In this document: one piece after another, positions 1 to 64,000 of the stretch
Layout of the letters: the number at the start of each line of letters is the position of its first letter
How positions within the stretch are numbered: position 1 is the stretch's first letter
Source of the DNA: a virus
Direction: 5' to 3' (one strand)
DNA: 64,000 bases
IMG/VR virus record: IMGVR_UViG_3300032313_001465
Coordinates: 1 to 64,000 of that record
Notes under the pieces: model-generated
Told to the model about the DNA's origin: nothing
The model's database searches: none
What the model saw: only the letters and a program-made list of their open reading frames with translations
Made by a program: the position numbers and the translations under genes

Positions 1-330
1 GAAGAAGTTCGTAAAGTATTAAACGAGGCTATGTCTTGGGACAAAAACACAATTAACAAATTTTTTGCATATTTGAAACGTCAGCACGGTATGAAAGCAG
101 TCCCTGAATTTAAAACAGATACCACAGGTTATGTTGAAATTCTTATGGGTGGTCCTGCATTTGATGCTAACTTTATGGTAGATGGAACTAATCTTATACT
201 TAAACCTGACTCCACTTCCGATACGACTGCTGCAGAGTTTCTTAGCGACATAAACTCAGATAATGAAAGAACAAAAAATACAGAATACAAATTCCAACAA
301 AAAGGAAGATCAGTTATTATAAGTTTATAA
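1..330 (+). CDS. Leader-bearing phage protein, 5' end outside window
   Basis: The open frame runs into the window from the left. Before the first internal ATG (position 31) the in-frame codons read EEVRKVLNEA, the same leader found in full in the genes at 387 and 20582, so the true start lies upstream. The body is about 100 residues with no domain I recognise. The leader ends in L-N-E, which resembles the (I/L)-x-E cleavage site of T4-type prohead proteases, so an internal capsid protein is possible. That role is an inference from the leader only. Confidence 0.75.
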   Translation, partial: EEVRKVLNEAMSWDKNTINKFFAYLKRQHGMKAVPEFKTDTTGYVEILMGGPAFDANFMVDGTNLILKPDSTSDTTAAEFLSDINSDNERTKNTEYKFQQKGRSVIISL

Positions 331-386
331 TTCATTTAATAACAACATACGATAACAAATAAACAATCAAAAACAATCAAAAACAA

Positions 387-791
387 ATGAAAATTACAGA
401 ATTTAAAAAACTAATCAAAGAAGAAGTACGCAAAGTATTAAAAGAAAACAATTCTTTAACATTCGATAGAATCCAACAATATATAATGGGTGGAGGAAAG
501 GGCAATCTTGATTTAAATAATCTCTCAGTTACCTCATTACCAGATAATTTAAGGGTTAGAGGTACTCTTGATCTAGCAAATAATCCAATTACCACATTAC
601 CAGATGATCTATGGGTTAGTGTTGATCTTATTTTAATAAATACTAAAATTACCTCATTACCAAAGGGTCTAGAAGTTGGTGGTACTCTTTATTTAAGTAA
701 TACTCCAATAAGTAAAGAATATTCCAAGTATGAACTTGAAAAGATGGTTCCTGGAGTAAGACGAGTCATTGCTTATAACGAAAATTTCTAA
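387..791 (+). CDS. Leucine-rich-repeat protein with capsid-targeting-like leader
   Basis: 134 residues. Residues 1-20 are an amphipathic leader (MKITEFKKLI then KEEVRKVLKE). Residues about 40-105 hold three to four short leucine-rich repeats of the form L-D-L-x-N-x-x-I-T-x-L-P, about 20-22 residues each, like bacterial-type LRRs. It follows the partial gene at the left edge and precedes a clear terminator. LRRs usually mediate protein binding; the partner is unknown. The leader suggests packaging into the head, an inference by analogy with T4 internal proteins. Confidence 0.75.
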   Translation: MKITEFKKLIKEEVRKVLKENNSLTFDRIQQYIMGGGKGNLDLNNLSVTSLPDNLRVRGTLDLANNPITTLPDDLWVSVDLILINTKITSLPKGLEVGGTLYLSNTPISKEYSKYELEKMVPGVRRVIAYNENF

Positions 792-867
792 ATATTTAAG
801 AGATTCATGCAAATATAAATAACAACATACGGAACTTAGGACCCGTTATAGTTACCCAACAGGTGAC

Positions 868-912
868 AAATCCGAACAAAGTATCGCTACCTAGTTCGGA
901 TTTCCTTTTTCA
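868..912 (+). terminator. Rho-independent terminator
   Basis: A perfect 10-bp stem (AAATCCGAAC at 868-877 and GTTCGGATTT at 894-903) with a 16-nt loop is followed by CCTTTTT. It closes the leader-protein operon before the polymerase gene at 975. A smaller hairpin (851-866, GTTACC/GGTGAC) lies just upstream. Confidence 0.8.
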
Positions 913-974
913 TCAAGAATATTTGGTTATCTGAGGTAATTATATTATCATTATCAGAATAAAGGTTATAAAGT

Positions 975-2234
975 ATGTTTTATATTATTGAGAATTATGA
1001 ACAATTAAAGGAATTTTACTACAAGGAAATTGAGGAAGCATTTGTAGAAATAATTCCATTTAATGATCATATTCATCCAACAATAAACAATGTATCTTTA
1101 ATTTATATTAGACCAATAAACGATAATAAAGGTTATATATTGTGTGTAGAACATAATGATACATTACAATTAAGTATAAACGATATAACAACGATTCTTA
1201 ATAAGATCAATAAAATATATGTACGAGATAAAAAGGAGTTTTTACACTACCTTATACACCCGAATATAGTTGATATCACATTAGAACACATTTATGAGAG
1301 ACCCACAACCTCAGCTCATGATTATTTTTATCGTAATTATCAACATATTGATGATCTTAATAAGATTATACCTATATCCAAACATTATGAAGTTTGTGAA
1401 AAAATATTTAACGATTTAAAAGAAAAAATAAATGAACCAATTAACTTATTTTATAACGATAAAGCATCCTTGGTGTTTAACGCAATTGAACGGAATGGTT
1501 TACGAATACAAAGAGAAAAATTCAAAGACCACTTCTATCATGTTGATGCCGACTACATATATAGTCAATACAACTTTAAGACTACAACAAGAAGACCAGC
1601 CAACAGATTTGGGGGTGTAAATTATGCTGCCTTAAATAAGGAGAACGGAAGTAGAGAAGTATTTATCCCTAGAAATGATAAACTAGTAGAAATAGATCTA
1701 TCAGCATTTCATCCCACATTAATTAGTAAACTTATGGGTTATGATTTTGGAGATAAGAACATATACCATGAAATTGAAGAAGAATGTAATGTAAGTTATG
1801 ATGATGCCAAAAAGATAGTATTTAAAAACCTTAATGGTAATATTTTTGAAGAATACAAAAATGTAGAATTTTTCTCCCGTCTTCAACATTTCAAAGATAA
1901 ATTATGGGAACAATTCCAAAATGAAGGATTTATTGAAGATAAAACAAGTGGATGGAAGTTTTACAAAGATAAATTGGAAAATATGAACCCAAACAAGCTA
2001 CTAAATTATCTACTTCAGACGACTGAAACTTCAACAAATATTAACATTATATGGGATATGTTGAAAATATTAAGAGGTAAAAATACAAAACTAATACTTT
2101 TTACTTACGATGCATTTTTATTGGATTTGGATGAAGATGAAGAAGATTTGATAAATAAAATATTGGAAATATTTAAAACATATAAATTCGATGTCAAAAT
2201 TAAAACAGGTTACAATTACAATAATTTAAAATAA
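975..2234 (+). CDS. Divergent family A (Pol I-like) DNA polymerase
   Basis: 419 residues. The C-terminal half resembles a family A polymerase palm. A template-handling stretch TTTRRPANRFGGVNYAAL lies at about 203-220. A motif A-like EIDLSAFHPTLISKL follows at about 239-253, with Asp241 as candidate metal ligand. A motif B-like K-x-x-x-F-K-N-L-N-G lies at about 280-288, and a motif C-like TYDAFLLD at about 377-384, with Asp379. The first ~170 residues match nothing I know and may be a worn exonuclease domain. A complete family B polymerase is also encoded (17115-19778), so this would be a second polymerase. The motifs are short and divergent; activity is not certain. Confidence 0.6.
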   Translation: MFYIIENYEQLKEFYYKEIEEAFVEIIPFNDHIHPTINNVSLIYIRPINDNKGYILCVEHNDTLQLSINDITTILNKINKIYVRDKKEFLHYLIHPNIVDITLEHIYERPTTSAHDYFYRNYQHIDDLNKIIPISKHYEVCEKIFNDLKEKINEPINLFYNDKASLVFNAIERNGLRIQREKFKDHFYHVDADYIYSQYNFKTTTRRPANRFGGVNYAALNKENGSREVFIPRNDKLVEIDLSAFHPTLISKLMGYDFGDKNIYHEIEEECNVSYDDAKKIVFKNLNGNIFEEYKNVEFFSRLQHFKDKLWEQFQNEGFIEDKTSGWKFYKDKLENMNPNKLLNYLLQTTETSTNINIIWDMLKILRGKNTKLILFTYDAFLLDLDEDEEDLINKILEIFKTYKFDVKIKTGYNYNNLK

Positions 2235-2239
2235 AATTT

Positions 2240-2710
2240 ATGAATCAAAACTCGATTTTTGATAGTTCTATTAATATGTATGATACGACATATGATTATG
2301 ACTTATACGACCCTAATATGAACATTCAAAACAAATTGTTTTGTACCTTTACTAAAGTAGATAAAATAGAGGACTTAATAGAATCGATTCAAAGTAAATA
2401 TAACGTATTATACGGGAAGATATTTGCATTGCATATCAAAACTAATGACGAGTATGTATTAACATATAATATTGAACTTGGAAATTTATCTGATATTCCT
2501 GAGAACACTATCCTAGTTCATAGAAAAAAAGAAACAAATAGTTTATACTCAATAAACGCCCTAAACCAACTCATTAAAAGTCTAAATAATGGAATGTTAG
2601 ATTCTAAATTCGTTATAGACTGGAACAACTACAGAAATTGTATTTTGTTAACTCAACAGGGGGAATTAAAAAGGCTAGATACTAAAATTTATAAGATTAT
2701 TAGTCTGTAA
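2240..2710 (+). CDS. Conserved hypothetical protein next to polymerase
   Basis: 156 residues, starting 5 nt after the family A-like polymerase and therefore probably co-translated with it. A Tyr/Asp/Asn-rich N-terminus is followed by a compact alpha/beta body; the segment ILVHRKKETNSLYSINALN (about 91-109) looks like a conserved core. I do not recognise a function. Its position between polymerase and gp32 suggests a replication accessory role, by context only. Confidence 0.7.
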   Translation: MNQNSIFDSSINMYDTTYDYDLYDPNMNIQNKLFCTFTKVDKIEDLIESIQSKYNVLYGKIFALHIKTNDEYVLTYNIELGNLSDIPENTILVHRKKETNSLYSINALNQLIKSLNNGMLDSKFVIDWNNYRNCILLTQQGELKRLDTKIYKIISL

Positions 2711-2712
2711 AT

Positions 2713-2743
2713 TTGGCTTCTAAAAAATAGGTTATTACATTAA
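2713..2743 (+). promoter_or_regulatory. Core promoter (no GTCAT boxes) ahead of gp32
   Basis: TTGG at 2713-2716 lies 23 nt start-to-start from TACATTAA at 2736-2743, the same spacing as all other copies of this phage's promoter core. It sits in the 63-nt gap before gp32. Confidence 0.5.
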
Positions 2744-2773
2744 ATATATTATAAACAAAAAAAGTTATTAAAC

Positions 2774-3604
2774 ATGGATTTAAACACAATTAGACAAAAG
2801 CTTTCTAATATGAATTCAAAGAACAACAAAGGTGGTTCTAAAGTGGATTATGAAAAATTATATTGGAAGCCATCCATTGGAAAACAAACAATTAGAATTG
2901 TTCCTTCCAAATTCGACGACAAATCACCATTTAAAGAATTGTTCTTTTATTATGGTATTGGAAACAAGATGATGCTTTCTCCACTTTCTTGGGGTGAAAA
3001 AGATCCAATTGCTGAATTCGTAAAACAATTACGTAAATCAAGCGACAAAGAAGATTGGAGATTAGCTAAAAAATTAGAACCGAAGTTAAGAGTATTCGCT
3101 CCTGTAATTGTACGTGGTGAAGAAGATAAAGGAGTTCGTTTATGGCAATTTGGTAAAGAAGTATACATGGAATTTTTATCAATGGCTGACGATGAAGATA
3201 TTCAGGATTTTACTGACGTTGCAGAAGGTAGAGATTTTACAGTAGATACAGTAGGACCAGATACTACAGGAACCGCTTATAATAAATCATCTATTCGTCC
3301 TAAAACTAAAATTTCCCCTCTAGCTTCAACTAAGGAAGAAATTGAAAAATATCTAAACAACCAACCTGATCCATCTGAAGCATTTAAACGTTATACATTT
3401 GATGAAATGAAAAGTGCATTACAAAGTTGGTTAGCACCTGATGAAGATGGTGGAGAGGAGGAAGATGAAGAAGAAGTAATTCCACCAACAACAGATTTAC
3501 CTTGGGACAAACCTACAGTAAAATCTAAGCCAGCATCAAATTATACTTTATCTACTAAAAAAGATAATAAGTCAAAATTTGATGATTTGTTTGAAAAAGA
3601 CTAA
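2774..3604 (+). CDS. 32: Single-stranded DNA-binding protein, gp32-like
   Basis: 276 residues, near the size of T4 gp32. Coats single-stranded DNA during replication, recombination and repair. Visible features are a basic N-terminal segment with polar K/N/G residues, an OB-fold-like core (YWKPSIGKQTIRIVPSK, about 31-47; FFYYGIGNKMM) and a very acidic tail (GGEEEDEEEV) ending in KFDDLFEKD, the usual protein-docking tail. No Cys/His zinc cluster like that of T4 gp32 is visible. It lies directly upstream of uvsX, as expected for the recombination-replication block. Confidence 0.85.
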   Translation: MDLNTIRQKLSNMNSKNNKGGSKVDYEKLYWKPSIGKQTIRIVPSKFDDKSPFKELFFYYGIGNKMMLSPLSWGEKDPIAEFVKQLRKSSDKEDWRLAKKLEPKLRVFAPVIVRGEEDKGVRLWQFGKEVYMEFLSMADDEDIQDFTDVAEGRDFTVDTVGPDTTGTAYNKSSIRPKTKISPLASTKEEIEKYLNNQPDPSEAFKRYTFDEMKSALQSWLAPDEDGGEEEDEEEVIPPTTDLPWDKPTVKSKPASNYTLSTKKDNKSKFDDLFEKD

Positions 3605-3613
3605 TAACAATTA

Positions 3614-3631
3614 GGGGGTGATTTAGCCCCC
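3614..3631 (+). terminator. Hairpin after gp32
   Basis: Five G:C pairs (GGGGG 3614-3618, CCCCC 3627-3631) with an 8-nt loop lie just after the gp32 stop. The downstream tract is only ATTTAAAA, so it may attenuate rather than end transcription. Confidence 0.5.
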
Positions 3632-3649
3632 ATTTAAAACTAAAAATTT

Positions 3650-4738
3650 ATGGCAAAAACAAAAAAGTCGCTTACAGAAGCGGTAGGGGAAGAACTTAAG
3701 TCAAAATTCTCACTTGATAAATTCAAGGAGAAAAAAGGATTAGACAATAATGTAAAGTTCAAAGAACAGAAATTTATCCCATTCAGTAAACCTATTCAAG
3801 ATGCTCTTTCTATAGAAGGAATTCCAATGGGTCATTTAACTATAGCTAGGGGAAGATCAGACTCTGGTAAAACAACACTATTAATTGAGACAGCTATAAA
3901 TGCTCAAAAACAAGGAATTCTTCCTATATTCATAATAACTGAAATGAAGTGGGATTTTGAACATGCTGCTCAAATGGGATTTGAATTAAATAGAATAATA
4001 GATCCCGAGGATCCAACAAATATAAATTATGAAGGTTTTTTTATGTATGTAGATAGATCAACAATTAATGTTATAGAAGATGTATCAGCATTTATATTGG
4101 ATATATTAGATGAACAAAAGAAAGGGAATTTACCTTATGATCTTTGCTTTTTATGGGACTCCGTTGGTTCAATTCCATGTAAAATGAGTGTTGAAGCTAA
4201 AAGTAACAACCCTCAATGGAATGCAGGAGCTATGGCTACTCAATTTGGTAATTTTGTGAATCAAAAATTCACAATGTCTCGTAAATCTAATTATCCTTAT
4301 ACAAATACATTCTTTATTATTAATAAAGTTGGAGTACAACCCGCTGAATCACCCATGGGAAGGCCAAAAATGACAAATAAAGGAGGAGATGCTATGTATT
4401 GGGATGCGACTTTGGTAATAACCTTTGGTAATATAACTAATAGTGGAACATCTAAAATCAAAGCTGTTAAAGATAAAAAGAATGTAGAATTTGCTAAAAG
4501 AACCAAAATAGCAATAGATAAAATTCACACAGGAATAGGAATAGCTACTCAATCAACAGTAATTGTTACTCCTCATGGTTTTATTCCTGATACCGATAAT
4601 TCAATAGCTAAATATAAAAAAGAATATTCACGTAATTGGTTTGAAGAAGTAGATGGGGATATATTGATTGTTGAAGACTCGAGTGAGTGGGATGAAAGAG
4701 AAAATATTTCTGATATATTGGAATCTATTAAAGAATAG
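3650..4738 (+). CDS. uvsX: RecA-like recombinase UvsX
   Basis: 362 residues, RecA/UvsX family: strand exchange for recombination-dependent replication and repair, acting with gp32. Walker A GRSDSGKT at 68-75, Walker B LCFLWDSVG with Asp170, and a DNA-binding loop region around NPQWNAGAMATQFGNF. The C-terminus is acidic. The upstream gp32 and downstream RNase H genes match a T4-like core. The RNase H start codon follows its stop directly, implying coupled translation. Confidence 0.9.
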   Translation: MAKTKKSLTEAVGEELKSKFSLDKFKEKKGLDNNVKFKEQKFIPFSKPIQDALSIEGIPMGHLTIARGRSDSGKTTLLIETAINAQKQGILPIFIITEMKWDFEHAAQMGFELNRIIDPEDPTNINYEGFFMYVDRSTINVIEDVSAFILDILDEQKKGNLPYDLCFLWDSVGSIPCKMSVEAKSNNPQWNAGAMATQFGNFVNQKFTMSRKSNYPYTNTFFIINKVGVQPAESPMGRPKMTNKGGDAMYWDATLVITFGNITNSGTSKIKAVKDKKNVEFAKRTKIAIDKIHTGIGIATQSTVIVTPHGFIPDTDNSIAKYKKEYSRNWFEEVDGDILIVEDSSEWDERENISDILESIKE

Positions 4739-4739
4739 T

Positions 4740-5768
4740 ATGAAAAATAAAAATTTACTTAAACTCTTGAATGAAGTCCAAGAAAACACAGACTCAATTC
4801 CTAATAAACATGAAAGAGTACTATTAATTGATGGTCTCAATCTATTTTTTAGAAACTTTGCAATTTTAAATCTAATAAATAGTCATGGGGTTCATATCGG
4901 GGGTTTAGGTGGTTTTCTTAGATCATTAGGAACCTTAGTTAAGGAAATAAAACCTACATCTGTATATGTTGTTTTTGATGGACCTGGATCTTCAGCAAGT
5001 CGAAAAAATATGATTCCTGAATATAAATCAAGTCGAAATATTAATAGAATTACTAATTGGGATATTTTTGATGATATTGAGGAAGAACATGATTCTAAAA
5101 TTAATCAAATAGTACGTTTGATGCATTATTTGGGATGTTTACCTATTAAAGTACTAAGTATTCCTAAAGTAGAAGCAGATGATATTTTAGCTTGTTTGAG
5201 TCAACAGATATCATCAAATCCAAATAATAAATCATTTATAGTATCCGCAGATAAAGACTTCCTCCAGCTAGTCACCAATAACATCACAGTCTATCGTCCC
5301 GTTGAAAAAGAATATTATACGCCACAGACTGTAATTGATAAGTTTCAACTTACACCACATAACTTTATCTTACAAAAAACATTACTTGGAGACAATTCAG
5401 ATAATGTTAAAGGAATTAAGGGGTTAGGTGAGAAGGGACTTTTAAAAAAATTCCCGGAATTAAAAGAAAGAAATTTATCACTTCAAGATATATTTGATAT
5501 ATGTGAAGAAAAACTTAAAGACCATGTTGTATATGCTCGAATATTAATGGAGCGAAATGAGATAGAGAGCAAATATAAAGTTATGGATCTAAGTAAACCT
5601 TTAGTAAGTGAACAGGATATAGAAGATCTACAATCAATAATTGAAGATGATGAATTATCTTTTGAACCCGAAGAATTTGTACGAATGTATAATGAAGACG
5701 AATTGGGGAAAATAATTAAAAATGTAGATTTTTGGATTAAAGAAAATTTTTTATATTTAAAAAAATAG
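4740..5768 (+). CDS. rnh: RNase H / 5'-3' exonuclease (FEN-1 family)
   Basis: 342 residues from the ATG at 4740, chosen because longer in-frame starts lie inside uvsX. FEN-like fold: LLIDGLNLFFRNF (Asp31), VVFDGPG, KVEADDILA (144-152), SADKDFLQL (169-177), then the helix-hairpin-helix GDNSDNVKGIKGLG (217-230). It corresponds to T4 RNase H, which removes RNA primers and flaps from the lagging strand. The spacing of acidic residues indicates an active enzyme. Confidence 0.9.
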   Translation: MKNKNLLKLLNEVQENTDSIPNKHERVLLIDGLNLFFRNFAILNLINSHGVHIGGLGGFLRSLGTLVKEIKPTSVYVVFDGPGSSASRKNMIPEYKSSRNINRITNWDIFDDIEEEHDSKINQIVRLMHYLGCLPIKVLSIPKVEADDILACLSQQISSNPNNKSFIVSADKDFLQLVTNNITVYRPVEKEYYTPQTVIDKFQLTPHNFILQKTLLGDNSDNVKGIKGLGEKGLLKKFPELKERNLSLQDIFDICEEKLKDHVVYARILMERNEIESKYKVMDLSKPLVSEQDIEDLQSIIEDDELSFEPEEFVRMYNEDELGKIIKNVDFWIKENFLYLKK

Positions 5769-5778
5769 AACAAAAGTT

Positions 5779-7149
5779 ATGACAACAACAAGATTAAATT
5801 CTTTAGAGGAATACGGGCCTTCTTTCCAAACTAAAGTAATATCTTCACTACTAACACATAAGAAATTTTTACTATCAATACATGATGTTTTAACTGATGA
5901 ATACTTCAGTACACAAGCATCAAAATGGATTGTAGGTCAAATTTTAAGATATTATAGTGAATATCACTGCCCACCAACAATGGAAGTTCTAAAAGTAGAA
6001 ATGAAGAAAATTACAAACGATGTACTTCAAATTGCTATTAAAGAACAATTAAAACAATCTTATTCAGCCTCTGAAGATGATTTAGAATACATTGAAAATG
6101 AATTCTCAGGCTTCTGTAAAAATCAACAATTAAAAAGAGCATTACTAGATTCAGTAGACTTACTTAAGGGTGGGGAATATGATTCTATTAGATTTTTAAT
6201 TGATAGTGCTCTTAAAGCGGGTCAAGATAAAAATATAGGTCATGAATACGATAAAGATACTGAATCCAGATATCGTGAAGAAAATAGAATTATTATCCCT
6301 ACTCCTTGGGATAAAATAAATGAATTAATACAGGGTGGATTAGGAAATGGAGATTTTGGTTTAGTATTTGGTAATCCTGGAGGTGGTAAGTCATGGGCTT
6401 TAGTAGCATTAGGAGGATGTGCTGTCCAATTAGGATATAATGTAGTACACTATACTTTAGAATTAGGAGAAGATTATGTTGGAAAAAGATATGATGCTTT
6501 CTTTACGGGTATTCCTGTAGATAAACTTAAAAATTTTAAATCAAAAGTTCAAGAAACGATAGTTGAACTCCCAGGTAAATTAATTATAAAAGAATACACA
6601 CCTGGAAAGGCTAGTATTTCTACTTTAGAGAGCCACATTAAAAAATGTGAGGATTTAGGTTTTAAAGTAGATTTAATAATTATAGATTACGTTGACTTAC
6701 TTTCATCAAAAAGAAAAAATAGGGAGAGAAAAGATGAAATTGATGATATTTATATCAGTACTAAAGGATTAGCTCGAGAATTAAATCTACCTGTATGGTC
6801 AGTATCACAGGTTAATAGAACTGGAGCTAAAGAAAATATTATAGAAGGCACAGCAGCGGCCGGAAGTTATGATAAAATTATGATTTCTGATCTATGCTTA
6901 ACCCTCTCAAGAAAAAAAGAAGACAAAGTTAACGGAACCGGTAGAATTCACGTTATGAAAAATAGATATGGAGCGGATGGTATGACTTATAATGCCAAGA
7001 TAGACACATCTAGAGGATATATAGAAATTGAAGACGAATATAATGAGGATGATGAAGACACTAAACCAGCCGTTAAAAAGTTTGATAGTGACTTTGATAA
7101 ATTTGATAAACAGCTTTTAAAAAATAAATTTTTTGAATTAAATAAATAA
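5779..7149 (+). CDS. 41: Replicative DNA helicase, gp41/DnaB-like
   Basis: 456 residues. An N-terminal helical domain (about 1-165) is followed by a RecA-type ATPase: Walker A GNPGGGKS at 198-205, Walker B LIIIDYVDLL with Asp303, and SVSQVNRTG near 355. Unwinds the fork in 5'-3' direction and recruits primase. The tail is acidic and low complexity. No gp61-like primase or gp59-like loader was recognised in the window; they may lie elsewhere. It begins 10 nt after the RNase H gene. Confidence 0.9.
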   Translation: MTTTRLNSLEEYGPSFQTKVISSLLTHKKFLLSIHDVLTDEYFSTQASKWIVGQILRYYSEYHCPPTMEVLKVEMKKITNDVLQIAIKEQLKQSYSASEDDLEYIENEFSGFCKNQQLKRALLDSVDLLKGGEYDSIRFLIDSALKAGQDKNIGHEYDKDTESRYREENRIIIPTPWDKINELIQGGLGNGDFGLVFGNPGGGKSWALVALGGCAVQLGYNVVHYTLELGEDYVGKRYDAFFTGIPVDKLKNFKSKVQETIVELPGKLIIKEYTPGKASISTLESHIKKCEDLGFKVDLIIIDYVDLLSSKRKNRERKDEIDDIYISTKGLARELNLPVWSVSQVNRTGAKENIIEGTAAAGSYDKIMISDLCLTLSRKKEDKVNGTGRIHVMKNRYGADGMTYNAKIDTSRGYIEIEDEYNEDDEDTKPAVKKFDSDFDKFDKQLLKNKFFELNK

Positions 7150-7157
7150 TAAAATAA

Positions 7158-10085
7158 ATGAATACAGAAACCCGAATCCTATCCGAAGTTACTACTTACC
7201 TCAAATACTCTAAGTATGTTCCCGACTTTCAAAGAAGAGAAACATGGGGAGAACTAGTAACAAGAAACAAACAAATGCATCAAGGTAAATTTCCTCAACT
7301 ACATGATGAAATAGAAGAAGCATACAAATTGGTATATGATAAAAAAGTATTACCATCCATGAGAAGCTTACAATTTGCTGGAAAGCCTATTGAACTAAAC
7401 AATTCTCGCATTTTTAACTGCTCATATATGCCTATCGATAATTGGAGGGCATTTAGCGAAATTATGTTTTTATTATTATCGGGATGTGGAGTAGGTTATA
7501 GTGTTCAACTTCATCACATAGAATCTCTTCCTGAGATTACAATTCCTGTTAAACATAAACGTTATTTAGTAGGTGATAGTATTGAAGGATGGGCAGACGC
7601 TATTCGAATGTTATGTAAAGCATATTTTAATGGAGGATCTCTTCCAATATTTGATTTTAGAGATATTAGACCAAAAGGAGCTCAATTAATTACAGTAGGA
7701 GGAAAAGCACCTGGTCCTGAACCTTTAAAAGAATGTTTATTTCAATTACAAAAAATTCTTGATCGTAAAGGAAATGGTAGCAGATTAACATCAGTAGAAG
7801 CTCATGATATGGCATGTCATATTGCGGATGCTGTATTAAGTGGAGGAATAAGAAGAGCAGCATTAATAGCTTTATTTAATTTAAATGATGAAGATATGTT
7901 GACTTGTAAGTTTGGAAATTGGTGGGAAGAAAACCCACAACGTGGACGAGCAAATAACTCAGCAGTATTATTACGTCATAAAATTGATCAAGAAGAATTC
8001 CTTAAACTGTGGAAAAAAATAGAACTAAGCAACTCAGGAGAACCTGGTGTTTATTTTAGTAATGATAAAGATTGGGGAACTAACCCTTCATTAAGAGCAG
8101 GTACTAAAGTAATGACTACAGATGGAATAATTAACATTGAAGAATTACAAGATAAAACATTCAAAGTTAAAAATCTAAATGGAGATGTAAGTGATGCTAA
8201 GTGTTGGTTATCAGGGAAAGAAAAGCAACTATATGAAATAACATTAAAGGGAGGACATAAATATTGGTCAACCCCAGAACATGAATGGCCAATTTGGGAT
8301 GGAAAAACGTGGGTAAAATATTCAACAGATAAAATTACTAAAGGAATGAAATTGCCTGTTTTAAAGCAAAATTCACTATTCAATGGTTCTTTAGGAACAT
8401 ATAGCGATGGATTTGTTTTGGGGTGGTGTTTAGGGGATGGTAATTTATCTACTTCTAATGTTGGAAAAAAACAACTAGGTTTCGTATTTTCAAAAGAAGA
8501 TCAAATATTAGGAATATCTGAAAAAATAATAGAGTTTTTAAATAAAATAGGAGAAACAAACATTAAAGGTCATCAACATAAGCACGGTACTTTAGAAATT
8601 CAAACTACAAATAGTAAAATAATAAAATATTTTGAACATTTTGGATTTATTCATAAATCTAAAGGATTACCAACAAAAATATGGAAAGAAGGATCTGAAG
8701 AATTCATTAAAGGAATTATAAGTGGGTTAATAAGTTCTGATGGTTCGATATCTAGTAATAAATCCAAAAGAATTACATTTAGTTCTTCATATGAAAAATT
8801 GATTAAGGATGTATCCGAATTGTTAGGATTTTATGGGATAAAAACCTCTATATATGAAAGAATAACTGAAGGTAGTTTTCCTAACAAGAAATATAATGGA
8901 AAACTATATAAAGGATATTCATTGGTTATAAATTCAAATGATTCTTTAAGACATTTTTATAAAATATTTTCATTAGAACACTCAATTAAACAAGAAAAAT
9001 TAAATAATTTAATACAATCTTTAAAGAAAGCTAATAATAGGAATGAAAATACATTAGAAATAATAGACATTAAATTATCCGAAATAAAAGAAGATGTTTG
9101 GGACATTAGCGTTTCAGATAAAACACACTGTTTTCAGATTGCCCATGTTATAACAGGAAATTGTTGTGAGATTGCACTTAGACCTTTTCAATTTTGTAAC
9201 CTTTGTGAAGTAAATGTTTCGGATATTGTAGATCAAGAAGATTTAGATAATAGAGTAAAAGTGGCAGCATTCATTGGGACTTTACAAGCAGCATATACCG
9301 ATTTTCATTATTTAAGAGATATTTGGAGAAAAACAACTGAAAAAGAAGCTTTACTTGGAGTTGGAATGACAGGAATAGCTTCAGGTACAGTATTAGGTTT
9401 GAATCTTAAAAAATCAGCAACTATAGCTAAAAATGAAAATGCTCGTGTTGCAGAAATTATTGGTACTAATAAAGCAGCTCGTGTAACTACAGTAAAACCA
9501 AGTGGTACTAGTTCATTAGTATTAGGATGTAGTAGTGGTATTCATAGCTGGCATGATAGATTCTATATTAGAAGAGTAAGAATCGGAAAAAACGAACCAA
9601 TATACTCATACTTAGCAGCAAATCACCCAGAATTAGTTGAAGATGATTTCTTTAAACCAACTATCCAAGCTGTTATTTCAATCCCACAAAAAGCACCTAA
9701 CAATGCTATTATTCGTAGTGAAGAAACAGCATTGGAATTATTAGAACGTGTTAAAAAATTCAATATTGAATGGGTAAAAGAAGGTCATCGTAAAGGAGCA
9801 AATACAAACAATGTATCTGCAACTATTTCTATTAAACCTGAAGAATGGAGTGAAGTAGGAGAATGGATGTGGGAAAATAAAAATACATTCAATGGGTTAT
9901 CAGTGTTGCCTTTCTCAGATCATACTTATGTTCAAAGTCCATTTGAAACTTGCACTGAAGAACAATTCAATGAAATGGTACAACACTTACATAATATTGA
10001 TTTAAGTAAGATAGTAGAATTTGATGATAATACTGTATTAGGGGATAGCGTTGCATGTGGAGCAGGAGGATGTGAAATCGTATAG
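7158..10085 (+). CDS. nrdJ: Adenosylcobalamin-type ribonucleotide reductase with intein
   Basis: 975 residues as translated, of which 311-668 are an intein, leaving a 617-residue reductase. Family cues: SMRSLQFAGKPIELNNSRIFNCSY near the N-terminus, NSGEPGVYFSNDKDWGTNP before the insertion and CCEIALRPFQFCNL after it, VKPSGTSSLVLG, and the C-terminal cysteine pair in VACGAGGCEIV. These fit the monomeric class II (vitamin B12) enzymes, which make deoxynucleotides without a separate radical-generating subunit. No NrdB, NrdG or NrdD is seen in the window. Host cobalamin would be needed. The intein splits the conserved N-P-C-C-E motif, so splicing must occur for activity. Confidence 0.88.
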   Translation: MNTETRILSEVTTYLKYSKYVPDFQRRETWGELVTRNKQMHQGKFPQLHDEIEEAYKLVYDKKVLPSMRSLQFAGKPIELNNSRIFNCSYMPIDNWRAFSEIMFLLLSGCGVGYSVQLHHIESLPEITIPVKHKRYLVGDSIEGWADAIRMLCKAYFNGGSLPIFDFRDIRPKGAQLITVGGKAPGPEPLKECLFQLQKILDRKGNGSRLTSVEAHDMACHIADAVLSGGIRRAALIALFNLNDEDMLTCKFGNWWEENPQRGRANNSAVLLRHKIDQEEFLKLWKKIELSNSGEPGVYFSNDKDWGTNPSLRAGTKVMTTDGIINIEELQDKTFKVKNLNGDVSDAKCWLSGKEKQLYEITLKGGHKYWSTPEHEWPIWDGKTWVKYSTDKITKGMKLPVLKQNSLFNGSLGTYSDGFVLGWCLGDGNLSTSNVGKKQLGFVFSKEDQILGISEKIIEFLNKIGETNIKGHQHKHGTLEIQTTNSKIIKYFEHFGFIHKSKGLPTKIWKEGSEEFIKGIISGLISSDGSISSNKSKRITFSSSYEKLIKDVSELLGFYGIKTSIYERITEGSFPNKKYNGKLYKGYSLVINSNDSLRHFYKIFSLEHSIKQEKLNNLIQSLKKANNRNENTLEIIDIKLSEIKEDVWDISVSDKTHCFQIAHVITGNCCEIALRPFQFCNLCEVNVSDIVDQEDLDNRVKVAAFIGTLQAAYTDFHYLRDIWRKTTEKEALLGVGMTGIASGTVLGLNLKKSATIAKNENARVAEIIGTNKAARVTTVKPSGTSSLVLGCSSGIHSWHDRFYIRRVRIGKNEPIYSYLAANHPELVEDDFFKPTIQAVISIPQKAPNNAIIRSEETALELLERVKKFNIEWVKEGHRKGANTNNVSATISIKPEEWSEVGEWMWENKNTFNGLSVLPFSDHTYVQSPFETCTEEQFNEMVQHLHNIDLSKIVEFDDNTVLGDSVACGAGGCEIV
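8088..9161 (+). mobile_element. Intein with LAGLIDADG homing endonuclease in nrdJ
   Basis: Residues 311-668 of the reductase (358 residues). It starts with Ser in SLRAGTKVMTTDG (block A), has STPEHEW (block B, T-x-x-H) about 60 residues in, and ends ..CFQIAHVITGN followed by Cys of the host protein. The penultimate residue is Gly instead of the usual His. Two endonuclease motifs are visible, VLGWCLGDGNLS and ISGLISSDGSIS, spaced about 100 residues as in LAGLIDADG enzymes. The boundaries are set by rejoining the conserved WGTNP and CCEIALRPF of the reductase. Confidence 0.9.
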
Positions 10086-10087
10086 AA

Positions 10088-10143
10088 GTCATATAAACGT
10101 CATATAAAACGTTTGGAGATTCTAGAATTTGTTCGTATATTTA
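10088..10143 (+). promoter_or_regulatory. GTCAT-type promoter, copy 1
   Basis: GTCAT at 10088 and 10099, TTTGG at 10112-10116, TATATTTA at 10136-10143. It lies directly after nrdJ and 24 nt before the small gene at 10167, so it likely starts transcription of the modification block. It is the only GTCAT copy outside the right third of the window. Confidence 0.75.
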
Positions 10144-10166
10144 TACTATAATAAAAATTAAATAAT

Positions 10167-10328
10167 ATGGACAAAGATCAAGAAAAACAACCAGCACAGT
10201 ATGAACAACCAACTCCATACGAACAAGAAGAATTTGATGAAATAATCAAACAATACGTATCGGATCACGAAGATTCAGAAATAGGACTTCAATATTATGA
10301 ACTTATTCAATCCATTAATTACAACTAA
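10167..10328 (+). CDS. Small acidic protein behind promoter copy 1
   Basis: 53 residues, Gln/Glu/Tyr-rich (KQPAQYEQPTPYEQEEFDE), with no recognised domain. It is the first frame after the promoter at 10088-10143, with an A-rich leader. Its stop codon TAA shares a base with the next ATG (TAATG), a sign of coupled translation and a real gene. Confidence 0.65.
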   Translation: MDKDQEKQPAQYEQPTPYEQEEFDEIIKQYVSDHEDSEIGLQYYELIQSINYN

Positions 10329-10864
10329 TGGTTTCAAGAGAAGACATATTAAAAGAATATAACATACATGCATCTTTTAAAGCACCACCTAAACCACCTC
10401 GATTAAATTTTAACAAATTTTATTGGTGGAGAAGATACCCTGTTTCTAAATCACTTGATAAACACTATTCTTTTGTATCTAAAATAAATCATGGTGATTT
10501 TGACTATTCACCATATGCATTTCAGATTTCATACGAAGGACAGTGGCTTGCTGATGAAGTTGTTAAACTTAGAAATACTATCCAAAATTGGGGAGTCCTT
10601 AAAGAAAAAGAAAATGAGTTACGATCCATATATAATAAAAGAGTTCGAAAACTACAGGATGACTTTGCAAAAGATGAACGGGAAAGGATGAATTCATTCA
10701 AAGAACACCTGAAAAAAGAATGTGGCGGTACTATAGAACAAGTTTCTGAATTCATTGAGAATTCAGCAGAAGGAACCTTATTAGAAGTAGTTGAACAATA
10801 TAAAACATATTTAAAAAATGAAAAACATAAAAAAGTTGATAAATTCTTTGAAATCTTTATCTAA
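10328..10864 (+). CDS. Hypothetical protein with charged helical C-terminus
   Basis: 178 residues. Pro/Trp-rich start (FKAPPKPPRLNFNKFYWWRR), then a long charged helical stretch (about 80-135) that could be coiled coil. Function not recognised. Coupled to the 53-residue gene before it and overlapping the next gene by 47 nt. Confidence 0.7.
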   Translation: MVSREDILKEYNIHASFKAPPKPPRLNFNKFYWWRRYPVSKSLDKHYSFVSKINHGDFDYSPYAFQISYEGQWLADEVVKLRNTIQNWGVLKEKENELRSIYNKRVRKLQDDFAKDERERMNSFKEHLKKECGGTIEQVSEFIENSAEGTLLEVVEQYKTYLKNEKHKKVDKFFEIFI

Positions 10865-11429
10865 GAAATTAAATGGTTGGGTTTGGTTAAAAATAGGTTG
10901 GAGAATAAGGGATGTAAATAGATCTATCCAAAGTTTAATTAAATGGTTTCCTATTATCTGGAAAGATAGAGATTGGGATGATTCATTCATTTTTACTATT
11001 TTAAAGTTTAAACTCCAAAACCAAGCAAAATACATTGGGAAACAAGACCGTCATACTCGAGCAAAACGAGATGCGGAAATTATGACCACTTGTGTTCGTT
11101 TAATAGAAAGGGTACAAGATGAATATTATTCTATGGAATATATGGATTATGAAGATAGGATTTTTGACTTTATATTATCACCTACAGAACCTGAAGTATA
11201 TGAACTACATACAGAAACAAAAAGTGAAAATTACAATGCTTATCACAAAAAATATCCACTAATATATAAAAGAGTATTGAATGGAGAAGGTCTATTTGAT
11301 ATTAAAGATAGAGATGAGGAAAGCATGAAACAAGTAATTGCAATGAATATAGGATATATAAACCACTCTAGAGCTAAAAAGCTATTATTTTCTCTATTAG
11401 AACACAATATTGAAAAGTGGTGGGATTAG
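10818..11429 (+). CDS. Conserved hypothetical phage protein
   Basis: 203 residues with a Lys/Trp-rich N-terminus (about 1-40) and a core WKDRDWDDSFIFTILKFKLQNQAKYI (in two parts, about 48-73). The pattern looks like a protein I associate with many large phages, but I cannot name its role. The 47-nt overlap with the gene before it is long for this genome; a later start is possible, though the conserved core begins soon after. Confidence 0.7.
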   Translation: MKNIKKLINSLKSLSKKLNGWVWLKIGWRIRDVNRSIQSLIKWFPIIWKDRDWDDSFIFTILKFKLQNQAKYIGKQDRHTRAKRDAEIMTTCVRLIERVQDEYYSMEYMDYEDRIFDFILSPTEPEVYELHTETKSENYNAYHKKYPLIYKRVLNGEGLFDIKDRDEESMKQVIAMNIGYINHSRAKKLLFSLLEHNIEKWWD

Positions 11430-11478
11430 TGGAAAACTAAAAAATAGTTTATATATTTATTATTAAGAAAGTTAAGTT

Positions 11479-12270
11479 ATGAAATTAAGTTTTGAATCCC
11501 CATTAAGTTTACTTACAAACTCATTAGAATACAATGATTATCAATACATTCTCCCGCATTTATCTGATTTATACCCAGAATATAAGGAATTTATGTTATC
11601 TTATAGACAACATCCTGACTCCTTTATTATTATGGATAATGGGTTATTCGAAAATGTAAAACACACTCAAGAAGATCTAATTGAAAAAATAGATCTATTC
11701 GAACCTGATATTTTTATTTCTCCTGATGAATGGAATAATTCATGGAGAACTTCCAAGAACGCTAAGTATTGGATGAATACTATTAAACCCCAATTACCCG
11801 AACGAACTAAATTAATGGTCGTAATACAGGGTGAAACATTAGGGGATATTATTTCATTATATTCTGATTGTTATGATATGGGTTATAGACATTTTGCCTT
11901 TAATCATTCATTAAAATTATATAGTGAAATGTTCCCACACAAAAATAAATTATTTTCCCAAATGATGGGGCGTATTTTATTAATAAATGTCCTTAATTCA
12001 AGACATATGTTAGATACTAATTCATATCATCATCTATTAGGAGCATCAGATATAAATGAATTTAAGTTCTATAAAGGATATGATTTTATTAAGTCAGCAG
12101 ACACAAGTGCACCTATAATAAACGCATTTAAAAACGTTTTATTTGATATGGGTGTTGAATATACTAAACCATCCGAAAAAATAGAAGAATTTATTAACAC
12201 GCCTATATCATCTGATATCATTAACAACATTAATCACAATATAAAACAATTAAGATCATGCCTATTGTAA
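11479..12270 (+). CDS. dpdA: DpdA-like DNA-guanine transglycosylase (TGT fold)
   Basis: 263 residues. Resembles the phage branch of the tRNA-guanine transglycosylase superfamily, which swaps guanine for a 7-deazaguanine base in DNA. Cues: FIIMDNGLFE (Asp53, in place of the D-S-G-G-F of TGT), DIFISPDEW, VVIQGET (114-120, TGT VQGG region), HLLGASDINEF (185-195) and SADTSAP with Asp208, a plausible nucleophile position. The C-terminal zinc cluster of bacterial TGT is absent, as in short phage forms. Genes for the preQ0 precursor (FolE, QueD, QueE, QueC) surround it, which strengthens a DNA rather than tRNA role. Confidence 0.78.
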   Translation: MKLSFESPLSLLTNSLEYNDYQYILPHLSDLYPEYKEFMLSYRQHPDSFIIMDNGLFENVKHTQEDLIEKIDLFEPDIFISPDEWNNSWRTSKNAKYWMNTIKPQLPERTKLMVVIQGETLGDIISLYSDCYDMGYRHFAFNHSLKLYSEMFPHKNKLFSQMMGRILLINVLNSRHMLDTNSYHHLLGASDINEFKFYKGYDFIKSADTSAPIINAFKNVLFDMGVEYTKPSEKIEEFINTPISSDIINNINHNIKQLRSCLL

Positions 12271-12533
12271 CAAAACACACTCAAGATTTAGGAACATATA
12301 TGTCATTATTTGACTTCCTAGGAAAACCAGCTGGAAACAAGATTGGAAAAGAAGTATTTGATTACTCGAAAAAAATTAGAATAACTATTAAATATAGAGA
12401 TATTACAACCCCTAAATATACTGGAAATGTATGTCTTTATCCTTTAGGATTTTTAACATTATATTTTAATAGTGAGAACAACTTAAATGTAGTAGTAGAA
12501 GAACCTAAAGAGAAAGCTGATTTACCATTTTAA
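12258..12533 (+). CDS. Hypothetical protein between dpdA and queC
   Basis: 91 residues, overlapping the dpdA end by 13 nt. Mostly beta-strand pattern (KIRITIKYRDITTPKYTGNV) with an acidic tail (EEPKEKADLPF) similar in style to SSB tails. No domain recognised. Its place inside the modification operon suggests a link to that pathway or to DNA binding, by context only. Confidence 0.7.
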   Translation: MPIVTKHTQDLGTYMSLFDFLGKPAGNKIGKEVFDYSKKIRITIKYRDITTPKYTGNVCLYPLGFLTLYFNSENNLNVVVEEPKEKADLPF

Positions 12534-12542
12534 ATTAAAAAT

Positions 12543-13451
12543 ATGAAAAAACAAAAAGACCATGTAGTACTTTCATTAAGTGGAGGTTTAGATTCAAGCA
12601 CATTATTATTACGTTGCTTATCCGAGTACAAAAGTGTTACAGCTATCTCATTCTTTTATGGACAAAAACATTCAGTAGAGTTAGAGAGAGCTCAATCATT
12701 GGTATATTATTTAAACCAACAATCTGGACCTAATGCTCTTATCAAACCTATTACTTATCGTCAAATTAGATTGGAAGGATTATCTGATTTACTTGTGAGT
12801 GGATTAGTAGATAATGATTCTATGGAAATGAAAAAAGGACATTATGCTCATGAGAACGCATTAACTTCCGTTGTACCTAACCGTAATGCCATATTTGCAT
12901 CCATTACTTATGCTGTAGCTCTTTCTGTAGCTAAAAGAACTGGAGAAAGATGTGACATAGCACTTGGAACGCATATGGGGGATTTTAATAATAAAACTCA
13001 ATCTGGAATATATCCAGATTGTTCTGAAGAATTTAAATCTGCATTAGAACACGCATTTAAAATAGGAAATTGGGATTCAGATAAAGTAAATTATTGGGCC
13101 CCATATAATGTTACAGATAAAACTGGAGTATTAGAAGATGGTATAAAGAATTGCGAATTATTAGGTTTAGATTATAGAGAAATATATAAACGTACTAATA
13201 CTAGTTATTCTCCCATATTTGTTAAAGATGAAGAAAAAACAAAATTAGCAGGACTAACAGAATCTACTCCGGGAATTGGGGTTTGGTATAGTGATATATA
13301 TTCAGGATCTAGTATTGAAAGGTGTGAGAGTTTTATTAAGTTAGGATTGGAAGATCCATTACAATACTGTGAAAATGATGGAACTTTAGTATCTTGGGAT
13401 TATGTTAAAGAAAAGGTAGAAGAAATTTGTAAAGAATTTAACTCTAAATAA
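12543..13451 (+). CDS. queC: 7-cyano-7-deazaguanine synthase QueC
   Basis: 302 residues, longer than the roughly 220-230 usual for bacterial QueC. PP-loop ATPase motif SLSGGLDSSTLLL at 11-23; FYGQKHSVELERA is the expected next block, and NRNAIFASIT and GTHMGDFNNKTQSGIYPDC follow. Converts CDG to preQ0 with ATP and ammonia. The usual C-terminal zinc-binding cysteines look replaced: where TCY and CGxCxxC are expected one reads TSYSP and GSSIERCESF, with one Cys left. The enzyme may be zinc-free or altered. Confidence 0.85.
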   Translation: MKKQKDHVVLSLSGGLDSSTLLLRCLSEYKSVTAISFFYGQKHSVELERAQSLVYYLNQQSGPNALIKPITYRQIRLEGLSDLLVSGLVDNDSMEMKKGHYAHENALTSVVPNRNAIFASITYAVALSVAKRTGERCDIALGTHMGDFNNKTQSGIYPDCSEEFKSALEHAFKIGNWDSDKVNYWAPYNVTDKTGVLEDGIKNCELLGLDYREIYKRTNTSYSPIFVKDEEKTKLAGLTESTPGIGVWYSDIYSGSSIERCESFIKLGLEDPLQYCENDGTLVSWDYVKEKVEEICKEFNSK

Positions 13452-13462
13452 AAATAAATAAA

Positions 13463-13708
13463 ATGAAACAACTATTAGTAATATCAACTACATGGTGTGC
13501 TCCATGTCAAACACTCAAACCAGTTATCCAAGAATTATCTCAAACGTATAATATTTCAATGATAGATGCGGATGCAAACCCGGAAATAACATCTCAATAC
13601 TCCGTTAGAGGAGTTCCTACTGTAATTTTACTTGAAAACGGAGTAGAGAAAAACAGATTCTCAGGATTTAAAACAAAAGAACAAATTATTAACTTTTATA
13701 ACAACTAA
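13463..13708 (+). CDS. Thioredoxin
   Basis: 81 residues, short thioredoxin fold with active site TTWCAPCQ near residue 9-16, cis-proline segment VRGVPTVIL and glycine-rich end. Reduces disulfides; in this setting it could serve the ribonucleotide reductase C-terminal cysteine pair. It sits 11 nt after queC. A second thioredoxin-like gene lies at 15389. Confidence 0.85.
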   Translation: MKQLLVISTTWCAPCQTLKPVIQELSQTYNISMIDADANPEITSQYSVRGVPTVILLENGVEKNRFSGFKTKEQIINFYNN

Positions 13709-13711
13709 AAA

Positions 13712-13951
13712 ATGGCAGAATACTCAAAACAATGGTGTGAAATTAATGATCCTAATGGATTATCATATGATTTCGATATCTTAGAAGAAGCAAACCAATT
13801 AAAACCAGAACATTATGTATCTTTAATTTGTGAAGGATTTGGTTTTACAGCAATTGGAAAAGACAAAGACGGTAATATTTTATTAGGCGTTCCAACAAAC
13901 GAAGTACCTAATGAAATAGTTTGGAAATCTTATAATGAAGTAATAAAATGA
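13712..13951 (+). CDS. Hypothetical protein
   Basis: 79 residues, alpha/beta, with HYVSLICEGFGFTAIGKDKDGNILLGV in its middle (about 34-60). No family recognised. Begins 3 nt after the thioredoxin stop and overlaps the next start (ATGA). Confidence 0.65.
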   Translation: MAEYSKQWCEINDPNGLSYDFDILEEANQLKPEHYVSLICEGFGFTAIGKDKDGNILLGVPTNEVPNEIVWKSYNEVIK

Positions 13952-14103
13952 ACCACCCAAACCCAAAACAACACCAAACAATAAGTTTTATTAAATCCAT
14001 AGTAAGAATGCTAGGATATATAGGGTTATTAGTAAATCTACCTTTAGCTATTACCTTGTTGGTATTCTCAGAAATTATAGGTATATTAGAAGAATTAGTA
14101 TAA
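13948..14103 (+). CDS. Small single-pass membrane protein
   Basis: 51 residues. A polar start (MNHPNPKQHQ) and a hydrophobic stretch from about residue 22 to 47 that is long enough for one membrane helix or a hairpin. ATGA overlap with the gene before. Function unknown. Confidence 0.6.
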   Translation: MNHPNPKQHQTISFIKSIVRMLGYIGLLVNLPLAITLLVFSEIIGILEELV

Positions 14104-14116
14104 ATAAAAACATAAA

Positions 14117-14584
14117 ATGAAAAAATTTATTTCAACAAAATTATTTGATGGATACTCTGCATGCTTTCGTCAATGGAAAGCAGATGGTACTCATTGTAAG
14201 TTTTTACACGGTTATGCGGTTTCGTTTAGAGTGTGGTTTGAAGGTGATTTAGATCAACGTAATTGGGTATTTGACTTTGGTGGTATGAAGCGAGCTAAAA
14301 ATAAAATACATGGTTTATCTCCTAAAGATTATTTTGCACATCTCTTGGATCACACAACTATTATATCACAGGATGATCCTTATTTAGAGCAATTTAAACA
14401 AATGGATATGGATGGTATAATTCAATTAAGAATTATGGATAATGTAGGATGTGAACGTTTTGCTGAGTACCTATATCACACTATTAACGACTTCCTTGAA
14501 TTAGAAACTGAAGGTAGAGTAAAAGCCATTAAAGTAGAAGTTTACGAACATGAAAGAAACTCAGCAAGTTATCAAGAAAATTAA
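14117..14584 (+). CDS. queD: 6-carboxy-tetrahydropterin synthase QueD
   Basis: 155 residues, PTPS/QueD fold. Zinc and active-site cues: THCKFLHGYAVSFRV (about 26-40), VFDFGGMK (about 54-61), LLDHTTI, and a C-terminal VEVYEHERNSASY with the expected Glu. Makes CPH4 from dihydroneopterin triphosphate, the second step to preQ0 after FolE. Directly precedes queE. Confidence 0.87.
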   Translation: MKKFISTKLFDGYSACFRQWKADGTHCKFLHGYAVSFRVWFEGDLDQRNWVFDFGGMKRAKNKIHGLSPKDYFAHLLDHTTIISQDDPYLEQFKQMDMDGIIQLRIMDNVGCERFAEYLYHTINDFLELETEGRVKAIKVEVYEHERNSASYQEN

Positions 14585-14591
14585 AAATAAT

Positions 14592-15374
14592 ATGAAACCA
14601 GGTAGATTAAGATATTTTGACAAACCTTTACAAATAATAGAATTATATTACTGTATTCAATCTGAAGGTTCAAGAGCAGGTAAACCTACTGTTGCAATTA
14701 GAACAACCGGTTGTACCCATAGATGTTGGTTTGGAGAAGGGGGGTGGTGTGATTCATGGTACACCTCAATTCACCCTGAAAAAGGTACATTTACATTTAA
14801 CGACATTATTAAAATGTATGATAATAGACCAGATATTACAGAAATGATGCTTACAGGTGGGAGCCCAACAATGCATCCAGATTTAGTAAATGAATTAACT
14901 CACTTTGCTAATGAAAGAGGTATTGTAATAACTATGGAAACTGAAGGATCACATTTTATTGAAACTGATTATCCAATTGGCTTAATATCATTATCTCCTA
15001 AATTTTCAAATTCCATACCTAAAATTGGAATTCCAATGCCAAATGGAGAATTAACAGATGAAAAGTTAATAATTAAGCATAATAGTTTAAGAATAAACAA
15101 AGAAGCTATTAGACAAACACTATCATACCATACAGATTACCATTTTAAACCAGTTTGTAACCCAGTAGAGATGATGGATACTTGGAATGAAATAGAAGAA
15201 TTTAGAACACAAATGGGAATTCCTAAATCTAAAACTTGGTTAATGCCTCCTGGAAGTACAAGAAATGAACTTATTAGAGTATATCCTATGGTAATTGATT
15301 TTTGTACTAATAATGGATATAATTTTACAGGTCGTGAACATATAATTGCTTTTGATGAAAAGCGTGGAGTCTAA
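14592..15374 (+). CDS. queE: 7-carboxy-7-deazaguanine synthase QueE (radical SAM)
   Basis: 260 residues from the ATG at 14592; an in-frame ATG at 14550 would overlap queD by 35 nt and adds only a Lys-rich tail. Radical SAM cluster CTHRC..WC in TTGCTHRCWFGEGGWCD, with an enlarged loop between second and third Cys, as known for some QueE. MLTGGSPTMHPD is the SAM-contacting GG motif; SLSPKFSNS is also typical. Rearranges CPH4 to CDG. Confidence 0.87.
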   Translation: MKPGRLRYFDKPLQIIELYYCIQSEGSRAGKPTVAIRTTGCTHRCWFGEGGWCDSWYTSIHPEKGTFTFNDIIKMYDNRPDITEMMLTGGSPTMHPDLVNELTHFANERGIVITMETEGSHFIETDYPIGLISLSPKFSNSIPKIGIPMPNGELTDEKLIIKHNSLRINKEAIRQTLSYHTDYHFKPVCNPVEMMDTWNEIEEFRTQMGIPKSKTWLMPPGSTRNELIRVYPMVIDFCTNNGYNFTGREHIIAFDEKRGV

Positions 15375-15388
15375 ATATTTATTATAAA

Positions 15389-15664
15389 ATGATATCAATT
15401 ACCAACAAAAACCAACTTCCACAAAACGGAACTCAAATATTATATTTTACATCTGAAGGATGTGGGGCATGTAATATGCTTACCCCTAAATTATCTCGTT
15501 TAGTTGAAAATAAAGGATATGATAACTGGTATAGTGTAGATATTAATAAACATGAATTACTAGGAGAACAGTTTAAAGTAGAGTTTATTCCAACCGTTAT
15601 TGTCTTAAAAGATGGTAAGGAAGTAAGACGAGCTACTGGTATCAAGAATATAGAAAGTATTTAG
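15389..15664 (+). CDS. Thioredoxin/glutaredoxin-like protein
   Basis: 91 residues with a CGAC active site (FTSEGCGACNMLTPKL, about 25-40) and cis-Pro VEFIPTVIVL. Second small redox protein of the block. Its start follows a recurring AT-rich sequence (15374-15391) that also precedes the gene at 44218. Confidence 0.82.
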   Translation: MISITNKNQLPQNGTQILYFTSEGCGACNMLTPKLSRLVENKGYDNWYSVDINKHELLGEQFKVEFIPTVIVLKDGKEVRRATGIKNIESI

Positions 15665-15670
15665 ACATAC

Positions 15671-15701
15671 TTGGAAAATCAAAATAAAAGTTGTATATTT
15701 T
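15671..15701 (+). promoter_or_regulatory. Core promoter (no GTCAT boxes) ahead of folE
   Basis: TTGG at 15671-15674 and TATATTTT at 15694-15701, 23 nt start-to-start, in the 55-nt gap before folE. Confidence 0.5.
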
Positions 15702-15719
15702 AAAATAAAAGTTATATTA

Positions 15720-16352
15720 ATGGAATTATTAAAAAAATCAAACGGTAATCATCCCCGTACTCAAGAAGAGATAGAGCAGATGATAGAAAATGCATCTGAA
15801 GCATATGGTAAATTCCTTACAGCATTGGGGTTTGATTATAAAGCAGATAGACAAACAGTCGATACTCCAAGGAGAGTCGCAAAATCCTTCTTGAAAGACC
15901 TAATCGTAGGTTCAATTACTGACGAACCAAATATTACAGTTTTCCCTAATGATGAAAATTATGACGGACTAGTAATTCAAGCAGGCATTCCTATTGTTAG
16001 TATGTGTGCACATCACAATTTAGCATTCACTGGGTTTGCTACTGTAGCATATATTCCTGCTGAAAATGTAATTGGATTAAGTAAATTAAATCGTATTGTA
16101 GAATGGTTTTCTCGTCGCCCACAAATGCAAGAATCATTAACCACCCAAATTCATGATTATGTTGCTGATAAAATGCAATGCCAATCAGTAGCAGTTAGTA
16201 TTGCTTGTAAACATACTTGTTGTAGTTCAAGAGGTATTAAACACGGATCAGTAATGACTACCAACAAATTCTCAGGTGTATTTATAGAACCTAATAATAT
16301 GGTTCGTGATGAATTTCTCCATGCCATCGAAGTAAATGGTGCTAAATTTTAA
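15720..16352 (+). CDS. folE: GTP cyclohydrolase I FolE
   Basis: 210 residues, usual size. VDTPRRVAKSFL, SMCAHHNLAFTG (zinc Cys and His pair), GLSKLNRIVEWFSRRPQMQE and CKHTCCSSRGIKHG are all family hallmarks. Converts GTP to dihydroneopterin triphosphate, the entry step to preQ0; here most likely for DNA modification with QueD, QueE, QueC and DpdA. It has its own core promoter. Confidence 0.93.
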   Translation: MELLKKSNGNHPRTQEEIEQMIENASEAYGKFLTALGFDYKADRQTVDTPRRVAKSFLKDLIVGSITDEPNITVFPNDENYDGLVIQAGIPIVSMCAHHNLAFTGFATVAYIPAENVIGLSKLNRIVEWFSRRPQMQESLTTQIHDYVADKMQCQSVAVSIACKHTCCSSRGIKHGSVMTTNKFSGVFIEPNNMVRDEFLHAIEVNGAKF

Positions 16353-16370
16353 AATAAAAAATAATAATAC

Positions 16371-16826
16371 ATGGTAACAATATACGCTCATAAAAACACA
16401 GATAATGCCGTTATTCCAACGGTAGCCTACAATTCGACAAGTGCCTGCTTTGATATAACTTGCACTGAAACAACAGTTATACCTGCAGGTAAATCAGCAG
16501 TAGTACCTAATGGGTTAAATTTAACACTACCTCAAAACCAAAAGTTTTGGATGCAGATACAATTACGTAGTTCTAAAGGATTTAAACATGAATTAATCCC
16601 ACATTATGGAACTGTAGATCCGGGATATACTGGAGATTTAGGAGTAAAAATATATAATGTAGGTGATGTTGATGTTACTATTGAGGAAGGAGAAAGATAT
16701 GCTCAAATAGCAGTAATCCCAATCCCACAATATGAAATTGTTGAACTAAACGACGAAGAATTTAACGAATTAAAAAACACACAATCTAGAGGCGACAAAG
16801 GATTTGGAAGTTCAGGTAAAAATTAA
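16371..16826 (+). CDS. dut: dUTPase
   Basis: 151 residues, trimeric dUTPase family. The five motifs are seen in order: SACFDI, LRSSKGF, HYGTVDPGYTGDLGV, EGERYAQIAVIP and the C-terminal RGDKGFGSSGKN. Hydrolyses dUTP to dUMP, limiting uracil in DNA and supplying the thymidylate synthase at 53461. Confidence 0.93.
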   Translation: MVTIYAHKNTDNAVIPTVAYNSTSACFDITCTETTVIPAGKSAVVPNGLNLTLPQNQKFWMQIQLRSSKGFKHELIPHYGTVDPGYTGDLGVKIYNVGDVDVTIEEGERYAQIAVIPIPQYEIVELNDEEFNELKNTQSRGDKGFGSSGKN

Positions 16827-16837
16827 ATAAAAATAAA

Positions 16838-17113
16838 ATGGAAAAATTACTAGAAATTATAAGTCAATTAAGACATGTCACTGAATGGTCTCAACCTAAT
16901 ATAAAATTTGTTGAAATCATGGCTCTTATTAATGAATTAGAGGAAGAAATTAGGAACCCTAAAGAAATAGAGGTTGTGGATGTAATTGTAGAAGAAGAAG
17001 TGGTTGAAGAACCAATAATCGAAACACCAAAGATAGAGGAAACAGTAGTTACTGAAGAAGTCCCTAAAAAAAGAAACTACCATTTTAAAAAGAAAGAAAC
17101 CCCAGCAGAATAA
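16838..17113 (+). CDS. Small acidic protein before DNA polymerase
   Basis: 91 residues. N-terminal helix (about 1-40), then a Val/Glu-rich low-complexity stretch (VEEEVVEEPIIETPKIEET) and a basic tail (KKRNYHFKKKETPAE). No domain recognised. Ends one nucleotide before the polymerase TTG start, so it may be translationally coupled to it. Confidence 0.6.
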   Translation: MEKLLEIISQLRHVTEWSQPNIKFVEIMALINELEEEIRNPKEIEVVDVIVEEEVVEEPIIETPKIEETVVTEEVPKKRNYHFKKKETPAE

Positions 17114-17114
17114 A

Positions 17115-18872
17115 TTGTACCAATCAATATACTTTGACCGATCTACCTATAATATCTTTTTAAGAGATGATAAAAGTGGATGGCATCAATTTAAACATAA
17201 CCCTATTTTTTATAAACGAGTAAAGCACCAACAAGACGGTGCTTTACCTGTATTAACTGGAGGATATTGTATCCCAGTTAATGGGAAAGCGGATTGGAGT
17301 GATCCGGATTTATTAGAAAAGGATATAAATCCTGAGTTATACACTTTGAGAGAATTATATTATAATCAAGAAGATGTTATTCCTGAATGGCATAATACTG
17401 TATTTTTGGATATTGAGATTGAAATGGGAGGAGCGCTTACAATTCAATACATAAAAGATGCCCAAGCTCCTATTACTTCCATAGCTTTAATAGACTTAAC
17501 TACTAAAACTAAAATATGTTTTATCGTTGATAAATCAAAAGAAATTGAGGAAATTAATGATGGGAATATTCATGTTATTCCTTGTAGAACCGAAAGAGAA
17601 TTAATATTAAAGTTTTTAGATAAGTGGGAAGAAATAGACCCAACTATAGTAGTAGGATGGAATAGTGAATATTTCGATATACCTTATCTATACTTTAGAC
17701 TAGGAAATATAGTACATGAAGAAGATAGACTTAGACTTTCCCCAATCCGTAAAATACAGGTTCAAGATTATAACCCAAATGTTTTATCAGTTAGATTAGG
17801 TGGTATCAATCATCTAGATTATATGCTTTTACATAAAAAATATATAACCAAGGAAGAACCATCATATAAATTAGGTGATATTGGAGAAAAATATGTTAAA
17901 TTAGGGAAAGTAGAATATGAAGGTAATTTGAATACTTTATTTAAAACAGATAAACAAAAATTTATTGAATATAATCTTCGAGATGTTGAGATTGTTGAGA
18001 AATTAGAAGAAAAACTTAAATTTATCGAGTTAACTATTATGATAAGTCATATTTGTAATACTCCATATGATCAAATCTATTATAACACAGTCTTAGGTGA
18101 AGGGGCAATATTAAAATACTTACGAGGATCAAAAATTATCTCTCCTAATAAACCAACTACTCATAATCCATCAAGAAAAAATAGAGAAGAAACATACGCT
18201 GGAGGATATCTTTTAGATCCTGTACCTGGATTATATTATGATTGTATAGATTTAGATTATACCTCACTATATCCTAGTATTATTAAATCCCTTAATTTAG
18301 GTATTGAAACATTAGTTGGAAGGATTGAAGTAAATTCTACATACGAACAAAATTATTCATTAGAAAAGTTAGAACAAAGGGATCCAAATGAAGAAATAAT
18401 AATACAACGTTTAAATAAAATTAATTATACTCTAGATTCAAAGGAGATTAAATTAGGAGAACTTATACAAATAATTAAGGACAATAAATACACAATATCA
18501 GCATCCGGAGCATTATTTAGAACTGATAAACAAAGTGTTACAGCTAACATTTTAGAAAAGTGGTTTGAGAAACGTGAACATTATAGGGGAATGAAAAAGC
18601 AAGCTGGTAAATCAGAAGATTGGGGTAAATTTGCATTATATGATACGTTTCAACTAGCTTTTAAGATTCTTCAAAATGCGATGTACGGTACATTTGCTAA
18701 AAACGTTTGGAGATATACTGATGGTCATATGATATGTAGTTGTGCCATTACAAACAGTGGTCAAAGATTAACTAAATCCTCTATCGATTATGTAAATGGT
18801 GAATTAGGTAATGTTATGGAAATGTCTAAAGATGAATTAATGGAATATTTTGAATTAGACTCTAAAAAGTAA
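17115..18872 (+). CDS. 43: DNA polymerase family B, N-terminal part (gp43A)
   Basis: 585 residues, apparent TTG start. Contains the proofreading exonuclease: FLDIEIEM (Exo I, about 97), VVGWNSEYFDIPYLYFR (Exo II) and YNLRDVEIVEKL (Exo III). It continues through palm motif A DLDYTSLYPSI and motif B KILQNAMYGTFAK. It stops before motif C, which starts the next gene. The break falls between motifs B and C, 6 nt apart, so both halves are needed for one polymerase. An ATG start further in would remove N-terminal strands expected in family B. Confidence 0.9.
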   Translation: MYQSIYFDRSTYNIFLRDDKSGWHQFKHNPIFYKRVKHQQDGALPVLTGGYCIPVNGKADWSDPDLLEKDINPELYTLRELYYNQEDVIPEWHNTVFLDIEIEMGGALTIQYIKDAQAPITSIALIDLTTKTKICFIVDKSKEIEEINDGNIHVIPCRTERELILKFLDKWEEIDPTIVVGWNSEYFDIPYLYFRLGNIVHEEDRLRLSPIRKIQVQDYNPNVLSVRLGGINHLDYMLLHKKYITKEEPSYKLGDIGEKYVKLGKVEYEGNLNTLFKTDKQKFIEYNLRDVEIVEKLEEKLKFIELTIMISHICNTPYDQIYYNTVLGEGAILKYLRGSKIISPNKPTTHNPSRKNREETYAGGYLLDPVPGLYYDCIDLDYTSLYPSIIKSLNLGIETLVGRIEVNSTYEQNYSLEKLEQRDPNEEIIIQRLNKINYTLDSKEIKLGELIQIIKDNKYTISASGALFRTDKQSVTANILEKWFEKREHYRGMKKQAGKSEDWGKFALYDTFQLAFKILQNAMYGTFAKNVWRYTDGHMICSCAITNSGQRLTKSSIDYVNGELGNVMEMSKDELMEYFELDSKK

Positions 18873-18878
18873 ATTTAT

Positions 18879-19778
18879 ATGGATAAAAACTTCATTCTTT
18901 TAAGTGACACAGATAGTTTGTACATAGAGCTTAAACCTGTTTTAGATTATATGAAATCTAAGGGTATAGAAATTAATGACGAAAATAAAAATGAATTTGT
19001 TCTTAAAATAGCTAGTAAGATTCAGTCTAAAGCAAACGATAACTTAGAGAACGTTTGTAATAAATTGTTTAACATTCCAAAAAACAAATATTTTCAATTA
19101 AAACAAGAGGTAATTGCTTCTACTATATTAGCTACAGGTAAAAGAAGATATGGAATGTGGGTTACTAATAAGGAAGGAGTTACAATTCCTTCCGATCATA
19201 AAGATGCACTAGATCTAAAGGGTTTGGAGATAATGAAGTCTAATATGAATCCGATTTTTAAAAAATTTGGAGAAAGTTTTATCAAGAATATTTTATTTAA
19301 CACTCCAAAACAAGAATTAGACAATTCCATAATAGATTTTTACAATTTGTTAAAACAAACAGACCCGAGATTATTAGGTAAACCAACTGGTGTTAAACAA
19401 ATAAATTCATATAGAATACCTCCAACATCCGGAGAGATATTTAGTAAATTTAAACTTAAAGCTCCAAGTAATACAAAAGCAGCAGTACGTTACTCAGACT
19501 TACTTAGATTTAGAAAATTAGATAAAAAATTCGAAACAATAATAGAAGGAGATAAAATACTTATTATTAACCTAAAACAAAATCCATATCAAATAGATAC
19601 TATAGGGTTACCAAATTCAAAGATACCTGATGAGATTGATAAGTTCGTTAAAGAATATATTGACGTTGATAAAATATTTGAATCGATGCTTTTGAATAAG
19701 TTGAAAGAACTATATCTTGATTTAAAATGGGATTTTCCTAGTTTAAATCCAAACATTGGGAAGTTTTTCTCCTTCTAA
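18879..19778 (+). CDS. 43: DNA polymerase family B, C-terminal part (gp43B)
   Basis: 299 residues. Starts with MDKNFILLSDTDSLYIEL, which carries catalytic motif C (D-T-D-S), followed by LATGKRRYGMWV (the K-K-R-Y-like primer-contact motif) and the thumb. It completes the family B polymerase begun at 17115. No intein or homing endonuclease lies at the junction. The end GKFFSF may be the clamp-binding tail, as in T4 gp43. Confidence 0.9.
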   Translation: MDKNFILLSDTDSLYIELKPVLDYMKSKGIEINDENKNEFVLKIASKIQSKANDNLENVCNKLFNIPKNKYFQLKQEVIASTILATGKRRYGMWVTNKEGVTIPSDHKDALDLKGLEIMKSNMNPIFKKFGESFIKNILFNTPKQELDNSIIDFYNLLKQTDPRLLGKPTGVKQINSYRIPPTSGEIFSKFKLKAPSNTKAAVRYSDLLRFRKLDKKFETIIEGDKILIINLKQNPYQIDTIGLPNSKIPDEIDKFVKEYIDVDKIFESMLLNKLKELYLDLKWDFPSLNPNIGKFFSF

Positions 19779-19809
19779 AAAAGTTCGTATATTAATTAAA
19801 AATAAAAAT

Positions 19810-20547
19810 ATGATGCATAAATCCGTTTTACAGAGTGTTATTTCTAAATATTATTTAGGTGGAATAATTGAAGCAGCCAAACTAAGTGTTGAGGATGATA
19901 AATTACAAATTAAATTTGTATCACCTAATAAAGATATGATTGGAAGTTTACAACACAATAATTTCCCAATCCCTAATTGTGTATTACCTATATTTAATAC
20001 TACTCAATTACTTAAATTATTAAGTATTACTAGTAATGATATTTCACTTCTTACTGAAAAGAAACAAAAAGTATTTACTAAACTATACATTTCAGATACT
20101 AATTTTAATTTATCATATGCTTTAGCTGATGAGTTTTTATTACCAAAAGTAGGTGAAGTTACTGAGCCCCAAGAATATGAAATCAAAATTCCACTAAATG
20201 TTGAAAATATAGATTCTTTAATTAAAGCTAAAAATGCATTACCAGGAGTAGATTTTATGACAATACGAAGTGATATTAATTTAGATGATCAAAAACCAAT
20301 TGTTGAATTTACATTTGGAGAGGATAACGAACATTCAAATAAAATAACATATAATATACCTGCAGAAGTTAATTCAGGTAGAATTAGTATTCCATTCAAC
20401 TCAGAAATATTCAAAGAAATATTAGTAGCAAATAAAGATATGGGAGGTGGAGTTATAAGTATAAGTGAGAAAGGATTAATGGTAATGGAATTTGAAAAGA
20501 ATGAAATTAAAACTAAATATTTCTTAGTAAGATTACAAGGAGCATAA
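19810..20547 (+). CDS. 45: Sliding clamp gp45
   Basis: 245 residues from ATG 19810 (a second ATG follows at 19813); T4 gp45 is about 228. The order polymerase - clamp - clamp loader and the alpha/beta repeated pattern (VLQSVISKYYLGGIIEAAK; VISISEKGLMVMEF near the C-terminus) support this. It tethers the polymerase to DNA; in T4 it also activates late transcription. The frame extends upstream into the polymerase gene, but the A-rich leader favours the 19810 start. A TATATTAA box lies at 19788 without a good TTGG partner. Confidence 0.85.
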   Translation: MMHKSVLQSVISKYYLGGIIEAAKLSVEDDKLQIKFVSPNKDMIGSLQHNNFPIPNCVLPIFNTTQLLKLLSITSNDISLLTEKKQKVFTKLYISDTNFNLSYALADEFLLPKVGEVTEPQEYEIKIPLNVENIDSLIKAKNALPGVDFMTIRSDINLDDQKPIVEFTFGEDNEHSNKITYNIPAEVNSGRISIPFNSEIFKEILVANKDMGGGVISISEKGLMVMEFEKNEIKTKYFLVRLQGA

Positions 20548-20581
20548 TATTTATATTAAACAATTAAACTTAAACAAAAAA

Positions 20582-20920
20582 ATGAAAATAACAGCTTTCA
20601 GAAAACTAATTAGAGAAGAAGTTAGAAAAGTATTAAACGAACAACAATCTAATATTGAGTTGATAGGTCCAAACGTTGATGAGTTATTGGATGCTATCAA
20701 CTTTATTAACAAAGGTGATACTTCTAATGTGGGAATGATTCCACACTCATTTGGAAAAAACACACTTAAAGCGTTAGATAATGACGGACATTCAATAGGT
20801 GGTGGTAAATTCTCAATTAGTGTTCAAACTAAAGTTCCTAACGAAAGTTCATACATTAGACAAGTCAATGACCTGCTAGCTGATCATGGGTTTAAATGTA
20901 GATTGAGTATTGTAAAATAA
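20582..20920 (+). CDS. Small protein with capsid-targeting-like leader
   Basis: 112 residues. Residues 1-20 (MKITAFRKLI then REEVRKVLNE) match the leaders at 1 and 387 almost exactly. The body (about 22-112) is alpha/beta and unrelated to those proteins. It sits oddly among replication genes, between the clamp and GroES. Packaging into the head and cleavage after L-N-E is an inference. Confidence 0.75.
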   Translation: MKITAFRKLIREEVRKVLNEQQSNIELIGPNVDELLDAINFINKGDTSNVGMIPHSFGKNTLKALDNDGHSIGGGKFSISVQTKVPNESSYIRQVNDLLADHGFKCRLSIVK

Positions 20921-20927
20921 AAACAAA

Positions 20928-20963
20928 ATAAAAATAACAGAATTCAGAAAGGTGAGTTGGTAA
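20928..20963 (+). pseudogene. Leader remnant with lost start codon
   Basis: Right after the previous gene, the codons ATA AAA ATA ACA GAA TTC read I-K-I-T-E-F-R-K and then stop within four codons. This matches the M-K-I-T-E-F-K-K leader start with ATG changed to ATA. It looks like the stub of another leader-bearing gene; its 3' end now overlaps the groES promoter. Confidence 0.5.
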
Positions 20964-20987
20964 TTTAATTTACCTTTATTATATTAA
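20957..20987 (+). promoter_or_regulatory. Core promoter (no GTCAT boxes) for groES-groEL
   Basis: TTGG at 20957-20960 and TATATTAA at 20980-20987, 23 nt start-to-start, 18 nt before groES. An imperfect hairpin (GGTAA/TTACC, 20959-20974) overlaps it and could end the upstream transcript. Confidence 0.55.
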
Positions 20988-21005
20988 TCAAACAAAAAAA
21001 TAGTT

Positions 21006-21299
21006 ATGAAAAAATTAGAAGCATTATTTGATGCAGTTATCGTTAAACCAATTGAGGAAGATGAGTCCAAATTTGGTTCAATAGTAGTTCCTGATATGGG
21101 GAATGAAAAAAACAAACAAGCCACAGTAGTAGACGTAGGTCCTGGAAAATTCTCAATCACTGGAGATCATTTTATTAACACCGTACTTAAAGTAGGAGAT
21201 AAAGTAGTATTACCTTCTATGGGATTTACAAAGTTAGAATTTGAAGGTGAAGAATATTTCATTGGATGCGAAAACAGTATACTTGCTAAAATTAATTAA
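21006..21299 (+). CDS. groES: GroES-like co-chaperonin
   Basis: 97 residues, GroES size. PIEEDESKFGSIVVPDMGNEKNKQATVVDVGPG (in parts, about 16-48) is the mobile loop and beta-barrel start; LKVGDKVVLP and YFIGCENSILAKI are typical of GroES. It plays the role of T4 gp31 but is closer to bacterial GroES. Pairs with the groEL 12 nt downstream, probably for folding the capsid protein. Confidence 0.9.
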   Translation: MKKLEALFDAVIVKPIEEDESKFGSIVVPDMGNEKNKQATVVDVGPGKFSITGDHFINTVLKVGDKVVLPSMGFTKLEFEGEEYFIGCENSILAKIN

Positions 21300-21311
21300 A
21301 AAGTTATAAAT

Positions 21312-22919
21312 ATGTCAAAACAAAAAATTGAATTGGGAGCTAACTCCCGAAAGAAGTTATTACAAGGAATTAATAAAATATCCGACGTAGTTACTAGTAC
21401 ATTAGGTCCTCATGGTAGAAATATCATCTATTCAGATGGAAATTCTGTTAACAGTACAAAAGATGGGGTTTCAGTAGCAAAGAGAGTAAATGTATTAGAA
21501 GATCCTATTGAAGATTTGGGTGCACAATTAATTAAACAAGCATCAATCAAAACAGCAGATGCAGCAGGTGATGGTACAACAACATCTACCCTATTAGCTA
21601 GTAAAATGATTAATGATGGTTTTAAATACCTTAATAATGGTGAAAATGCAGTTCAAATCAAAAGAGATATTGATATTGCTGTTAAACAAGTAGTAGAATA
21701 CATCCATAAAGATATTAAAGAAACAATTTCATCAGAAGATCAACTTGAGCAAATTGCTACTATCTCAGCTAATAATGATGTTGAAACTGGAAAATTAATA
21801 GCAACCGCTATGAGTAAGGTAGGGATTGAAGGAGTAGTACACATTGAAGAAAGTAAAACCGGAGAAACATATTTAGAAACAGTAGAAGGCATGCAATTCG
21901 ATAGAGGATACAAATCTCACTATTTTGTTACTGATAATAACACTATGTCTTGTTTATTAGATAACCCATATATCCTAATAGCAGATAGTAGATTTAATAC
22001 AGTAAAAGAACTTTTACCAATTTTGGAAGGAGTTTCAAATACTGGTCGTTCGCTTTTAATTATCGCCGAAGATATTGATAATGAAGCATTAGCCACTCTT
22101 ATTGTTAATAAAATGAGAGGTACAATCAAAGTATGTGCTGTTAAAGCCCCTGATTTTGGAGATAGACGTAAATTAATCCTAGAAGATATTGCAGTTCTAA
22201 CAGGAGGACAAGTGTTTAGTAAAGAAAAAGGAATGAAATTAGAGAAATTTAATTGGGATTGGTTTGGTGAAGCTAGAATTGTTACTGTTAAAAAAGAACA
22301 AACCACAATTGTTGATGGTAAAGGTAATGAGACAAGTATTTCTTCACGTATTGAAGAATTAAAACTTCAAATTGAAAAATCAACAACCGCTTTTGAAACT
22401 GAAAAATTACAAGAACGTTTAGCTAAATTTACGGGTGGAGTAGCAATTATTCATGTTGGTGGCAATACAGAAACTGAGATGAAAGAGAAAAAAGACAGAG
22501 TAGATGATGCTTTACATGCTACTAAAGCAGCTATTGATGAAGGCATCGTTCCGGGTGGTGGTATTGCTTTAATTAAGGCTCGTAAAAGTATCACTAATAA
22601 AAGTATAGGATCTCAAATAGTATACGAAGCATGTTCAGCTCCATTTAAAAAAATATTATCAAATGCCGGACATAGTGACGAAAGTATTTATAAAATTATG
22701 ACTAGTTTACCTGATAAGTTAGTTTGGGGAGGTTATGATTTAAAAAATGATAAGTATGTAAATATGAAAGATAAAGGCATTATCGATCCTGCTAAAGTAG
22801 TAAGATGTGCTTTAGAAAATGCAGCTTCAGTAGCTGGTATTGTATTATTAACTGAAGGAGCTATTATAGATGTTCCTGAAGAAAAGAATACAGCTGTTGA
22901 CCCACAACAGTTTTATTAA
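21312..22919 (+). CDS. groEL: GroEL chaperonin
   Basis: 535 residues, full length. ATP-binding [14 protein letters not shown] and [13 protein letters not shown] in the equatorial domain; [22 protein letters not shown] in the apical domain; [19 protein letters not shown] near the C-terminus. Some bacterial positions are changed (for example S/N-rich start, no Gly-Gly-Met tail). A phage carrying both GroES and GroEL is uncommon, since most rely on host GroEL. Confidence 0.93.
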
Positions 22920-22929
22920 AAATAAATAT

Positions 22930-22954
22930 GAGGGGTTGGTTTTACCAACTCCTC
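22930..22954 (+). terminator. Terminator after groEL
   Basis: Stem GAGGGGTTGG / CCAACTCCTC (10 bp with one G:T pair) and a 5-nt loop, right after the groEL stop. The downstream tract TACTTATCTT is weakly T-rich. A TATATTAA box at 22964 may start the clamp-loader transcript, with only a partial -33 box. Confidence 0.7.
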
Positions 22955-22981
22955 TACTTATCTTATATTAAATAAAAAGTT

Positions 22982-23917
22982 ATGAAAAAAGACCATTTTT
23001 TATGGGGAGAGAAGTTCCGTCCTGATACTTTAGATACTTTTATATGTTCTGAAGAACACAAGTTAAAATTTAAGGAATATATTGACACACAACAAATTCC
23101 TCATCTTCTATTTGCTGGAAAACCGGGTTCTGGAAAAACCACATTAGCTAAGATATTAGTAAATAATATTGATTGTGATTATATTTATTTGAATGCTACT
23201 GAACATAGAAGCATGGATGATATTAAAGATAAAGTAGGTTCATTTGCTTCGTCTGCAACATTCAAACCATTAAAGATAATCATTTTAGATGAAGCTACTC
23301 ATTTACTTCAAGCATCACAAGTATTATTACTTAATATGATGGAAACTTATAGTTTCAATGTTAGATTTATTTTAACAGGTAATTATGCTGAAAGGTTAAT
23401 AGATCCATTAAGAAGTAGATGTACTGAATTTGATTTAGTAGCTCCATCCAAAAAAGATATTGCATTCTTTATGGATAGTATTCTTACACAAGAAAATATT
23501 CAGTATGAGAAGGATGATTTAGCTATTATTATTAAAAAATATTATCCCGATCTCAGAAAAACAATCAATGCCTTCCAAAAATATAGTAGCGATGGGAAGC
23601 TCATACTTAATGTAAGAGAATTAAATGCAAATGATGCTTACTTAAATGGTATATTAAACGAATTAAAAAAACCCACATACAGCAGTTTTACAAACATTAG
23701 ACAATTATTGGCGGACGCTGATTTATCTTCATACGAAGACGTTTATCGGTTCTTATATGAGCAGATTGAAAACTACGCCCTTAATAGAGAAGGTATGATA
23801 ACAATAATTCTTGAAGAATATATGTATCATTCATCATTCGTCTTAGATAAAGAAATTAATATAGTTGCCTGTATTTCTCGTATATTAGAAACAATTAAAC
23901 AAAAACAAATTATATAA
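22982..23917 (+). CDS. 44: Clamp loader large subunit gp44
   Basis: 311 residues, AAA+ ATPase like T4 gp44 (319). WGEKFRPDTLDTFI at the N-terminus, Walker A GKPGSGKTT (about 46-54), Walker B IIILDEATHL, sensor ILTGNYAERLI and the S-R-C arginine finger motif in LRSRCTEFDL. Loads the gp45 clamp with gp62. Confidence 0.92.
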   Translation: MKKDHFLWGEKFRPDTLDTFICSEEHKLKFKEYIDTQQIPHLLFAGKPGSGKTTLAKILVNNIDCDYIYLNATEHRSMDDIKDKVGSFASSATFKPLKIIILDEATHLLQASQVLLLNMMETYSFNVRFILTGNYAERLIDPLRSRCTEFDLVAPSKKDIAFFMDSILTQENIQYEKDDLAIIIKKYYPDLRKTINAFQKYSSDGKLILNVRELNANDAYLNGILNELKKPTYSSFTNIRQLLADADLSSYEDVYRFLYEQIENYALNREGMITIILEEYMYHSSFVLDKEINIVACISRILETIKQKQII

Positions 23918-23918
23918 A

Positions 23919-24185
23919 ATGAACGGACCATCACAAGTAAATCAACCAAAAATTGATATTAAATTAGCAACAACTGTATTTTCACCTGAAGGAAATTGTG
24001 TATTTACAGAAGGAGTAATTTTGAAAAAATTATCTAAATTCGTAGCAGGTTCCCCAGAGGATGTTATTATTCCCGTACCTTGCTTCTATGATTTAGTAAC
24101 TAAAAAAGTACTAATAGAATTACTTCCTCGGGAAATGCAGCAAGAGTTTAGAGATCTATATGAAAAAGAAGACCCAACAAAATAA
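23919..24185 (+). CDS. Hypothetical protein between gp44 and gp62
   Basis: 88 residues, beta-rich (VFSPEGNCVFTEGVILKKL), ending DLYEKEDPTK. One nucleotide after gp44. No named family. Its last 28 nt are repeated downstream of the homing endonuclease gene, where the same peptide ends that protein. Confidence 0.75.
   Translation: MNGPSQVNQPKIDIKLATTVFSPEGNCVFTEGVILKKLSKFVAGSPEDVIIPVPCFYDLVTKKVLIELLPREMQQEFRDLYEKEDPTK
24157..24184 (+). repeat. Left copy of direct repeat flanking the GIY-YIG gene
   Basis: 28 nt identical to 24880-24907 except one C/T change. It contains the ATG AAA AAG AAG start of a gp62-like frame, which here is cut short (stop within 17 codons). Confidence 0.85.
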
Positions 24186-24189
24186 AAAA

Positions 24190-24218
24190 AATCCTCTTTT
24201 TCAAAAGGATTAATTTTG
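24190..24218 (+). terminator. Hairpin ahead of the homing endonuclease
   Basis: AATCCT (24190-24195) pairs with AGGATT (24206-24211), extended by T/A pairs, and is followed by AATTTTG. May limit read-through from the replication operon into the endonuclease gene. Confidence 0.5.
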
Positions 24219-24251
24219 CAATATTTATTATCGCCAAACAAAAATATTGCG

Positions 24252-24908
24252 ATGATACATACTACTAAAATATATCTTTTACACAGAGGAGATAATATTC
24301 CCTTTTACATAGGAAAAACCACTCAACCTTTAAAAAAAAGAAATAAGCAACATCTAGAAAATTTTGGGATTTGTTATTTAGAAGAAATTGATGAGATTCC
24401 AACTTCTGAATGGAAATTTTGGGAATGTCATTATATATCACTATATAAAAGTTGGGGTTTTATACTTAAAAATAAGAATAAAGGGGGAGGTGGTTTAACA
24501 TTTATGGATGAAAAATCTAAAGATAAAATTCGAAATAAACTTAAAAATAGAATTTATAAAGATGAATGGAAATTAAATGTATCTAAGGCAACTGCTGGTA
24601 AAACTAAGAACCACCCAATAACTCGAGGAGTAAATATAAGTAAAGCTAAAAAAGGAATTTCAAATCCAAACTTATCACTCTCAAGAATAGGAGTACCTCA
24701 CCCAAAGAAATTTAGGACATTATATCAATTTGACTTAACGGGGGTATTAATTAAAGAGTGGAAATCCGAAGATATATTTAATATACCTAAATTTGAAAGA
24801 AATAACATATGGGCGGCTGCTCGAGGAAAACAAAAAACCTCAGGAGGTTATGTGTGGAAATATGAAAATAAAATTAATTTATATGAAAAAGAAGATCCAA
24901 CAAAATAG
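24252..24908 (+). CDS. GIY-YIG homing endonuclease
   Basis: 218 residues from ATG 24252. Catalytic domain at the N-terminus: KIYLLHRGDNIPFYIGKT with the GIY-YIG equivalents (I-Y-L and Y-I-G), then Arg in KKRNKQHL and a Glu in WKFWECHYI. The middle holds Lys-rich DNA-binding repeats (SKDKIRNKLKNR; GVNISKAKKGISNPNLS) and the end a NUMOD-like FDLTGVLIKEWKS and IWAAARGKQKTSGGYVWKY. It lies between the 23919 gene and gp62 and shares its last codons with the gp62 start through the direct repeat. Confidence 0.88.
   Translation: MIHTTKIYLLHRGDNIPFYIGKTTQPLKKRNKQHLENFGICYLEEIDEIPTSEWKFWECHYISLYKSWGFILKNKNKGGGGLTFMDEKSKDKIRNKLKNRIYKDEWKLNVSKATAGKTKNHPITRGVNISKAKKGISNPNLSLSRIGVPHPKKFRTLYQFDLTGVLIKEWKSEDIFNIPKFERNNIWAAARGKQKTSGGYVWKYENKINLYEKEDPTK
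24880..24907 (+). repeat. Right copy of direct repeat flanking the GIY-YIG gene
   Basis: Second copy of the 28-nt repeat at 24157-24184. It encodes both the C-terminus of the endonuclease (frame 1) and the first residues of gp62 (MKKKIQQN, other frame). Confidence 0.85.
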
Positions 24909-25341
24909 TTCATTATCATTATTTGATTGGATAAAACAAATTATTAATCTGAAAAAAGATTGGAATTATTTTTCTGAAGAAGATAAAAAGACATATAATG
25001 TTTTTATGATTAACAAATTCCTTTCAATGAACCAAGATTATTTAGATATAGTTAACTATGTTCAGAAACTGAATATCCAAGATAAAGAAAAATCATATAT
25101 AGTATATTGCTCCCTAATTCCTAAAGCTACAAAAACATATTTTCCATATATTAAATCTACTAAGAAACCCCAAGACCCAGAGTTGCTAGATAATATATCT
25201 AAATACTATGAATGTTCTAATAGAGAGGCTTCAGAATATTTAGAACTCTTATCTAAAGATGAGGTAAAAGATATTCTAGATAGTATGGGGATAAATGAAT
25301 CTCAACCTAAAAAACCAAAGAAGAATGCCAGTAAAATATGA
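24883..25341 (+). CDS. 62: Clamp loader small subunit gp62
   Basis: 152 residues from the ATG inside the direct repeat. The pattern SLFDWIKQIINLKKDWNYFSEEDKKTYNVFMINKFLSMN (in parts), then SLIPKATKTYFPYIKS and KYYECSNREASEYLELL, matches T4 gp62-like subunits. It binds gp44 to load the clamp. An upstream in-frame ATG at 24793 lies inside the endonuclease and is rejected as start. Overlaps the endonuclease end by 26 nt. Confidence 0.85.
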   Translation: MKKKIQQNSSLSLFDWIKQIINLKKDWNYFSEEDKKTYNVFMINKFLSMNQDYLDIVNYVQKLNIQDKEKSYIVYCSLIPKATKTYFPYIKSTKKPQDPELLDNISKYYECSNREASEYLELLSKDEVKDILDSMGINESQPKKPKKNASKI

Positions 25342-25543
25342 TGATTTTACCCCCGACTCTATAGTTCAATCAATTATTGAACGATTTGTTGAACGAGCTA
25401 AATTTGGGGAGAAAAAGTATGGAACAAATCTCGATAGATCTGACTTATCATTAGAAGATTGGCTAGAACATTCCATCCAAGAAAAGTTAGACGATATTTT
25501 ATACATGCAAAAAGCATTAAAAGAACTACAAGATGGCCGGTAA
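25325..25543 (+). CDS. MazG-like helical protein
   Basis: 72 residues from ATG 25325; the frame opens earlier but inside gp62. ERFVERAKFGEKKYGTNLDR followed by LEDWLEHSIQEKLDDILYMQKAL recalls MazG-type NTP pyrophosphohydrolases, in which E-x-x-E and E-x-x-D bind magnesium; here only part of that set is seen (E-K-L-D-D). Function as a nucleotide pyrophosphatase is likely but not certain. Confidence 0.65.
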   Translation: MPVKYDDFTPDSIVQSIIERFVERAKFGEKKYGTNLDRSDLSLEDWLEHSIQEKLDDILYMQKALKELQDGR

Positions 25544-26477
25544 AAAAATTCCATCAATAGTTAAATCTATACAAAAGTATAAATTACCTGAGTTAAATTA
25601 TGCTTATCAAAAATCTATTTCATATAGTCAATTATCTACCTTTACTAATTGTCCAAAACAGTGGGAATTAAAATATAGAGATGGAAACTATTTATTTGAT
25701 GCTAGTATAAACTCCATATTTGGAACAAGCATGCACAATACTATCCAAAAATATATCACAGTAATGTACACTCAAAGTATAGTGGCAGCAGATCAGTTAG
25801 ATTTAGAGGAAGATTTTGCAGAAAATTTTAGAACTGAATATAGAACAACTTACGAGAAAAATAATAACATACATTTTAGTAATCCTGAGGAAATGAGGGA
25901 GTATTTTGATGATGGGATAGAGATTTTAGACTTTCTTAAAAAGAAAAAGGGATCATATTTTAGTAAACGAGGATGGCACTTAGTAGGAGTTGAGATACCC
26001 ATATTAACAACGCCAAATAAACAATATAATAACGTTGTATTCAAAGGATTTATTGATTTGGTAATGTATCATGAACCTACGGAAACATTTAAAATTTATG
26101 ATTTTAAAACATCAAAAGGATCGTGGGGTGATTATCAAAAGAAAGATGAAAACAAAATAAATCAATTGTTATTATATAAACATTTCTTTTCTACTCAGTT
26201 TAATGTTGACATAAATAAAATTGAAGTAGAGTTTATGATCCTAAAACGAAAATTACCTGAACAATCTGAATATCCTCAAAAGAGAATACAAGAATTCATT
26301 CCTCCTTCAGGTAAAGGGAAGATAACTAAGGCAGTTAGTACATTAGATTTATTTATAAATGAATGTTTTACTAATGATGGGTATAAGTTATCGAGTTTTA
26401 ATCCAACCCCAAGTGAATGGGGGTGTAGGTTTTGTTCGTTTCTTAACACTAATTTTTGTAATTCTGGAGTTTCTTAG
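25533..26477 (+). CDS. PD-(D/E)XK exonuclease, Cas4/RecB-like
   Basis: 314 residues. YSQLSTFTNCPKQWELKYRD (about 30-50), GTSMHNTIQKYI (His), VVFKGFIDLVMYHE (Asp), TFKIYDFKTSKGSW (D-x-K catalytic pair) and NQLLLYKHFF (Q-x-x-x-Y) give the full RecB nuclease set. The C-terminal WGCRFCSFLNTNFC has cysteines, with one in the N-terminal NCPKQW, enough for an iron-sulfur cluster as in Cas4 or AddB, though not proven. Overlaps the gene before by 11 nt. Confidence 0.85.
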   Translation: MAGKKIPSIVKSIQKYKLPELNYAYQKSISYSQLSTFTNCPKQWELKYRDGNYLFDASINSIFGTSMHNTIQKYITVMYTQSIVAADQLDLEEDFAENFRTEYRTTYEKNNNIHFSNPEEMREYFDDGIEILDFLKKKKGSYFSKRGWHLVGVEIPILTTPNKQYNNVVFKGFIDLVMYHEPTETFKIYDFKTSKGSWGDYQKKDENKINQLLLYKHFFSTQFNVDINKIEVEFMILKRKLPEQSEYPQKRIQEFIPPSGKGKITKAVSTLDLFINECFTNDGYKLSSFNPTPSEWGCRFCSFLNTNFCNSGVS

Positions 26478-26508
26478 AATACTCATATATGTATATATAA
26501 ATAATAAT

Positions 26509-26691
26509 ATGAGATCTTCAGAACAAAAACTCACAAGTGTAAAAGTAAATCCTGATCAATTTGAGGAATTTAAAATCTTAAGTATAAAATACAAGGGCAG
26601 TTTAAATAAATTAGTAGATGTTTGTATGAATTTATATATAAATGATGAAGAATTCCGAAAGATGGTTAATAATTCAACAATATCCAAATAG
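26509..26691 (+). CDS. Ribbon-helix-helix-like small protein
   Basis: 60 residues from ATG 26509; the longer frame overlaps the nuclease gene in another frame. KLTSVKVNPDQFEEFKILSIKYKGSLNKLVDVCMNLYI (in parts, about 7-44) has the strand-helix-turn-helix layout of RHH DNA-binding proteins. Possibly a transcription regulator of the glycan cassette that follows. Confidence 0.65.
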   Translation: MRSSEQKLTSVKVNPDQFEEFKILSIKYKGSLNKLVDVCMNLYINDEEFRKMVNNSTISK

Positions 26692-26695
26692 TAAT

Positions 26696-26726
26696 TTGGA
26701 AATTTAAAAAAATAGTTTTATATTAA
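26696..26726 (+). promoter_or_regulatory. Core promoter (no GTCAT boxes) for the glycan cassette
   Basis: TTGG at 26696-26699 and TATATTAA at 26719-26726, 23 nt start-to-start, 13 nt before the first glycosyltransferase. It may drive much of the sugar operon. Confidence 0.55.
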
Positions 26727-26739
26727 AAATAAAAAGTTT

Positions 26740-28182
26740 ATGAAAGAAAAAGTAGGTTATAAACCCCCAAACCAAAGACGTCGCATTTTACTAATATGCG
26801 ATGATATTCGCGCATTTTCCGGAGTTGCAAACATTGCGCGTGAAATAGTAGTAAATACATGTCATCACTATGATTGGGTAACATTAGGAGGAGCAATCAC
26901 CCACCCTGAAAAAGGTAAAAGATTAGACTTATCTGCAGATACAAATAACTTAGCTGGAATCAATGATTCTAGTGTAATAATGTATCCGACTGATGGTTAT
27001 GGGAATCCTGAATTATTAAGGGCAATTATAAAATTAGATAAACCTGATGCTATAATGCTTATAACTGATCCAAGATATTTTGTTTGGTTATTTCAAATGG
27101 AGAATGAGCTTAGAAAACAAATTCCTATAGTTTATCTTAATATATGGGATAGTGTTCCTGCTCCAATGTATAATAAAGAATTTTATGAAAGTTGTGATGC
27201 TTTATTAGGTATATCTAAGCAAACTGTCTTTATTAATAAGAACGTTTTAGGTAGTAAAGCTAAAAATAAAATCATATCATACGTACCTCATGGTTTAAAT
27301 CATAAATCTTTTCGTCCATTAAGTGAAGAAGAATTAAATTCTAAAGAGTATATAGAATATAAAAATAATATTACTAAGGGTAAAGAATATGATTTCATAT
27401 TGTTCTTCAACTCTAGAAACATCAGACGAAAAAGCATTCCTGATACTATCTTAGCTTGGAAGATGTTTAATGATCAACTTACAGAAGCCGAGAAAAAGAA
27501 ATGTTTATTTGTTCTACATACTAATGCAATAGATGAGAATGGAACTGATTTACCAGCAGTAATTGAGTATTTATGTAGTGAAGAAAACAATGTTGTTATT
27601 GATGAATCCAAAGCATCAATAGATCAAATGAATTGGTTATACAATATGGCTGATGGTACTATTTTGTTGACTTCAAATGAAGGTTGGGGATTATCATTAA
27701 CTGAAAGTATGTTAGCAGGTACTCCGATAATTGGAAACGTAACTGGAGGTATGCAAGATCAAATGAGATTTGAAGATGAAAATGGAAATTGGTTTACTCC
27801 AGATGAAAATATACCTTCTAATCATAAAGGAACATTTAAAAAATGTGGTAAATGGGCAATTCCAGTATTCCCAACAAATAACTCATTAGTAGGTTCAATT
27901 CCTACTCCATATATTTTTGATGATAAATGTCAATCAGAAGATGCAGCTCAAGCAATTATGGAATTATATAAAAAATCTAAAGATGAAAAGAAAGAAATGA
28001 GCGATGCAGCAAGAGAATGGGCAATAAGTGATGAAGCTGGATTTACAGCAGAAAAAATGAGTAATAGAGTTATTAAAAGTATTGATGAATTATTTAGTAC
28101 CTGGAAACCTAGAGAAAAATATGAATTGTTAAGAGATACTGACTATGAACCGAGGACTCTCAAACACAAATTAGTATATTAA
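26740..28182 (+). CDS. Glycosyltransferase, GT4-like (GT-B fold)
   Basis: 480 residues. RRILLICDDIRAFSGVANIARE at the N-terminus with the glycine-poor nucleotide-fold start; VPHGLNHKSFRP and the C-terminal NEGWGLSLTESMLAGTPIIG with the E-x7-E pair of GT4 enzymes. Retaining transfer of a sugar from a nucleotide donor. It opens the long carbohydrate cassette; target could be virion proteins, phage DNA or host glycan. Confidence 0.85.
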   Translation: MKEKVGYKPPNQRRRILLICDDIRAFSGVANIAREIVVNTCHHYDWVTLGGAITHPEKGKRLDLSADTNNLAGINDSSVIMYPTDGYGNPELLRAIIKLDKPDAIMLITDPRYFVWLFQMENELRKQIPIVYLNIWDSVPAPMYNKEFYESCDALLGISKQTVFINKNVLGSKAKNKIISYVPHGLNHKSFRPLSEEELNSKEYIEYKNNITKGKEYDFILFFNSRNIRRKSIPDTILAWKMFNDQLTEAEKKKCLFVLHTNAIDENGTDLPAVIEYLCSEENNVVIDESKASIDQMNWLYNMADGTILLTSNEGWGLSLTESMLAGTPIIGNVTGGMQDQMRFEDENGNWFTPDENIPSNHKGTFKKCGKWAIPVFPTNNSLVGSIPTPYIFDDKCQSEDAAQAIMELYKKSKDEKKEMSDAAREWAISDEAGFTAEKMSNRVIKSIDELFSTWKPREKYELLRDTDYEPRTLKHKLVY

Positions 28183-28241
28183 TTTTAAATAAGAAATATA
28201 TCTTTGTATACCTTTTTATATCTTTACATATTTATAATAAA

Positions 28242-28385
28242 ATGAAAAAATCTATAATTATTAACGAAGAAATCCATACTCAATTAAAAAAATATTGTGA
28301 TGAAAGAGGATTAAAACTTCAAAAATTTATAGAAAAATTAATTTTAAAAAATATTAAAGATGAAAAAACAATGCCCCAATTGTAA
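28242..28385 (+). CDS. Ribbon-helix-helix mini-protein next to HNH gene
   Basis: 47 residues. KSIIINEEIHTQLKKYCDERG then LKLQKFIEKLILKNI: strand plus two helices as in RHH/CopG-type repressors. Overlaps the HNH gene by 26 nt. May repress the endonuclease operon. It is too short for most gene finders, but its composition and overlap are gene-like. Confidence 0.6.
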   Translation: MKKSIIINEEIHTQLKKYCDERGLKLQKFIEKLILKNIKDEKTMPQL

Positions 28386-29001
28386 AGAAGAAAAACAACA
28401 TAGTGAATTTTATAAATGTTCTTCTAAAATTGATGGTTTACAATCATATTGTAAATTGTGTACGAAAGAGAAATTTAAAGAGTCTAAAAGGAAAAGTGAT
28501 AAAAAATATCAAAGTAAGTACTATTCTATTTTAAATAATAAAAATAAGAGAAAAGAATATATTAGAGAATATCAATCCGCTAATCCTGAAAAGCAGAAAT
28601 GCTATGTTAAAAAACATAGCCAAACTACAAAAGGCATTCAGACTCGAAAGAGTTGGAGAAAGAAAGAATATCAAGAAAAATATGGTAAAGATCCCATATT
28701 TACTTTAAAAATAACTTTAAGGAATAGATTAAAAAACGCAATGCATAAAGGATTTAAAAAAGGTAAAACTTTAGATATGTTAGGTTGTTCTATTGAAGAA
28801 TTTAAATTATATTTAGAACAACAGTTTAAACCTGAGATGAATTGGAGTAATTATGGAAAATACTGGGAATTAGATCATATTAAACCATGTGACTCTTTTA
28901 ATTTAGAAATTTTGAAAGAACAATATGAATGTTTTAATTATAAAAATATTCAACCTTTAGAAGTAAGTAAAAATAGAATTAAATCAAATAAATATGAATA
29001 A
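28360..29001 (+). CDS. HNH homing endonuclease
   Basis: 213 residues. N-terminal zinc ribbon (CPNCKEEKQHSEFYKC and CKLC), long Lys-rich linker (about 30-115), and a C-terminal HNH core: YWELDHIKPCDSF with the paired catalytic residues and YKNIQPLEVSKNRIKSNKYE. Free-standing, inserted between two glycosyltransferase genes; overlaps the next gene by 8 nt. Confidence 0.87.
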   Translation: MKKQCPNCKEEKQHSEFYKCSSKIDGLQSYCKLCTKEKFKESKRKSDKKYQSKYYSILNNKNKRKEYIREYQSANPEKQKCYVKKHSQTTKGIQTRKSWRKKEYQEKYGKDPIFTLKITLRNRLKNAMHKGFKKGKTLDMLGCSIEEFKLYLEQQFKPEMNWSNYGKYWELDHIKPCDSFNLEILKEQYECFNYKNIQPLEVSKNRIKSNKYE

Positions 29002-30313
29002 ATTAAAATGTGTAATTTACGCCCCTATTAATTGCTATAGCGGATATTCAGCACGCTCACGCGATATTGTTAAAGCATTAATTGATCTTTATAAGGACAC
29101 TTGGGATATTAAAATATTTCCTTGTAGATGGGGAAACACACCTCAAGGATTCTCAGATGATAATCCTGAATGGAAATTCTTAGAAGAATATTCGCTAACA
29201 ACTCCACAATTACAATATCAACCGGATATAATGATATGGATAACAATTCCAGCTGAATTCCAAAAAGTAGGAAAAGTAAATATAGGTATTACAGCCGGTA
29301 TAGAAACAACAATATGTGATGGTTCTTGGATTGAAGGCTGTAATAGAATGGATTTGGTGTTAGTTTCATCTGAACATGCTAAAACAGTATTTAAAAATAC
29401 TAAATTCAATAGACAAAACCCACAAACCCAACAACTAGAAGGTAAAGTTGAATTATCAACTAAGATGGAAGTACTATTTGAAGGGGCTAATTTATCAGTA
29501 TATAAACCAATCCCCTCAGAAGATGTTAAAAATATTGATCTAAGCTCAGTTAAAGAACAATTTGCTTTCTTATTTTGTGGACATTGGATGAATGGAGAAT
29601 TTGGGGAAGATCGCAAAAATGTATCTTTATTAGTTAAAGCATTTTACGAGACATTTAAAAACAAAACCAATCAACCTGCTCTTATCCTAAAAACTAGTGG
29701 TGGTGCCTCATCTTATATGGATAGAAGAGAAATACTTAAGAAATTAGATAGTATTCGAAAATCTGTAAATTCTAACAAAATCCCACCTGTTTATTTATTA
29801 CATGGAGAATTCTCAGATGGTGAAATGAACGAATTATATAACCACCCAAAAATAAAAGCAATGGTTTCACTTACTAAAGGTGAAGGATTTGGTAGACCAT
29901 TACTTGAATTTAGCATGATTAATAAACCAATTATAGCATCTAATTGGAGTGGACATATTGATTTTCTTGATCCTGAATTTAGTTATTTGGTTAATGGTGA
30001 ATTAAAAAATGTACATCCATCAACTGTTGTTCCAAATATGATATTAGCTGAGTCTCAGTGGTTTTCTCCAAATCATGGAGAAATAGGAAATGCATTTAGA
30101 ACAGTATTTGAAAACTATAAAGATGCAGCTGTAAAGGGTAAAAGACTTGGATTTAAGAATAGAAAGGAATTTAGTTGGGATGCTATGAAGGATAAAATGA
30201 AGATCATTTTTGATGAAATTGATGCTAAAATTCCTCGTGCCGTAGCTCTTAAGTTACCTCAACTTCGTAAAATAGAGCTTCCAAAACTCACTAAAATTGA
30301 ACCACAAAAATAA
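28994..30313 (+). CDS. Glycosyltransferase, GT4-like
   Basis: 439 residues. CVIYAPINCYSGYSARSRDIV at the N-terminus; FLFCGHWMNGEFGEDRKNVSLLVKAF opens the C-terminal nucleotide-sugar domain; LTKGEGFGRPLLEFSMINKPIIAS is the donor-binding E-x7-E region. Pro/Leu/Lys-rich tail repeats (LPQLRKIELPKLTKIE). Probably paralogous in role to the enzyme at 26740. Confidence 0.83.
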   Translation: MNKLKCVIYAPINCYSGYSARSRDIVKALIDLYKDTWDIKIFPCRWGNTPQGFSDDNPEWKFLEEYSLTTPQLQYQPDIMIWITIPAEFQKVGKVNIGITAGIETTICDGSWIEGCNRMDLVLVSSEHAKTVFKNTKFNRQNPQTQQLEGKVELSTKMEVLFEGANLSVYKPIPSEDVKNIDLSSVKEQFAFLFCGHWMNGEFGEDRKNVSLLVKAFYETFKNKTNQPALILKTSGGASSYMDRREILKKLDSIRKSVNSNKIPPVYLLHGEFSDGEMNELYNHPKIKAMVSLTKGEGFGRPLLEFSMINKPIIASNWSGHIDFLDPEFSYLVNGELKNVHPSTVVPNMILAESQWFSPNHGEIGNAFRTVFENYKDAAVKGKRLGFKNRKEFSWDAMKDKMKIIFDEIDAKIPRAVALKLPQLRKIELPKLTKIEPQK

Positions 30314-30319
30314 AATAAA

Positions 30320-30793
30320 ATGAAAGATAATTTAATTACATGTCCGATGACTAAAGAACCATTATGCTACGTAACTGAAGTAGCTCCTGGTATTAATAAC
30401 TATATGAGTTTATCTTCGGGTTATTTCACTAATTCATTGATGATAGAAGGAGAAGATTTTTATAATGAACAAATCGAACTTCTACCTGAATTATATAAAC
30501 AATTAGCTTGGAAAGACCCTGAAACCGAAATGGTTTGGTTACCACAAAGTATTAATTTACCAGCATCAGGAATGGTGTTTATAAACGGAACTTCAGTTGA
30601 AGATTGGGAATGGGTAGGAGTATTAGCAACTAAGGTTACTGATGAAGAAAAAGAAAAATATCCAGTTCCAGGTAAAAAAGGTGAATTTTATGAATATAAA
30701 ATGGATATGAAGACTATGAAAAAATTTGGTAAAAATGGCTTTATTGATTCTTTAGATTATATAGGAGTTATGCCTAGAGGTGTGGAGAACTAA
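30320..30793 (+). CDS. Conserved hypothetical protein in glycan cassette
   Basis: 157 residues. Begins with ITCPMTKEPLCYVTEVAPGINNYMSLSSGYFT (in parts) and has Trp-rich middle (EDWEWVGVLATKVTDEEKEKYPVPGKKG). I do not recognise a function. Six nucleotides after a glycosyltransferase, so likely in the same transcript. Confidence 0.75.
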   Translation: MKDNLITCPMTKEPLCYVTEVAPGINNYMSLSSGYFTNSLMIEGEDFYNEQIELLPELYKQLAWKDPETEMVWLPQSINLPASGMVFINGTSVEDWEWVGVLATKVTDEEKEKYPVPGKKGEFYEYKMDMKTMKKFGKNGFIDSLDYIGVMPRGVEN

Positions 30794-30816
30794 AATATAT
30801 TTATTATATTAACTCC

Positions 30817-31470
30817 ATGAAATTATCATATTGTATTTGTGCCCATAATGAACATGTTGAATTAGAAAAATTACTTCATTTTTTAAAGGAAAATATCCGA
30901 GAAGAGGACGAAGTAATAATTCAACTAGACTCAACATATACTCCTGAAGTGTTAGAGGTTTGTAATTTATTTACTAATTTTAATCATAAAGGACATATTG
31001 AATCTCAATCCATACTTAATAGTAAATGGTATATATTCCCACTAAATAACGACTTTGCTTCGTTTAAAAATGAATTAATACGCAATGCTAGTGGAGATGT
31101 TCTAATACAATTAGATGCAGATGAGATTCCACACCCATGTTTAATAAAAAATTTACCAATAGTAATAGAAGAAAATCCTGAAATAGATGTATTCATTATT
31201 CCTAGAGAAAATTTTACTATTGGAATAGAGGAGAAACATTTGAAAGAATGGGGATGGAATATAGATGAAAAGGGTAGAAACTGTTGGCCTGATTTCCAAA
31301 TGCGAGCTTTTAGATTAAATAGAGGAATATGTTGGAAGAATCGAGTTCATGAAGTTTTAACTAACTATCAAACATATACTGCTTTCCCTGCAGACGAAAT
31401 ATGGAGTTTAAATCACACAAAAACAATCCAAAGACAAGAAATACAAAACCACTACTATAATACGTTATGA
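30817..31470 (+). CDS. Glycosyltransferase, GT2-like (GT-A)
   Basis: 217 residues. YCICAHNEHVELEKLLHFL at the start and SGDVLIQLDADEIPHP as the D-x-D metal site (about 92-107). C-terminal WKNRVHEVL is typical of small GT2 enzymes. Overlaps the next gene by 4 nt (ATGA). Confidence 0.8.
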   Translation: MKLSYCICAHNEHVELEKLLHFLKENIREEDEVIIQLDSTYTPEVLEVCNLFTNFNHKGHIESQSILNSKWYIFPLNNDFASFKNELIRNASGDVLIQLDADEIPHPCLIKNLPIVIEENPEIDVFIIPRENFTIGIEEKHLKEWGWNIDEKGRNCWPDFQMRAFRLNRGICWKNRVHEVLTNYQTYTAFPADEIWSLNHTKTIQRQEIQNHYYNTL

Positions 31471-32279
31471 AATTATTTGTAAATCACCTTAGTGAGGAAA
31501 ATATAAAAAAAAATCTTAAATCAATAGAACATACAGATTTTTCTTTATTTATTGATGATATTCCAAAATTTCAAAATAATTTATCCTCAATTAATATCTT
31601 AGTACTTCAAGAACCAAATGAATATTTTGGTTTACATGATTGGGCTATTCAAAATAAAAACTTATTCTCATTCATATTAACTTGGGATGATAAGATATTA
31701 AATAATTGTGAAAACGCTATATTTCTTCCATTTGGTCATACTTGGTTTACTTCAGATCAATATGAACGAGATTACAATAAAGAATTCAAAATATCTCATT
31801 TAAGAGGGAACTTATTAAAGTCATATGGACATCAAATGCGTTGGGATATTCTAGATAGAAAAAATGAAATAAAAATTCCCACTAAATTTTTTGATGTATA
31901 TGGTGATAGATATGATATTAAAGATGCTAAGAAAGGTAAAGAAGAAGTTTTTGGAGATTCAATGTTTGGAATAGCTATTGAAAATTTTTCTCACCGAGGA
32001 TATTTCACTGAAAAAATATTAGATTGTTTTTTATTAAAAACTATTCCCATATATAATGGGTGTTCTAATATAGGTGATTTCTTTAATAAAGAAGGAATTA
32101 TAGAATTTGGAAATGTGGATGATTTTATTTATATTAGTAATCAATTAACCGAAGAATTTTATATATCTAAAAAACATATTATAGAAGAAAACTACCAATT
32201 AGCCCTTCAGTATGTTGATTATGAACAAAACATAATTAATAAAATAAAAGAAATATTTAACCTAAATCAATTAATATGA
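31467..32279 (+). CDS. GT10-like (fucosyltransferase-type) glycosyltransferase
   Basis: 270 residues. The C-terminal block FGIAIENFSHRGYFTEKILDCFLLKTIPIYNG (in parts, about 167-198) matches the E-N-x..Y-x-T-E-K-x..P-I-Y signature of GT10 enzymes. The N-terminal half is more divergent. Predicted to add fucose or a similar deoxysugar. Confidence 0.75.
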   Translation: MKLFVNHLSEENIKKNLKSIEHTDFSLFIDDIPKFQNNLSSINILVLQEPNEYFGLHDWAIQNKNLFSFILTWDDKILNNCENAIFLPFGHTWFTSDQYERDYNKEFKISHLRGNLLKSYGHQMRWDILDRKNEIKIPTKFFDVYGDRYDIKDAKKGKEEVFGDSMFGIAIENFSHRGYFTEKILDCFLLKTIPIYNGCSNIGDFFNKEGIIEFGNVDDFIYISNQLTEEFYISKKHIIEENYQLALQYVDYEQNIINKIKEIFNLNQLI

Positions 32280-33418
32280 AAAAAGTATGGTATGCCCCTT
32301 ATAAATTTGAATCTTATGGAGAAGAAGAAATTAAAGCTGTAGAAGAATCTCTTCGTTCAGGATGGTTGGGGGGACAAGGTCCTAAATCTATTGAATTTGA
32401 AGAAGAAATAGCTAAACGTTTTGGTAAAAAATATGGTGTATTTGTTAACTCAGGTTCATCTGCTAATTTATTAGCTTTAGCAGCTTTAAATTTACCAAAA
32501 GGTAGTAAAATAATTACTCCAGCATGTACTTTTGCTACAACACTTGCCCCAATTATCCAACTAGGATATATTCCTATTTTTGTGGACGTGGTTTTAGACA
32601 GTTATGTAGCAGATATTGATCAAATCATTAAAGCCATTACCCCAGAAATAAAAGCTATTATAATACCCAATTTAATAGGAAATAAAATTGATTGGAAAAA
32701 ACTTAAAGATAATTTAAGATTATTAGGAAGAAAAGATATATACTTAATTGAAGATTCCGCAGATACTATTACATATACTTCTGAGAGTGATGTATCTACT
32801 ACTAGTTTTTATGCTTCACATATTATAACGGCAGGTGGAGTAGGGGGAATGGTTATGTTTAATGATAAGAAACAAGTTGAATTGTGTCTACAATATAGAG
32901 ATTGGGGTAGAATTGGTGGTGACTCTGAAGCTATGGAAGATCGTTTTAACCATAAAGTGGATGGTATTCCATATGATCATAAATTTTTATATGGTGTTTT
33001 AGGTTATCATATGAAAGCTTGTGAAATGAATGCTGCTTTTGGTTTAGTTCAATTAAATCGTTTTGAAAAATTTTCTCAAATAAGAAGACAAAATATTAAA
33101 CGTTATATAGAAAACTTACAAAATGTAGGAGATTTAATTCTTCCTGATGACTCTATTGAACCTAATTGGTTAGCAATTCCATTACAAACAGAAAATCGTT
33201 ATGAGTTGCTTAATTTTTTAGAAACAAATAATATCCAAACTCGCGTAACATTTGCTGGTAATGTAACTCGCCATCCTATTTACAGAGAATATCTACAACC
33301 ATTTGAAAACTCGGATGTTATTATGAAAAATGGGTTTTTATTAGGTGCCCACCATGGAATGAATATTGAAGACGTAGATTATGTTTGTAATAAAATTAAA
33401 GAATTTTTTAATAGATAA
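32276..33418 (+). CDS. PLP-dependent sugar 3-dehydrase, ColD/RfbH-like (DegT family)
   Basis: 380 residues, DegT/DnrJ/EryC1 fold. NSGSSANLLAL (phosphate loop), IIPNLIGN and LIEDSADT (PLP-Asp). Where aminotransferases have the PLP lysine, this has His: SFYASHIITAGGVGG. ColD and RfbH/E1 share that His and remove a 3-hydroxyl instead of transferring an amino group. The following YRDWGR also matches them, but the RfbH iron-sulfur cysteines are absent, so ColD-type is favoured. It likely makes a 3-deoxy-4-keto sugar. Confidence 0.82.
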   Translation: MKKVWYAPYKFESYGEEEIKAVEESLRSGWLGGQGPKSIEFEEEIAKRFGKKYGVFVNSGSSANLLALAALNLPKGSKIITPACTFATTLAPIIQLGYIPIFVDVVLDSYVADIDQIIKAITPEIKAIIIPNLIGNKIDWKKLKDNLRLLGRKDIYLIEDSADTITYTSESDVSTTSFYASHIITAGGVGGMVMFNDKKQVELCLQYRDWGRIGGDSEAMEDRFNHKVDGIPYDHKFLYGVLGYHMKACEMNAAFGLVQLNRFEKFSQIRRQNIKRYIENLQNVGDLILPDDSIEPNWLAIPLQTENRYELLNFLETNNIQTRVTFAGNVTRHPIYREYLQPFENSDVIMKNGFLLGAHHGMNIEDVDYVCNKIKEFFNR

Positions 33419-34029
33419 TGGATTTAAAAAAACGAATAGTCGAAATTGCTTTTAAACACAAATTAGGTCATTTAGGAAGCTATCTTTCTAGTGTTGAAAT
33501 AATAAATGAAATATATTCTAAAATGGATAAAGATGATATATTCATCTTATCCTCAGGGCATGCTTCATTAGCGATGTATGTTTGTATAGAAAAATATTTT
33601 GGTATTAATGCAGAAATGTTATTTTTAAAACATGGGGGCCATCCCCACAGAGATGAAGAAAATAAGATTCACTGTTCAACAGGTAGTTTAGGTTTAGGTT
33701 TACCAATTGCATTAGGTAGAGCTTTATCTAATCGTACTAGAAAAGTATGGGTACTAATTAGCGATGGTGAAGCAGCTGAAGGTAGTATATGGGAATCACT
33801 CAAAACTATACAAGAGTTGGAAATTGATAATATTGAAGTGTTTGTAAATATAAATGGAGTTTGTGCCTACAAGGAAGTAAACCCAGAGTATATGACGGCA
33901 AGGCTTAAAGCATTTTTATCAAGAATACAGTTAAGATATACTACAGTCGAGCAATATCCTTTTTTAAAAGGACTTAATGCTCATTATCACATTATGGATG
34001 ATCACGATTATAAATCAACACTATTATGA
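33418..34029 (+). CDS. Transketolase-like, N-terminal (TPP) subunit
   Basis: 203 residues. FILSSGHASLAMY (His), CSTGSLGLGLPIALGRAL and SDGEAAEGSIWESLKTI, the thiamine-diphosphate G-D-G..N-like segment, mark the PP domain. It overlaps the dehydrase stop by 1 nt and pairs with the next gene. Two-gene transketolases next to RfbH/ColD-type dehydrases occur in bacterial polysaccharide clusters and may attach a two-carbon branch. Confidence 0.85.
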   Translation: MDLKKRIVEIAFKHKLGHLGSYLSSVEIINEIYSKMDKDDIFILSSGHASLAMYVCIEKYFGINAEMLFLKHGGHPHRDEENKIHCSTGSLGLGLPIALGRALSNRTRKVWVLISDGEAAEGSIWESLKTIQELEIDNIEVFVNINGVCAYKEVNPEYMTARLKAFLSRIQLRYTTVEQYPFLKGLNAHYHIMDDHDYKSTLL

Positions 34030-34502
34030 GAAAAGCATTTGCACAACTTTTGCACGCTGAAATGGCTACCAATCCAGATATTTATCTAATTACAGGTGAT
34101 TTAGGATATGGATTATGGGATAAGGTTAGAGACGATTACCCAGATAGATTTTATAATGTAGGCTCTTCTGAGATGGTTATGATGGGAGCAGCTATTGGAT
34201 TAGCTATGGATAAAAAGATACCTTATGTTTATTCCATTACACCATTTGCAATTTACAGACCTTTTGAAATGATACGTAACTATCTTGATCATGAAAAGAT
34301 ACCAGTAAACATCATAGGTGGAGGAAGAGATAAAGAATATGGTTATTTAGGGTTTTCACACTGGTCTCACGATGATAAAAAGATAATGAGTGTATTTGAT
34401 AATATTAAGTCTTTTTGGCCTGAAAATGAGGAAGAAATGGCTATTACGTTTAATCAAACGTTGACAAAAAAAGTCCCAACTTACATAAATTTAAAACGAT
34501 GA
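34026..34502 (+). CDS. Transketolase-like, pyrimidine-domain subunit
   Basis: 158 residues, Pyr domain of transketolase: LITGDLGYGLWDKV, FYNVGSSEMVMMGAAIGLAM with the conserved Glu activating thiamine, and PFAIYRPFEMIRN. Lacks the C-terminal third domain of full-length transketolase. Overlaps both neighbours by 4 nt, implying a tight complex with the N-terminal subunit. Confidence 0.85.
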   Translation: MRKAFAQLLHAEMATNPDIYLITGDLGYGLWDKVRDDYPDRFYNVGSSEMVMMGAAIGLAMDKKIPYVYSITPFAIYRPFEMIRNYLDHEKIPVNIIGGGRDKEYGYLGFSHWSHDDKKIMSVFDNIKSFWPENEEEMAITFNQTLTKKVPTYINLKR

Positions 34503-35278
34503 AAATATTAATAACAGGAGGTAACGGATACATTGCTAAGAGCTTAAACAAAGCTTTTAAGGATGCTTATGATGTTACTCTAATCACACGACAAGACTTT
34601 GATCTACTAGATAGTAGGGCTGTAAACTTCTGGTTTAAGGATAAATATTTTGATGTTGTGATACACACCGCTGTAGCTGGTGGTAGCAGGTTAAAACCTG
34701 ATATCGCTGAAGTATTAGATATAAACCTGATAATGTATTATAATTTAATTAGCAATCGTGATAGGTTTGATAAATTTATACATTTTGGATCGGGTGCTGA
34801 GCTATTAATGAAAGATACACCTTATGGTTTAAGTAAGCATATTATTCGAGAGTCTTTATTGATTAAAGCGAATTGCTATAACATTAGAATATATGGAGTA
34901 TTTGATGAAAACGAATTAGATACAAGATTTGTTAAATCAAATATAAAACGGTATATTAATAAAGGGCCAATGCTAGTACAAGATAAAAAAATGTCTTTTT
35001 TCTATATGGAGGATTTAGTTATGCTGGTCAAACATCACATAGATACAGATGCATCAAAATTAATGCAAGAATGTAGTTGTGCATATATACAAGAGACATC
35101 TTTATTGGATATCGCTAACATAATTAATCAATTGAGTGATTACAGAATACCAATTTACATGGATACACAACCTAGCATGGACTATCAATCAGAACTTAAT
35201 GCACCGTATGGATTAAAGTATATTGGGCTAAGACAAGGAATAATAAACACTTATAATAAATTAAAAAATGAATATTAA
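34499..35278 (+). CDS. NAD-dependent epimerase/reductase (SDR)
   Basis: 259 residues. Rossmann start ILITGGNGYIAKSLNKAF (G-x-x-G-x-x-A), FDVVIHTAVAGG, and TPYGLSKHII with the Y-x-x-x-K catalytic pair. Works on nucleotide sugars as epimerase, dehydratase or ketoreductase; the exact reaction is not visible. Its place after dehydrase and transketolase suggests it reduces a keto sugar. Confidence 0.85.
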   Translation: MKILITGGNGYIAKSLNKAFKDAYDVTLITRQDFDLLDSRAVNFWFKDKYFDVVIHTAVAGGSRLKPDIAEVLDINLIMYYNLISNRDRFDKFIHFGSGAELLMKDTPYGLSKHIIRESLLIKANCYNIRIYGVFDENELDTRFVKSNIKRYINKGPMLVQDKKMSFFYMEDLVMLVKHHIDTDASKLMQECSCAYIQETSLLDIANIINQLSDYRIPIYMDTQPSMDYQSELNAPYGLKYIGLRQGIINTYNKLKNEY

Positions 35279-36209
35279 AATAATGCTCCACATAATGCCG
35301 TGGGATATAGATTATGCATTGTTAATTTTTGATAAGTTGAAGCAGTCCTCTTATTTTATAAATAGTGATGATAAAATTTATATTGATTCTTTTTTAAATT
35401 TATCGCATGATATAATTGATTGGGATAATTCTACATTTCCAAAAGAATATTTTATAAAAAAATATCAAGTATTAGATGACTTAATAAAAAATGTTTTTAT
35501 TCATAAACCATTTATATATGATAAAGAGGGGATTTATGGTCATTTAGATTCCCAAAAAACAATAATTGAATCACATATTGATTACTATATAGGGTTATGT
35601 CCCGATGTTGATTTTCAAGAACATCTTCTTTATTACTTAATAGAATCGGCTAAACAAATAAAAAATGAATATTTTGTTTTAACACCACAAATTTTTAAAT
35701 GTTGGGATTCAAGTTGGGATATTTTAGTAAATTCAAAATTCCAACAAATTCCATATAGTCAATGTTACAATATTGATATCCATAAAATACGACATGATTG
35801 TTTAGAATTAGATACTCCTATATTAAAAAAATCTCCTGTTTTTAAATTTGCCGGTTGGCTAGATTTATACAATAAGAACTTTTATGAGAAATTAATTCCT
35901 ACCTTAGATGAATGGAAAGGTTACGGTCCTTGGGATCTATACGCTATGAATGTGTGTGAGATAGCTAAATCTAAAGGGGTAGATGTAGAACAATACATTT
36001 TGGAAAATCAAGTAATATGGTTTAAAGATGTGGGTTGTTGGCAAAATAAAGAAGAACATGCAGGTCATGGGAAAATAAGATTAATTTATAAAGATTTTTT
36101 ATCAATAATAATTGGAAGACAAGAACAGAGATCATATATTGATACAAATATGGTTCAATATTTAAATCAATGGGTAGAATATGCTAAAAATAATAATATA
36201 ATTAAATAA
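35268..36209 (+). CDS. Probable glycosyltransferase-like protein
   Basis: 313 residues. YFVLTPQIFKCWDSSWDILV and GYGPWDLYAMNVCEIAKSKGV look like a GT-A-type enzyme that handles large sugar chains, and CPDVDF (about 105) could be a D-x-D-like site. The family is not firmly recognised. It overlaps the epimerase gene by 11 nt. Confidence 0.6.
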   Translation: MNIKIMLHIMPWDIDYALLIFDKLKQSSYFINSDDKIYIDSFLNLSHDIIDWDNSTFPKEYFIKKYQVLDDLIKNVFIHKPFIYDKEGIYGHLDSQKTIIESHIDYYIGLCPDVDFQEHLLYYLIESAKQIKNEYFVLTPQIFKCWDSSWDILVNSKFQQIPYSQCYNIDIHKIRHDCLELDTPILKKSPVFKFAGWLDLYNKNFYEKLIPTLDEWKGYGPWDLYAMNVCEIAKSKGVDVEQYILENQVIWFKDVGCWQNKEEHAGHGKIRLIYKDFLSIIIGRQEQRSYIDTNMVQYLNQWVEYAKNNNIIK

Positions 36210-36212
36210 AAT

Positions 36213-36908
36213 ATGAAAACAATTACAACTTATGAAGATCTAGTCCAAGATCTTATTGATAATAAAATTACTATGGTTCGACCAGATGAATTTAAAACTA
36301 TACTTAAGCACTATCCTAAAATATCTGAGGTAGAAGGAGATATAGTAGAATGTGGGGTCTGGAGAGGTGGATTTTCAATATTTCTAAGTTACATATTTCA
36401 AGATAAAAATATCTGGGTATGTGACTCATATGAAGGATTTCAACCTTTAGAAACTGCTAAACATAAATATGATAAAGAAAGACATATTCCCCAATATACA
36501 CATAATGCTATAGGCCCATTAGGTATTAGTTTAGAAGAAGTTCAATCCCATTTTAGAAATTATGGTTTAGGAGATCAAGATCGAATTAAATTTTTAAAAG
36601 GATTTGTTAAAGATACCCTACCAACATCAGGAATTGAGAAAATAGCTTTATTAAGGATAGATGTGGACGCATATTCAGCTACATTAGAAACTTTAGAAGA
36701 ACTATATGATAAAGTTCAACCTAGGGGATATATTATTTTTGATGATTCATGTTTATATGAAACTCTAGATGCTATAAAAGTATTTTTTAAACAAAGAAAT
36801 TTACCTGAATTTATAAACCACCCAGTAACTGGTCAACCTTTAAATATTAATGAAAAACACACTGATGATAATTCAGGGTTACCAGCAGGATGTTATATTA
36901 TAAAATAA
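36213..36908 (+). CDS. Macrocin-O-methyltransferase-like (TylF family)
   Basis: 231 residues. VECGVWRGGFSIFLSYI (SAM loop), VCDSYEGFQPL, LRIDVDAYSATLETLEELYDKV and GYIIFDDS are TylF/MycF hallmarks. Methylates a sugar hydroxyl in known antibiotics; here likely a glycan sugar. Confidence 0.87.
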   Translation: MKTITTYEDLVQDLIDNKITMVRPDEFKTILKHYPKISEVEGDIVECGVWRGGFSIFLSYIFQDKNIWVCDSYEGFQPLETAKHKYDKERHIPQYTHNAIGPLGISLEEVQSHFRNYGLGDQDRIKFLKGFVKDTLPTSGIEKIALLRIDVDAYSATLETLEELYDKVQPRGYIIFDDSCLYETLDAIKVFFKQRNLPEFINHPVTGQPLNINEKHTDDNSGLPAGCYIIK

Positions 36909-36915
36909 ATAAGAT

Positions 36916-37623
36916 ATGAAAAAAACACTAACACAAATCGCAAATTCAATTGGAATTGATAAAGGAACAATTACAAATTCATGCCATGGATTTACAAAAA
37001 TGTATGATGATATATTAACTCCTTTAAGAGAAAAATCTATTATTATGTTAGAAATAGGAGTATCTGGGGGCGGTTCTCTTAAAATGTGGGAAGAATATTT
37101 TTCGGATGCTATAATTATTGCTCTAGACATTGTTAATGAGACTCATTTATCAAATGATAAAACTTTTGTTTACCAATTAGATCAATCTGATGAAACTCAA
37201 TTACAAAATTTTGTAAATCAATGTAAAGAAAACGGATACGAATTTGATTTTATTATTGATGATGGAAGTCACCATATGCAAGATCAACAATTAACATTAG
37301 CTTATCTCTTTCCATTATTAAAGTCTCAAGGAATATATGTTATAGAAGATCTCCATACATCTTTACTTCCTAATGGTTATCCATTATACGGAAAACTTAC
37401 AGAAATCTTCCCGGATAGATATAATACTACATTAAATTATCTTTCTCATGGTGTAGATAGTATTTATATTACTGCAGAACAAAATATATATTTAAATAAA
37501 AATATTGATTCTATTAATATACATAATATATTTAATCCTATTATAGATACATGGCATGAATCTTTAGGTGTAGGAAAACCATATATGGGAAGAAGCATAA
37601 CATCATTTATAATTAAAAAATAA
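36916..37623 (+). CDS. Class I SAM methyltransferase, MycE/CmcI-like
   Basis: 235 residues. MLEIGVSGGGSLKMWEEYFSDAIIIALDI (in parts) is the SAM-binding loop and following strand; FDFIIDDGSHHMQDQQLTL carries the metal-binding D-D-G-S-H. These match sugar O-methyltransferases such as MycE. Second of three methyltransferases in a row. Confidence 0.82.
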   Translation: MKKTLTQIANSIGIDKGTITNSCHGFTKMYDDILTPLREKSIIMLEIGVSGGGSLKMWEEYFSDAIIIALDIVNETHLSNDKTFVYQLDQSDETQLQNFVNQCKENGYEFDFIIDDGSHHMQDQQLTLAYLFPLLKSQGIYVIEDLHTSLLPNGYPLYGKLTEIFPDRYNTTLNYLSHGVDSIYITAEQNIYLNKNIDSINIHNIFNPIIDTWHESLGVGKPYMGRSITSFIIKK

Positions 37624-37627
37624 GAAT

Positions 37628-38209
37628 ATGAAGATAATTCAAATAGGAGCTAATAATGGAAAAGATAGTGTTTTTGACTTTATTAAAGAAAATCAAAAAT
37701 TTTTAGAGTTAGCTATACTAGTAGAACCTATACCTTTTATTATTGATGAATTAAAATCTCAATATGAAGGTATAAATAATGTTGTAGTAGAAAATATAGC
37801 TATAACTGACGAAGAAAATTCTGAAAAAATGACTCTATATTATTTAGGAGATAGTAATTATGAGGTAAGTTCCTTTAGTAAGGATCATGTCATAACCCAT
37901 AAACCTCCAGGTTCATCATTTTCATTAGAATCATTAGAAGTTTCTTGTTTAACTATTAATAAGATTATGACTAAATATAATTTAGAAGTAATAGACTATC
38001 TATTTATAGATACAGAAGGATTAGATGTTCATATAATAGCTAGTATTGATTTTACAAAATATAAAATTAAAAATATCATATTTGAAGCTGTTCATACTGA
38101 TGGTGCATTTCATAAAGGGGAAAATTTTAATAAGATATGTAATTATCTAAATCAATTAGAATATAGTCTATCAAATATAGATCAATTAAATATAAAAGCT
38201 AGTCTATGA
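37628..38209 (+). CDS. FkbM-family methyltransferase
   Basis: 193 residues. IQIGANNGKDSVFDFI, VEPIPFIIDEL, then SLEVSCLTINKIM and YLFIDTEGLDVHII, the FkbM signature. Probably methylates a carbohydrate. Overlaps the next start by 4 nt. Confidence 0.85.
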   Translation: MKIIQIGANNGKDSVFDFIKENQKFLELAILVEPIPFIIDELKSQYEGINNVVVENIAITDEENSEKMTLYYLGDSNYEVSSFSKDHVITHKPPGSSFSLESLEVSCLTINKIMTKYNLEVIDYLFIDTEGLDVHIIASIDFTKYKIKNIIFEAVHTDGAFHKGENFNKICNYLNQLEYSLSNIDQLNIKASL

Positions 38210-38934
38210 AAATAATATATAGAATATCAGATTCTGGTTATAACAAAGTAAAACCAGACTATATTACAAACGAAAACTGTCTTAAAAATTTTGTTTACGT
38301 ATTTGGTAATCAAAATCTTGAGATTATAGCAGATAATTGTAGCAAAGAAACACTACAAATGATTACTAAATATGTTTATCCTAACAAAATATCCTCAGTA
38401 TCAGTGGGTCATGGAGCTGGGACATTTAATTTAGCCCTAGATATGGCTTTAAAATGGGATGATGATGAAATAGTTTATTTTGTAGAAAATGATTATTTAC
38501 ATTTACAAAATTCTCCTCAAATACTAGAAGAAGGGTTTAAATTAGGAGCTCCATATGTAACTTTATATCTTCATCCTGATAAATTTATCTCACCCACAAG
38601 TGGTGGGAATCCTGAGGTTGGTGATGATGGTGGGTACTTAACTAGAATTTATAGAGGTGAAACTCAATTATTTGGGATGTTTAATAGTACAACTATGACT
38701 TTTGCTGCTAAAGTAAAAACATTAAAAGAAGATGAGGAAATATTAAGAAAATGGACAAATGGAACTCACCCTGATGATTTTAGAATGTTTCTTGAATTAA
38801 GAGATAAAGGAAATGCATTATTATGTCCCTTAAACACATTCAGCACACATGGTGAAACAAATTGGTTGGCCCCTTTATATAAAATAAAACAAGAAAATCT
38901 AGTTGAAGAATGGAAAAAACACTTATTTCAGTAA
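38206..38934 (+). CDS. Glycosyltransferase-like protein (GT-A)
   Basis: 242 residues. VYFVENDYLHL (about 86-96) is a metal-site-like E-N-D, and LDMALKWDDDEIVYFVEND sits where GT-A enzymes have theirs. WTNGTHPDDFRMFLEL near the C-terminus may hold the acceptor base. The family is not named with certainty. Overlaps the next gene by 25 nt. Confidence 0.65.
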   Translation: MKIIYRISDSGYNKVKPDYITNENCLKNFVYVFGNQNLEIIADNCSKETLQMITKYVYPNKISSVSVGHGAGTFNLALDMALKWDDDEIVYFVENDYLHLQNSPQILEEGFKLGAPYVTLYLHPDKFISPTSGGNPEVGDDGGYLTRIYRGETQLFGMFNSTTMTFAAKVKTLKEDEEILRKWTNGTHPDDFRMFLELRDKGNALLCPLNTFSTHGETNWLAPLYKIKQENLVEEWKKHLFQ

Positions 38935-39674
38935 TTATCCCAACTTACAAATCCCCAGAAATGTTAGATTTATGTCTACGTTCTGCTATTGAGGGCCAAC
39001 AAAATAAAAATCAAATTATAGTTGTTGTAGATGGATTTTATGAATTAAATAAAGAGGTACTTGAAAAATGGTCTGAACATATTGATATTTTAAATCTAGA
39101 ACAAAATGTAGGTTTATGTAGAGGTACTAATTTAGGAGTATATAATGCTAAACACGATAAAGTACTTATTGTGAATGATGACAATGTATTTCCATATGGA
39201 TGGGACAAAGAATTATTGAAAGACTATATCCCAAATTCCGTAATATCCCCAAATCAAATTGAACCCACACCTAGTATGTTTAATCAATTTTATATTAGAG
39301 ATTGTGGGCGTGATCCTAAAACATTTAGTTTAGAAAATTATTGGAAATACGAAGAACCACTACGTGGATTTTTTCCTGATGAAAGTGGTTCTACACTACC
39401 TATTTTCATGTCTAAAATAGATTATTTAAAAGTAGGTGGTTGGGATGAAAACTATGAACAAGGGATGGTAGCAGACTGGGATTTCTTTTTAAAATGTCAA
39501 CTCTCAGGTCTTAAAATGCTTAGAACATATAATTGTCATTTTTACCATTTTGCTTCAGTTTCAGTTAATGGAGAAAAAAGAAGACAAGCTGAAATTCAAG
39601 GTCACGAATATGCTAAATATAAATGGGGGAATTATATAAAACATAACCCAAATACTAACCTTAAATATTTATAA
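38910..39674 (+). CDS. Glycosyltransferase family 2
   Basis: 254 residues. LISVIIPTYKSPEMLDLCLRS, IIVVVDGF, NVGLCRGTNLGVYNAKHDKVLIVNDDNV (D-x-D) and GGWDENYEQGMVADWDFFLKC are classical GT2 motifs. Last enzyme of the cassette. Confidence 0.9.
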   Translation: MEKTLISVIIPTYKSPEMLDLCLRSAIEGQQNKNQIIVVVDGFYELNKEVLEKWSEHIDILNLEQNVGLCRGTNLGVYNAKHDKVLIVNDDNVFPYGWDKELLKDYIPNSVISPNQIEPTPSMFNQFYIRDCGRDPKTFSLENYWKYEEPLRGFFPDESGSTLPIFMSKIDYLKVGGWDENYEQGMVADWDFFLKCQLSGLKMLRTYNCHFYHFASVSVNGEKRRQAEIQGHEYAKYKWGNYIKHNPNTNLKYL

Positions 39675-39686
39675 TAAACTAATATT

Positions 39687-39998
39687 ATGGAAGAGGTAAA
39701 AGTAAGAAAACCAAAGGAGTTAGTTATTAATTATAATAATGAGACTGATTTGAATGAACTATGCACTTCAGATGTATTTTCAGATTTCATATTAAGTGAA
39801 ACCTTAGAAGCAATAGAAGAAGCTATTGAAACTAACAAAACCGAAGCACATATAATTAATATATCCAACTATAGATTTAAAATTACTATTAATAGAGAAC
39901 AATTTGAATCAGCTATCAATAGTGTTTTGAAAAAATATGAGAAAGAGGAAAATTATGATAAGTGTATTTATTTAACTCAATTAATAAAAAAGATATGA
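39687..39998 (+). CDS. Small helical protein, paralogue of the gene at 41467
   Basis: 103 residues. C-terminal helices LKKYEKEENYDKCIYLTQLIKKI resemble UvrB/C-like helical hairpins and match the end of the 41467 protein in pattern. Function unknown. Overlaps the next ATG by 4 nt. Confidence 0.65.
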   Translation: MEEVKVRKPKELVINYNNETDLNELCTSDVFSDFILSETLEAIEEAIETNKTEAHIINISNYRFKITINREQFESAINSVLKKYEKEENYDKCIYLTQLIKKI

Positions 39999-40159
39999 AC
40001 GAAGAATACGGGTTTTTTTCCAAGAGTGATGATAAACAAGAGATTATTTATAAAGCAAAAAGTATAAGTAAAAGAGATGCTATTGAATTATTTGCTCGAA
40101 TAAAAAATTTAACTATCGATATTTTTAAATCATTATATTCTGTAATTAAAATACGATAA
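39995..40159 (+). CDS. Small hypothetical protein
   Basis: 54 residues from ATG 39995 (ATGA overlap). Charged start (MNEEYGFFSKSDDKQE) and a helical C-terminus. Shares one base with the next start, so it is a link in a coupled chain of genes. Confidence 0.6.
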   Translation: MNEEYGFFSKSDDKQEIIYKAKSISKRDAIELFARIKNLTIDIFKSLYSVIKIR

Positions 40160-40638
40160 TGGACCCAAAGAAAAATATTCAAGAATTACTCCAACAAATT
40201 ATTGGAGCTAAGATTACTTTAGAAGAACACACTATAGATAGTGATAAAGAAATATTTTGTAATATTTTAGAATCATGGGTCGCATCTTGGGAAAAACAAC
40301 AATATATCTATGAACTATATCAAATCGATCTTCAAGGTTATGATGAAAGTTTATATGAAATAATTGATGCTTTTGTTATGTTGTATTTTAAAAACTCTAG
40401 ACTGTCTGATTTAATATTATGGTATGTTTATGAGAGGAAAAATATATTTGGTGGAGAAGAAGAATATGCTAAATTATACAATTCAAAAAGCGATAAAGAA
40501 ATAGACATCACCACTCCCGAGAAATTCTGGGATCTAATCCAGGAAATTATAAATAATACTGTTAAAGTAGATGACCTGGAAGTTATTGGGTTAGAAGAGG
40601 AAGATGAAGATGATGAGGATGATGAAGAGGAAGAATAA
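40159..40638 (+). CDS. Hypothetical acidic protein
   Basis: 159 residues, mostly helical, ending in a run of Glu/Asp (EEEDEDDEDDEEEE). No domain recognised. Acidic tails of this kind often mimic DNA or dock on DNA-binding partners. Shares its last base with the following HNH-like gene. Confidence 0.7.
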   Translation: MDPKKNIQELLQQIIGAKITLEEHTIDSDKEIFCNILESWVASWEKQQYIYELYQIDLQGYDESLYEIIDAFVMLYFKNSRLSDLILWYVYERKNIFGGEEEYAKLYNSKSDKEIDITTPEKFWDLIQEIINNTVKVDDLEVIGLEEEDEDDEDDEEEE

Positions 40639-41291
40639 TGAGAGTAAAACATATAACTAAAGAGGATTGCTTACGAGCAATGAGACATACTAAATCAAAT
40701 AGAGCGGCTGCTCGGTATTTAGGAGTATCATATCAACACTATAGAAAATTTGCTTTATTATATAAAAATGAAGAAGGCAAATCCCTTCTAGATGTACATT
40801 CTAACCCGTCAGGTAAAGGTATAAGAAAATTTGTTACGGATCCTAATAAACACCCCCATTCCAAACAAGAGATAGCAATGGTTGACTTGATGGAAGGAAG
40901 AATAGATCCATCCCACTATACTGCTAAAAGAATAAAAACTAGACTAATTAATGATGGTATTCTAAAAGATGAATGCTATAGGTGTGGCTTTCATGAATAC
41001 CGAGTAGTAGATTACAAAATACCATTAGTATTACATTTTAAAGACAAAAATAAACGAAATTTCGGAGTAGATAACTTGGAACTGTTGTGTTATAATTGTT
41101 ATTTTCTTTATGTTACTGATTTATTCAATACCAAAGACCTATCAGCATTAGAAGATAATTTAGATGTAACATTCAAAACCTCGGAACATGTTGAATTAGA
41201 ATTAGATGAATATAACTTACAGAAGTTAAGAGAATTAGGATTAATGGATGATAAACCTGAAGATGGTTCTGAATTTATTTCTAGAACATAA
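40638..41291 (+). CDS. HTH and HNH-like zinc-finger protein
   Basis: 217 residues. N-terminal helix-turn-helix (AMRHTKSNRAAARYLGVSYQHYRKFALLY in parts, about 14-42). The middle has two C-x-x-C pairs (CYRCGF at about 115 and CYNCYF at about 155) around LVLHFKDKNKRNFGVDNLELL, the layout of McrA-type HNH. The final His is Tyr, so nuclease activity is doubtful. Could be a DNA-binding regulator. Confidence 0.65.
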   Translation: MRVKHITKEDCLRAMRHTKSNRAAARYLGVSYQHYRKFALLYKNEEGKSLLDVHSNPSGKGIRKFVTDPNKHPHSKQEIAMVDLMEGRIDPSHYTAKRIKTRLINDGILKDECYRCGFHEYRVVDYKIPLVLHFKDKNKRNFGVDNLELLCYNCYFLYVTDLFNTKDLSALEDNLDVTFKTSEHVELELDEYNLQKLRELGLMDDKPEDGSEFISRT

Positions 41292-41308
41292 TATTTATTG
41301 TAAAATAG

Positions 41309-41467
41309 ATGGCTAAGCATAAAAAACATGACAAAATCGTCTCCGACTATTCAGCCCAAAAACAAAAACACTTAGAAAAACTAGCAACTCAACTTTTAAA
41401 ACAAGATGAAACAAATCAGAAATTAAAAGAGAAACAAATTAATCCTAACTTCCTAAATTTATTTTAA
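41309..41467 (+). CDS. Small basic helical protein
   Basis: 52 residues, Lys/Gln-rich coiled-coil style (KQKHLEKLATQLLKQDETNQ). The start follows a copy of the recurring AATATTTATT sequence (41290). TAATG overlap with the next gene. Confidence 0.6.
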   Translation: MAKHKKHDKIVSDYSAQKQKHLEKLATQLLKQDETNQKLKEKQINPNFLNLF

Positions 41468-41772
41468 TGAGTGTTTATAAAATTAAAGTCAATACTTTAG
41501 AGGAATGGGAGAACATAGTGAAAGATCAAAATTATGATGTATCAAAAGCTGTTGTTAATAAAATATTAGAAAATCTCCACACTAAAAAACGATTTATCCC
41601 AATATTAGAAATTGAAATAAATGATAATGGGGAAATTTATGATATTACTCTAGACAGAAAAAATATGTTAAATACTCTTCAAGTAAATTTAAAAATATTT
41701 GAAAAATATGAAGATTATGAAGGATGTGATAGCATTATAAAAGCTATTAATACCATATCATCTAAACGTTAG
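41467..41772 (+). CDS. Small protein, paralogue of the gene at 39687
   Basis: 101 residues. Ends LKIFEKYEDYEGCDSIIKAINTI, the same helical pattern as the end of the 39687 protein. No function known. The last gene before the promoter-rich right arm. Confidence 0.65.
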   Translation: MSVYKIKVNTLEEWENIVKDQNYDVSKAVVNKILENLHTKKRFIPILEIEINDNGEIYDITLDRKNMLNTLQVNLKIFEKYEDYEGCDSIIKAINTISSKR

Positions 41773-41780
41773 TGCAAGGC

Positions 41781-41836
41781 GTCATGTAAGCGTCATACGA
41801 AATGGTTGGCAAATCGAAACCCCATTCGTATATTGA
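41781..41836 (+). promoter_or_regulatory. GTCAT-type promoter, copy 2
   Basis: GTCAT at 41781 and 41792, TTGG 41806, TATATTGA 41829-41836. The leader ends AAAGGTTATG at the 41859 gene. Confidence 0.85.
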
Positions 41837-41858
41837 TTGCACAAGAAAAATAAAGGTT

Positions 41859-41966
41859 ATGAAAAATACATTAAAAATTATCGTAGGTTCGTTATTAGTA
41901 ATGTCAATAATCGGTGGTTCAATCGCCGCATTATGGATAATCGCAATATTGCAAGGTAATATATAA
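41859..41966 (+). CDS. Membrane mini-protein
   Basis: 35 residues: KNTLKIIVGSLLVMSIIGG then SIAALWIIAILQGNI. One hydrophobic helix with a Lys at its start. The ending I-L-Q-G resembles the end of the 58100 protein (VILQGCA), so the two may be related. Framed by promoter copies 2 and 3, so it is a one-gene transcript. Confidence 0.65.
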   Translation: MKNTLKIIVGSLLVMSIIGGSIAALWIIAILQGNI

Positions 41967-41969
41967 GAC

Positions 41970-42025
41970 GTCATACCTACGTCATACGAGAAGGTTGGCA
42001 AATCGAAACACCGTTCGTATATTGA
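41970..42025 (+). promoter_or_regulatory. GTCAT-type promoter, copy 3
   Basis: GTCAT at 41970 and 41981, TTGG 41995, TATATTGA 42018-42025; drives the gene at 42053. Confidence 0.85.
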
Positions 42026-42052
42026 CGTATAATAAAAATTAAAATAAAAAAT

Positions 42053-42292
42053 ATGAAATTTACATTTAAAACAAAAGCGAGCTACAACGCAGCATGTAGA
42101 ACTGGTAGAATTGACCATTATGATATGGTAAGAATTGTTAGAAAATTGAAAAACGGAGATGAGTGGGATATTCCAACTCATAGTGAAGAAGAATTCAATG
42201 AATTAATGGACAAATGGAAAAAAGATCCAAATGTGGTTGAGATAACTCACTATCCAGATGTATCATTTTATGACTTAGAAGAGTACTTGTAG
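42053..42292 (+). CDS. Hypothetical early protein
   Basis: 79 residues: MKFTFKTKASYNAACRTGRI, then KLKNGDEWDIPTHSEEEFNELM. Single gene between promoter copy 3 and a hairpin. No family recognised. Confidence 0.7.
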   Translation: MKFTFKTKASYNAACRTGRIDHYDMVRIVRKLKNGDEWDIPTHSEEEFNELMDKWKKDPNVVEITHYPDVSFYDLEEYL

Positions 42293-42308
42293 GGAAGTTT
42301 GGCTTCCC
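42292..42308 (+). terminator. Hairpin overlapping next promoter
   Basis: GGGAAG (42292-42297) pairs with CTTCCC (42303-42308), loop TTTGG. The loop is the -33 box of the next promoter, an unusual overlap. Confidence 0.5.
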
Positions 42309-42329
42309 AGGAAACCTGTATTATATTTA
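42299..42329 (+). promoter_or_regulatory. Core promoter (no GTCAT boxes) for DUF932 gene
   Basis: TTGG 42299-42302 and TATATTTA 42322-42329, 23 nt start-to-start; gene start at 42367. Confidence 0.55.
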
Positions 42330-42366
42330 CTGCATAGGAAAAATTAATAAAATAAAAATTTTAAAA

Positions 42367-43167
42367 ATGTTAGACATCAACAACGGTCAATTTAAGACAC
42401 AAAACGAATTGAAAAAATTAGCCCCTTCAATTTTTACCAAAACGGGTTCGGATAGTACATCTGAAAAATACATTCACATTTCAACTGATAGAGTTATCCA
42501 AGATATGGAAACTTTGGGATGGGGTGTGGTGGATGCTAAGGAAGTAAAAGCCCGTAAACAAGTAGGGTTCCAAAAACACTTAGTTGTATTTAGAAACAAT
42601 GATATCATGGTTACAGGTAATGATGGAGATGTTGTATATCCACAAATCCTATTAACAAATTCTCATGATGGAAAAAATGCATTTACGTTTACTGCTGGAA
42701 TGTTCCGAATGATTTGTGAGAATGGTTTAGTGGTTTCTACTCAGGAATTTGAGAATATGAAGATCCGTCATTATGGTTACAATTTTGAAACATTACAAGG
42801 AACTATTAAAAACATTGTGGAAGCATTACCTTTAACAGTTGAATCTATGAATAGATTTAAGGGGATTGAACTTGAGCAAGAACAAGCCATTGAGTTTGCT
42901 AAACGTGCTGTTGGTTGTCGTTTTACTGAAGAAGAAATTGAAAATGTAAAAATTGATTGGGAGGATTTATTGACACCAACACGTCCCGAAGATCGTGGAA
43001 CCGATTTGTGGAGTGTATTTAATGTGGTTCAAGAGAAATTGGTACATGGTATGTTTAATTACAAGGCTGGTGGTAAGAATAGAAAAGCCCGTAAAATTAA
43101 GAACTTTAAACAAGATATAGTTTTAAATGAGAAACTTTGGGAAGTAGCTGAAGAATTTTGTAATTAG
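42367..43167 (+). CDS. DUF932-like phage/plasmid protein
   Basis: 266 residues. ISTDRVIQDMETLGWGVVDAKEVKAR, VYPQILLTNSHDGKNAFTFTAGMFRMICENGLVV (in parts) and a C-terminal WSVFNVVQEKLVHGMFNY match DUF932 proteins of phages and plasmids. Their role is unknown; many sit beside replication or defence genes. Confidence 0.8.
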   Translation: MLDINNGQFKTQNELKKLAPSIFTKTGSDSTSEKYIHISTDRVIQDMETLGWGVVDAKEVKARKQVGFQKHLVVFRNNDIMVTGNDGDVVYPQILLTNSHDGKNAFTFTAGMFRMICENGLVVSTQEFENMKIRHYGYNFETLQGTIKNIVEALPLTVESMNRFKGIELEQEQAIEFAKRAVGCRFTEEEIENVKIDWEDLLTPTRPEDRGTDLWSVFNVVQEKLVHGMFNYKAGGKNRKARKIKNFKQDIVLNEKLWEVAEEFCN

Positions 43168-43304
43168 AAATTAATAACCTGTACCCTTGAAAAACTCGTA
43201 TTAGTAATGACAATACCCTGAGCGTGAGTATATAACCGTTGGTTAAAACATTATGAGATAAGCAGGTTAGTTCGAAATAAAAGGGTAAGAGAATAAGAAC
43301 AAAT
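43168..43304 (+). other. Non-coding stretch upstream of the tRNA-like pair
   Basis: 137 nt with no convincing gene. Short complementary segments are visible (TACCCT 43214-43219 with AGGGTA 43282-43287; TAACC/GGTTA around 43231-43245), which could fold, but no full tRNA was built by eye. Confidence 0.4.
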
Positions 43305-43382
43305 GGTCAGGTATGGTAGACACAGTAGGGAGAGCCAAAGAGGTATCTACTAAAGTTACAGGTTCGATTCCTGTCCTGACTA
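43305..43382 (+). tRNA. tRNA-like element A (non-canonical)
   Basis: Acceptor GGTCAGG pairs with CCTGACT (43375-43381); T arm ACAGG-TTCGATT-CCTGT (43358-43374) is perfect. The rest does not fold as a normal tRNA: the D arm is not clear and the only middle helix is AGTAG/CTACT with an 18-nt loop. No CCA is encoded. Identity not assigned; it could be degenerate or specially processed. Confidence 0.45.
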
Positions 43383-43397
43383 CAATAAAATAAAAGT

Positions 43398-43487
43398 ATG
43401 AATAAAGAAGAAAAACAACAGCATTTGATAGTTTGGGTCATAATAGGAATACCTTTATTAGCTTTACTTTATTGTTTATTAACATAA
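43398..43487 (+). CDS. Membrane mini-protein between tRNA-like elements
   Basis: 29 residues: MNKEEKQQHL, then one hydrophobic helix IVWVIIGIPLLALLYCLLT. A-rich leader before the start. Ends 3 nt before the next tRNA-like element. Confidence 0.5.
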   Translation: MNKEEKQQHLIVWVIIGIPLLALLYCLLT

Positions 43488-43490
43488 CAT

Positions 43491-43594
43491 AGTCAGGTGG
43501 TGTAATAGAGGCAACACGTGGTTCGAGTCCACAATCTATCTAGTAACGATAGATGCTGATAGGAGCGATACAGGTTCGATTCCTGTCCTGACTA
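43491..43594 (+). tRNA. tRNA-like element B (non-canonical, Ser- or Tyr-like)
   Basis: Acceptor AGTCAGG/CCTGACT, D arm GTGT-AATAGAGGCA-ACAC and T arm ACAGG-TTCGATT-CCTGT are good. The middle has two hairpins: GTGG-TTCGAGT-CCAC (as anticodon loop it would give CGA, Ser) and ATCTATC-TAGTAAC-GATAGAT (as anticodon loop GTA, Tyr, with A33). 104 nt is longer than normal. The identity is undecided. Confidence 0.5.
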
Positions 43595-43623
43595 CTAAAT
43601 TAAATAACTTAAAAAATAAAAAT

Positions 43624-43905
43624 ATGTTAAAAATCGAAGACAAACCAAATTACTTTCTTATAGTAACTCCTGGAGTATATGATGGTCATGAGTTTAATAT
43701 TCTTGACACGGATAAAGGATTATACATCATGTTTAAAGACTATTACGAAAAGGACCCACAATCATTCAATGATATCCAGGAAGAAATTAAAAGCCAGTAT
43801 TTAAACACTAGAGTATCAGGATTAGATGTTGGTTGTAAGTTTAATATGGCTGGTGGCTTTGAACAAGATATTTTTGAAGAATTTGTACGTTACAATGATA
43901 AATAG
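43624..43905 (+). CDS. Hypothetical protein
   Basis: 93 residues, alpha/beta: YFLIVTPGVYDGHEFNIL and VSGLDVGCKFNMAGGF. No known family. Overlaps the membrane-protein gene by 11 nt. Confidence 0.65.
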   Translation: MLKIEDKPNYFLIVTPGVYDGHEFNILDTDKGLYIMFKDYYEKDPQSFNDIQEEIKSQYLNTRVSGLDVGCKFNMAGGFEQDIFEEFVRYNDK

Positions 43906-44191
43906 AGAATTTAGATTTTTAGATGCTCGTACTAGCGTTAGTGAGTTAGTAAAGGAGTCGGCTGTTAATTTCATGTATGGATTTATTGCTAACACAATCA
44001 CTGTGTTTGTAATTATGAAATATGATATTGCAGTGTTGATTAATTTTCTAATATATTATATGTTTGTGAGTATAGTTATTAATAGAGACAAGTATGAAAC
44101 CCGAGTAGGAAAATACATGATATTTCCAGCTGCCGCTGCATTAGGAGCATTTGTTGGATACAAATTAGCATTCTTTCTTTCACTAAAATAA
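43895..44191 (+). CDS. Integral membrane protein (three helices)
   Basis: 98 residues from ATG 43895; the longer frame to 43826 lies inside the previous gene. RFLDARTSVSELVKESAVNF is followed by three hydrophobic helices, with Tyr-Glu-Thr-Arg-Val-Gly-Lys between the second and third. A similar R-S..K-x-x-N-x-x-x-G pattern is familiar from small phage membrane proteins of unknown role. Confidence 0.7.
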   Translation: MINREFRFLDARTSVSELVKESAVNFMYGFIANTITVFVIMKYDIAVLINFLIYYMFVSIVINRDKYETRVGKYMIFPAAAALGAFVGYKLAFFLSLK

Positions 44192-44217
44192 TTTATTAAT
44201 ATTTATTATAAAATGAT

Positions 44218-44655
44218 ATGGTAAAATTAATAGATATCCTAAATGAAATAGGAGATGCTACATCCAAAAAGTATGATTGGAAGGAAGTTTATAATAATGG
44301 ATATATTGATGAACCAGATGGGGAATCTGAATATGAATTTAAAACCGATTCGGGTATTGAATATGGTGTTCAAATCCATAATATTGGGAAATATTTGGAT
44401 GTTGATTTTGTAGCTGATGGTACTTATGATGAAGTAAATAAAGGAGAGGTTTTTAGTGTGATGGCTACTATTGTCGATATTATAAAAAGCATAGTAGATA
44501 AAGGAGGAATTAAAGGAATTAGATATATAGCTAAATCCAAAGGGAATGATGCTGGTATTGCAAGAGATAGATTATATAGAATATATATTTCAAAACTATA
44601 CCCTAATGTCACTTTTCTACAACAAGGTGGAACAATATTCGCTACACTTAAATAA
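44218..44655 (+). CDS. Protein with short capsid-targeting-like leader
   Basis: 145 residues. Starts MVKLIDILNEIGDA: a short amphipathic helix ending in L-N-E, like T4 internal-protein leaders, though different from the MKIT leaders. The body (SEYEFKTDSGIEYGVQIHNI; IARDRLYRIYISKLYPNVTFL) looks like a small alpha/beta domain. Its upstream sequence repeats that before 15389. Confidence 0.65.
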   Translation: MVKLIDILNEIGDATSKKYDWKEVYNNGYIDEPDGESEYEFKTDSGIEYGVQIHNIGKYLDVDFVADGTYDEVNKGEVFSVMATIVDIIKSIVDKGGIKGIRYIAKSKGNDAGIARDRLYRIYISKLYPNVTFLQQGGTIFATLK

Positions 44656-44667
44656 AATAAAATAAAA

Positions 44668-44946
44668 ATGCCAAGTTTTACAGAATACCAAGACGTTGAG
44701 ATGGAAATCGAAATCGATCCATCAGATTACTTAGATAGTTGCAGTGATGATGACATAGATGAACTAATTGAAGAATTAGTGGAAAGAGGTTTCATTAAGA
44801 ATAATGACATAATTGACCAATCAGCATTATCAAATAATCTTGATTTCGTTCAAAATATTATGAAATTAGCTAATCCATACAATCGTATGCTTCTAACAGT
44901 AGAAGAGGAGCAGATTTTGGAAAAAATGGCTAGTAGATTTTTATAA
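44668..44946 (+). CDS. Hypothetical acidic protein
   Basis: 92 residues, Asp/Glu-rich (MEIEIDPSDYLDSCSDDDIDELIEEL in parts). No domain recognised. Last gene before promoter copy 4. Confidence 0.65.
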   Translation: MPSFTEYQDVEMEIEIDPSDYLDSCSDDDIDELIEELVERGFIKNNDIIDQSALSNNLDFVQNIMKLANPYNRMLLTVEEEQILEKMASRFL

Positions 44947-44954
44947 TACGAGAC

Positions 44955-45010
44955 CTCATAGCTGAGTCATACGAAATGGTTGGCAAATCCAAATAACGTT
45001 TGTATATTGA
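44955..45010 (+). promoter_or_regulatory. GTCAT-type promoter, copy 4 (distal box CTCAT)
   Basis: CTCAT 44955, GTCAT 44966, TTGG 44980, TATATTGA 45003-45010, then leader to the ligase ATG. Confidence 0.8.
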
Positions 45011-45033
45011 TGTATAATTAAAAAATAAAGGTT

Positions 45034-46107
45034 ATGAAATTATCAACACTGTATTCTAGGTCGGTAAACGGCAAGATAAATACATTTACAATTCACATTG
45101 AAGGAAACAAGTATTATACTGTAACTGGATTTTTAGATGGAGTTAAAACTCAATCCCTCCCAACAGTATGTAATGCCAAAACGTATTGTACTGCTGAAGA
45201 GCAAGCAATAAAAGAGGCCACAGCAATTCATCGAAAGAAAATGGAAAGCGGTTCATTTGAAAATGTTTCCGATATTGATAATGAGACATTTTTTGAACCG
45301 ATGCTCGCTCACGATTTCAATAAGGAAAAGCACAAAATCAAATATCCCCTTTATAGTCAACCGAAACTAGATGGTATCCGTTGTTTGGTGAAACGAGACG
45401 GAATGTGGTCAAGAACAGGCAAACCAATAATTTCAGCCCCACACATATTTGAAGCGTTAAAACCATTATTTGAAATTAATCCAAATCTTATATTTGATGG
45501 AGAGTTATATGCTGATAAATTTGCAACCGACTTTAACGCTATATGTTCCTTAGTAAAGAAAACAAAACCAACTCAGCAAGATTTAGAAGATAGTTCTAAA
45601 GCTATTGAATATCACATTTATGATTTACCAAGTTGTAGTGGTGTGTTTTCTGATAGATATGAAGTATTACTTGAATTAATTTTGCCAAAATGTTGTAAAT
45701 TAGTTGAAACCCGCATTGCTAATAATGAAACTGAACTAATGGCTTATTATGAGAACTATGTTGTTAACAACTATGAAGGACAAATGGTTCGTTTAAATAG
45801 CAAATATGAAAATAAAAGATCAAAGTCCTTACTTAAGCACAAGTCATTTATTGATGAAGAATATACAATTTTAGATATTGAAGAAGGAATTGGGAATAAA
45901 AGTGGGATGGTAGGAGCATTTGTATTTGAAAATAGAGATGGTAAACGCTTTAAAGCTAGTCCTAAATTTAATTGGGAAGAATGTACAAAAATGTGGAATA
46001 CAAAACACCAACTAATCGGAAAAACAGCAACAGTTAAATATTTCAACCTAACTCCAGATCATATACCGAGATTTGGATATGTGATTCAGGTAGATCGTTG
46101 GTATTAG
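45034..46107 (+). CDS. ATP-dependent DNA ligase
   Basis: 357 residues. N-terminal ~80 residues look like a WGR-type domain (YYTVTGFLDG). Catalytic core: SQPKLDGIRCLVK with Lys111 as adenylated residue, FDGELYADKF (motif IIIa), EGQMVRL (motif IV) and LLKHKSFIDEEY (motif V). Seals nicks in replication and repair. Single gene between two promoter copies. Confidence 0.9.
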   Translation: MKLSTLYSRSVNGKINTFTIHIEGNKYYTVTGFLDGVKTQSLPTVCNAKTYCTAEEQAIKEATAIHRKKMESGSFENVSDIDNETFFEPMLAHDFNKEKHKIKYPLYSQPKLDGIRCLVKRDGMWSRTGKPIISAPHIFEALKPLFEINPNLIFDGELYADKFATDFNAICSLVKKTKPTQQDLEDSSKAIEYHIYDLPSCSGVFSDRYEVLLELILPKCCKLVETRIANNETELMAYYENYVVNNYEGQMVRLNSKYENKRSKSLLKHKSFIDEEYTILDIEEGIGNKSGMVGAFVFENRDGKRFKASPKFNWEECTKMWNTKHQLIGKTATVKYFNLTPDHIPRFGYVIQVDRWY

Positions 46108-46113
46108 TAAAAC

Positions 46114-46169
46114 GTCATGTAAGTGTCATGCGAAAAATTTGGCAATCCTACACTTTGTTTGTATATTGA
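46114..46169 (+). promoter_or_regulatory. GTCAT-type promoter, copy 5
   Basis: GTCAT 46114 and 46125, TTTGG 46138-46142, TATATTGA 46162-46169. The leader down to the start codon is nearly identical to that of copy 4. Confidence 0.85.
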
Positions 46170-46192
46170 TGTATAATTAAAAAATAAAGGTT

Positions 46193-46480
46193 ATGACAAA
46201 GAAAGAATTAAAAAATTTACAGTTAAAAAGCATATTTGCTGCTATTAAAGAAAATTATAATGTAACTTCTGATTTCGAAGATATGGAAGGACATGGATAT
46301 TTCACATTTCAAATTACAGTAGATGGTGTACAATATGCTTTTGATTTAAGCAGAAATGACTTTAGTGTTATAGGATATAAGCTAAAGGGAGATATAGATT
46401 TTACAGAACAAAGGATTCTTGAAACTGAAATAGAACATCTAATTGAACAAACATTAAATAATATTTTTAAATATAAATAA
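46193..46480 (+). CDS. Hypothetical early protein
   Basis: 95 residues; MTKKELKNLQLKSIFAAIKE, then a beta-rich part (GYFTFQITVDGVQYAFDL). First gene of a multi-gene operon. Confidence 0.7.
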   Translation: MTKKELKNLQLKSIFAAIKENYNVTSDFEDMEGHGYFTFQITVDGVQYAFDLSRNDFSVIGYKLKGDIDFTEQRILETEIEHLIEQTLNNIFKYK

Positions 46481-46481
46481 A

Positions 46482-46703
46482 ATGATAGTAGATAAGAAAA
46501 AACGAGTAAAAAGTAAGTTGGAGCTTGACCTGTCGGGGCCGGAAGGTAATGCGTTTGTGTTGATGGGCATTGCTCAAAGATGGGCGAAGGAATTGGGATT
46601 GGATAGTAAAGCAGTTATTGCTGACATGATGAGTGGTGACTATGAGCATTTACTTTCAGTAATGGAGAAACATTTTGGTGATCACATTATAATGTATAGA
46701 TAA
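46482..46703 (+). CDS. Conserved small phage protein
   Basis: 73 residues. KLELDLSGPEGNAFVLMGIAQRW and MMSGDYEHLLSVMEKHFGD form a pattern I recognise from many unrelated phages, without a known role. The first half has higher GC than its neighbours. One nt after the gene before. Confidence 0.75.
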   Translation: MIVDKKKRVKSKLELDLSGPEGNAFVLMGIAQRWAKELGLDSKAVIADMMSGDYEHLLSVMEKHFGDHIIMYR

Positions 46704-46704
46704 T

Positions 46705-46860
46705 ATGAAATTTAAGTATAGATTAGCAGTAATAGTTTTAGTGGTGCCTTGCTTATTAATTGATACAATTACCTTACCTATTTTGTTTGTGAATTGGATA
46801 ATAACAGGACATATATTTTCATCTTTCACTCAAGAAATATTAGAACAACATGAGAAATAG
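46705..46860 (+). CDS. Small membrane protein
   Basis: 51 residues with a hydrophobic segment (RLAVIVLVVPCLLIDTITLP) and likely second half-helix. Overlaps the next gene by 11 nt. Confidence 0.6.
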   Translation: MKFKYRLAVIVLVVPCLLIDTITLPILFVNWIITGHIFSSFTQEILEQHEK

Positions 46861-47047
46861 TATGACAGCAGTAGAATGGTTGAAAGAGCAATATTATCAA
46901 TCAGAAGGGAAATTAACAAGGCATGACTTTGAACAAGCCAAGCAAATGGAGAAGGAACAACTAGAAAATGCTTGGTATGCTGGAGATGAAGATGGAGCTA
47001 TACATGAATTCGAATATTATTACAACGAAACTTTTAAAAAAGACTAA
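46850..47047 (+). CDS. Member of the QYYNETF small-protein family
   Basis: 65 residues: TAVEWLKEQYYQSEGKLTRHDFEQAKQMEKEQLENAW then EYYYNETFKK. Related in layout to the next two genes: a helical start, M-E-K-E-Q-x-x-x-A core and Y-Y-N-E-T-F end. Such proteins are common in Bacteroidota phages; function unknown. Confidence 0.7.
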   Translation: MRNSMTAVEWLKEQYYQSEGKLTRHDFEQAKQMEKEQLENAWYAGDEDGAIHEFEYYYNETFKKD

Positions 47048-47048
47048 A

Positions 47049-47531
47049 ATGGCACAAACAGCAGTAGAAAACATAATCGAAAAACTTAAAGAACAAATAA
47101 GAAAATCTGCTCACAACAAATTAGGAACTAATAGAACTGGAGATTATCGAATTGGATTAATTAAAGCAATAGATCTTTGTAATCAAGCCAAAGAAATGGA
47201 GAAGGAGCAGATGATGAATGCTTGGGCAAAAGGTGTTACAAGTGAAAATAATGTAACAGCAGAACAATACTACAATCAAACATTTAAAAAAGATCAAGCC
47301 AAAGAAATGGAAAAAGACACTGTGAAAGCGAAAGAAGAAACACTAGCAGCTGAAATAAGTTTAAGAATTGATGGAGTATTAACACGATTCATTCACGAAG
47401 ATGAATATAAATCCATAATAGATGCTTATGAAAAAGAAGTAAAGGAATTACATGATAGAATTAGGAATCAATCTAAAATAATAAAGGATTCGATGGATGT
47501 ATTAGGTAAAATCAATAGCTTAATAAAATAA
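47049..47531 (+). CDS. QYYNETF-family protein with coiled-coil extension
   Basis: 160 residues from ATG 47049. Residues 1-80 match the family (AKEMEKEQMMNAW; AEQYYNQTFKK) and the rest is a long charged helix (AAEISLRIDGVL..YEKEVKELHDRIRNQSKIIK). May be a fusion of the small protein with a coiled coil. Confidence 0.7.
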   Translation: MAQTAVENIIEKLKEQIRKSAHNKLGTNRTGDYRIGLIKAIDLCNQAKEMEKEQMMNAWAKGVTSENNVTAEQYYNQTFKKDQAKEMEKDTVKAKEETLAAEISLRIDGVLTRFIHEDEYKSIIDAYEKEVKELHDRIRNQSKIIKDSMDVLGKINSLIK

Positions 47532-47538
47532 AATAAAA

Positions 47539-47769
47539 ATGGAAAAGACACAAACAGCAATTGAAAGCCTAATCGAAAAAATACAACCTCTTATTGATAG
47601 AAGCAAAATAAGCGACACTATGCTTTATAGTTTAGTTGAGGAGCATTTAGAAATGGAAAAAGAACAGGTAATAGATGCTTTTGTAGATAGCAGAATTTTA
47701 TCTATTGCTAATAATTGCAGTAGCGGAGAACAATACTACAACGAAACTTATAAACAACAAGATAAATGA
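47539..47769 (+). CDS. QYYNETF-family protein
   Basis: 76 residues: TAIESLIEKIQPLI, HLEMEKEQVIDAF, SGEQYYNETYKQQ. Third tandem copy. Overlaps the phosphoesterase start by 4 nt. Confidence 0.7.
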   Translation: MEKTQTAIESLIEKIQPLIDRSKISDTMLYSLVEEHLEMEKEQVIDAFVDSRILSIANNCSSGEQYYNETYKQQDK

Positions 47770-48500
47770 AAATTTGGCATATAAGCGACACGCACACCTA
47801 CCATGACTTACTACAAGTTCCTGAAGGAATAGATATGGTAATACACTCAGGTGATTGTAGCAATCCTAGAGACCCATACGCTAATGAATCCGAAGTGAGA
47901 TGTTTTTTAACTTGGTTCTATTCATTAAATATCAAGTATAAAATATACGTTGCTGGTAATCATGATTCAAGCATTGAGAAAGGATTGGTTGATAAGCAAA
48001 CCTTTGATGATTTAGGTATAGTGTATCTTGAGAATGATTACGTTATAATTGAAGGTATAAAAATATGGGGTTCGCCATATACACCTACTTTTGGTCATTG
48101 GTGTTTTATGAAAGCAAGAGATAAGATTAGTAGAGTATGGGAGCACATTCCTGACGACACTGATGTTATTATAACACACGGACCACCTAAAGGAATACTC
48201 GACTTTTCGTATAGTATAGATGGTATGTTTGAAAGATGTGGTTGTAGTGCTTTGATGAAAAGAGTAATTAAGGTACAACCTACATTGTGTTTATTTGGTC
48301 ACATCCACAATTGTGAAGACATCATTAATGCAGGTACTGTGAAGCTTTCAAATTACAAGACCATTTTTAGTAATGGAAGTGTGGTTACTGATGGAAAGTT
48401 TGGTAGATTGAGTAGTAACGGAAATATTTTAGAAATAACAACACCATATGTTTCAGATGACTTTCAAATTGGACCTGATGGTGCTTATGAACATATTTAA
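47766..48500 (+). CDS. Calcineurin-like metallophosphoesterase
   Basis: 244 residues. HISDTHTYHD (D-x-H), VIHSGDCSN (G-D), YVAGNHDSS (G-N-H-D), IITHGPPKG and LFGHIHNC (G-H-x-H) give the full metal site. The substrate could be a cyclic nucleotide, a phosphodiester or a protein phosphate; similar phage enzymes blunt nucleotide-signal immunity, but nothing here shows which. Confidence 0.88.
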   Translation: MKIWHISDTHTYHDLLQVPEGIDMVIHSGDCSNPRDPYANESEVRCFLTWFYSLNIKYKIYVAGNHDSSIEKGLVDKQTFDDLGIVYLENDYVIIEGIKIWGSPYTPTFGHWCFMKARDKISRVWEHIPDDTDVIITHGPPKGILDFSYSIDGMFERCGCSALMKRVIKVQPTLCLFGHIHNCEDIINAGTVKLSNYKTIFSNGSVVTDGKFGRLSSNGNILEITTPYVSDDFQIGPDGAYEHI

Positions 48501-48511
48501 AAAATTAACAA

Positions 48512-48595
48512 ATGAAAGTACTAATAGTAATAATTGCATGGGAATTAAGTAAATGGATTGTAAATAAAATTTTTAATAAATACTTCAATGACTAA
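48512..48595 (+). CDS. Membrane mini-protein
   Basis: 27 residues: MKVLIVIIAWELSKWIVNKI then FNKYFND. Single hydrophobic helix. Overlaps the next start by 8 nt. Confidence 0.45.
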   Translation: MKVLIVIIAWELSKWIVNKIFNKYFND

Positions 48596-48824
48596 AGGAA
48601 CACTTAAAAAAACAAAAGCAGGTTGGATAGTAATCTATGATGAGATTCTTGGAGAAAACATTGTAAAGAAAAATCAAAACTCATTACCACTACATCCAGA
48701 AGATGTAGAAAAGTTTAAATTATTATCCGAAATGTTTGATAATTTTGAAGCAAGAGTTAATGATGATCCCGAAGTAGAATTTGAAATTATCGATAACACA
48801 GCTAAACTAATACACAACATATGA
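48588..48824 (+). CDS. Conserved small phage protein
   Basis: 78 residues: KGTLKKTKAGWIVIYDE, then SLPLHPEDVEKF and VEFEIIDN. I have seen this pattern in Bacteroidota phages; role unknown. Overlaps the next gene by 4 nt. Confidence 0.7.
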   Translation: MTKGTLKKTKAGWIVIYDEILGENIVKKNQNSLPLHPEDVEKFKLLSEMFDNFEARVNDDPEVEFEIIDNTAKLIHNI

Positions 48825-49048
48825 TGTACAGAATTAAAATAGATTACTATAACAAACAAAAAGAAACTTATACGCCACAGGTAAAAGGACTTTTATTTTG
48901 GAGCAATTTAGATACTACAGGGGAAATTTCATGGTTAGGTGGTGGATACTACAATAAAGACTTAGCACTTGGTGCTATTAATAAACACGATTTTAAATAT
49001 GGGAAACCTAGATCTTCTAAAATAGAATATATAAATTTAACAAATTAA
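48821..49048 (+). CDS. Hypothetical protein
   Basis: 75 residues, beta-rich (LLFWSNLDTTGEISWLGGGYY). No known family. Confidence 0.65.
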   Translation: MMYRIKIDYYNKQKETYTPQVKGLLFWSNLDTTGEISWLGGGYYNKDLALGAINKHDFKYGKPRSSKIEYINLTN

Positions 49049-49093
49049 AATAAACAAGTTATGATATATTATTATTCAAAACAAGAATTAACA

Positions 49094-49591
49094 ATGAAAA
49101 AGGTGTCTATACTGAATTATGTATGGGCACTATTGATTATACTACTTGTAGGTAGTTCCTTAGGATTCAGCGGAGCCATCAAAGTGAATGATTTCATAGA
49201 AAAGGTACCCGTTATAATAAGACCTAATCAAGAGGTGTTAAACGAAAAGAACCTAAGAAACGAAATTAAAAAGCTAAATTTAAAGTATGAAGACGTTATT
49301 GTAGCCCAATACAAAATTGAGTCTAATGAAGGTAAATCTCATATTTACTTGGAAAACCATAACTTTTTAGGCTTAAAAGAAGCTAAGTTAAGACCAACTA
49401 CTGCTTTAGGGACCAACCTTGGTCACGCTTATTATGATAGGTGGGAATCGTGTCTAATTGACTATAGTTTATGGCAATTATCCAACACTAGAGGCATTAA
49501 TTCGCAGGAAGAATACATTCAGTTGTTAGGTTCAATGTATGCTGAAGACGATTCGTACATGAACAAAATCTACAAGATATTAAATAAATAA
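49094..49591 (+). CDS. Membrane-anchored glucosaminidase-like hydrolase
   Basis: 165 residues from ATG 49094 (an ATG at 49061 adds 11 residues). N-terminal hydrophobic helix (VWALLIILLVGSSLGFSGAI), then a lysozyme-like domain: VIVAQYKIESNEGKS (candidate catalytic Glu), ENHNFLGLKEAK and YDRWESCLIDYSLWQ, as in bacterial glucosaminidases. Probably cuts peptidoglycan; the anchor suggests export to the periplasm. Confidence 0.72.
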   Translation: MKKVSILNYVWALLIILLVGSSLGFSGAIKVNDFIEKVPVIIRPNQEVLNEKNLRNEIKKLNLKYEDVIVAQYKIESNEGKSHIYLENHNFLGLKEAKLRPTTALGTNLGHAYYDRWESCLIDYSLWQLSNTRGINSQEEYIQLLGSMYAEDDSYMNKIYKILNK

Positions 49592-49594
49592 GGC

Positions 49595-49650
49595 GTCATG
49601 TAAATGTCATGCGAAAAATTTGGTAATTCCATATTTTATTCGTATATTGA
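49595..49650 (+). promoter_or_regulatory. GTCAT-type promoter, copy 6
   Basis: GTCAT 49595 and 49606, TTTGG 49619-49623, TATATTGA 49643-49650. Gene start at 49673. Confidence 0.85.
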
Positions 49651-49672
49651 TGAATAATAAAAACGTAGAAAT

Positions 49673-49924
49673 ATGAAAGCATATCAAGTATTTAGAGGAG
49701 AAGAAAATAAACATGGATTTCAAGTCTATGATTTAGTTGCTACGTATTTTGATAAAGAAAGGGCATTACAACAATGTGAGCAAATAGTAGCAGAAGAACA
49801 AATATCATCAGGAGATATTTTACAGGAATATGAATCTCATGGAGGTAAATATAAAAGTTGGAATGCTGTAGGTTGGGATATAGTTACCATTGCCCAACTC
49901 AGAGAAATAGAAATAACAAAATAA
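49673..49924 (+). CDS. Hypothetical early protein
   Basis: 83 residues: YQVFRGEENKHGFQVYDLVATYF then AVGWDIVTIAQLREIE. Alpha/beta, unknown. First gene of the RNA-repair operon. Confidence 0.7.
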   Translation: MKAYQVFRGEENKHGFQVYDLVATYFDKERALQQCEQIVAEEQISSGDILQEYESHGGKYKSWNAVGWDIVTIAQLREIEITK

Positions 49925-49938
49925 CAATAACAATTAAA

Positions 49939-50283
49939 ATGAAAAATCAAGAAACAATTGCACAGCAATTAAAAGTAAAAGAATTCCCATTTGTAATTAG
50001 GGATTCTAAAGGTAATAAAATTTATTGGGAAAACAGTGTTGGGTTATGGTACAAATATGAATATGATTCCAAAAATAATGAAACACATTGGGAATCCAGT
50101 AGTGGATATTGGGAAAGTAGAGAATATGATTCTAAGGGTCTCTGTGTTTATTTCGAAACCAGTAATGGTGTAGTTTTGGATGTTAGAATATTATTACCTA
50201 GAAAAGAAAATGTAGAATTAACTATGGATGAGATAGCAACTAAATTTGGGGTTGATGTAAACCTTTTAAAAATTAAAAAATAA
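49939..50283 (+). CDS. Repeat protein (YWENS..EYDSK)
   Basis: 114 residues from ATG 49939. Residues about 25-85 hold three degenerate repeats (KIYWENSVGLWYKYEYDSKN; THWESSSGYWESREYDSKG; CVYFETSNG), each ~20 residues, beta-strand rich, similar to RHS/YD-type repeats. C-terminal helix MDEIATKFGVDVNLLKIKK. Role unknown. Confidence 0.7.
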   Translation: MKNQETIAQQLKVKEFPFVIRDSKGNKIYWENSVGLWYKYEYDSKNNETHWESSSGYWESREYDSKGLCVYFETSNGVVLDVRILLPRKENVELTMDEIATKFGVDVNLLKIKK

Positions 50284-50285
50284 CA

Positions 50286-51605
50286 ATGTTAAATAATCAA
50301 TCAGAGAACCCAAACTATAGAGCTAAAATAGTTCAACTAAGTAATGGTAAGAAACACAGTAATGCAGACAAATTAATGTGTTGGAATATAGATTTCCAAA
50401 ACGTTATCACCAATCTCGACTATAAGGATGGTGATGTAGTAGTCTACTTTCCTGTAGAGTGTACTATAAACAAGGATTTAATCAGTTATATTGATGGATT
50501 TGAGGACACAACTAAAAACAATAACCCTGAATATAAAGGATTTTTCAATAAACATGCTAGAGTTAGAGCCATTTCATTAAGGGGAGAAAAATCTCAAGGG
50601 TTTGTTTTAAAATCATCCATATTTGAAAATTGGTTGAAACTTGATCTCACAACAATGTATGACTATATTGGTCAAGAGTTTGATAGTGTTATGATAGGAC
50701 ATAACAATATTTCTATTTGTAGAAAATATGTTCCTGTTACACAATCTAAAGGTACTCAACCAAATAAAGGAAAACAACCAGTTTCTAGAATATCTAGATT
50801 AGTAGAAAATCAGTTTAGATTACACAACGATACTTCTAACTTGAGGAAAAATATTGATAAAATATATCCAGACGATATCATTAGTATACATTATAAGAAA
50901 CATGGTACTTCATTTGTAGTTGGAAATGTTTTGTGTAATAGGAAGCTAACATGGTATGAAAAACTAATTAAAAAACTGGGAATCAACGTTTCATCTACTG
51001 AGTACGATATCATATATTCTTCAAGAAGAGTTGTTAAAAACCAGTATGAAACTAGAGGTGCCACTTCATATTATGAGGAAGATATTTGGGGAATTGTTAA
51101 AGAGGAAATTAAAGACAAAATACCTAAAGGAATTACTTTATATGGTGAAATTGTTGGATTTTTACCAAATGGTGGTGAAATTCAAAAGGGTTATGATTAT
51201 GGGTGTAAACCAAATGAACATAATACCTATATTTACAGAATAACTTTTACTAACGAAAATGGTGATGTGTTTGAATTCACAGATAAACAAATTGAGGAAT
51301 TTTGTAAAAAGTATGATTTGTTGTATAGCGATACATTCTTTTATTATGGAAAAGCTAGACATTATTATAATGATATGATAATAGATTTACAATCTTGGAG
51401 AGAAGGTCTTTTAAGATATTTAGAAAAACAATACAACGAAAAAGATTGCTCGATGTGTACCAATAAAGTACCAGAAGAAGGTATTATCGTTAGAGTAGAA
51501 AAGCTATACGAATATGAAGCATATAAATTAAAAAGTGCTAGATTCTTGGAATGGGAAACAAAACAACTAGATTCAGAAGAAACAAATATTGAAGACAATG
51601 CCTAA
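50286..51605 (+). CDS. RNA ligase (Rnl2/Rnl5-like)
   Basis: 439 residues. N-terminal OB-like part (about 10-120; VQLSNGKKHSNADKLMCWNI), as in Deinococcus-type Rnl5. Nucleotidyltransferase motifs: IHYKKHGTSFVVG with Lys204 as the likely nucleophile, GITLYGEIVGF (IIIa), EEGIIVRVE (IV) and YKLKSARFLEWE (V). Seals RNA nicks. Its end overlaps the kinase start by 8 nt, and a phosphoesterase follows. Confidence 0.85.
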   Translation: MLNNQSENPNYRAKIVQLSNGKKHSNADKLMCWNIDFQNVITNLDYKDGDVVVYFPVECTINKDLISYIDGFEDTTKNNNPEYKGFFNKHARVRAISLRGEKSQGFVLKSSIFENWLKLDLTTMYDYIGQEFDSVMIGHNNISICRKYVPVTQSKGTQPNKGKQPVSRISRLVENQFRLHNDTSNLRKNIDKIYPDDIISIHYKKHGTSFVVGNVLCNRKLTWYEKLIKKLGINVSSTEYDIIYSSRRVVKNQYETRGATSYYEEDIWGIVKEEIKDKIPKGITLYGEIVGFLPNGGEIQKGYDYGCKPNEHNTYIYRITFTNENGDVFEFTDKQIEEFCKKYDLLYSDTFFYYGKARHYYNDMIIDLQSWREGLLRYLEKQYNEKDCSMCTNKVPEEGIIVRVEKLYEYEAYKLKSARFLEWETKQLDSEETNIEDNA

Positions 51606-52023
51606 ATGCTATATTTTAATTGGAATGCCCACAAGCGGAAAATCAACTTGGGCTAAAAAACAAGGATTGCCTATCATATCATGTGATGAGATAAGAAAAG
51701 AATTTGGAACTAATTACGATCCCGAACAGGAAAAAATGGTTTGGGATTGTTTTTATAAAAGATTACCTTTGTTTACAAAAAGTTTTATTGTTGATAACAC
51801 AAACAGTAAATCAGGTTATATTAATAAAATTAAAGAATGCTTAGGTAAAGACTTCGAAATTGAATACGTTTGGTTTGATATTCCACTATGGAAAGCATAT
51901 TATAGAAATGTAGTTAGGTATCTTATTCAAGGTAAGTGGATTCCATTTAAAGTATTAGATAGTATGTATAACAATTACAATAAATTAAAAAATCACAATG
52001 AAAAAGGTAAAACTTTTTGGTAA
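51598..52023 (+). CDS. Polynucleotide 5'-kinase-like P-loop protein
   Basis: 141 residues from ATG 51598 (an upstream TTG is less likely). Walker A GMPTSGKST at 9-17, CDEIRKEFG and VDNTNSKSGYINKI, as in the kinase domain of phage and bacterial Pnkp. Predicted to phosphorylate 5'-OH RNA ends. No phosphatase domain is attached, but the next gene encodes one. Confidence 0.82.
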   Translation: MPKCYILIGMPTSGKSTWAKKQGLPIISCDEIRKEFGTNYDPEQEKMVWDCFYKRLPLFTKSFIVDNTNSKSGYINKIKECLGKDFEIEYVWFDIPLWKAYYRNVVRYLIQGKWIPFKVLDSMYNNYNKLKNHNEKGKTFW

Positions 52024-52603
52024 AAGTATAGGAGAATTTTCTGATGTATTCTTCTCTTCGGACCTGCACATAAATCATGAGCGAGTTATCACATTCGGTA
52101 GGAATTTTGAGAATGTTGAAGTAATGAATGATTATGTTATAGATGAGATTAATCGATTGTGTGATGCTGATTCATTATTAGTGCTTTTAGGAGATACTTT
52201 AATGATAGACAAAAATTATAACTCATTCATCTCTAAATTACAATGTAACTTAATTATGTTATATGGTAACCATTGTAACAGAAACAGATTCAACGAAGTT
52301 ACTGGAGAATGTTCTAACCGATTACTATATCATGGTGATTATTGTGAATTAGCAGTTGATAAACAAATATTTTGCTGCAGTCATTATCCTATGATGCATT
52401 GGAATTATCAAGATGAGGGTAGCATTAGTTTGCATGGACACACTCACGCATTTGAAAGTGATATTTTATATCAAATACATAAATACAAGTCACTTGATGT
52501 TGGAATTGATTCGTTTTATCAAAAATATGGGGTGTATTCGATATTTTCCTATTCAAACATAGTTGCTTACCTTAACAGCAATAAAACAGCAGACAGACAT
52601 TAA
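51998..52603 (+). CDS. Metallophosphoesterase of the RNA-repair operon
   Basis: 201 residues. FFSSDLHINHERVI (D22, H24), LLGDTLM, MLYGNHCNR, CCSHYPMMHW and LHGHTHAF are the calcineurin-type metal motifs. Bacterial Pnkp uses such a domain to remove 2',3'-cyclic or 3'-phosphates before ligation. Overlaps the kinase by 26 nt. Confidence 0.85.
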   Translation: MKKVKLFGKSIGEFSDVFFSSDLHINHERVITFGRNFENVEVMNDYVIDEINRLCDADSLLVLLGDTLMIDKNYNSFISKLQCNLIMLYGNHCNRNRFNEVTGECSNRLLYHGDYCELAVDKQIFCCSHYPMMHWNYQDEGSISLHGHTHAFESDILYQIHKYKSLDVGIDSFYQKYGVYSIFSYSNIVAYLNSNKTADRH

Positions 52604-52613
52604 AAATAAAATT

Positions 52614-53207
52614 ATGGCAAAAGAAACACTAATATACCAAGGCGACTCTAAGTGGTCAAGAAACGCATACATAAAGTTTGTAGATAATAAAATTGTATTT
52701 GATTGTTCTGATGGAGAGTATGGACCAATTGAAGTTGATATTCAAATGTTTTATGAAGCCGAATTAAAACATGCTCATGATATTCCAAATGAAGTGGATG
52801 ACTTGGAGGGGAAGGCTGAAATAGGTGAGGTTGAGACCCATTGGCTTACTGATGAAGATGTCTCAAATTTTTCAACTAACACCTACATGGATGAGTTGGA
52901 AAATCAAAACAAAAATCGCATATCGATATGTATGTCAAAAGAAGATACTTGCAATTGGACACTAGTTCGTGAGAAGGATGGTTTAACTAAGCAATCTAAG
53001 GATATAACGTGGATAGAATGGGATGAAGATGGAGCATTTAAGGCTCGATATAAGGAAATTGCGGTAGGTAGATCATTACTTATGTCACCATTTAATATAT
53101 ATTTTACTTGGCAAACCACACAAATAACTGAGATTTTGGAGGAAAAGGAACATTACATTAAGTTTAAAACACTTAATAGTACTTACGAACTTTTTAAATT
53201 AGTATAA
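52614..53207 (+). CDS. Hypothetical protein
   Basis: 197 residues from ATG 52614. Acidic N-terminal half; C-terminal motif RSLLMSPFNIYFTWQTTQIT then EILEEKEHYIKFKTLNSTYEL, which looks like a reusable small domain of phage proteins. Function unknown. Confidence 0.72.
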   Translation: MAKETLIYQGDSKWSRNAYIKFVDNKIVFDCSDGEYGPIEVDIQMFYEAELKHAHDIPNEVDDLEGKAEIGEVETHWLTDEDVSNFSTNTYMDELENQNKNRISICMSKEDTCNWTLVREKDGLTKQSKDITWIEWDEDGAFKARYKEIAVGRSLLMSPFNIYFTWQTTQITEILEEKEHYIKFKTLNSTYELFKLV

Positions 53208-53216
53208 ACAAAAGAT

Positions 53217-53459
53217 ATGGCAAAGGTAATTATTGAATTTGATCCAGTTGAAGAAGCAGAAGAACTCAGAGCTGCATTAGATGGATATAAGTATAAAAAT
53301 CTTATTTATGAACTAGATCAGAAATTACGTAGCGTATGTAAATATGGAGCTGCTATTGAAGGTACCGGAGAAGCAACTGAAGCAGAGCAAGATGCGTGTG
53401 ATAAACTAAGAGATATTATTAGAGAGATGTTACGAGAAGATAATTTAACAATAGAATAA
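53217..53459 (+). CDS. Conserved small phage protein
   Basis: 80 residues, helical: EEAEELRAALDGYKYKNLIYELDQKLR (in parts). This pattern is common in phages of many hosts; function unknown. One nt before thymidylate synthase. Confidence 0.7.
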   Translation: MAKVIIEFDPVEEAEELRAALDGYKYKNLIYELDQKLRSVCKYGAAIEGTGEATEAEQDACDKLRDIIREMLREDNLTIE

Positions 53460-53460
53460 A

Positions 53461-54657
53461 ATGAATAAACTAGATAAACAATACACAGACCTACTTCAAG
53501 ACATCTTAGATAATGGAGTAAAGAAACAAACCAGAAATGGAGAAGTGCTATCAGTATTTGGAAGACAAATACGTCATAAAATGAGTGATGGGTTTCCTTT
53601 ACTCACAACTAAAAAGATGGCTTGGAAACAAATCGTAACTGAGTTGATATGGTTCTTACGTGGTGATACAAATATCAAGTATTTGGTTGATAACGATTGT
53701 CATATTTGGGATGGTGATGCTTATAAAAAGTTTACAAAAACTTATGAAAGTATAGATGGTGAGATTACACTACCTCCAGATGACTATATCAATGATGGTG
53801 GTGAGTTACTATCACAAGAAGAATTCATTAACAAAATCAAAACAGATGATGAGTTTGCTAGACAGTGGGGTGATTTAGGACCAATCTACGGTAAGCAATG
53901 GAGAAGATGGACTAAAAAGAAAATGTATCTATCAACCGATGGTTCATATGAGAACATCTATGATGAAGCTGACCAAACGGTTGTTGACCAAATATCAATC
54001 CTAATCAACGACCTTAAAACAAATCCTGATTCAAGACGATTAATGGTTAATGCTTGGAATGTAGGTGAATTAAGTCAAATGACTCTACCGCCTTGTCATT
54101 ATGGATTTCAAGTTTATACAAGAGAGTTGAGTGATGATGAACAGAGAGCTAGATGTCATCCTACAACACCTAACGCATGGGACGACTTAAAAGAGTTTGC
54201 TCGACTGACGGGTAATAGCGTTGAAGAAGCAGCAAAGGCAGTAAGAATATCAACCAGAGCAATCTCATTAATGTGGAATCAACGTTCAGTAGATACATTC
54301 TTAGGTTTACCATTCAACATAGCATCTTATGGATTGCTACTTGAAATAATCGCCAAGGCAGTTAATATGGTTCCAGATGAGCTTATTGGAAATTTAGGTG
54401 ATGTACATTTATATTCAAATCATGTTGAACAAGCTAAAGAACAAATTGGTAGAGAACCATATGGATTACCTAAATTGAACATCAACACAGAGTTTTGGCG
54501 TTATGAAGGTGGTGAGTGTGGTGAAGGACCTTTAGATGCAGCGGCTATTTTTGAATCATTTAAAAATGATGACTTTTGTAGATGCTTATTAGAAGAAGAC
54601 ATACAATTAGGTGATTATCAATCACATCCAACAATTAAAGCACCACTATCAAATTAA
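53461..54657 (+). CDS. thyA: Thymidylate synthase ThyA with extra segments
   Basis: 398 residues against about 264 for E. coli ThyA. All key motifs are present: FPLLTTKKMAWKQIVTELIWFLRGDTN (in parts), GPIYGKQWRRW, DSRRLMVNAWNV, LPPCHYGFQVY (Cys212), NQRSVDTFLGLPFNIASYG and HLYSNHVEQ. Two additions stand out: about residues 89-132 and 221-265; the second carries RARCHPTTPNAWDD and a helical stretch. Makes dTMP from dUMP. Confidence 0.92.
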   Translation: MNKLDKQYTDLLQDILDNGVKKQTRNGEVLSVFGRQIRHKMSDGFPLLTTKKMAWKQIVTELIWFLRGDTNIKYLVDNDCHIWDGDAYKKFTKTYESIDGEITLPPDDYINDGGELLSQEEFINKIKTDDEFARQWGDLGPIYGKQWRRWTKKKMYLSTDGSYENIYDEADQTVVDQISILINDLKTNPDSRRLMVNAWNVGELSQMTLPPCHYGFQVYTRELSDDEQRARCHPTTPNAWDDLKEFARLTGNSVEEAAKAVRISTRAISLMWNQRSVDTFLGLPFNIASYGLLLEIIAKAVNMVPDELIGNLGDVHLYSNHVEQAKEQIGREPYGLPKLNINTEFWRYEGGECGEGPLDAAAIFESFKNDDFCRCLLEEDIQLGDYQSHPTIKAPLSN

Positions 54658-54659
54658 AA

Positions 54660-54725
54660 ATGAAGAGTAACAAGACCTTCTTTCCTAATAATTCAGAACT
54701 AAGTCTTAAAACATTAAACGTATGA
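54660..54725 (+). CDS. Possible 21-residue peptide
   Basis: MKSNKTFFPNNSELSLKTLN plus Val, starting 3 nt after thyA and ending 1 nt before the next gene. Only the tight spacing supports it. Confidence 0.25.
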   Translation: MKSNKTFFPNNSELSLKTLNV

Positions 54726-54726
54726 T

Positions 54727-55074
54727 ATGGAAATTAAAAAAATAACATACCAAGAAGTTAAGAAAGAATTTGAGGAACTAAAACCCGATCTATTAGATGA
54801 ATATGCTACCTACTTTGGTTGTTTCATCAAAGATGATTTAGTAGGAGTAGTATCTTATGTTGAGCATCCTGCTGTCATTTACTTGTGTCATGCCTATGTT
54901 AAAGAGGAACATAGAGAAAAAGGAATATACAAACTATTATGGAACTATAGAGATTCAAAAATCAAAGATTCCACCAAAATCATCTACGCTCACTGCAATG
55001 TAGATAGTCTAAAACACTTCATCAATAATGGATATAATATTGAGAAGGCACTATTCAAGGTAGTAAAAAAATAA
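54727..55074 (+). CDS. GNAT acetyltransferase
   Basis: 115 residues. FGCFIKDDLVGVVSYVEHPAVIYLCHAYVKEEHREKGIYKLLWNY (in parts) has the GNAT acceptor strand and the R-x-x-G-x-G/Y-like CoA loop (HREKGIYKLL). Acetylates an unknown amine; in phages such enzymes may modify host proteins or alarm toxins. Confidence 0.75.
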   Translation: MEIKKITYQEVKKEFEELKPDLLDEYATYFGCFIKDDLVGVVSYVEHPAVIYLCHAYVKEEHREKGIYKLLWNYRDSKIKDSTKIIYAHCNVDSLKHFINNGYNIEKALFKVVKK

Positions 55075-55093
55075 TACATACGTTAAATCATGA

Positions 55094-55117
55094 ATGGGCC
55101 TGAGAAATCAGGCCCAT
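55094..55117 (+). terminator. Strong hairpin after the acetyltransferase
   Basis: ATGGGCCTGA-GAAA-TCAGGCCCAT: perfect 10-bp stem with a GNRA tetraloop, no T-tract. It stands 9 nt before promoter copy 7, so it separates two operons. Confidence 0.7.
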
Positions 55118-55125
55118 CATAATGA

Positions 55126-55181
55126 GTCATATAAACGTCATATAAAGCGGTTGGCCTTCATGCAAATCGGTCGTATATTGA
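55126..55181 (+). promoter_or_regulatory. GTCAT-type promoter, copy 7
   Basis: GTCAT 55126 and 55137, TTGG 55151, TATATTGA 55174-55181; gene start 55205. Confidence 0.85.
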
Positions 55182-55204
55182 TGTATAAATAAAAACGTAA
55201 AAAT

Positions 55205-55555
55205 ATGAAACGTACAGTAAATACAAAATTCTACGAATATTCACAAAACAATACTGGTGGTTCGTTTGAAAATTCTGAAACAGATGGAATTTGTGAATAT
55301 GTGATTATTGAAGCATTGAATGCAAACCATGCAAATGCGAGAGCAGAAGATATAGGACTTTATTTTGATGGATGTGAAAATGATATGGATTGTGATTGTT
55401 GTGGTGATAGATGGTACAGAGCAGATGAAAGTGATGGTTCTGATATTCCTTCAATATATGGTACTCCTTTAGAGGACGTGACAAAGACTTTATTTAGAGA
55501 AGAATGTTTTATTCATTATTTAGATGGTACTATTTCTAAAATTATTTTCAAATAA
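55205..55555 (+). CDS. Conserved phage protein with CDCCGDRW zinc-like motif
   Basis: 116 residues. KFYEYSQNNTGGSFEN, YVIIEALNANHANARAEDIGLYFDG and DCDCCGDRWYRA form a pattern found in many phages; the cysteine cluster may bind metal. Role unknown. Confidence 0.78.
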   Translation: MKRTVNTKFYEYSQNNTGGSFENSETDGICEYVIIEALNANHANARAEDIGLYFDGCENDMDCDCCGDRWYRADESDGSDIPSIYGTPLEDVTKTLFREECFIHYLDGTISKIIFK

Positions 55556-55556
55556 A

Positions 55557-56333
55557 ATGAAAAATTTACACTTAATAAGTACGGACAAATATTCTCCATT
55601 AGCATACTCCACAAATGGAGGTGGACACTTATTTAAAAGCGAACACTACTCACCAATGAAAGAAATGGGAGACTCTTACAAAAATATCTACATCACTTCT
55701 GATGAAGAAATTAAAGTAGGTGACTGGGTTTATTGTAACATAGAGGGTTTTGAACCTGTATTAAAACAAAAAGTTAATCCAATGGAAGTAAATAATAACC
55801 TCTTAATGAAAAAAATCATCGTAACAACAGACCAATCATTAGATGGTATACAAAGTATTGATGATGAGTTCTTAGAATGGTTCGTTAAGAATAGTAGTTG
55901 TGAGGAAGTGCAGGTAGTAACAGATAGAGTTTTTAGATTTGATGAATTTCATCAAAGAGAATTTTTTAATAGACACAAAATCATCATCCCTAAAGAAGAA
56001 CCTAAACTAAACTTATCATTATTAGAATCAAAACTTGATAAAGCACTATCTAAGGAAACAGAAGAATCTCTTACTGATTGGGTGAATGGAAAAAGAACTA
56101 AACAAGAAACACTTGAAGAACGAGCAGCTAGATATGATAATATAAAATTTCCAATACCTTATGGTTATGTTGGTGCAGCAAATGATTTTATTAATGGCTA
56201 TCAATTAGCACAAGAAAGAATGTATAGTGAGGAAGAAGTATTAGATATTTTAGATAAGTTTCTAACATCAATGGTTAAAGGTGAAAAAACAGGTTTAATT
56301 GAACAATGGTTTAATCAATTTAAAAAGAAATAA
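55557..56333 (+). CDS. Hypothetical protein of Bacteroidota phages
   Basis: 258 residues from ATG 55557. N-terminal half beta-rich (HLISTDKYSPLAYSTNGG; GDWVYCN), then LMKKIIVTTDQSLDGIQSIDDEFLEWFVKNSSCEEV (in parts), a segment often seen in phages and prophages of this phylum, and a helical tail (MYSEEEVLDILDKFL). Unknown role. Confidence 0.75.
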   Translation: MKNLHLISTDKYSPLAYSTNGGGHLFKSEHYSPMKEMGDSYKNIYITSDEEIKVGDWVYCNIEGFEPVLKQKVNPMEVNNNLLMKKIIVTTDQSLDGIQSIDDEFLEWFVKNSSCEEVQVVTDRVFRFDEFHQREFFNRHKIIIPKEEPKLNLSLLESKLDKALSKETEESLTDWVNGKRTKQETLEERAARYDNIKFPIPYGYVGAANDFINGYQLAQERMYSEEEVLDILDKFLTSMVKGEKTGLIEQWFNQFKKK

Positions 56334-56337
56334 AATT

Positions 56338-56697
56338 ATGAACAAAGAATTTATTCCATACGAACAAGCACTAGTACTTAAAGAATTAGGATTTGATGAA
56401 CCTTGCTTTGGTTGGTGGTTTGCAGACGAAGAAATGCTTATTATAGATAAATCAACTAAATCTACATCTGAAAACATAATACAAGCACCACTATACCAAC
56501 AAGCATTTAAATTTTTTAGAGAGAAGTATAAGTTATCAGGAACACCTCATTACTTCACAGGTGGGTTTTATTGTTATACAATTAATGACATGAAAGACAC
56601 CAAAGAAAGTAATAGACTATTTACTGAGTTTGAAACCTACAAAGAAGCAGAACTTGAATGCCTTAAAAAATTAATAGAAATAGTTAAAAAGAAATAA
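56338..56697 (+). CDS. FIPYEQAL-family protein, copy 1
   Basis: 119 residues from ATG 56338. NKEFIPYEQALVLKELGFDEPCFGW, AFKFFREKYKL and KEAELECLKKLIEIVKK match the next gene. Tandem duplicates of a family common in Bacteroidota phages; role unknown. Confidence 0.75.
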   Translation: MNKEFIPYEQALVLKELGFDEPCFGWWFADEEMLIIDKSTKSTSENIIQAPLYQQAFKFFREKYKLSGTPHYFTGGFYCYTINDMKDTKESNRLFTEFETYKEAELECLKKLIEIVKKK

Positions 56698-56698
56698 C

Positions 56699-57148
56699 AT
56701 GGATAAAGAATTTATTCCATACGAACAAGCATTAGAACTTAAAGAATTAGGGTTTAATGAACCTTGTTTTGGATACCATCTTAACAACGAGTTTCAATTT
56801 TTTGCTAATATAAGAAGTTGCAATAATAATTCAGAGTTTAAATTTTATCCAACTGCACCAACATTCTCTCAATGTTTCAAATGGTTTAGGGATAAGTATG
56901 ATTTAGTACACGAAATAAGTTGGAGTAAGTATAAAGGTGGATTGAATTTTGATTACGATGTTTTCAGTTTAGTTTTACCTACTGATGATGAATTAGGGGA
57001 TGAAGATGATATCGCATCAGATAAATCAATGGAAACATACGATAGTTTGGTTGATAAAGACTTTAGGCACCATGAGTCTAATACCTACGAAGAAGCAGAA
57101 CTTGCTTGTCTTAAAAAATTAATTGAAATAGTAAAAAATGAAAAATAA
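56699..57148 (+). CDS. FIPYEQAL-family protein, copy 2
   Basis: 149 residues. DKEFIPYEQALELKELGFNEPCFGY, CFKWFRDKYDL and EEAELACLKKLIEIVK. Has an extra acidic stretch (DDELGDEDDIASDKS) not in copy 1. Begins 1 nt after copy 1. Confidence 0.75.
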   Translation: MDKEFIPYEQALELKELGFNEPCFGYHLNNEFQFFANIRSCNNNSEFKFYPTAPTFSQCFKWFRDKYDLVHEISWSKYKGGLNFDYDVFSLVLPTDDELGDEDDIASDKSMETYDSLVDKDFRHHESNTYEEAELACLKKLIEIVKNEK

Positions 57149-57635
57149 AACACAAATGACACAAAAATTAACAGTAAAAGTAACCGAGGTTTTAAAAATA
57201 CATGAAATAGCATGTCCAAGATGGAAAGCAACCATCTCATCTTATCTATCTAGAATAGATGAAGATCAAAACATAACGTTTTTTCCTGAAGAAATTAAAT
57301 GTATGTTTAAAGCAGCAACCGAAAGTCAATTACCTGTGTTGGAAGAGGTATTTGGTAAAGTAGCAGTGGTAATAGAGTATGATAAATTAAAGACGGGATC
57401 TATTGTTAAATTACATAAAAATAAAAAGGGACAATGTGTTGGAGGTACTGGTGACATGGATCTATCTAAAACGGTGAATATAGTTTTTGCCAACACACCA
57501 CATTCAATAGATTTTCGGGGCAAATTCGTTAAAAAATGTTATTATGCTAGCTATTATACATTTGAACAAAATGGTGTTTTTGCAAGATATAGTTCTGATG
57601 AGTTGGATTACATAGCCGAAGTAATAGAATATTAA
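57138..57635 (+). CDS. Hypothetical protein
   Basis: 165 residues; an in-frame ATG at 57156 is an equally good start. VKVTEVLKIHEIACPRWKATI near the start, C-terminal FEQNGVFARYSSDELDYIAEV. No family recognised. Overlaps copy 2 by 11 nt. Confidence 0.65.
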   Translation: MKNKTQMTQKLTVKVTEVLKIHEIACPRWKATISSYLSRIDEDQNITFFPEEIKCMFKAATESQLPVLEEVFGKVAVVIEYDKLKTGSIVKLHKNKKGQCVGGTGDMDLSKTVNIVFANTPHSIDFRGKFVKKCYYASYYTFEQNGVFARYSSDELDYIAEVIEY

Positions 57636-57652
57636 TCATTTAAAACCGTAAA

Positions 57653-57910
57653 ATGACAGCAGATAGAATCAAAGAAATACAAATGGCAACTACTTATCCT
57701 GATAGTGTAAGTGTTCAACAAGCATTGTTACAAGTTTGGAATGAATGTGAGCAGGAGCACCAAAATAAAGCACATGATGTAACAAGATTTGAAGTTGTTA
57801 GTTGTGATGAGGAAGGCAGAGTATACACAAATTACAATTGCAAAGTGGTATTGTCTTATCAAGATGATGGCAAAACTTTAAAAGCATTTATCACCACAAG
57901 AAACAAATAA
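57653..57910 (+). CDS. Hypothetical protein
   Basis: 85 residues. TADRIKEIQMATTYPDSVSVQQALLQVWNECEQEH (in parts) is helical and followed by a beta part (KVVLSYQDDGKTLKAFI). No family recognised. Confidence 0.65.
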   Translation: MTADRIKEIQMATTYPDSVSVQQALLQVWNECEQEHQNKAHDVTRFEVVSCDEEGRVYTNYNCKVVLSYQDDGKTLKAFITTRNK

Positions 57911-57914
57911 AAAT

Positions 57915-58100
57915 ATGAGAAAAATTACACAAATGTATAGTACAGCAAAGTCTGAGATCATGAGTTTTAAAAAGGAATTTGATGGGTTAGAAACCACAGC
58001 TTTAAAGGTTGTCGTAGGAGGTATCCTGTTTGCTGTGGCTCTATGGTTTGGTTTGTATGTATCTCTTTGGTTAATTGTAATATTACAGGGTTGTGCTTAG
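57915..58100 (+). CDS. Small membrane protein
   Basis: 61 residues. Helical start, then LKVVVGGILFAVALWFGLYV and SLWLIVILQGCA, one or two membrane helices. The end resembles the 41859 mini-protein (ILQGNI). Confidence 0.65.
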   Translation: MRKITQMYSTAKSEIMSFKKEFDGLETTALKVVVGGILFAVALWFGLYVSLWLIVILQGCA

Positions 58101-58809
58101 ACACATAATATAGGGCCCAATTCAACGCTGTATAAACGCTTTAACGGCGGTAATGATAGGGAATAAGAATTATGGTGTGTGGAAGTAGATCGTTGGATAA
58201 GAGCAGGTAAATGCGGTGAGGAAAGGGTGTATGTTACCTGTATGCGGGATGGGGACCGTGGAGAGATGGAGGAAGGTAACCAATTTTTCGCGCGCTCGCA
58301 CCCTCTCCGTCGATAACCCTAAAAAAACGTTTCGGGCGCCCTAAACCTCTGTTTATAGCACACGAATAACTAACGCACTATAACATCTGAAAATATTTTG
58401 CAAAAAAATCGACTTTACTATCCTCCTAACATATGTATCGGCAGCAATTACGACGCGAGACATAAGTGTTGGCTACGGCGTAGTGAGTAGTAGATCCCAC
58501 CTCAGTGTGTATATGAATGATACGAACCTCACCTTCACAACAAATGCATCAAAATCGCAATATGCTACAATAAATTAAAGTAGATGGTCTTACCAAAACC
58601 ATTAGGTGTGATGTAACGCGATGCGAAAAGTACCTAACCCAAAACATTAGGATTAATACCCTACCACCATGTAAACCATATTACGGACCATTGCCCGTTG
58701 ACGCAATAAAATTTATATGCTATCTTACTGCCTGTGTTATTGATACACATATTGCTAACACTCTACATATACACGCTGTTCATATCCATGAACGGCTACC
58801 TTTGACTAC
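58101..58809 (+). other. Long non-coding region with unusual base composition
   Basis: About 700 nt with no convincing gene in any frame, unlike the rest of the window. The left 250 nt are GC-richer and G-heavy on the + strand (ATGCGGGATGGGGACCGTGG). It has an inverted repeat GTTACCT (58233-58239) / AGGTAAC (58274-58280), a GGAGAG/CTCTCC pair (58260-58265, 58303-58308) and GC-rich CGCGCGCTCGCACC. It could be a replication origin, a structured RNA or decayed DNA. Confidence 0.5.
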
Positions 58810-58865
58810 GTCATAACTGAGTCATATGAAATGGTTGGCTAGGCGAAACACCGTTCGTATATTGA
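58810..58865 (+). promoter_or_regulatory. GTCAT-type promoter, copy 8
   Basis: GTCAT 58810 and 58821, TTGG 58835, TATATTGA 58858-58865; gene start 58889. Confidence 0.85.
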
Positions 58866-58888
58866 TGTATAATTAAAAATAACAAATT

Positions 58889-59476
58889 ATGAGTAAAATT
58901 AAAAAGAAACTAAAATTAGTAGATGTAAGTGATATTAAATCTGAAAAATGGTATTTTATTAAACATGATAATCCTAATAATCCATGTTATTTAGTTGAAG
59001 GAGATGATGCTCTTAGAATAATATTTAAATGGTGTGGATTTGATTTTGATGACAAAGAAAAAATGGATAAATTAGGAGGAATAAAATATCTACAAGAAAA
59101 TGATCCAATTCTTAATTTAGCAGAAGGATATGTTGAGAAACCAGGTAAAGGTAGAGGTAGAGGAATGGTTATTTTTGAATTATTTGAATATGAGGAAGGT
59201 GAAAAGAAAATCGATGATTTATTAGGATTAATACCTGGAAAAAGATATTATAGACATAAAAAATGTAAGAGTGGTGTTTATCAAGGGAGTTATTTGGTAG
59301 ATGGAGAGGAAGAGATTCGTTTTAAATATTCTTGGAACCATGATTATAATTGTACATTAATGGAGCTTCATGATAATGATATATGTTTTAAAAATGGAAA
59401 ATGGAGAGATTATACTGAATGTAATGAAGAATTTGATACTAGTTTATGGGATAAAATATATAATATTAAGAAATAA
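58889..59476 (+). CDS. Hypothetical protein
   Basis: 195 residues. Trp/Tyr/Cys-rich, with two half-repeats of similar style (KWYFIKHDNPNNPCYLVEGDD and KRYYRHKKCKSGVYQGSYLV). Unknown role. Confidence 0.7.
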   Translation: MSKIKKKLKLVDVSDIKSEKWYFIKHDNPNNPCYLVEGDDALRIIFKWCGFDFDDKEKMDKLGGIKYLQENDPILNLAEGYVEKPGKGRGRGMVIFELFEYEEGEKKIDDLLGLIPGKRYYRHKKCKSGVYQGSYLVDGEEEIRFKYSWNHDYNCTLMELHDNDICFKNGKWRDYTECNEEFDTSLWDKIYNIKK

Positions 59477-59488
59477 AAAATAACAAAT

Positions 59489-59698
59489 ATGAAATGGATT
59501 GAAACAAACAAATTGGCTCCCGAATTCGAAAAATTAGTGCTTGGTTATACTGATTCGAAGAAGATAGTTATTGTAAAATGTATTGAAAAAAGATCTCGTA
59601 AAAATGGTGACCAATACTATTGGGAATATGCTGAAGGAGAGGATTGTTATTGTTGTGTTACACATTGGATGGAATTACCATCCGCACCAGAAATGTAA
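59489..59698 (+). CDS. DUF551-like protein
   Basis: 69 residues. KWIETNKLAPEFEKLVLGYTD at the start and CYCCVTHWMELPSAP at the end match the W-I..P..V-L / T-H-W-M-P-L-P frame of DUF551, a common phage domain of unknown role. Confidence 0.8.
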   Translation: MKWIETNKLAPEFEKLVLGYTDSKKIVIVKCIEKRSRKNGDQYYWEYAEGEDCYCCVTHWMELPSAPEM

Positions 59699-59750
59699 TA
59701 ATATAGTCATATCAGAGAGTTGGCAAATCGAAACACTGTTCGTATATTGA
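59695..59750 (+). promoter_or_regulatory. GTCAT-type promoter, copy 9 (distal box degenerate)
   Basis: Distal GTAAT at 59695 overlaps the preceding stop codon; GTCAT 59706, TTGG 59720, TATATTGA 59743-59750. Confidence 0.75.
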
Positions 59751-59777
59751 TGTATAATAAAAATTAAAATAAAAAAT

Positions 59778-60236
59778 ATGAAAAATCAATTAATCCAAGT
59801 ATTAAACAGTGATATCCAAAGTGATGTGTTTTATGGTTCATTCCGTACCAAAGTAAAAGGTAAATATATTACAGTAAATGTATCTAACCACATTAAAGAC
59901 ACTACCAAAAAATATGAATTCAGAGCCGCATTCAAATGTAGAGCAGGATTCGTATCAATAGGTGATTATAATACAATACCATATGATGTTATTTCAAGAT
60001 GGGGCCATAATAACCTAATAAACGTTCAGGTGAAATCTGAAGGTGGGAATTGGTTTGATGTTTATACTACCAAAGGTGGTAAATGGTATTCAATTGATAA
60101 AGGATTTTTAGATGTTTTAACAGTTGGAATTATGAGAACATCATTCCCTGATATGTGTGATTATCATATTTGGGAAATTATGGACGCCAAAACATGGGCC
60201 GATAAAGCGTTTACACCAAACGTCATGGTTGCGTAA
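59778..60236 (+). CDS. Hypothetical early protein
   Basis: 152 residues, beta-rich; GSFRTKVKGKYITVNVSNHI and KWYSIDKGFLDVLTVGIM. Single-gene unit between promoter copies 9 and 10. Unknown. Confidence 0.7.
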   Translation: MKNQLIQVLNSDIQSDVFYGSFRTKVKGKYITVNVSNHIKDTTKKYEFRAAFKCRAGFVSIGDYNTIPYDVISRWGHNNLINVQVKSEGGNWFDVYTTKGGKWYSIDKGFLDVLTVGIMRTSFPDMCDYHIWEIMDAKTWADKAFTPNVMVA

Positions 60237-60277
60237 TATAAAAAATTTGGCGAAGCGGAATAGTGTTCGTATATTGA
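60222..60277 (+). promoter_or_regulatory. GTCAT-type promoter, copy 10 (inside preceding gene end)
   Basis: GTCAT 60222 lies in the last codons of the gene before; the proximal box is GTAAT 60233; TTTGG 60246-60250, TATATTGA 60270-60277. Confidence 0.75.
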
Positions 60278-60299
60278 TGTATAATAAAAAATTAAGAAA

Positions 60300-60521
60300 A
60301 TGATAAACGCAAAAACAAAAGCAGGAGAATTAGTATTAAAATTCATGAGGTTACAAGAACCTAATTATAATTGGTTCAATACAAGGTTAGCAGTAAAATG
60401 TGCTTTAATAACAGTTGATGAAATGTTAAATAACCCAAAGAACAATATGATGGATTTATCTGAGGAACTCCATGATGAATTTTGGAATGCAGTTAGAACA
60501 GAAATTAACCTTATTAAATAA
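60300..60521 (+). CDS. Hypothetical early protein
   Basis: 73 residues, helical. NTRLAVKCALITVDEMLNN is the likely core, a pattern I associate with other phage proteins. Single-gene unit. Confidence 0.7.
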   Translation: MINAKTKAGELVLKFMRLQEPNYNWFNTRLAVKCALITVDEMLNNPKNNMMDLSEELHDEFWNAVRTEINLIK

Positions 60522-60524
60522 GTA

Positions 60525-60580
60525 GTCACATCTAAGTCATATGAAAAATTTGGCGAAGCGGAACAGTGTTCGTATATTGA
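60525..60580 (+). promoter_or_regulatory. GTCAT-type promoter, copy 11 (distal box GTCAC)
   Basis: GTCAC 60525, GTCAT 60536, TTTGG 60549-60553, TATATTGA 60573-60580. From the -33 box on it is almost identical to copy 10 (TTTGGCGAAGCGGAA). Confidence 0.82.
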
Positions 60581-60602
60581 TGTATAATAAAAAAATAAAA
60601 AC

Positions 60603-60824
60603 ATGGCAACATTAATTAAAAAAGCAGTAGTACCAAAAATACAAGACATTCATAAATTCGAAATTGGTGAAGTGGTTGAATGGAGTAAACAATTCCATGA
60701 TGGCCGTAGTTATGAAACATGGAAATATTCAGGTGAGATTATCCGAATTAATCCTAAAACAGTTACTGTAGAGGATAGTAGTGGTAATATCTGGAGAGTA
60801 GGATATAAAGAAATTATTTTATAA
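60603..60824 (+). CDS. Hypothetical early protein
   Basis: 73 residues. FEIGEVVEWSKQF, GEIIRINPKTVTVEDSSGN and VGYKEIIL: a small beta barrel like SH3/KOW folds. Single-gene unit. Confidence 0.68.
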   Translation: MATLIKKAVVPKIQDIHKFEIGEVVEWSKQFHDGRSYETWKYSGEIIRINPKTVTVEDSSGNIWRVGYKEIIL

Positions 60825-60826
60825 GT

Positions 60827-60882
60827 GTCATAACTAAGTCATACCGAAGGGTTGGCAGTTGTAAAAATGGTTTGTATATTGA
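60827..60882 (+). promoter_or_regulatory. GTCAT-type promoter, copy 12
   Basis: GTCAT 60827 and 60838, TTGG 60852, TATATTGA 60875-60882; gene start 60916. Confidence 0.85.
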
Positions 60883-60915
60883 TGTATAATTAAAAATTAA
60901 ATAAAAATAAAGGTT

Positions 60916-61386
60916 ATGTTTAAAGAAAGTAAAAAAATGGGTGAAGCAGTAAGAGCAGGTTCAGAACGTAGAGGTAGACCAGTTAAATCTGATAGTGCCC
61001 GTCAAATGAGATTAAATAAATTTGCTGAGTTAAAAGCAAATGGTATAGTAGTTAAAAGAGGTAGACCAGCTAAAGTAGTGGATCCAAATGCCCCGGTAAT
61101 TGTTAAAACACCTAAGGTTAAGGTACCTAAAGAACCTAAGGCGAAAAAAGCGAAATCAAGCGAGGTAAAAACGGAACCAACAGTTGTGTTGAGTGAGGGT
61201 GTAAACCATAAGACCGTTTCTCATCCAACAGGTAAACCAGTTACTTATATCCGTTCTCCTTATATAGTACAAGCAGCTGGTAAAGGATTTGAGGACGTAG
61301 CTCAAGACGGTGAATTAGAAATTGAAGATATCATTGTGGATGAGTTCGTTCCAAATGAAGATGATATTGCTGAATTAGAAGCATAG
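60916..61386 (+). CDS. AT-hook DNA-binding protein
   Basis: 156 residues. Two AT-hook cores (RRGRPVK at about 18-24; KRGRPAK at about 47-53), a third basic run (VKVPKEPKAKKAK) and an acidic tail. AT-hooks bind the minor groove of AT-rich DNA, fitting this genome. Could organise phage DNA or act on host transcription. Confidence 0.75.
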   Translation: MFKESKKMGEAVRAGSERRGRPVKSDSARQMRLNKFAELKANGIVVKRGRPAKVVDPNAPVIVKTPKVKVPKEPKAKKAKSSEVKTEPTVVLSEGVNHKTVSHPTGKPVTYIRSPYIVQAAGKGFEDVAQDGELEIEDIIVDEFVPNEDDIAELEA

Positions 61387-61465
61387 TATTGCTGAGAGAT
61401 AAAGAAGTAAATATATGGAAGAAGTGAGGTTAAGTCCCAACATAGTACATTAATGCTCAGTAATA
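61386..61465 (+). other. Inverted repeat with tRNA-sized spacing
   Basis: TATTGCTGAG (61386-61395) pairs with CTCAGTAATA (61456-61465) over 10 bp with one G:T. The 60 nt between hold GGTTAAGTCC, similar to a T-loop. Ends 8 nt before tRNA-Tyr. May be a structured leader or a worn tRNA. Confidence 0.4.
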
Positions 61466-61473
61466 AAATATAT

Positions 61474-61570
61474 AGTCAGGTGGCGCAATTGGTAGACGTT
61501 GTTCCTCTGTACAAGGAATGTAAAACGAGGTGATCCTCGTAGTATACAGGTTCAAATCCTGTCCTGACTA
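61474..61570 (+). tRNA. tRNA-Tyr (GTA)
   Basis: Acceptor AGTCAGG/CCTGACT with discriminator A; D region GCGCAATTGGTAGACG; anticodon arm TTCCT-CTGTACA-AGGAA giving GTA; long variable arm ACGAGG-TGAT-CCTCGT, expected for class II tRNA-Tyr; T arm ACAGG-TTCAAAT-CCTGT. No CCA encoded. Confidence 0.85.
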
Positions 61571-61604
61571 CAATTGTTGTGTTATTTTTAGTAATAAAAT
61601 ATAT

Positions 61605-61733
61605 AGTCAGGTGGCGAGTTGGAACACGCACCGAAACATTGACGTAAAAACTTTCTGACAGAAGTACAACGGAGTATCTGCTTTATCAATGTGCTGATGG
61701 ATACTATCACAGGTTCAAGTCCTGTCCTGACTA
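61605..61733 (+). tRNA. tRNA-like element D (expanded middle)
   Basis: Acceptor AGTCAGG/CCTGACT, D arm GCG-AGTTGGAACA-CGC and T arm ACAGG-TTCAAGT-CCTGT are intact. The middle is about 80 nt, instead of 20-40, and holds a 7-bp helix ACATTGA (61637-61643) / TCAATGT. A stretch GCTGATGGA before the T arm resembles one in element B. An intron or an untypical RNA is possible; identity is not assigned. Confidence 0.5.
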
Positions 61734-61740
61734 CAATTGT

Positions 61741-62009
61741 TGTGTTATTTTTTATTATTGGTAATAGGGTCCTGCCATTAAATGGACCCCGACCGGCTGT
61801 ATTGGGATGGAAGCGTCCGCCTACATGCCGCTTTTTAAAAAACAACTTATGAAGTCTTCCGCACCGTAGTTGTTACTTACCATTTCGCTCATTGCGCAGC
61901 GCCGGAGGTAGGGTTGTTAGACGGAGTGAGGAGCAACACGGGATAGGCCGGGGCCAAACGTTGGTCCCTTGCCTCTCCCTTTTAATGTCATCAATTAATT
62001 AATTATATA
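61741..62009 (+). other. GC-rich non-coding segment with hairpins
   Basis: No supported gene in about 270 nt. Hairpins: GGGTCC (61767-61772)/GGACCC (61784-61789) and the stronger one at 61950-61968. The base composition is clearly GC-richer than nearby genes. It may be a structured RNA following the tRNAs. Confidence 0.5.
61950..61984 (+). terminator. Terminator-like hairpin downstream of the tRNA cluster
   Basis: GGGGCCAA-ACG-TTGGTCCC (8 bp, one G:T) followed by TTGCCTCTCCCTTTT. Probably ends the tRNA transcript. Confidence 0.65.
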
Positions 62010-62267
62010 ATGAAAGTAAGAGCAAATTACTTAAACCGAAGTGCGAAACAAGCATTTTACACAGCACGTAAACGTAGTGGAGATGTTACTCGTATTGCTG
62101 AGGCAACCGGTTATTCAACATCACACATTTCAAATGTGATGTCAGGCCGAAGAAACGTTAATGATATTATTGCCAATGAAATGTACAATATATCAAGACG
62201 TAGAATGAAGAATAGTGATAAACCAGAGATGGTAGATTACGATTTTGAATTCGTAGTATCGTGGTAG
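62010..62267 (+). CDS. Helix-turn-helix DNA-binding protein
   Basis: 85 residues. VTRIAEATGYSTSHISNVMSGRRNVNDIIAN (in parts, about 26-56) is an XRE-type HTH. Basic N-terminus and RRRMKNS linker, acidic end. A candidate regulator, perhaps of the GTCAT promoters, by its position only. Confidence 0.75.
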   Translation: MKVRANYLNRSAKQAFYTARKRSGDVTRIAEATGYSTSHISNVMSGRRNVNDIIANEMYNISRRRMKNSDKPEMVDYDFEFVVSW

Positions 62268-62308
62268 GATAGGACAACGTACTTAGTAGGATAGGACTAC
62301 GTACTTAG
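62265..62308 (+). repeat. Two 22-bp tandem repeats
   Basis: Units 62265-62286 and 62287-62308 differ at one base (A/T). The first overlaps the HTH gene's stop codon. Could be an operator for the HTH protein. Confidence 0.75.
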
Positions 62309-62590
62309 AACGTATGAGGTACTTGGGTGGGCGTATCGTACGGTCGCCCAGGTACGTTATATGCTCCCACGTGCGCCGTTATCCATCGATACGGCGGGCG
62401 ACGGAAAAGGTGCTTACATGTCCAAACCCATCGCATACGATCTCTCCACATCGATCTCATATATCCATATATATACAACATATGTAATCTATAATTTCCA
62501 AAATACCATTTCACGGCATTTTCACAACCCCACAACCCCTTCTTTTTATAACCCCTTTCACGTCGATAAACATATATACTTATATAAAGC
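62309..62590 (+). other. Non-coding region with hairpin
   Basis: About 280 nt without a convincing gene. It begins with a GC-rich hairpin (62319-62355; GTACTTGGG with CCCAGGTAC, wobble pairs) and then becomes AT- and C-rich. Open frames here cross promoter copy 13 and are not credible. Confidence 0.5.
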
Positions 62591-62646
62591 GTCATGTAAG
62601 TGTCATATAAAATACTTGGCATCTCCAAATTTCGTTCGTATATTGA
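62591..62646 (+). promoter_or_regulatory. GTCAT-type promoter, copy 13
   Basis: GTCAT 62591 and 62602, TTGG 62616, TATATTGA 62639-62646; gene start 62668. Confidence 0.85.
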
Positions 62647-62667
62647 TGTATAATAAAAAACGTAAAA

Positions 62668-62859
62668 ATGAGTGAAACAACTAAGATTAGAAAGGGGCAT
62701 TACATCCACATTAAAAGTGGATTACACATCGTATTTTGTATGGGTGAGAAATATGGTTATTGGAACATATGGGATGATGAAGAAGAGTGGCAGATAGGAA
62801 TACCTACAAAATGGCAATGTATTGAAAAAATAGAAAAATTCTTTACCAACTTTAATTAA
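62668..62859 (+). CDS. Hypothetical early protein
   Basis: 63 residues, Trp/Tyr-rich (YGYWNIWDDEEEWQIG). First gene after promoter copy 13. Unknown. Confidence 0.65.
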   Translation: MSETTKIRKGHYIHIKSGLHIVFCMGEKYGYWNIWDDEEEWQIGIPTKWQCIEKIEKFFTNFN

Positions 62860-62866
62860 ATAAATC

Positions 62867-63094
62867 ATGAAAGTAAAAGTAAGAACAAAATCAAATTTCA
62901 GACTTTTGAATGACAGATGGTTAGAATTGGTAGAGGTAGTAGGAACAAGAGTTACTACAAGACATTCATTTGCTGAATTCGGGACGCAGACCATAGACTT
63001 TACTCTAAGTGAAGTAGTGGAAATGGATACTACACAAAATGTAGAAAGGAATTTAGGTAGTATTTTTGATAGAGCACTTAAACCATTTATGTAA
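62867..63094 (+). CDS. Hypothetical protein
   Basis: 75 residues; basic start KVKVRTKSNFRLLNDRW, beta-rich. No family recognised. Confidence 0.65.
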   Translation: MKVKVRTKSNFRLLNDRWLELVEVVGTRVTTRHSFAEFGTQTIDFTLSEVVEMDTTQNVERNLGSIFDRALKPFM

Positions 63095-63112
63095 TAATTT
63101 AAAATAATAAAA

Positions 63113-63751
63113 ATGAATAAGAAACTATTAAACACAAGAATTGAATCATTAACTGATGCTCATGGTATAGAAATTGTAGACTTTTATAAATCTCAAGGAT
63201 TTGATACTGGTGCATTTTGTGGTTATAATACTAGATTAGAGGGTAATACTCATAGATATTATGGGGTTAAAAGCAATGGTGATTTTTCTTCTTCTTCTTT
63301 TTCTACTGACTTCACCTTACTTACCCTAGAAGAAGCTAAACTATTAGTACAAGAAAAAACATATCCTAGAGTTATGTTGGTTAGTAATGTGAATAAGATT
63401 AAAACTGCTAAAAAAAGAGTAGTTTTTATGGAGAAAAATGGTAAATATCTAGCTTGGAATGGTGTAGAAACACTTGAAGAAGCAGAAAATGAAATGAATG
63501 TAGGTTATTGGGATTTTGCTTGGGAATTAGAAGAAAAAACAAGATTTCCATTTACATTAACTCCATTTAATGCCCAAAATATACTCAAAATAGCTTGTAA
63601 TAATTGGAAAGAGCCATTAGCTGAAAAATGGGCTAAAGACATAGTCTTAAACCAAAATATCTTAGTAGATGAACAATTCTACAAAGAAATGAGAAATGCT
63701 TGTACTACTCCACAAAATGAGCTATTTGACGAGATATTTGGTAAAGATTAA
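63113..63751 (+). CDS. Hypothetical phage protein
   Basis: 212 residues. AHGIEIVDFYKSQGFDTGAFCGYN near the start; VFMEKNGKYLAWNGVETLEEAENEM in the middle. The N-terminal part resembles a module seen in other phage proteins. Role unknown. Confidence 0.7.
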   Translation: MNKKLLNTRIESLTDAHGIEIVDFYKSQGFDTGAFCGYNTRLEGNTHRYYGVKSNGDFSSSSFSTDFTLLTLEEAKLLVQEKTYPRVMLVSNVNKIKTAKKRVVFMEKNGKYLAWNGVETLEEAENEMNVGYWDFAWELEEKTRFPFTLTPFNAQNILKIACNNWKEPLAEKWAKDIVLNQNILVDEQFYKEMRNACTTPQNELFDEIFGKD

Positions 63752-63787
63752 TAATTAAAGTTAAAAACAATCAAAAACAATTAAAAT

Positions 63788-63883
63788 ATGATAAGTAAAT
63801 ATTGGGGTTTAGTTTTTGGTGTTATTACTTTAATAGTGCTATTATTACTATTATTAAAAGGTGTTATATGGATTTTTACATAA
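63788..63883 (+). CDS. Membrane mini-protein
   Basis: 31 residues, almost all hydrophobic (WGLVFGVITLIVLLLLLLLK). Single membrane helix. No overlap to confirm it. Confidence 0.45.
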   Translation: MISKYWGLVFGVITLIVLLLLLLKGVIWIFT

Positions 63884-63961
63884 TAATATTGTTTAATTGA
63901 ACCATTATCGGAAATTGAAAGGGATAATTTAGAACTCCACACTCAAATTCAATTAAATAAA

Positions 63962-64000
63962 GTTGGGGTGGCGGAATAGTAGACGCAAATACATCCAGTT
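63962..64000 (+). tRNA. tRNA 5' part, cut by window end
   Basis: GTTGGGG acceptor strand, T8, and D arm GCG-GAATAGTAGA-CGC as in Leu-type tRNAs; the anticodon arm is just entered. Identity cannot be read. Confidence 0.6.

Follow-up and report, generated by a model that had tools for sequence, protein, structure and literature searches.

A putative phage pathway to C-branched deoxysugars with an exchangeable thiamine enzyme

Gene organization of the locus

The analysed window is a stretch of 64,000 nucleotides from a large, uncultured virus of bacteria, positions 1 to 64,000 of the IMG/VR virus record IMGVR_UViG_3300032313_001465. Four overlapping genes, all on the plus strand, occupy positions 32276-35278: a 3-dehydrase (32276..33418), the N subunit (33418..34029) and the C subunit (34026..34502) of a split transketolase, and an extended SDR (34499..35278). 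Their Pfam matches (PF01041, PF00456, PF02779 and PF01370, respectively) are all above the gathering score. The overlap is 1 nt between the dehydrase and transketolase N, and 4 nt both between N and C and between C and the SDR.

The module lies in a glycan island of the phage (26740..39674, plus strand), which holds glycosyltransferases, methyltransferases and the putative branched-sugar genes. The island is flanked on both sides in the window by phage replication genes, among them those for DNA polymerase, DnaB helicase, UvsX, RNR, ligase and thymidylate synthase. GT10-like, GT2 and GT1-type glycosyltransferases and TylF/FkbM-type methyltransferases are neighbours of the module. Directly upstream, overlapping the dehydrase gene by 4 nt, is a GT10 (fucosyltransferase-like) glycosyltransferase gene (31467..32279, plus strand; PF00852, 26.1 bits against a cut-off of 23.9), which also precedes the dehydrase in relatives. 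The gene after the SDR (35268..36209, plus strand) overlaps it by 11 nt. Its product had no match in Pfam; most of the folds matched by its structural model (pLDDT 89.6) belong to GT-A glycosyltransferases, with a low TM of about 0.33-0.46, and it is a probable member of that class. A homologue was found in 35 of the 80 SDR loci described below, mostly right after the SDR, and the predicted enzyme is a candidate for transfer of the branched sugar. The TylF-type O-methyltransferase (36213..36908, plus strand; PF05711, 3.1e-43) is kept alongside the module in three related loci, and possibly modifies the branched sugar. An FkbM-family methyltransferase is encoded further downstream in the island (37628..38209, plus strand; PF05050, 1.2e-16). 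The order of the module genes recurs in other viral contigs, where the transketolase and the dehydrase share 60-86% protein identity with those of the window.

An initial annotation had proposed a ColD/RfbH-type 3-dehydrase, a two-gene transketolase and a nucleotide-sugar reductase/epimerase, overlapping by 1-4 nt within a glycosyltransferase and methyltransferase cassette. All four genes were found at the coordinates given there; the overlaps and the surrounding cassette were confirmed as described above, and the three enzyme assignments are borne out by the domain, active-site and structural matches presented below.

The 3-dehydrase

The dehydrase (380 aa) was assigned as an NDP-4-keto-6-deoxyhexose 3-dehydrase of the DegT/RfbH/ColD superfamily, and has the DegT/DnrJ/EryC1 fold (PF01041, 2.6e-71). 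The best PDB match is the 3-dehydrase E1 (3bcx, 5.9e-59), followed by ColD (3b8x, 3e-38). His182 occupies the position of the PLP lysine in all 13 aligned homologues and aligns with His220 of E1; no Lys was found in the nearby columns of these 13 sequences. The Lys to His replacement defines the 3-dehydratases (PMC8987622). The four cysteines of the [2Fe-2S] motif of the E1/RfbH subgroup are absent in the window-type dehydrase; they are present in the RfbH proteins of two other loci, and at least partly in a third. The RfbH equivalog model NF011936 gave 274.8 bits, under its cut-off of 423. Judging from these residues, the window enzyme is most likely a DegT-fold 3-dehydrase without an Fe-S cluster, with a predicted ColD-like route. 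ColD (GDP-4-keto-6-deoxymannose 3-dehydratase) is likewise a PMP-type enzyme in which His takes the place of Lys and the Fe-S cluster is missing. In sequence, however, E1 is the nearer relative of the window enzyme, at 203.7 bits against 135.5 bits for ColD.

The split transketolase

The N (pyrophosphate-binding) subunit is minimal, with 203 aa (PF00456, 3.5e-08; 33.2 bits against a cut-off of 22), and the C (pyrimidine-binding) subunit has 158 aa (PF02779, 8.2e-16). The closest solved relative of both subunits is the split transketolase of Carboxydothermus hydrogenoformans: the N subunit matched 6yak (1.4e-13) and the C subunit matched 6yaj (1.4e-15; profile match 1.3e-22). The Carboxydothermus chains are longer (309 and 341 aa) and have the canonical sugar-binding motif THAGLTVGEDGASHQ. 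The window pair contains PP and Pyr domains, the GDG...N motif and the ThDP-activating Glu. His18, His48, His75, D116-G117-E118, N144 and N146 are invariant in 20 N-subunit sequences, and the activating Glu49 of the C subunit is invariant in 16 sequences. The Transketolase_C domain is absent, as the C subunit matches PF02779 alone.

The conserved His, Asp and Arg of the transketolase Pyr domain are replaced by G100, L108 and N155, and L108 is kept in 15 of the 16 aligned sequences. We take the replaced residues to be those binding sugar phosphates and hydroxyls, with roles as in yeast transketolase. Judging from the alignments, the pair keeps its ThDP residues, and its acceptor (sugar-binding) site is predicted to be remodelled.

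The SDR reductase

The SDR (259 aa; PF01370, 9.3e-13) was assigned as a nucleotide-sugar ketoreductase. The best folds matched by its AlphaFold model (pLDDT 93.7) are GDP-4-keto-6-deoxymannose epimerase/reductases (TM 0.73-0.81). As in GDP-fucose synthase/RmlD-like enzymes, the protein has an extended SDR fold, a Rossmann motif and the Ser-Tyr-x3-Lys residues, of which S98, Y109 and K113 are invariant. The RmlD model TIGR01214 gave 24.8 bits against a cut-off of 224. Among deposited phages the SDR had no match, and the transketolase had distant matches only. We propose that the SDR acts after the branching step, as a ketoreductase; alternatively, it could act before branching, as an epimerase.

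An exchangeable thiamine enzyme in related viral loci

Among related viral contigs, the slot between the homologous dehydrase and the homologous SDR holds three types of thiamine (ThDP) enzyme. The split transketolase pair is found in the window and in six other loci. A 595-aa decarboxylase-type enzyme takes its place in L022 and others, with 8rph as the best solved match (555.8 bits); an E1 alpha/beta (pyruvate-dehydrogenase-E1-like) pair does so in L050. The structure 8rph is that of JanthE, which resembles YerE, branches ketones and contains a CDG motif (PMC12188165); the L022 enzyme carries NCDGG. The same three thiamine superfamilies were named as keto-sugar branching enzymes in a 2025 review (PMC12247030).

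A ThDP enzyme was present within six genes upstream of the SDR in 80 of 80 SDR loci, a figure that is partly a selection effect, as the alignment used to find these loci had itself been made from copies linked to ThDP enzymes. The enzyme was a transketolase in 18 loci, YerE-like in 54 and E1-like in five, and three loci had both YerE-like and E1-like enzymes. A fairer count is provided by the dehydrase loci, which were not picked for linkage. The SDR occurred in 23 of the 57 non-redundant dehydrase loci, every one of which (23/23) had a ThDP enzyme; where an RmlD-like reductase was next to the dehydrase, only 1 of 26 loci had one. On the SDR tree, at least 25 changes from one type of thiamine enzyme to another were counted, which is consistent with swapping.

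Obligate pairing of the dehydrase with the transketolase was rejected, since in many loci the dehydrase is accompanied by an RmlD-like reductase, and in many others the transketolase comes with a 4,6-dehydratase in place of the 3-dehydrase. In the wider family the 3-dehydrase is optional, and a 4,6-dehydratase often adjoins the transketolase in its place; loci without an adjacent dehydrase usually have a dTDP-glucose-4,6-dehydratase-like gene adjacent. Several transketolase loci have no 3-dehydrase nearby, and therefore a 3-deoxy sugar is not necessarily the substrate of the transketolase in every case. The YerE-type loci also carry makers of alpha-keto acids that score above the NCBIfam cut-offs, namely acetylating acetaldehyde dehydrogenase and 4-hydroxy-2-oxovalerate aldolase, and also PanB. 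The donors of the erwiniose enzyme ErwE are 4-hydroxy-2-oxo acids (PMC12247030), which match the aldolase genes of these phage loci.

Proposed pathway and alternative explanations

It is highly probable that the four genes form the core of a phage pathway to a rare, nucleotide-activated C-branched deoxysugar. This reading is based on the observed gene identity, gene order, active-site residues, recurrence and slot replacement, from which we infer the reactions, donor, nucleotide, branch position and destination. A host-derived NDP-4-keto-6-deoxyhexose would be 3-deoxygenated by the PMP-dependent dehydrase in a ColD-like reaction with no Fe-S cluster. The two-subunit transketolase-type ThDP enzyme would then attach two carbons, probably as a hydroxyacetyl group, at the ketone carbon, which would become a tertiary alcohol. 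The branch keto group would be reduced by the SDR, giving 4-C-(1,2-dihydroxyethyl)-3,6-dideoxyhexose or a similar sugar, and the neighbouring GT-A enzyme might move this sugar, perhaps methylated, onto a phage or host glycan.

Neither a 4,6-dehydratase (PF16363) nor an NDP-sugar nucleotidyltransferase (PF00483) was found on the 148.6-kb contig. Because the contig search gave no 4,6-dehydratase, the NDP-4-keto-6-deoxyhexose is presumably taken from the host pool. A 269-kb relative has a GDP-mannose 4,6-dehydratase-like gene, but this gene is no guide to the nucleotide because it belongs to a second cluster, which is colitose-like and includes another dehydrase, of the ColD type.

The initial annotation had suggested this logic of 3-dehydrase, thiamine-dependent two-carbon addition and reduction, and slot exchange, linkage and predicted active sites now support it strongly. 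Of the two outcomes it had named as refuting, transketolase activity on ordinary sugar phosphates only is made less plausible by the slot shared with JanthE/YerE-like enzymes and the E1 pair and by the apparent loss of sugar-binding residues; aminotransferase activity is made less plausible by His182 at the lysine position.

Three other explanations were weighed. The transketolase might branch an NDP-4-keto-6-deoxysugar with its 3-OH kept, the adjacent dehydrase serving a second sugar. An RmlB-like 4,6-dehydratase near the thiamine enzyme, with no 3-dehydrase in the available stretch, in 24 YerE and 4 transketolase loci would fit this, as would the pairing of the dehydrase with other partners elsewhere. 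We consider it unlikely for the window-type phages, where the dehydrase is directly upstream with a 1-nt overlap and no 4,6-dehydratase was found on the contig; moreover, yersiniose and erwiniose are made from a 3,6-dideoxy-4-keto sugar.

A marginally less likely explanation is that the product of the dehydrase and SDR is a plain 3,6-dideoxyhexose such as colitose or paratose, while the transketolase separately feeds pentose/NADPH metabolism during infection. Pentose-pathway genes are carried by phages, and the many dehydrase loci with an RmlD-like reductase next and no thiamine enzyme show the layout expected for a simple dideoxy sugar. However, RmlD-like reductases go without ThDP enzymes, whereas the 256-aa SDR type is found only with them. 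A housekeeping transketolase also fits poorly with a slot that accepts YerE-like and E1-like enzymes, with the predicted replacement of the residues that normally bind sugar phosphates, and with gene overlaps of 1-4 nt within one operon. Although most DegT/DnrJ/EryC1 members are aminotransferases, an amino sugar product is very improbable, and the aminotransferase reading was rejected on His182 at the catalytic Lys position (13 of 13 homologues, with no Lys in neighbouring columns); the closest solved structures are 3-dehydrases.

Beyond the C-branched sugar pathway of the window, we favour, with less assurance, the view that a large group of uncultured phages makes branched sugars with a modular gene set, in which the ketoreductase is constant, the branching slot can take any of three ThDP enzyme types and some phages add dedicated genes for alpha-keto-acid donors. 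Each phage would make a different C-branched sugar for the glycan of its own, and the transketolase would act on a nucleotide-sugar ketone. In the literature, transketolases acting on ketone acceptors are proposals only, for which no assay with a keto sugar has been reported (PMC12247030).

Comparison with known systems

The yersiniose A pathway of Yersinia pseudotuberculosis (E1, YerE and a reductase) also combines a 3-dehydrase, ThDP-dependent two-carbon addition at the 4-keto carbon and an expected ketoreduction, and its genes also lie inside a glycan cluster. The window has the layout of YerE-type pathways, with a 3-dehydrase upstream and a reductase nearby. However, the branching enzyme YerE is one flavoprotein of the decarboxylase type with pyruvate as its donor, the dehydrase E1 contains a [2Fe-2S] cluster, and CDP carries the sugar. 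The window instead combines a split transketolase with a dehydrase that lacks the Fe-S cysteines, in a phage setting. The earlier remark that the yersiniose thiamine enzyme belongs to another family is correct, as YerE is of the decarboxylase superfamily. JanthE homologues fill the same slot in related phages, and the kinship of JanthE and ErwE with the window transketolase is through the shared ThDP-enzyme fold only.

Split transketolases of the miharamycin/amipurimycin and other Streptomyces clusters are also encoded by two genes in sugar clusters, with a proposed hydroxyacetyl branch on a keto sugar. The 13 such enzymes of Krug et al. 2024, as relayed in PMC12247030, are all from Streptomycetes and unassayed. 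Compared by description, the window differs in its phage origin, its minimal 361-aa pair and its 3-dehydrase context. The alpha-KADH2 branching enzymes (aldgamycin, kibdelomycin, paulomycin) correspond to the E1 alpha/beta-type pairs found at this position in L050, in L098 and in many more phage loci; the known members belong to antibiotic clusters and use a pyruvate donor, whereas the phage proteins are short, at 209+178 aa.

Novelty and implications

Bacterial O-antigens and antibiotics are known to contain branched sugars made with thiamine enzymes, and literature searches on phage branched sugars gave nothing relevant. The pathway logic is already known; the new elements are the phage setting, the use of a transketolase for this step beyond Streptomyces, and the slot swapping. 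A global ocean viral metabolic-gene catalogue left out contigs with glycosyltransferase/nucleotide-sugar 'lipopolysaccharide islands' (PMC11360552), an exclusion that may have helped phage branched-sugar genes to be missed so far.

If the proposal is true, phages would be an overlooked source of unusual sugars, the transketolase would have a nucleotide-sugar ketone as its natural acceptor, and hydroxyacetyl-branched sugars would be new to phages. Glycan-remodelling phages could evade defences or alter adsorption. The natural variants of one slot might also serve as a ready enzyme panel for chiral tertiary alcohols. The yersiniose ketoreductase was uncharacterised as of 2016 (PMC4753412), and the SDR family is a candidate for ketoreduction of yersiniose-type branches.

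Locus and phage setting

The DegT-family 3-dehydrase, the two transketolase subunits and the SDR reductase are encoded at 32276-33418, 33418-34029, 34026-34502 and 34499-35278, with neighbouring genes overlapping by 1 to 4 nt; these gene calls match exactly the coordinates in the initial annotation. Together with glycosyltransferase and methyltransferase genes, the module forms a glycan island (26.7-39.7 kb) in an uncultured virus record of 148,581 bases. The two flanks of the island together encode a DNA polymerase, DnaB-type helicase, UvsX-like recombinase, ribonucleotide reductase, GroEL, DNA ligase, RNA ligase and thymidylate synthase. Since such replication and nucleotide-type phage genes stand on both sides, the locus is assigned to the phage, and a stray host O-antigen island is ruled out. 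Shine-Dalgarno-like motifs precede 2 of 51 window ORF starts (background 11.6%), and A-rich peaks occur about 5 and 11 nt upstream of these start codons, which suggests a Bacteroidota-like host.

The window also encodes a GroEL-like chaperonin (21312-22919; phrog_5725, 489.8 bits), a QueC-like queuosine/7-deazaguanine gene (12543-13451) with a possible role in DNA modification, and a sole predicted tRNA (61474-61571) whose anticodon was called, oddly, as four bases (gtac). Two ORFs in the glycan island or close to it, 28360-29001 (HNH-like by eye) and 24216-24908 (weakly GIY-YIG-like), are possible homing endonucleases.

Enzymes of the module

The closest solved structures to the 380-aa DegT-family dehydrase are 3-dehydrases, of which E1 (203.7 bits) is nearer in overall sequence than ColD (135.5 bits). 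His occupies the aminotransferase Lys position (182) in 13/13 aligned homologues, and this Lys-to-His replacement is the hallmark of 3-dehydratases (PMC8987622). A [2Fe-2S] cluster is present in E1 and SpnQ and absent from ColD (PMC8987622). The cluster cysteines are absent from the window-type dehydrase, and a ColD-like route is therefore likely despite the closer overall match to E1; they occur in separate RfbH proteins of some relatives. In a 269-kb relative of the window phage, a second cluster (L313:3620-6538) joins a short SDR with a ColD-type dehydrase (SFYFGHH motif) and a GDP-mannose 4,6-dehydratase-like gene, which apparently gives this phage a colitose-like pathway too.

Each transketolase subunit matches one chain of the Carboxydothermus split transketolase, yet the pair (203+158 aa) is far shorter, and the third domain is missing. 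The thiamine diphosphate (ThDP) motif and the activating Glu are invariant in the alignment of phage transketolases, and three invariant His of the pair align with the transketolase active-site His. The 6yaj motif THAGLTVGEDGASHQ has the phage counterpart GGGRDKEYGYLGFSHW, and an Arg position of 6yaj is an invariant Asn in the phage enzymes. In yeast transketolase, the changed His, Asp and Arg positions bind phosphate and hydroxyl groups of the usual substrates. The alignment points to retained catalytic machinery and a remodelled substrate site. In a related operon, a sugar C-methyltransferase-like gene (L088:10008-11108; PF13489 + PF08484) lies between a 4,6-dehydratase-like gene and the transketolase, so a further type of branch may arise in that operon.

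For the SDR model (pLDDT 93.7), the nearest fold is that of GDP-4-keto-6-deoxymannose epimerase/reductase, and the Ser/Tyr/Lys residues are retained. The following gene gave a GT-A-like model with weak global fold scores, and its product is likely the transferase for the sugar.

A proposed exchangeable branching slot

The IMG/VR scans yielded 20 loci with the transketolase and 142 relatives of the dehydrase (80 of 142 kept). Among loci sharing homologous GT10, dehydrase, SDR and GT-A genes, the dehydrase-SDR gap is filled in one of three ways: by the transketolase pair, by an E1 alpha/beta pair or by a decarboxylase-type ThDP enzyme of 595 aa. The last of these matches 8rph (555.8 bits). This is JanthE, which is YerE-like, branches ketones and has a CDG cofactor motif (PMC12188165); the phage protein shares the motif. 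The ThDP superfamilies branching keto sugars are decarboxylase/YerE, alpha-KADH2 (E1-type) and transketolase, the last with 13 putative members, all split-gene, from Streptomycetes only and none assayed (2025 review, PMC12247030).

A ThDP enzyme lay within six genes upstream of the SDR at 80/80 loci of the SDR-family scan (transketolase 18, YerE-like 54, E1 5, YerE-like plus E1 3), which is partly a selection effect because the query alignment was built from ThDP-linked copies and the set was limited to the best 80 of 290 relatives. A fairer test is given by the 57 non-redundant dehydrase loci of scorable length: the SDR occurred in 23, with a ThDP enzyme in 23/23 of those, against 1/26 with an RmlD-like reductase instead. 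Reverse scans agree, with the SDR within five genes downstream in 65/72 E1-type and 23/30 YerE-type loci. A tree of 91 SDRs, many of whose branches are weakly supported, shows at least 25 switches of thiamine enzyme type, and the SDRs labelled with a transketolase do not group together, as expected if the enzyme was repeatedly swapped.

The comparative evidence supports, beyond a reading from sequence alone, the branched-sugar pathway that the initial annotation proposed for this phage. The pathway logic is already known; the phage setting, the putative branching role of a transketolase outside Streptomyces and the apparently exchangeable slot are new. Candidate branches are hydroxyacetyl or acetyl.

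Acceptor, donor and distribution

Where no dehydrase is adjacent, a dTDP-glucose-4,6-dehydratase-like gene (~300 bits, below the equivalog cut-off) usually precedes the ThDP enzyme; the acceptor is thus probably an NDP-4-keto-6-deoxyhexose, 3-deoxygenated where the 3-dehydrase is present. The window's contig (148,581 bases, possibly incomplete) gave no match to a 4,6-dehydratase or sugar nucleotidyltransferase, which argues that the phage probably draws its sugar substrate from the host pool.

Decarboxylase-type loci carry an acetylating acetaldehyde dehydrogenase and a 4-hydroxy-2-oxovalerate aldolase (both above NCBIfam cut-offs), or elsewhere ketopantoate hydroxymethyltransferase (above cut-off) or an HpcH/HpaI aldolase; these predicted enzymes fit as donor makers. 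The donors of the erwiniose-making ErwE are 4-hydroxy-2-oxo acids. Window-type transketolase loci showed no donor-making genes, which would fit a ketol donor drawn from central metabolism. Candidate donor genes beside YerE-like enzymes in related phages (L153:4158-6004, L074:10930-11865, L028:9816-10613 and L130:1864-4320) include acetaldehyde dehydrogenase (acetylating) with 4-hydroxy-2-oxovalerate aldolase, PanB, HpcH/HpaI aldolase and AroB-like cyclase types, a possible dedicated supply for longer sugar branches.

The SDR had no match among deposited phage genomes. Besides the viral records, MAG contigs assigned to Patescibacteria, Omnitrophota, Elusimicrobia and others carry the minimal split transketolase. 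It adjoins NDP-sugar SDR, methyltransferase and GT2 genes there (L106, L107, L111-L121), and four MAG contigs (L102-L105), some of which may be misbinned viral contigs, combine the transketolase with RfbH and an RmlB-like gene and, in most cases, an SDR.

Follow-up and report, generated by a model that had tools for sequence, protein, structure and literature searches.

The pairing of Pnkp with Rnl1 in phage T4 is the textbook case of tRNA repair. The locus described here resembles it in that a phage encodes a 5'-kinase of the same family together with a separate ATP-dependent RNA ligase, yet this kinase is without the HAD domain, a metallophosphoesterase (MPE) is encoded by the next gene, and the ligase is Rnl5-like rather than Rnl1. 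As in Clostridium thermocellum Pnkp, a kinase, a phosphatase of the MPE superfamily and a ligase are found together (as predicted activities), but as three genes of other families instead of a single chain. Cluster L mycobacteriophages (e.g. LeBron gp85, gp74) likewise encode a related RNA ligase with a polynucleotide kinase; however, in the loci that we examined the kinase is HAD-fused and lies several kb from the ligase, and no MPE was found within 6 kb. The general idea of an MPE in phage RNA repair is already in print as a prediction: Iyer et al. (2021, PMC7824862) assign such a role to the calcineurin-like phosphatases of a few jumbo phages. The functional idea is the same as ours, yet the sections of that article covered here describe neither an overlapping ligase-kinase-MPE trio nor a repeated replacement of HAD by MPE. 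In the literature examined, outside which lies the RNA-repair survey of Burroughs and Aravind (2016), a likely earlier source, we found neither the trio with its overlaps nor its repeated origin by replacement of HAD.

The window (the whole 64,000-nucleotide stretch analysed, from an IMG/VR virus contig of 148,581 bases) carries on its + strand an ATP-dependent RNA ligase of Rnl5 type (50286..51605, 439 aa, phrog_968), a 5'-polynucleotide kinase domain of T4 Pnkp type (51598..52023, 141 aa, phrog_505) and a calcineurin-type MPE (51998..52603, 201 aa, phrog_547), for which we propose, from its gene context, the role of 3'-phosphatase or 2',3'-cyclic phosphodiesterase. An earlier note had described three overlapping genes here, and the reading frames lie where it placed them, with the 8- and 26-nt overlaps that it gave: the kinase ATG at 51598 overlaps the ligase stop (8 nt, ATGCCTAA), and kinase and MPE share 26 nt. 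Its readings of the single genes are borne out as well, namely the ligase lysine in a K-x-H-G motif (KKHG, residue 204), the GMPTSGKST motif of the kinase (present, and accompanied by matches to phrog_505 and Pfam AAA_33) and the third gene as a calcineurin-type phosphoesterase (from its phrog_547 match, its motifs and the match of its modelled fold to 1xm7). The three predicted activities, the operon-like overlap of the genes and the RNA-repair role that was suggested are thus supported. Because the gene order is identical in unrelated virus contigs, the trio is not a product of chance; it is real and conserved, and a three-gene operon for the repair of RNA ends is the best explanation of it. 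PADLOC returned nothing relevant to the trio.

The ligase matches the RNA ligases of phrog_968 (E 2.5e-50), and a six-sequence ligase profile matched the OB fold of Naegleria NgrRnl (E 2e-5). A model built with 33 relatives (pLDDT 87) aligned with NgrRnl over 306 residues (residues 7-427; Z 26.5, rmsd 2.6); T4 Rnl2 followed as the next family (Z 15.4), and for functionally characterised DNA ligases Z was about 11 or below. Given these profile and model matches, and the invariance of the catalytic residues K204, E288, E398, K414 and K416 in an alignment of 34 sequences, we regard the ligase as Rnl5-like; the N-terminal OB fold and nucleotidyltransferase domain by which Rnl5 ligases are recognised are both present. 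It shares these domains and the KxHG lysine with NgrRnl and Deinococcus DRB0094, and its chain ends, like those of Rnl5 ligases, soon after motif V. Unlike NgrRnl, with which it has only 18% identity, it is some 100 residues longer, with inserts, and carries a CxxC motif (C388, C391) that is kept in its near relatives. Its sequence suggests that it is related to DRB0094, yet outside the equivalog subfamily of NCBIfam TIGR02306 (RNA_lig_DRB0094), against which it scored 34 bits, below the cut-off of 151. Relatives occur in Synechococcus phage B23, Desulfovibrio phage 7757, Lak phages and many mycobacteriophages. Rnl5-type enzymes are known for the sealing of nicks, not of loops. The title of structure entry 5cot describes NgrRnl as a nick-sealing RNA ligase.

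That the trio mends DNA rather than RNA ends is a reading that could draw on the general knowledge that kinases of T4 type accept both nucleic acids in vitro. However, the fold and profile of the ligase are those of RNA ligases, far from the scores of DNA ligases given above, the phage encodes a separate DNA ligase of its own (45034-46107), and nucleotidyltransferases of RNA repair lie near related trios, so that we consider a DNA substrate very unlikely.

The kinase matches the polynucleotide kinases of phrog_505 (E 4e-16) and Pfam AAA_33 (E 1.8e-8), and across 12 kinases of the family G9, G14, K15, D30, D66 and R103 are invariant and R33 nearly so, corresponding to the P-loop and the catalytic Asp and Arg of Pnkp. 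The profile of these 12 members reached 6e-40 against Pnkp1 (4xrp) and 1e-38 against T4 Pnkp, the inclusion of HAD-fused members inflating the full-length T4 scores; against the T4 kinase domain alone (1ly1), a comparison independent of those members, it reached 1.7e-27, and against 4gp6 and 4jst, which we take to be C. thermocellum Pnkp kinase structures, about 1e-16. With a profile made from C-terminal parts only, no match to the C-terminal HAD 3'-phosphatase domain was found in the window segment searched, and the kinase chain terminates where that domain would start.

The third protein matches the phosphoesterases of phrog_547 (E 1.4e-34); the Pfam Metallophos models alone gave no match to it. 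Its AlphaFold model (pLDDT 83) lies nearest to 1xm7 from Aquifex (Z 16.7), a solved structure of unknown function, followed by LpxH and an archaeal phosphodiesterase (near 11), and the family profile matched 1xm7 at 1e-25. The motifs SDLHxxH, GD, GNH(C), GHTH and DVGID are present, with GNHC where all other trio MPEs have GNHD; judged by motifs and modelled fold, the protein belongs to the calcineurin-like metallophosphoesterase superfamily as a GNHC variant. C. thermocellum Pnkp was absent among the structural matches of the model, although we know of no solved structure for its phosphatase domain.

The earlier note had read the trio as a Pnkp split over three genes, with a phosphatase of bacterial rather than T4 type. 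The first statement stands as an analogy, three activities being predicted, and the second at the level of the superfamily; as statements of descent both give way, the ligase being NgrRnl-like, the kinase T4-type and the MPE nearest to 1xm7. A bacterial three-module Pnkp divided into genes by common descent would indeed account for the same three activities and for an MPE-superfamily phosphatase such as that of C. thermocellum Pnkp, but it is extremely improbable given the affinity of the ligase, the much better scores of the kinase profile against T4 Pnkp and Pnkp1 than against the C. thermocellum domain, and the fact that none of the proteins of the trio matches NCBIfam TIGR04075 (bacterial Pnkp).

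Relatives were sought by ligase and kinase, not by phosphoesterase, and consequently the third gene was scored independently of the search; single-sequence scans of viral contigs with the ligase or the MPE found no relatives, and alignments were needed. The earlier note had proposed looking for the trio in other phages, and the order ligase, kinase, MPE does recur in other virus loci. It is found at loci L113, L033, L025, L048, L115 and L117, and at L111 another OB-fold RNA ligase is followed by kinase, RlaP and phosphoesterase. The 8-nt overlap of ligase and kinase is common to L113 and L033, and also occurs at L016 and L061. On a kinase tree (61 dereplicated sequences), each of the eight members of the window's clade has an MPE within 1.4 kb of the kinase, and two further lineages that combine a HAD-less kinase with a nearby MPE (L020/L021 and L066) are nested among kinase-HAD fusions. 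The MPE-neighbour label changes three times over this tree, against a mean of 10.3 for shuffled labels, and none of 500 shuffles came as low. Among kinases adjoining a ligase, an MPE lies within 1.5 kb of 11 of 18 HAD-less kinases but of only one of 18 HAD-bearing ones (Fisher p 0.0005), a test that counts related loci as independent, so that the tree label count is the safer figure. A second kind of Pnkp split is seen on another branch, where kinase and HAD are adjacent, often overlapping, separate genes (L121, L128, L131, L134, L135, L139 and relatives). With fused HAD, separate HAD and MPE all found beside kinases, the phosphatase partner appears to be exchangeable. In Pseudomonas phage PAK_P2 (L100) a kinase-like ATPase is accompanied, within 3 kb, by an MPE and a ligase of Rnl1 type, but this locus was left uncounted because its kinase is on a very long branch.

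In the trio, the MPE probably stands in for the HAD 3'-phosphatase, an activity predicted from gene context. The family as a whole is not a dedicated HAD substitute everywhere, since phrog_547 MPEs match 1329 phage records and are common in phages without this ligase, and since at least six ligase-bearing records contain such an MPE as well as a kinase-HAD fusion. Both facts would also suit an arrangement in which ligase and kinase repair RNA and the MPE merely shares their operon, acting on small nucleotides or signals (e.g. a cyclic nucleotide or a nucleotide monophosphate), as would a nearest structure of unknown function with LpxH and an archaeal phosphodiesterase next in line. The adjacency of an MPE to every kinase of the window's clade and the two additional HAD-less pairings speak against this arrangement, which we think unlikely. 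Opinion is evenly balanced on a broader version of the substitution, under which the 1xm7-type MPE of phrog_547 would be an RNA 3'-end healer that on at least three separate occasions replaced the HAD of T4-type Pnkp, and phages would assemble a bacterial-Pnkp-like kit convergently, from unrelated parts.

A second metallophosphoesterase (47766..48500, + strand, 244 aa; Pfam Metallophos 1.3e-12) is encoded 2 kb upstream of the trio and is a possible accessory. Genes that match the profile built from it follow the trio directly in L048, and in L028, L052, L062 and L072 they begin the search region's last 0.5 kb past the ligase. Separately, at G048 (the L089 record) a phosphoesterase match at 61022-61573 lies inside a 492-aa open frame, perhaps a fusion.

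Families, folds, catalytic residues, recurring gene order and the repeated pairing of a HAD-less kinase with an MPE are shown here, and we consider it probable that a phage RNA end-healing-and-sealing operon is their best explanation. In such a pathway, cleavage by a metal-independent nuclease would leave the RNA with a 5'-OH on one side of the cut and a 2',3'-cyclic or 3'-phosphate on the other; the kinase would phosphorylate the 5'-OH end and the MPE would convert the 3' end to 3'-OH, 3'-end clearing being the role of the HAD domain fused to the same-family kinase in T4 and many relatives. The Rnl5-type ligase would self-adenylate on K204 and join the 3'-OH to the 5'-phosphate, most likely at a nick within folded RNA, for instance a tRNA. 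Under this scheme all three proteins would act on one RNA; the chemistry ascribed to the MPE, tRNA as the target and attack by a host nuclease as the cause are its presumed elements, and damage by anticodon nucleases is a plausible substrate.

A tRNA target is supported in relatives by the genes near their trios, with RlaP (PF10127) within 6 kb of the trio-type loci L111, L115 and L117 and the head domain of CCA-adding enzymes (PF01743) within 6 kb of L115 and L117, since both accompany RNA ligases in jumbo phages according to the sections consulted of PMC7824862. Additionally, in a fecal phage (L002) the ligase, a CCA-adding enzyme and a kinase-HAD protein all lie within 5 kb. Neither RlaP nor a CCA-adding enzyme was found in the window's own record, which may be a fragment. 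If the proposed pathway is correct, it would provide a large, uncharacterised family of phage phosphoesterases (phrog_547) with a function that experiments can address, and would imply that RNA repair in phages is built from interchangeable healing modules; the trio may also flag phages resistant to tRNA-cleaving host defences.

Hypervariable tRNA-like elements are situated on both sides of the trio (43305-43382, 43491-43594, 61474-61570 and 61605-61733), at distances of 7-10 kb and thus not adjacent to it, and a further one (63962-64084) is similar to them in layout only. They possess a constant acceptor stem (AGTCAGG...CCTGACTA), a constant T arm and a mostly constant D-arm-like part around unrelated middles, with total lengths of about 70 to 190 nt; across a set of 150 distinct sequences the information in the middle is near zero. 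The exact 24-mer of their 3' end occurs in at least 120 viral contig stretches, with up to six copies per stretch among the matches listed. An anticodon arm follows the D arm in 3 of 83 elements, against 4 expected, which is chance level; odd Pyl calls by ARAGORN on two elements (with 4- and 14-nt introns) raised the idea of anticodon-loop introns, which was dropped given this family-wide frequency. Literature searches found no paper matching these elements, which are a separate and widespread phage family and may be a scaffold of tRNA type for variable RNAs.

The suggestion that such genes are linked targets or decoys of the trio is not supported by comparison across records: the 3' part of the elements (allowing up to two mismatches) was found in none of 50 ligase-bearing records, and a full-length ligase of the window's family in none of 50 element-bearing records, in which there were seven partial, weak profile matches. 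A trio that acts on the tRNA-like genes of the same phage, processing or protecting them as targets, decoys or spliced precursors, would fit their joint presence in the window, the long inserts of the elements and their lack of an anticodon arm, but in view of these two counts it is hardly credible, and the two look like independent features.

The trio may be transcribed from a promoter of the phage's own, to judge from a promoter-like 20-mer (TTCGTATATTGATGAATAAT, 49639..49658, + strand) that begins the unit to which the trio belongs, its first gene following after 15 nt. The 20-mer TTYGTATATTGATGTATAAT, with up to three mismatches, has 12 copies in the window against 0.11 expected from shuffles; 11 are on the + strand (42014, 44999, 46158, 49639, 55170, 58854, 59739, 60266, 60569, 60871 and 62635), several of them 15-20 nt before ATG codons, and it is likely to be such a promoter. 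The twelfth (24430, - strand), with three mismatches, is probably due to chance. The copy at 49639 and the next one downstream at 55170 bracket a unit that would hold the trio along with thymidylate synthase and further genes, all presumably co-transcribed. The thymidylate synthase (53461-54657, 398 aa) has its Pfam match of 265 positions spread over residues 6-397, and hence contains roughly 130 residues of extra sequence.
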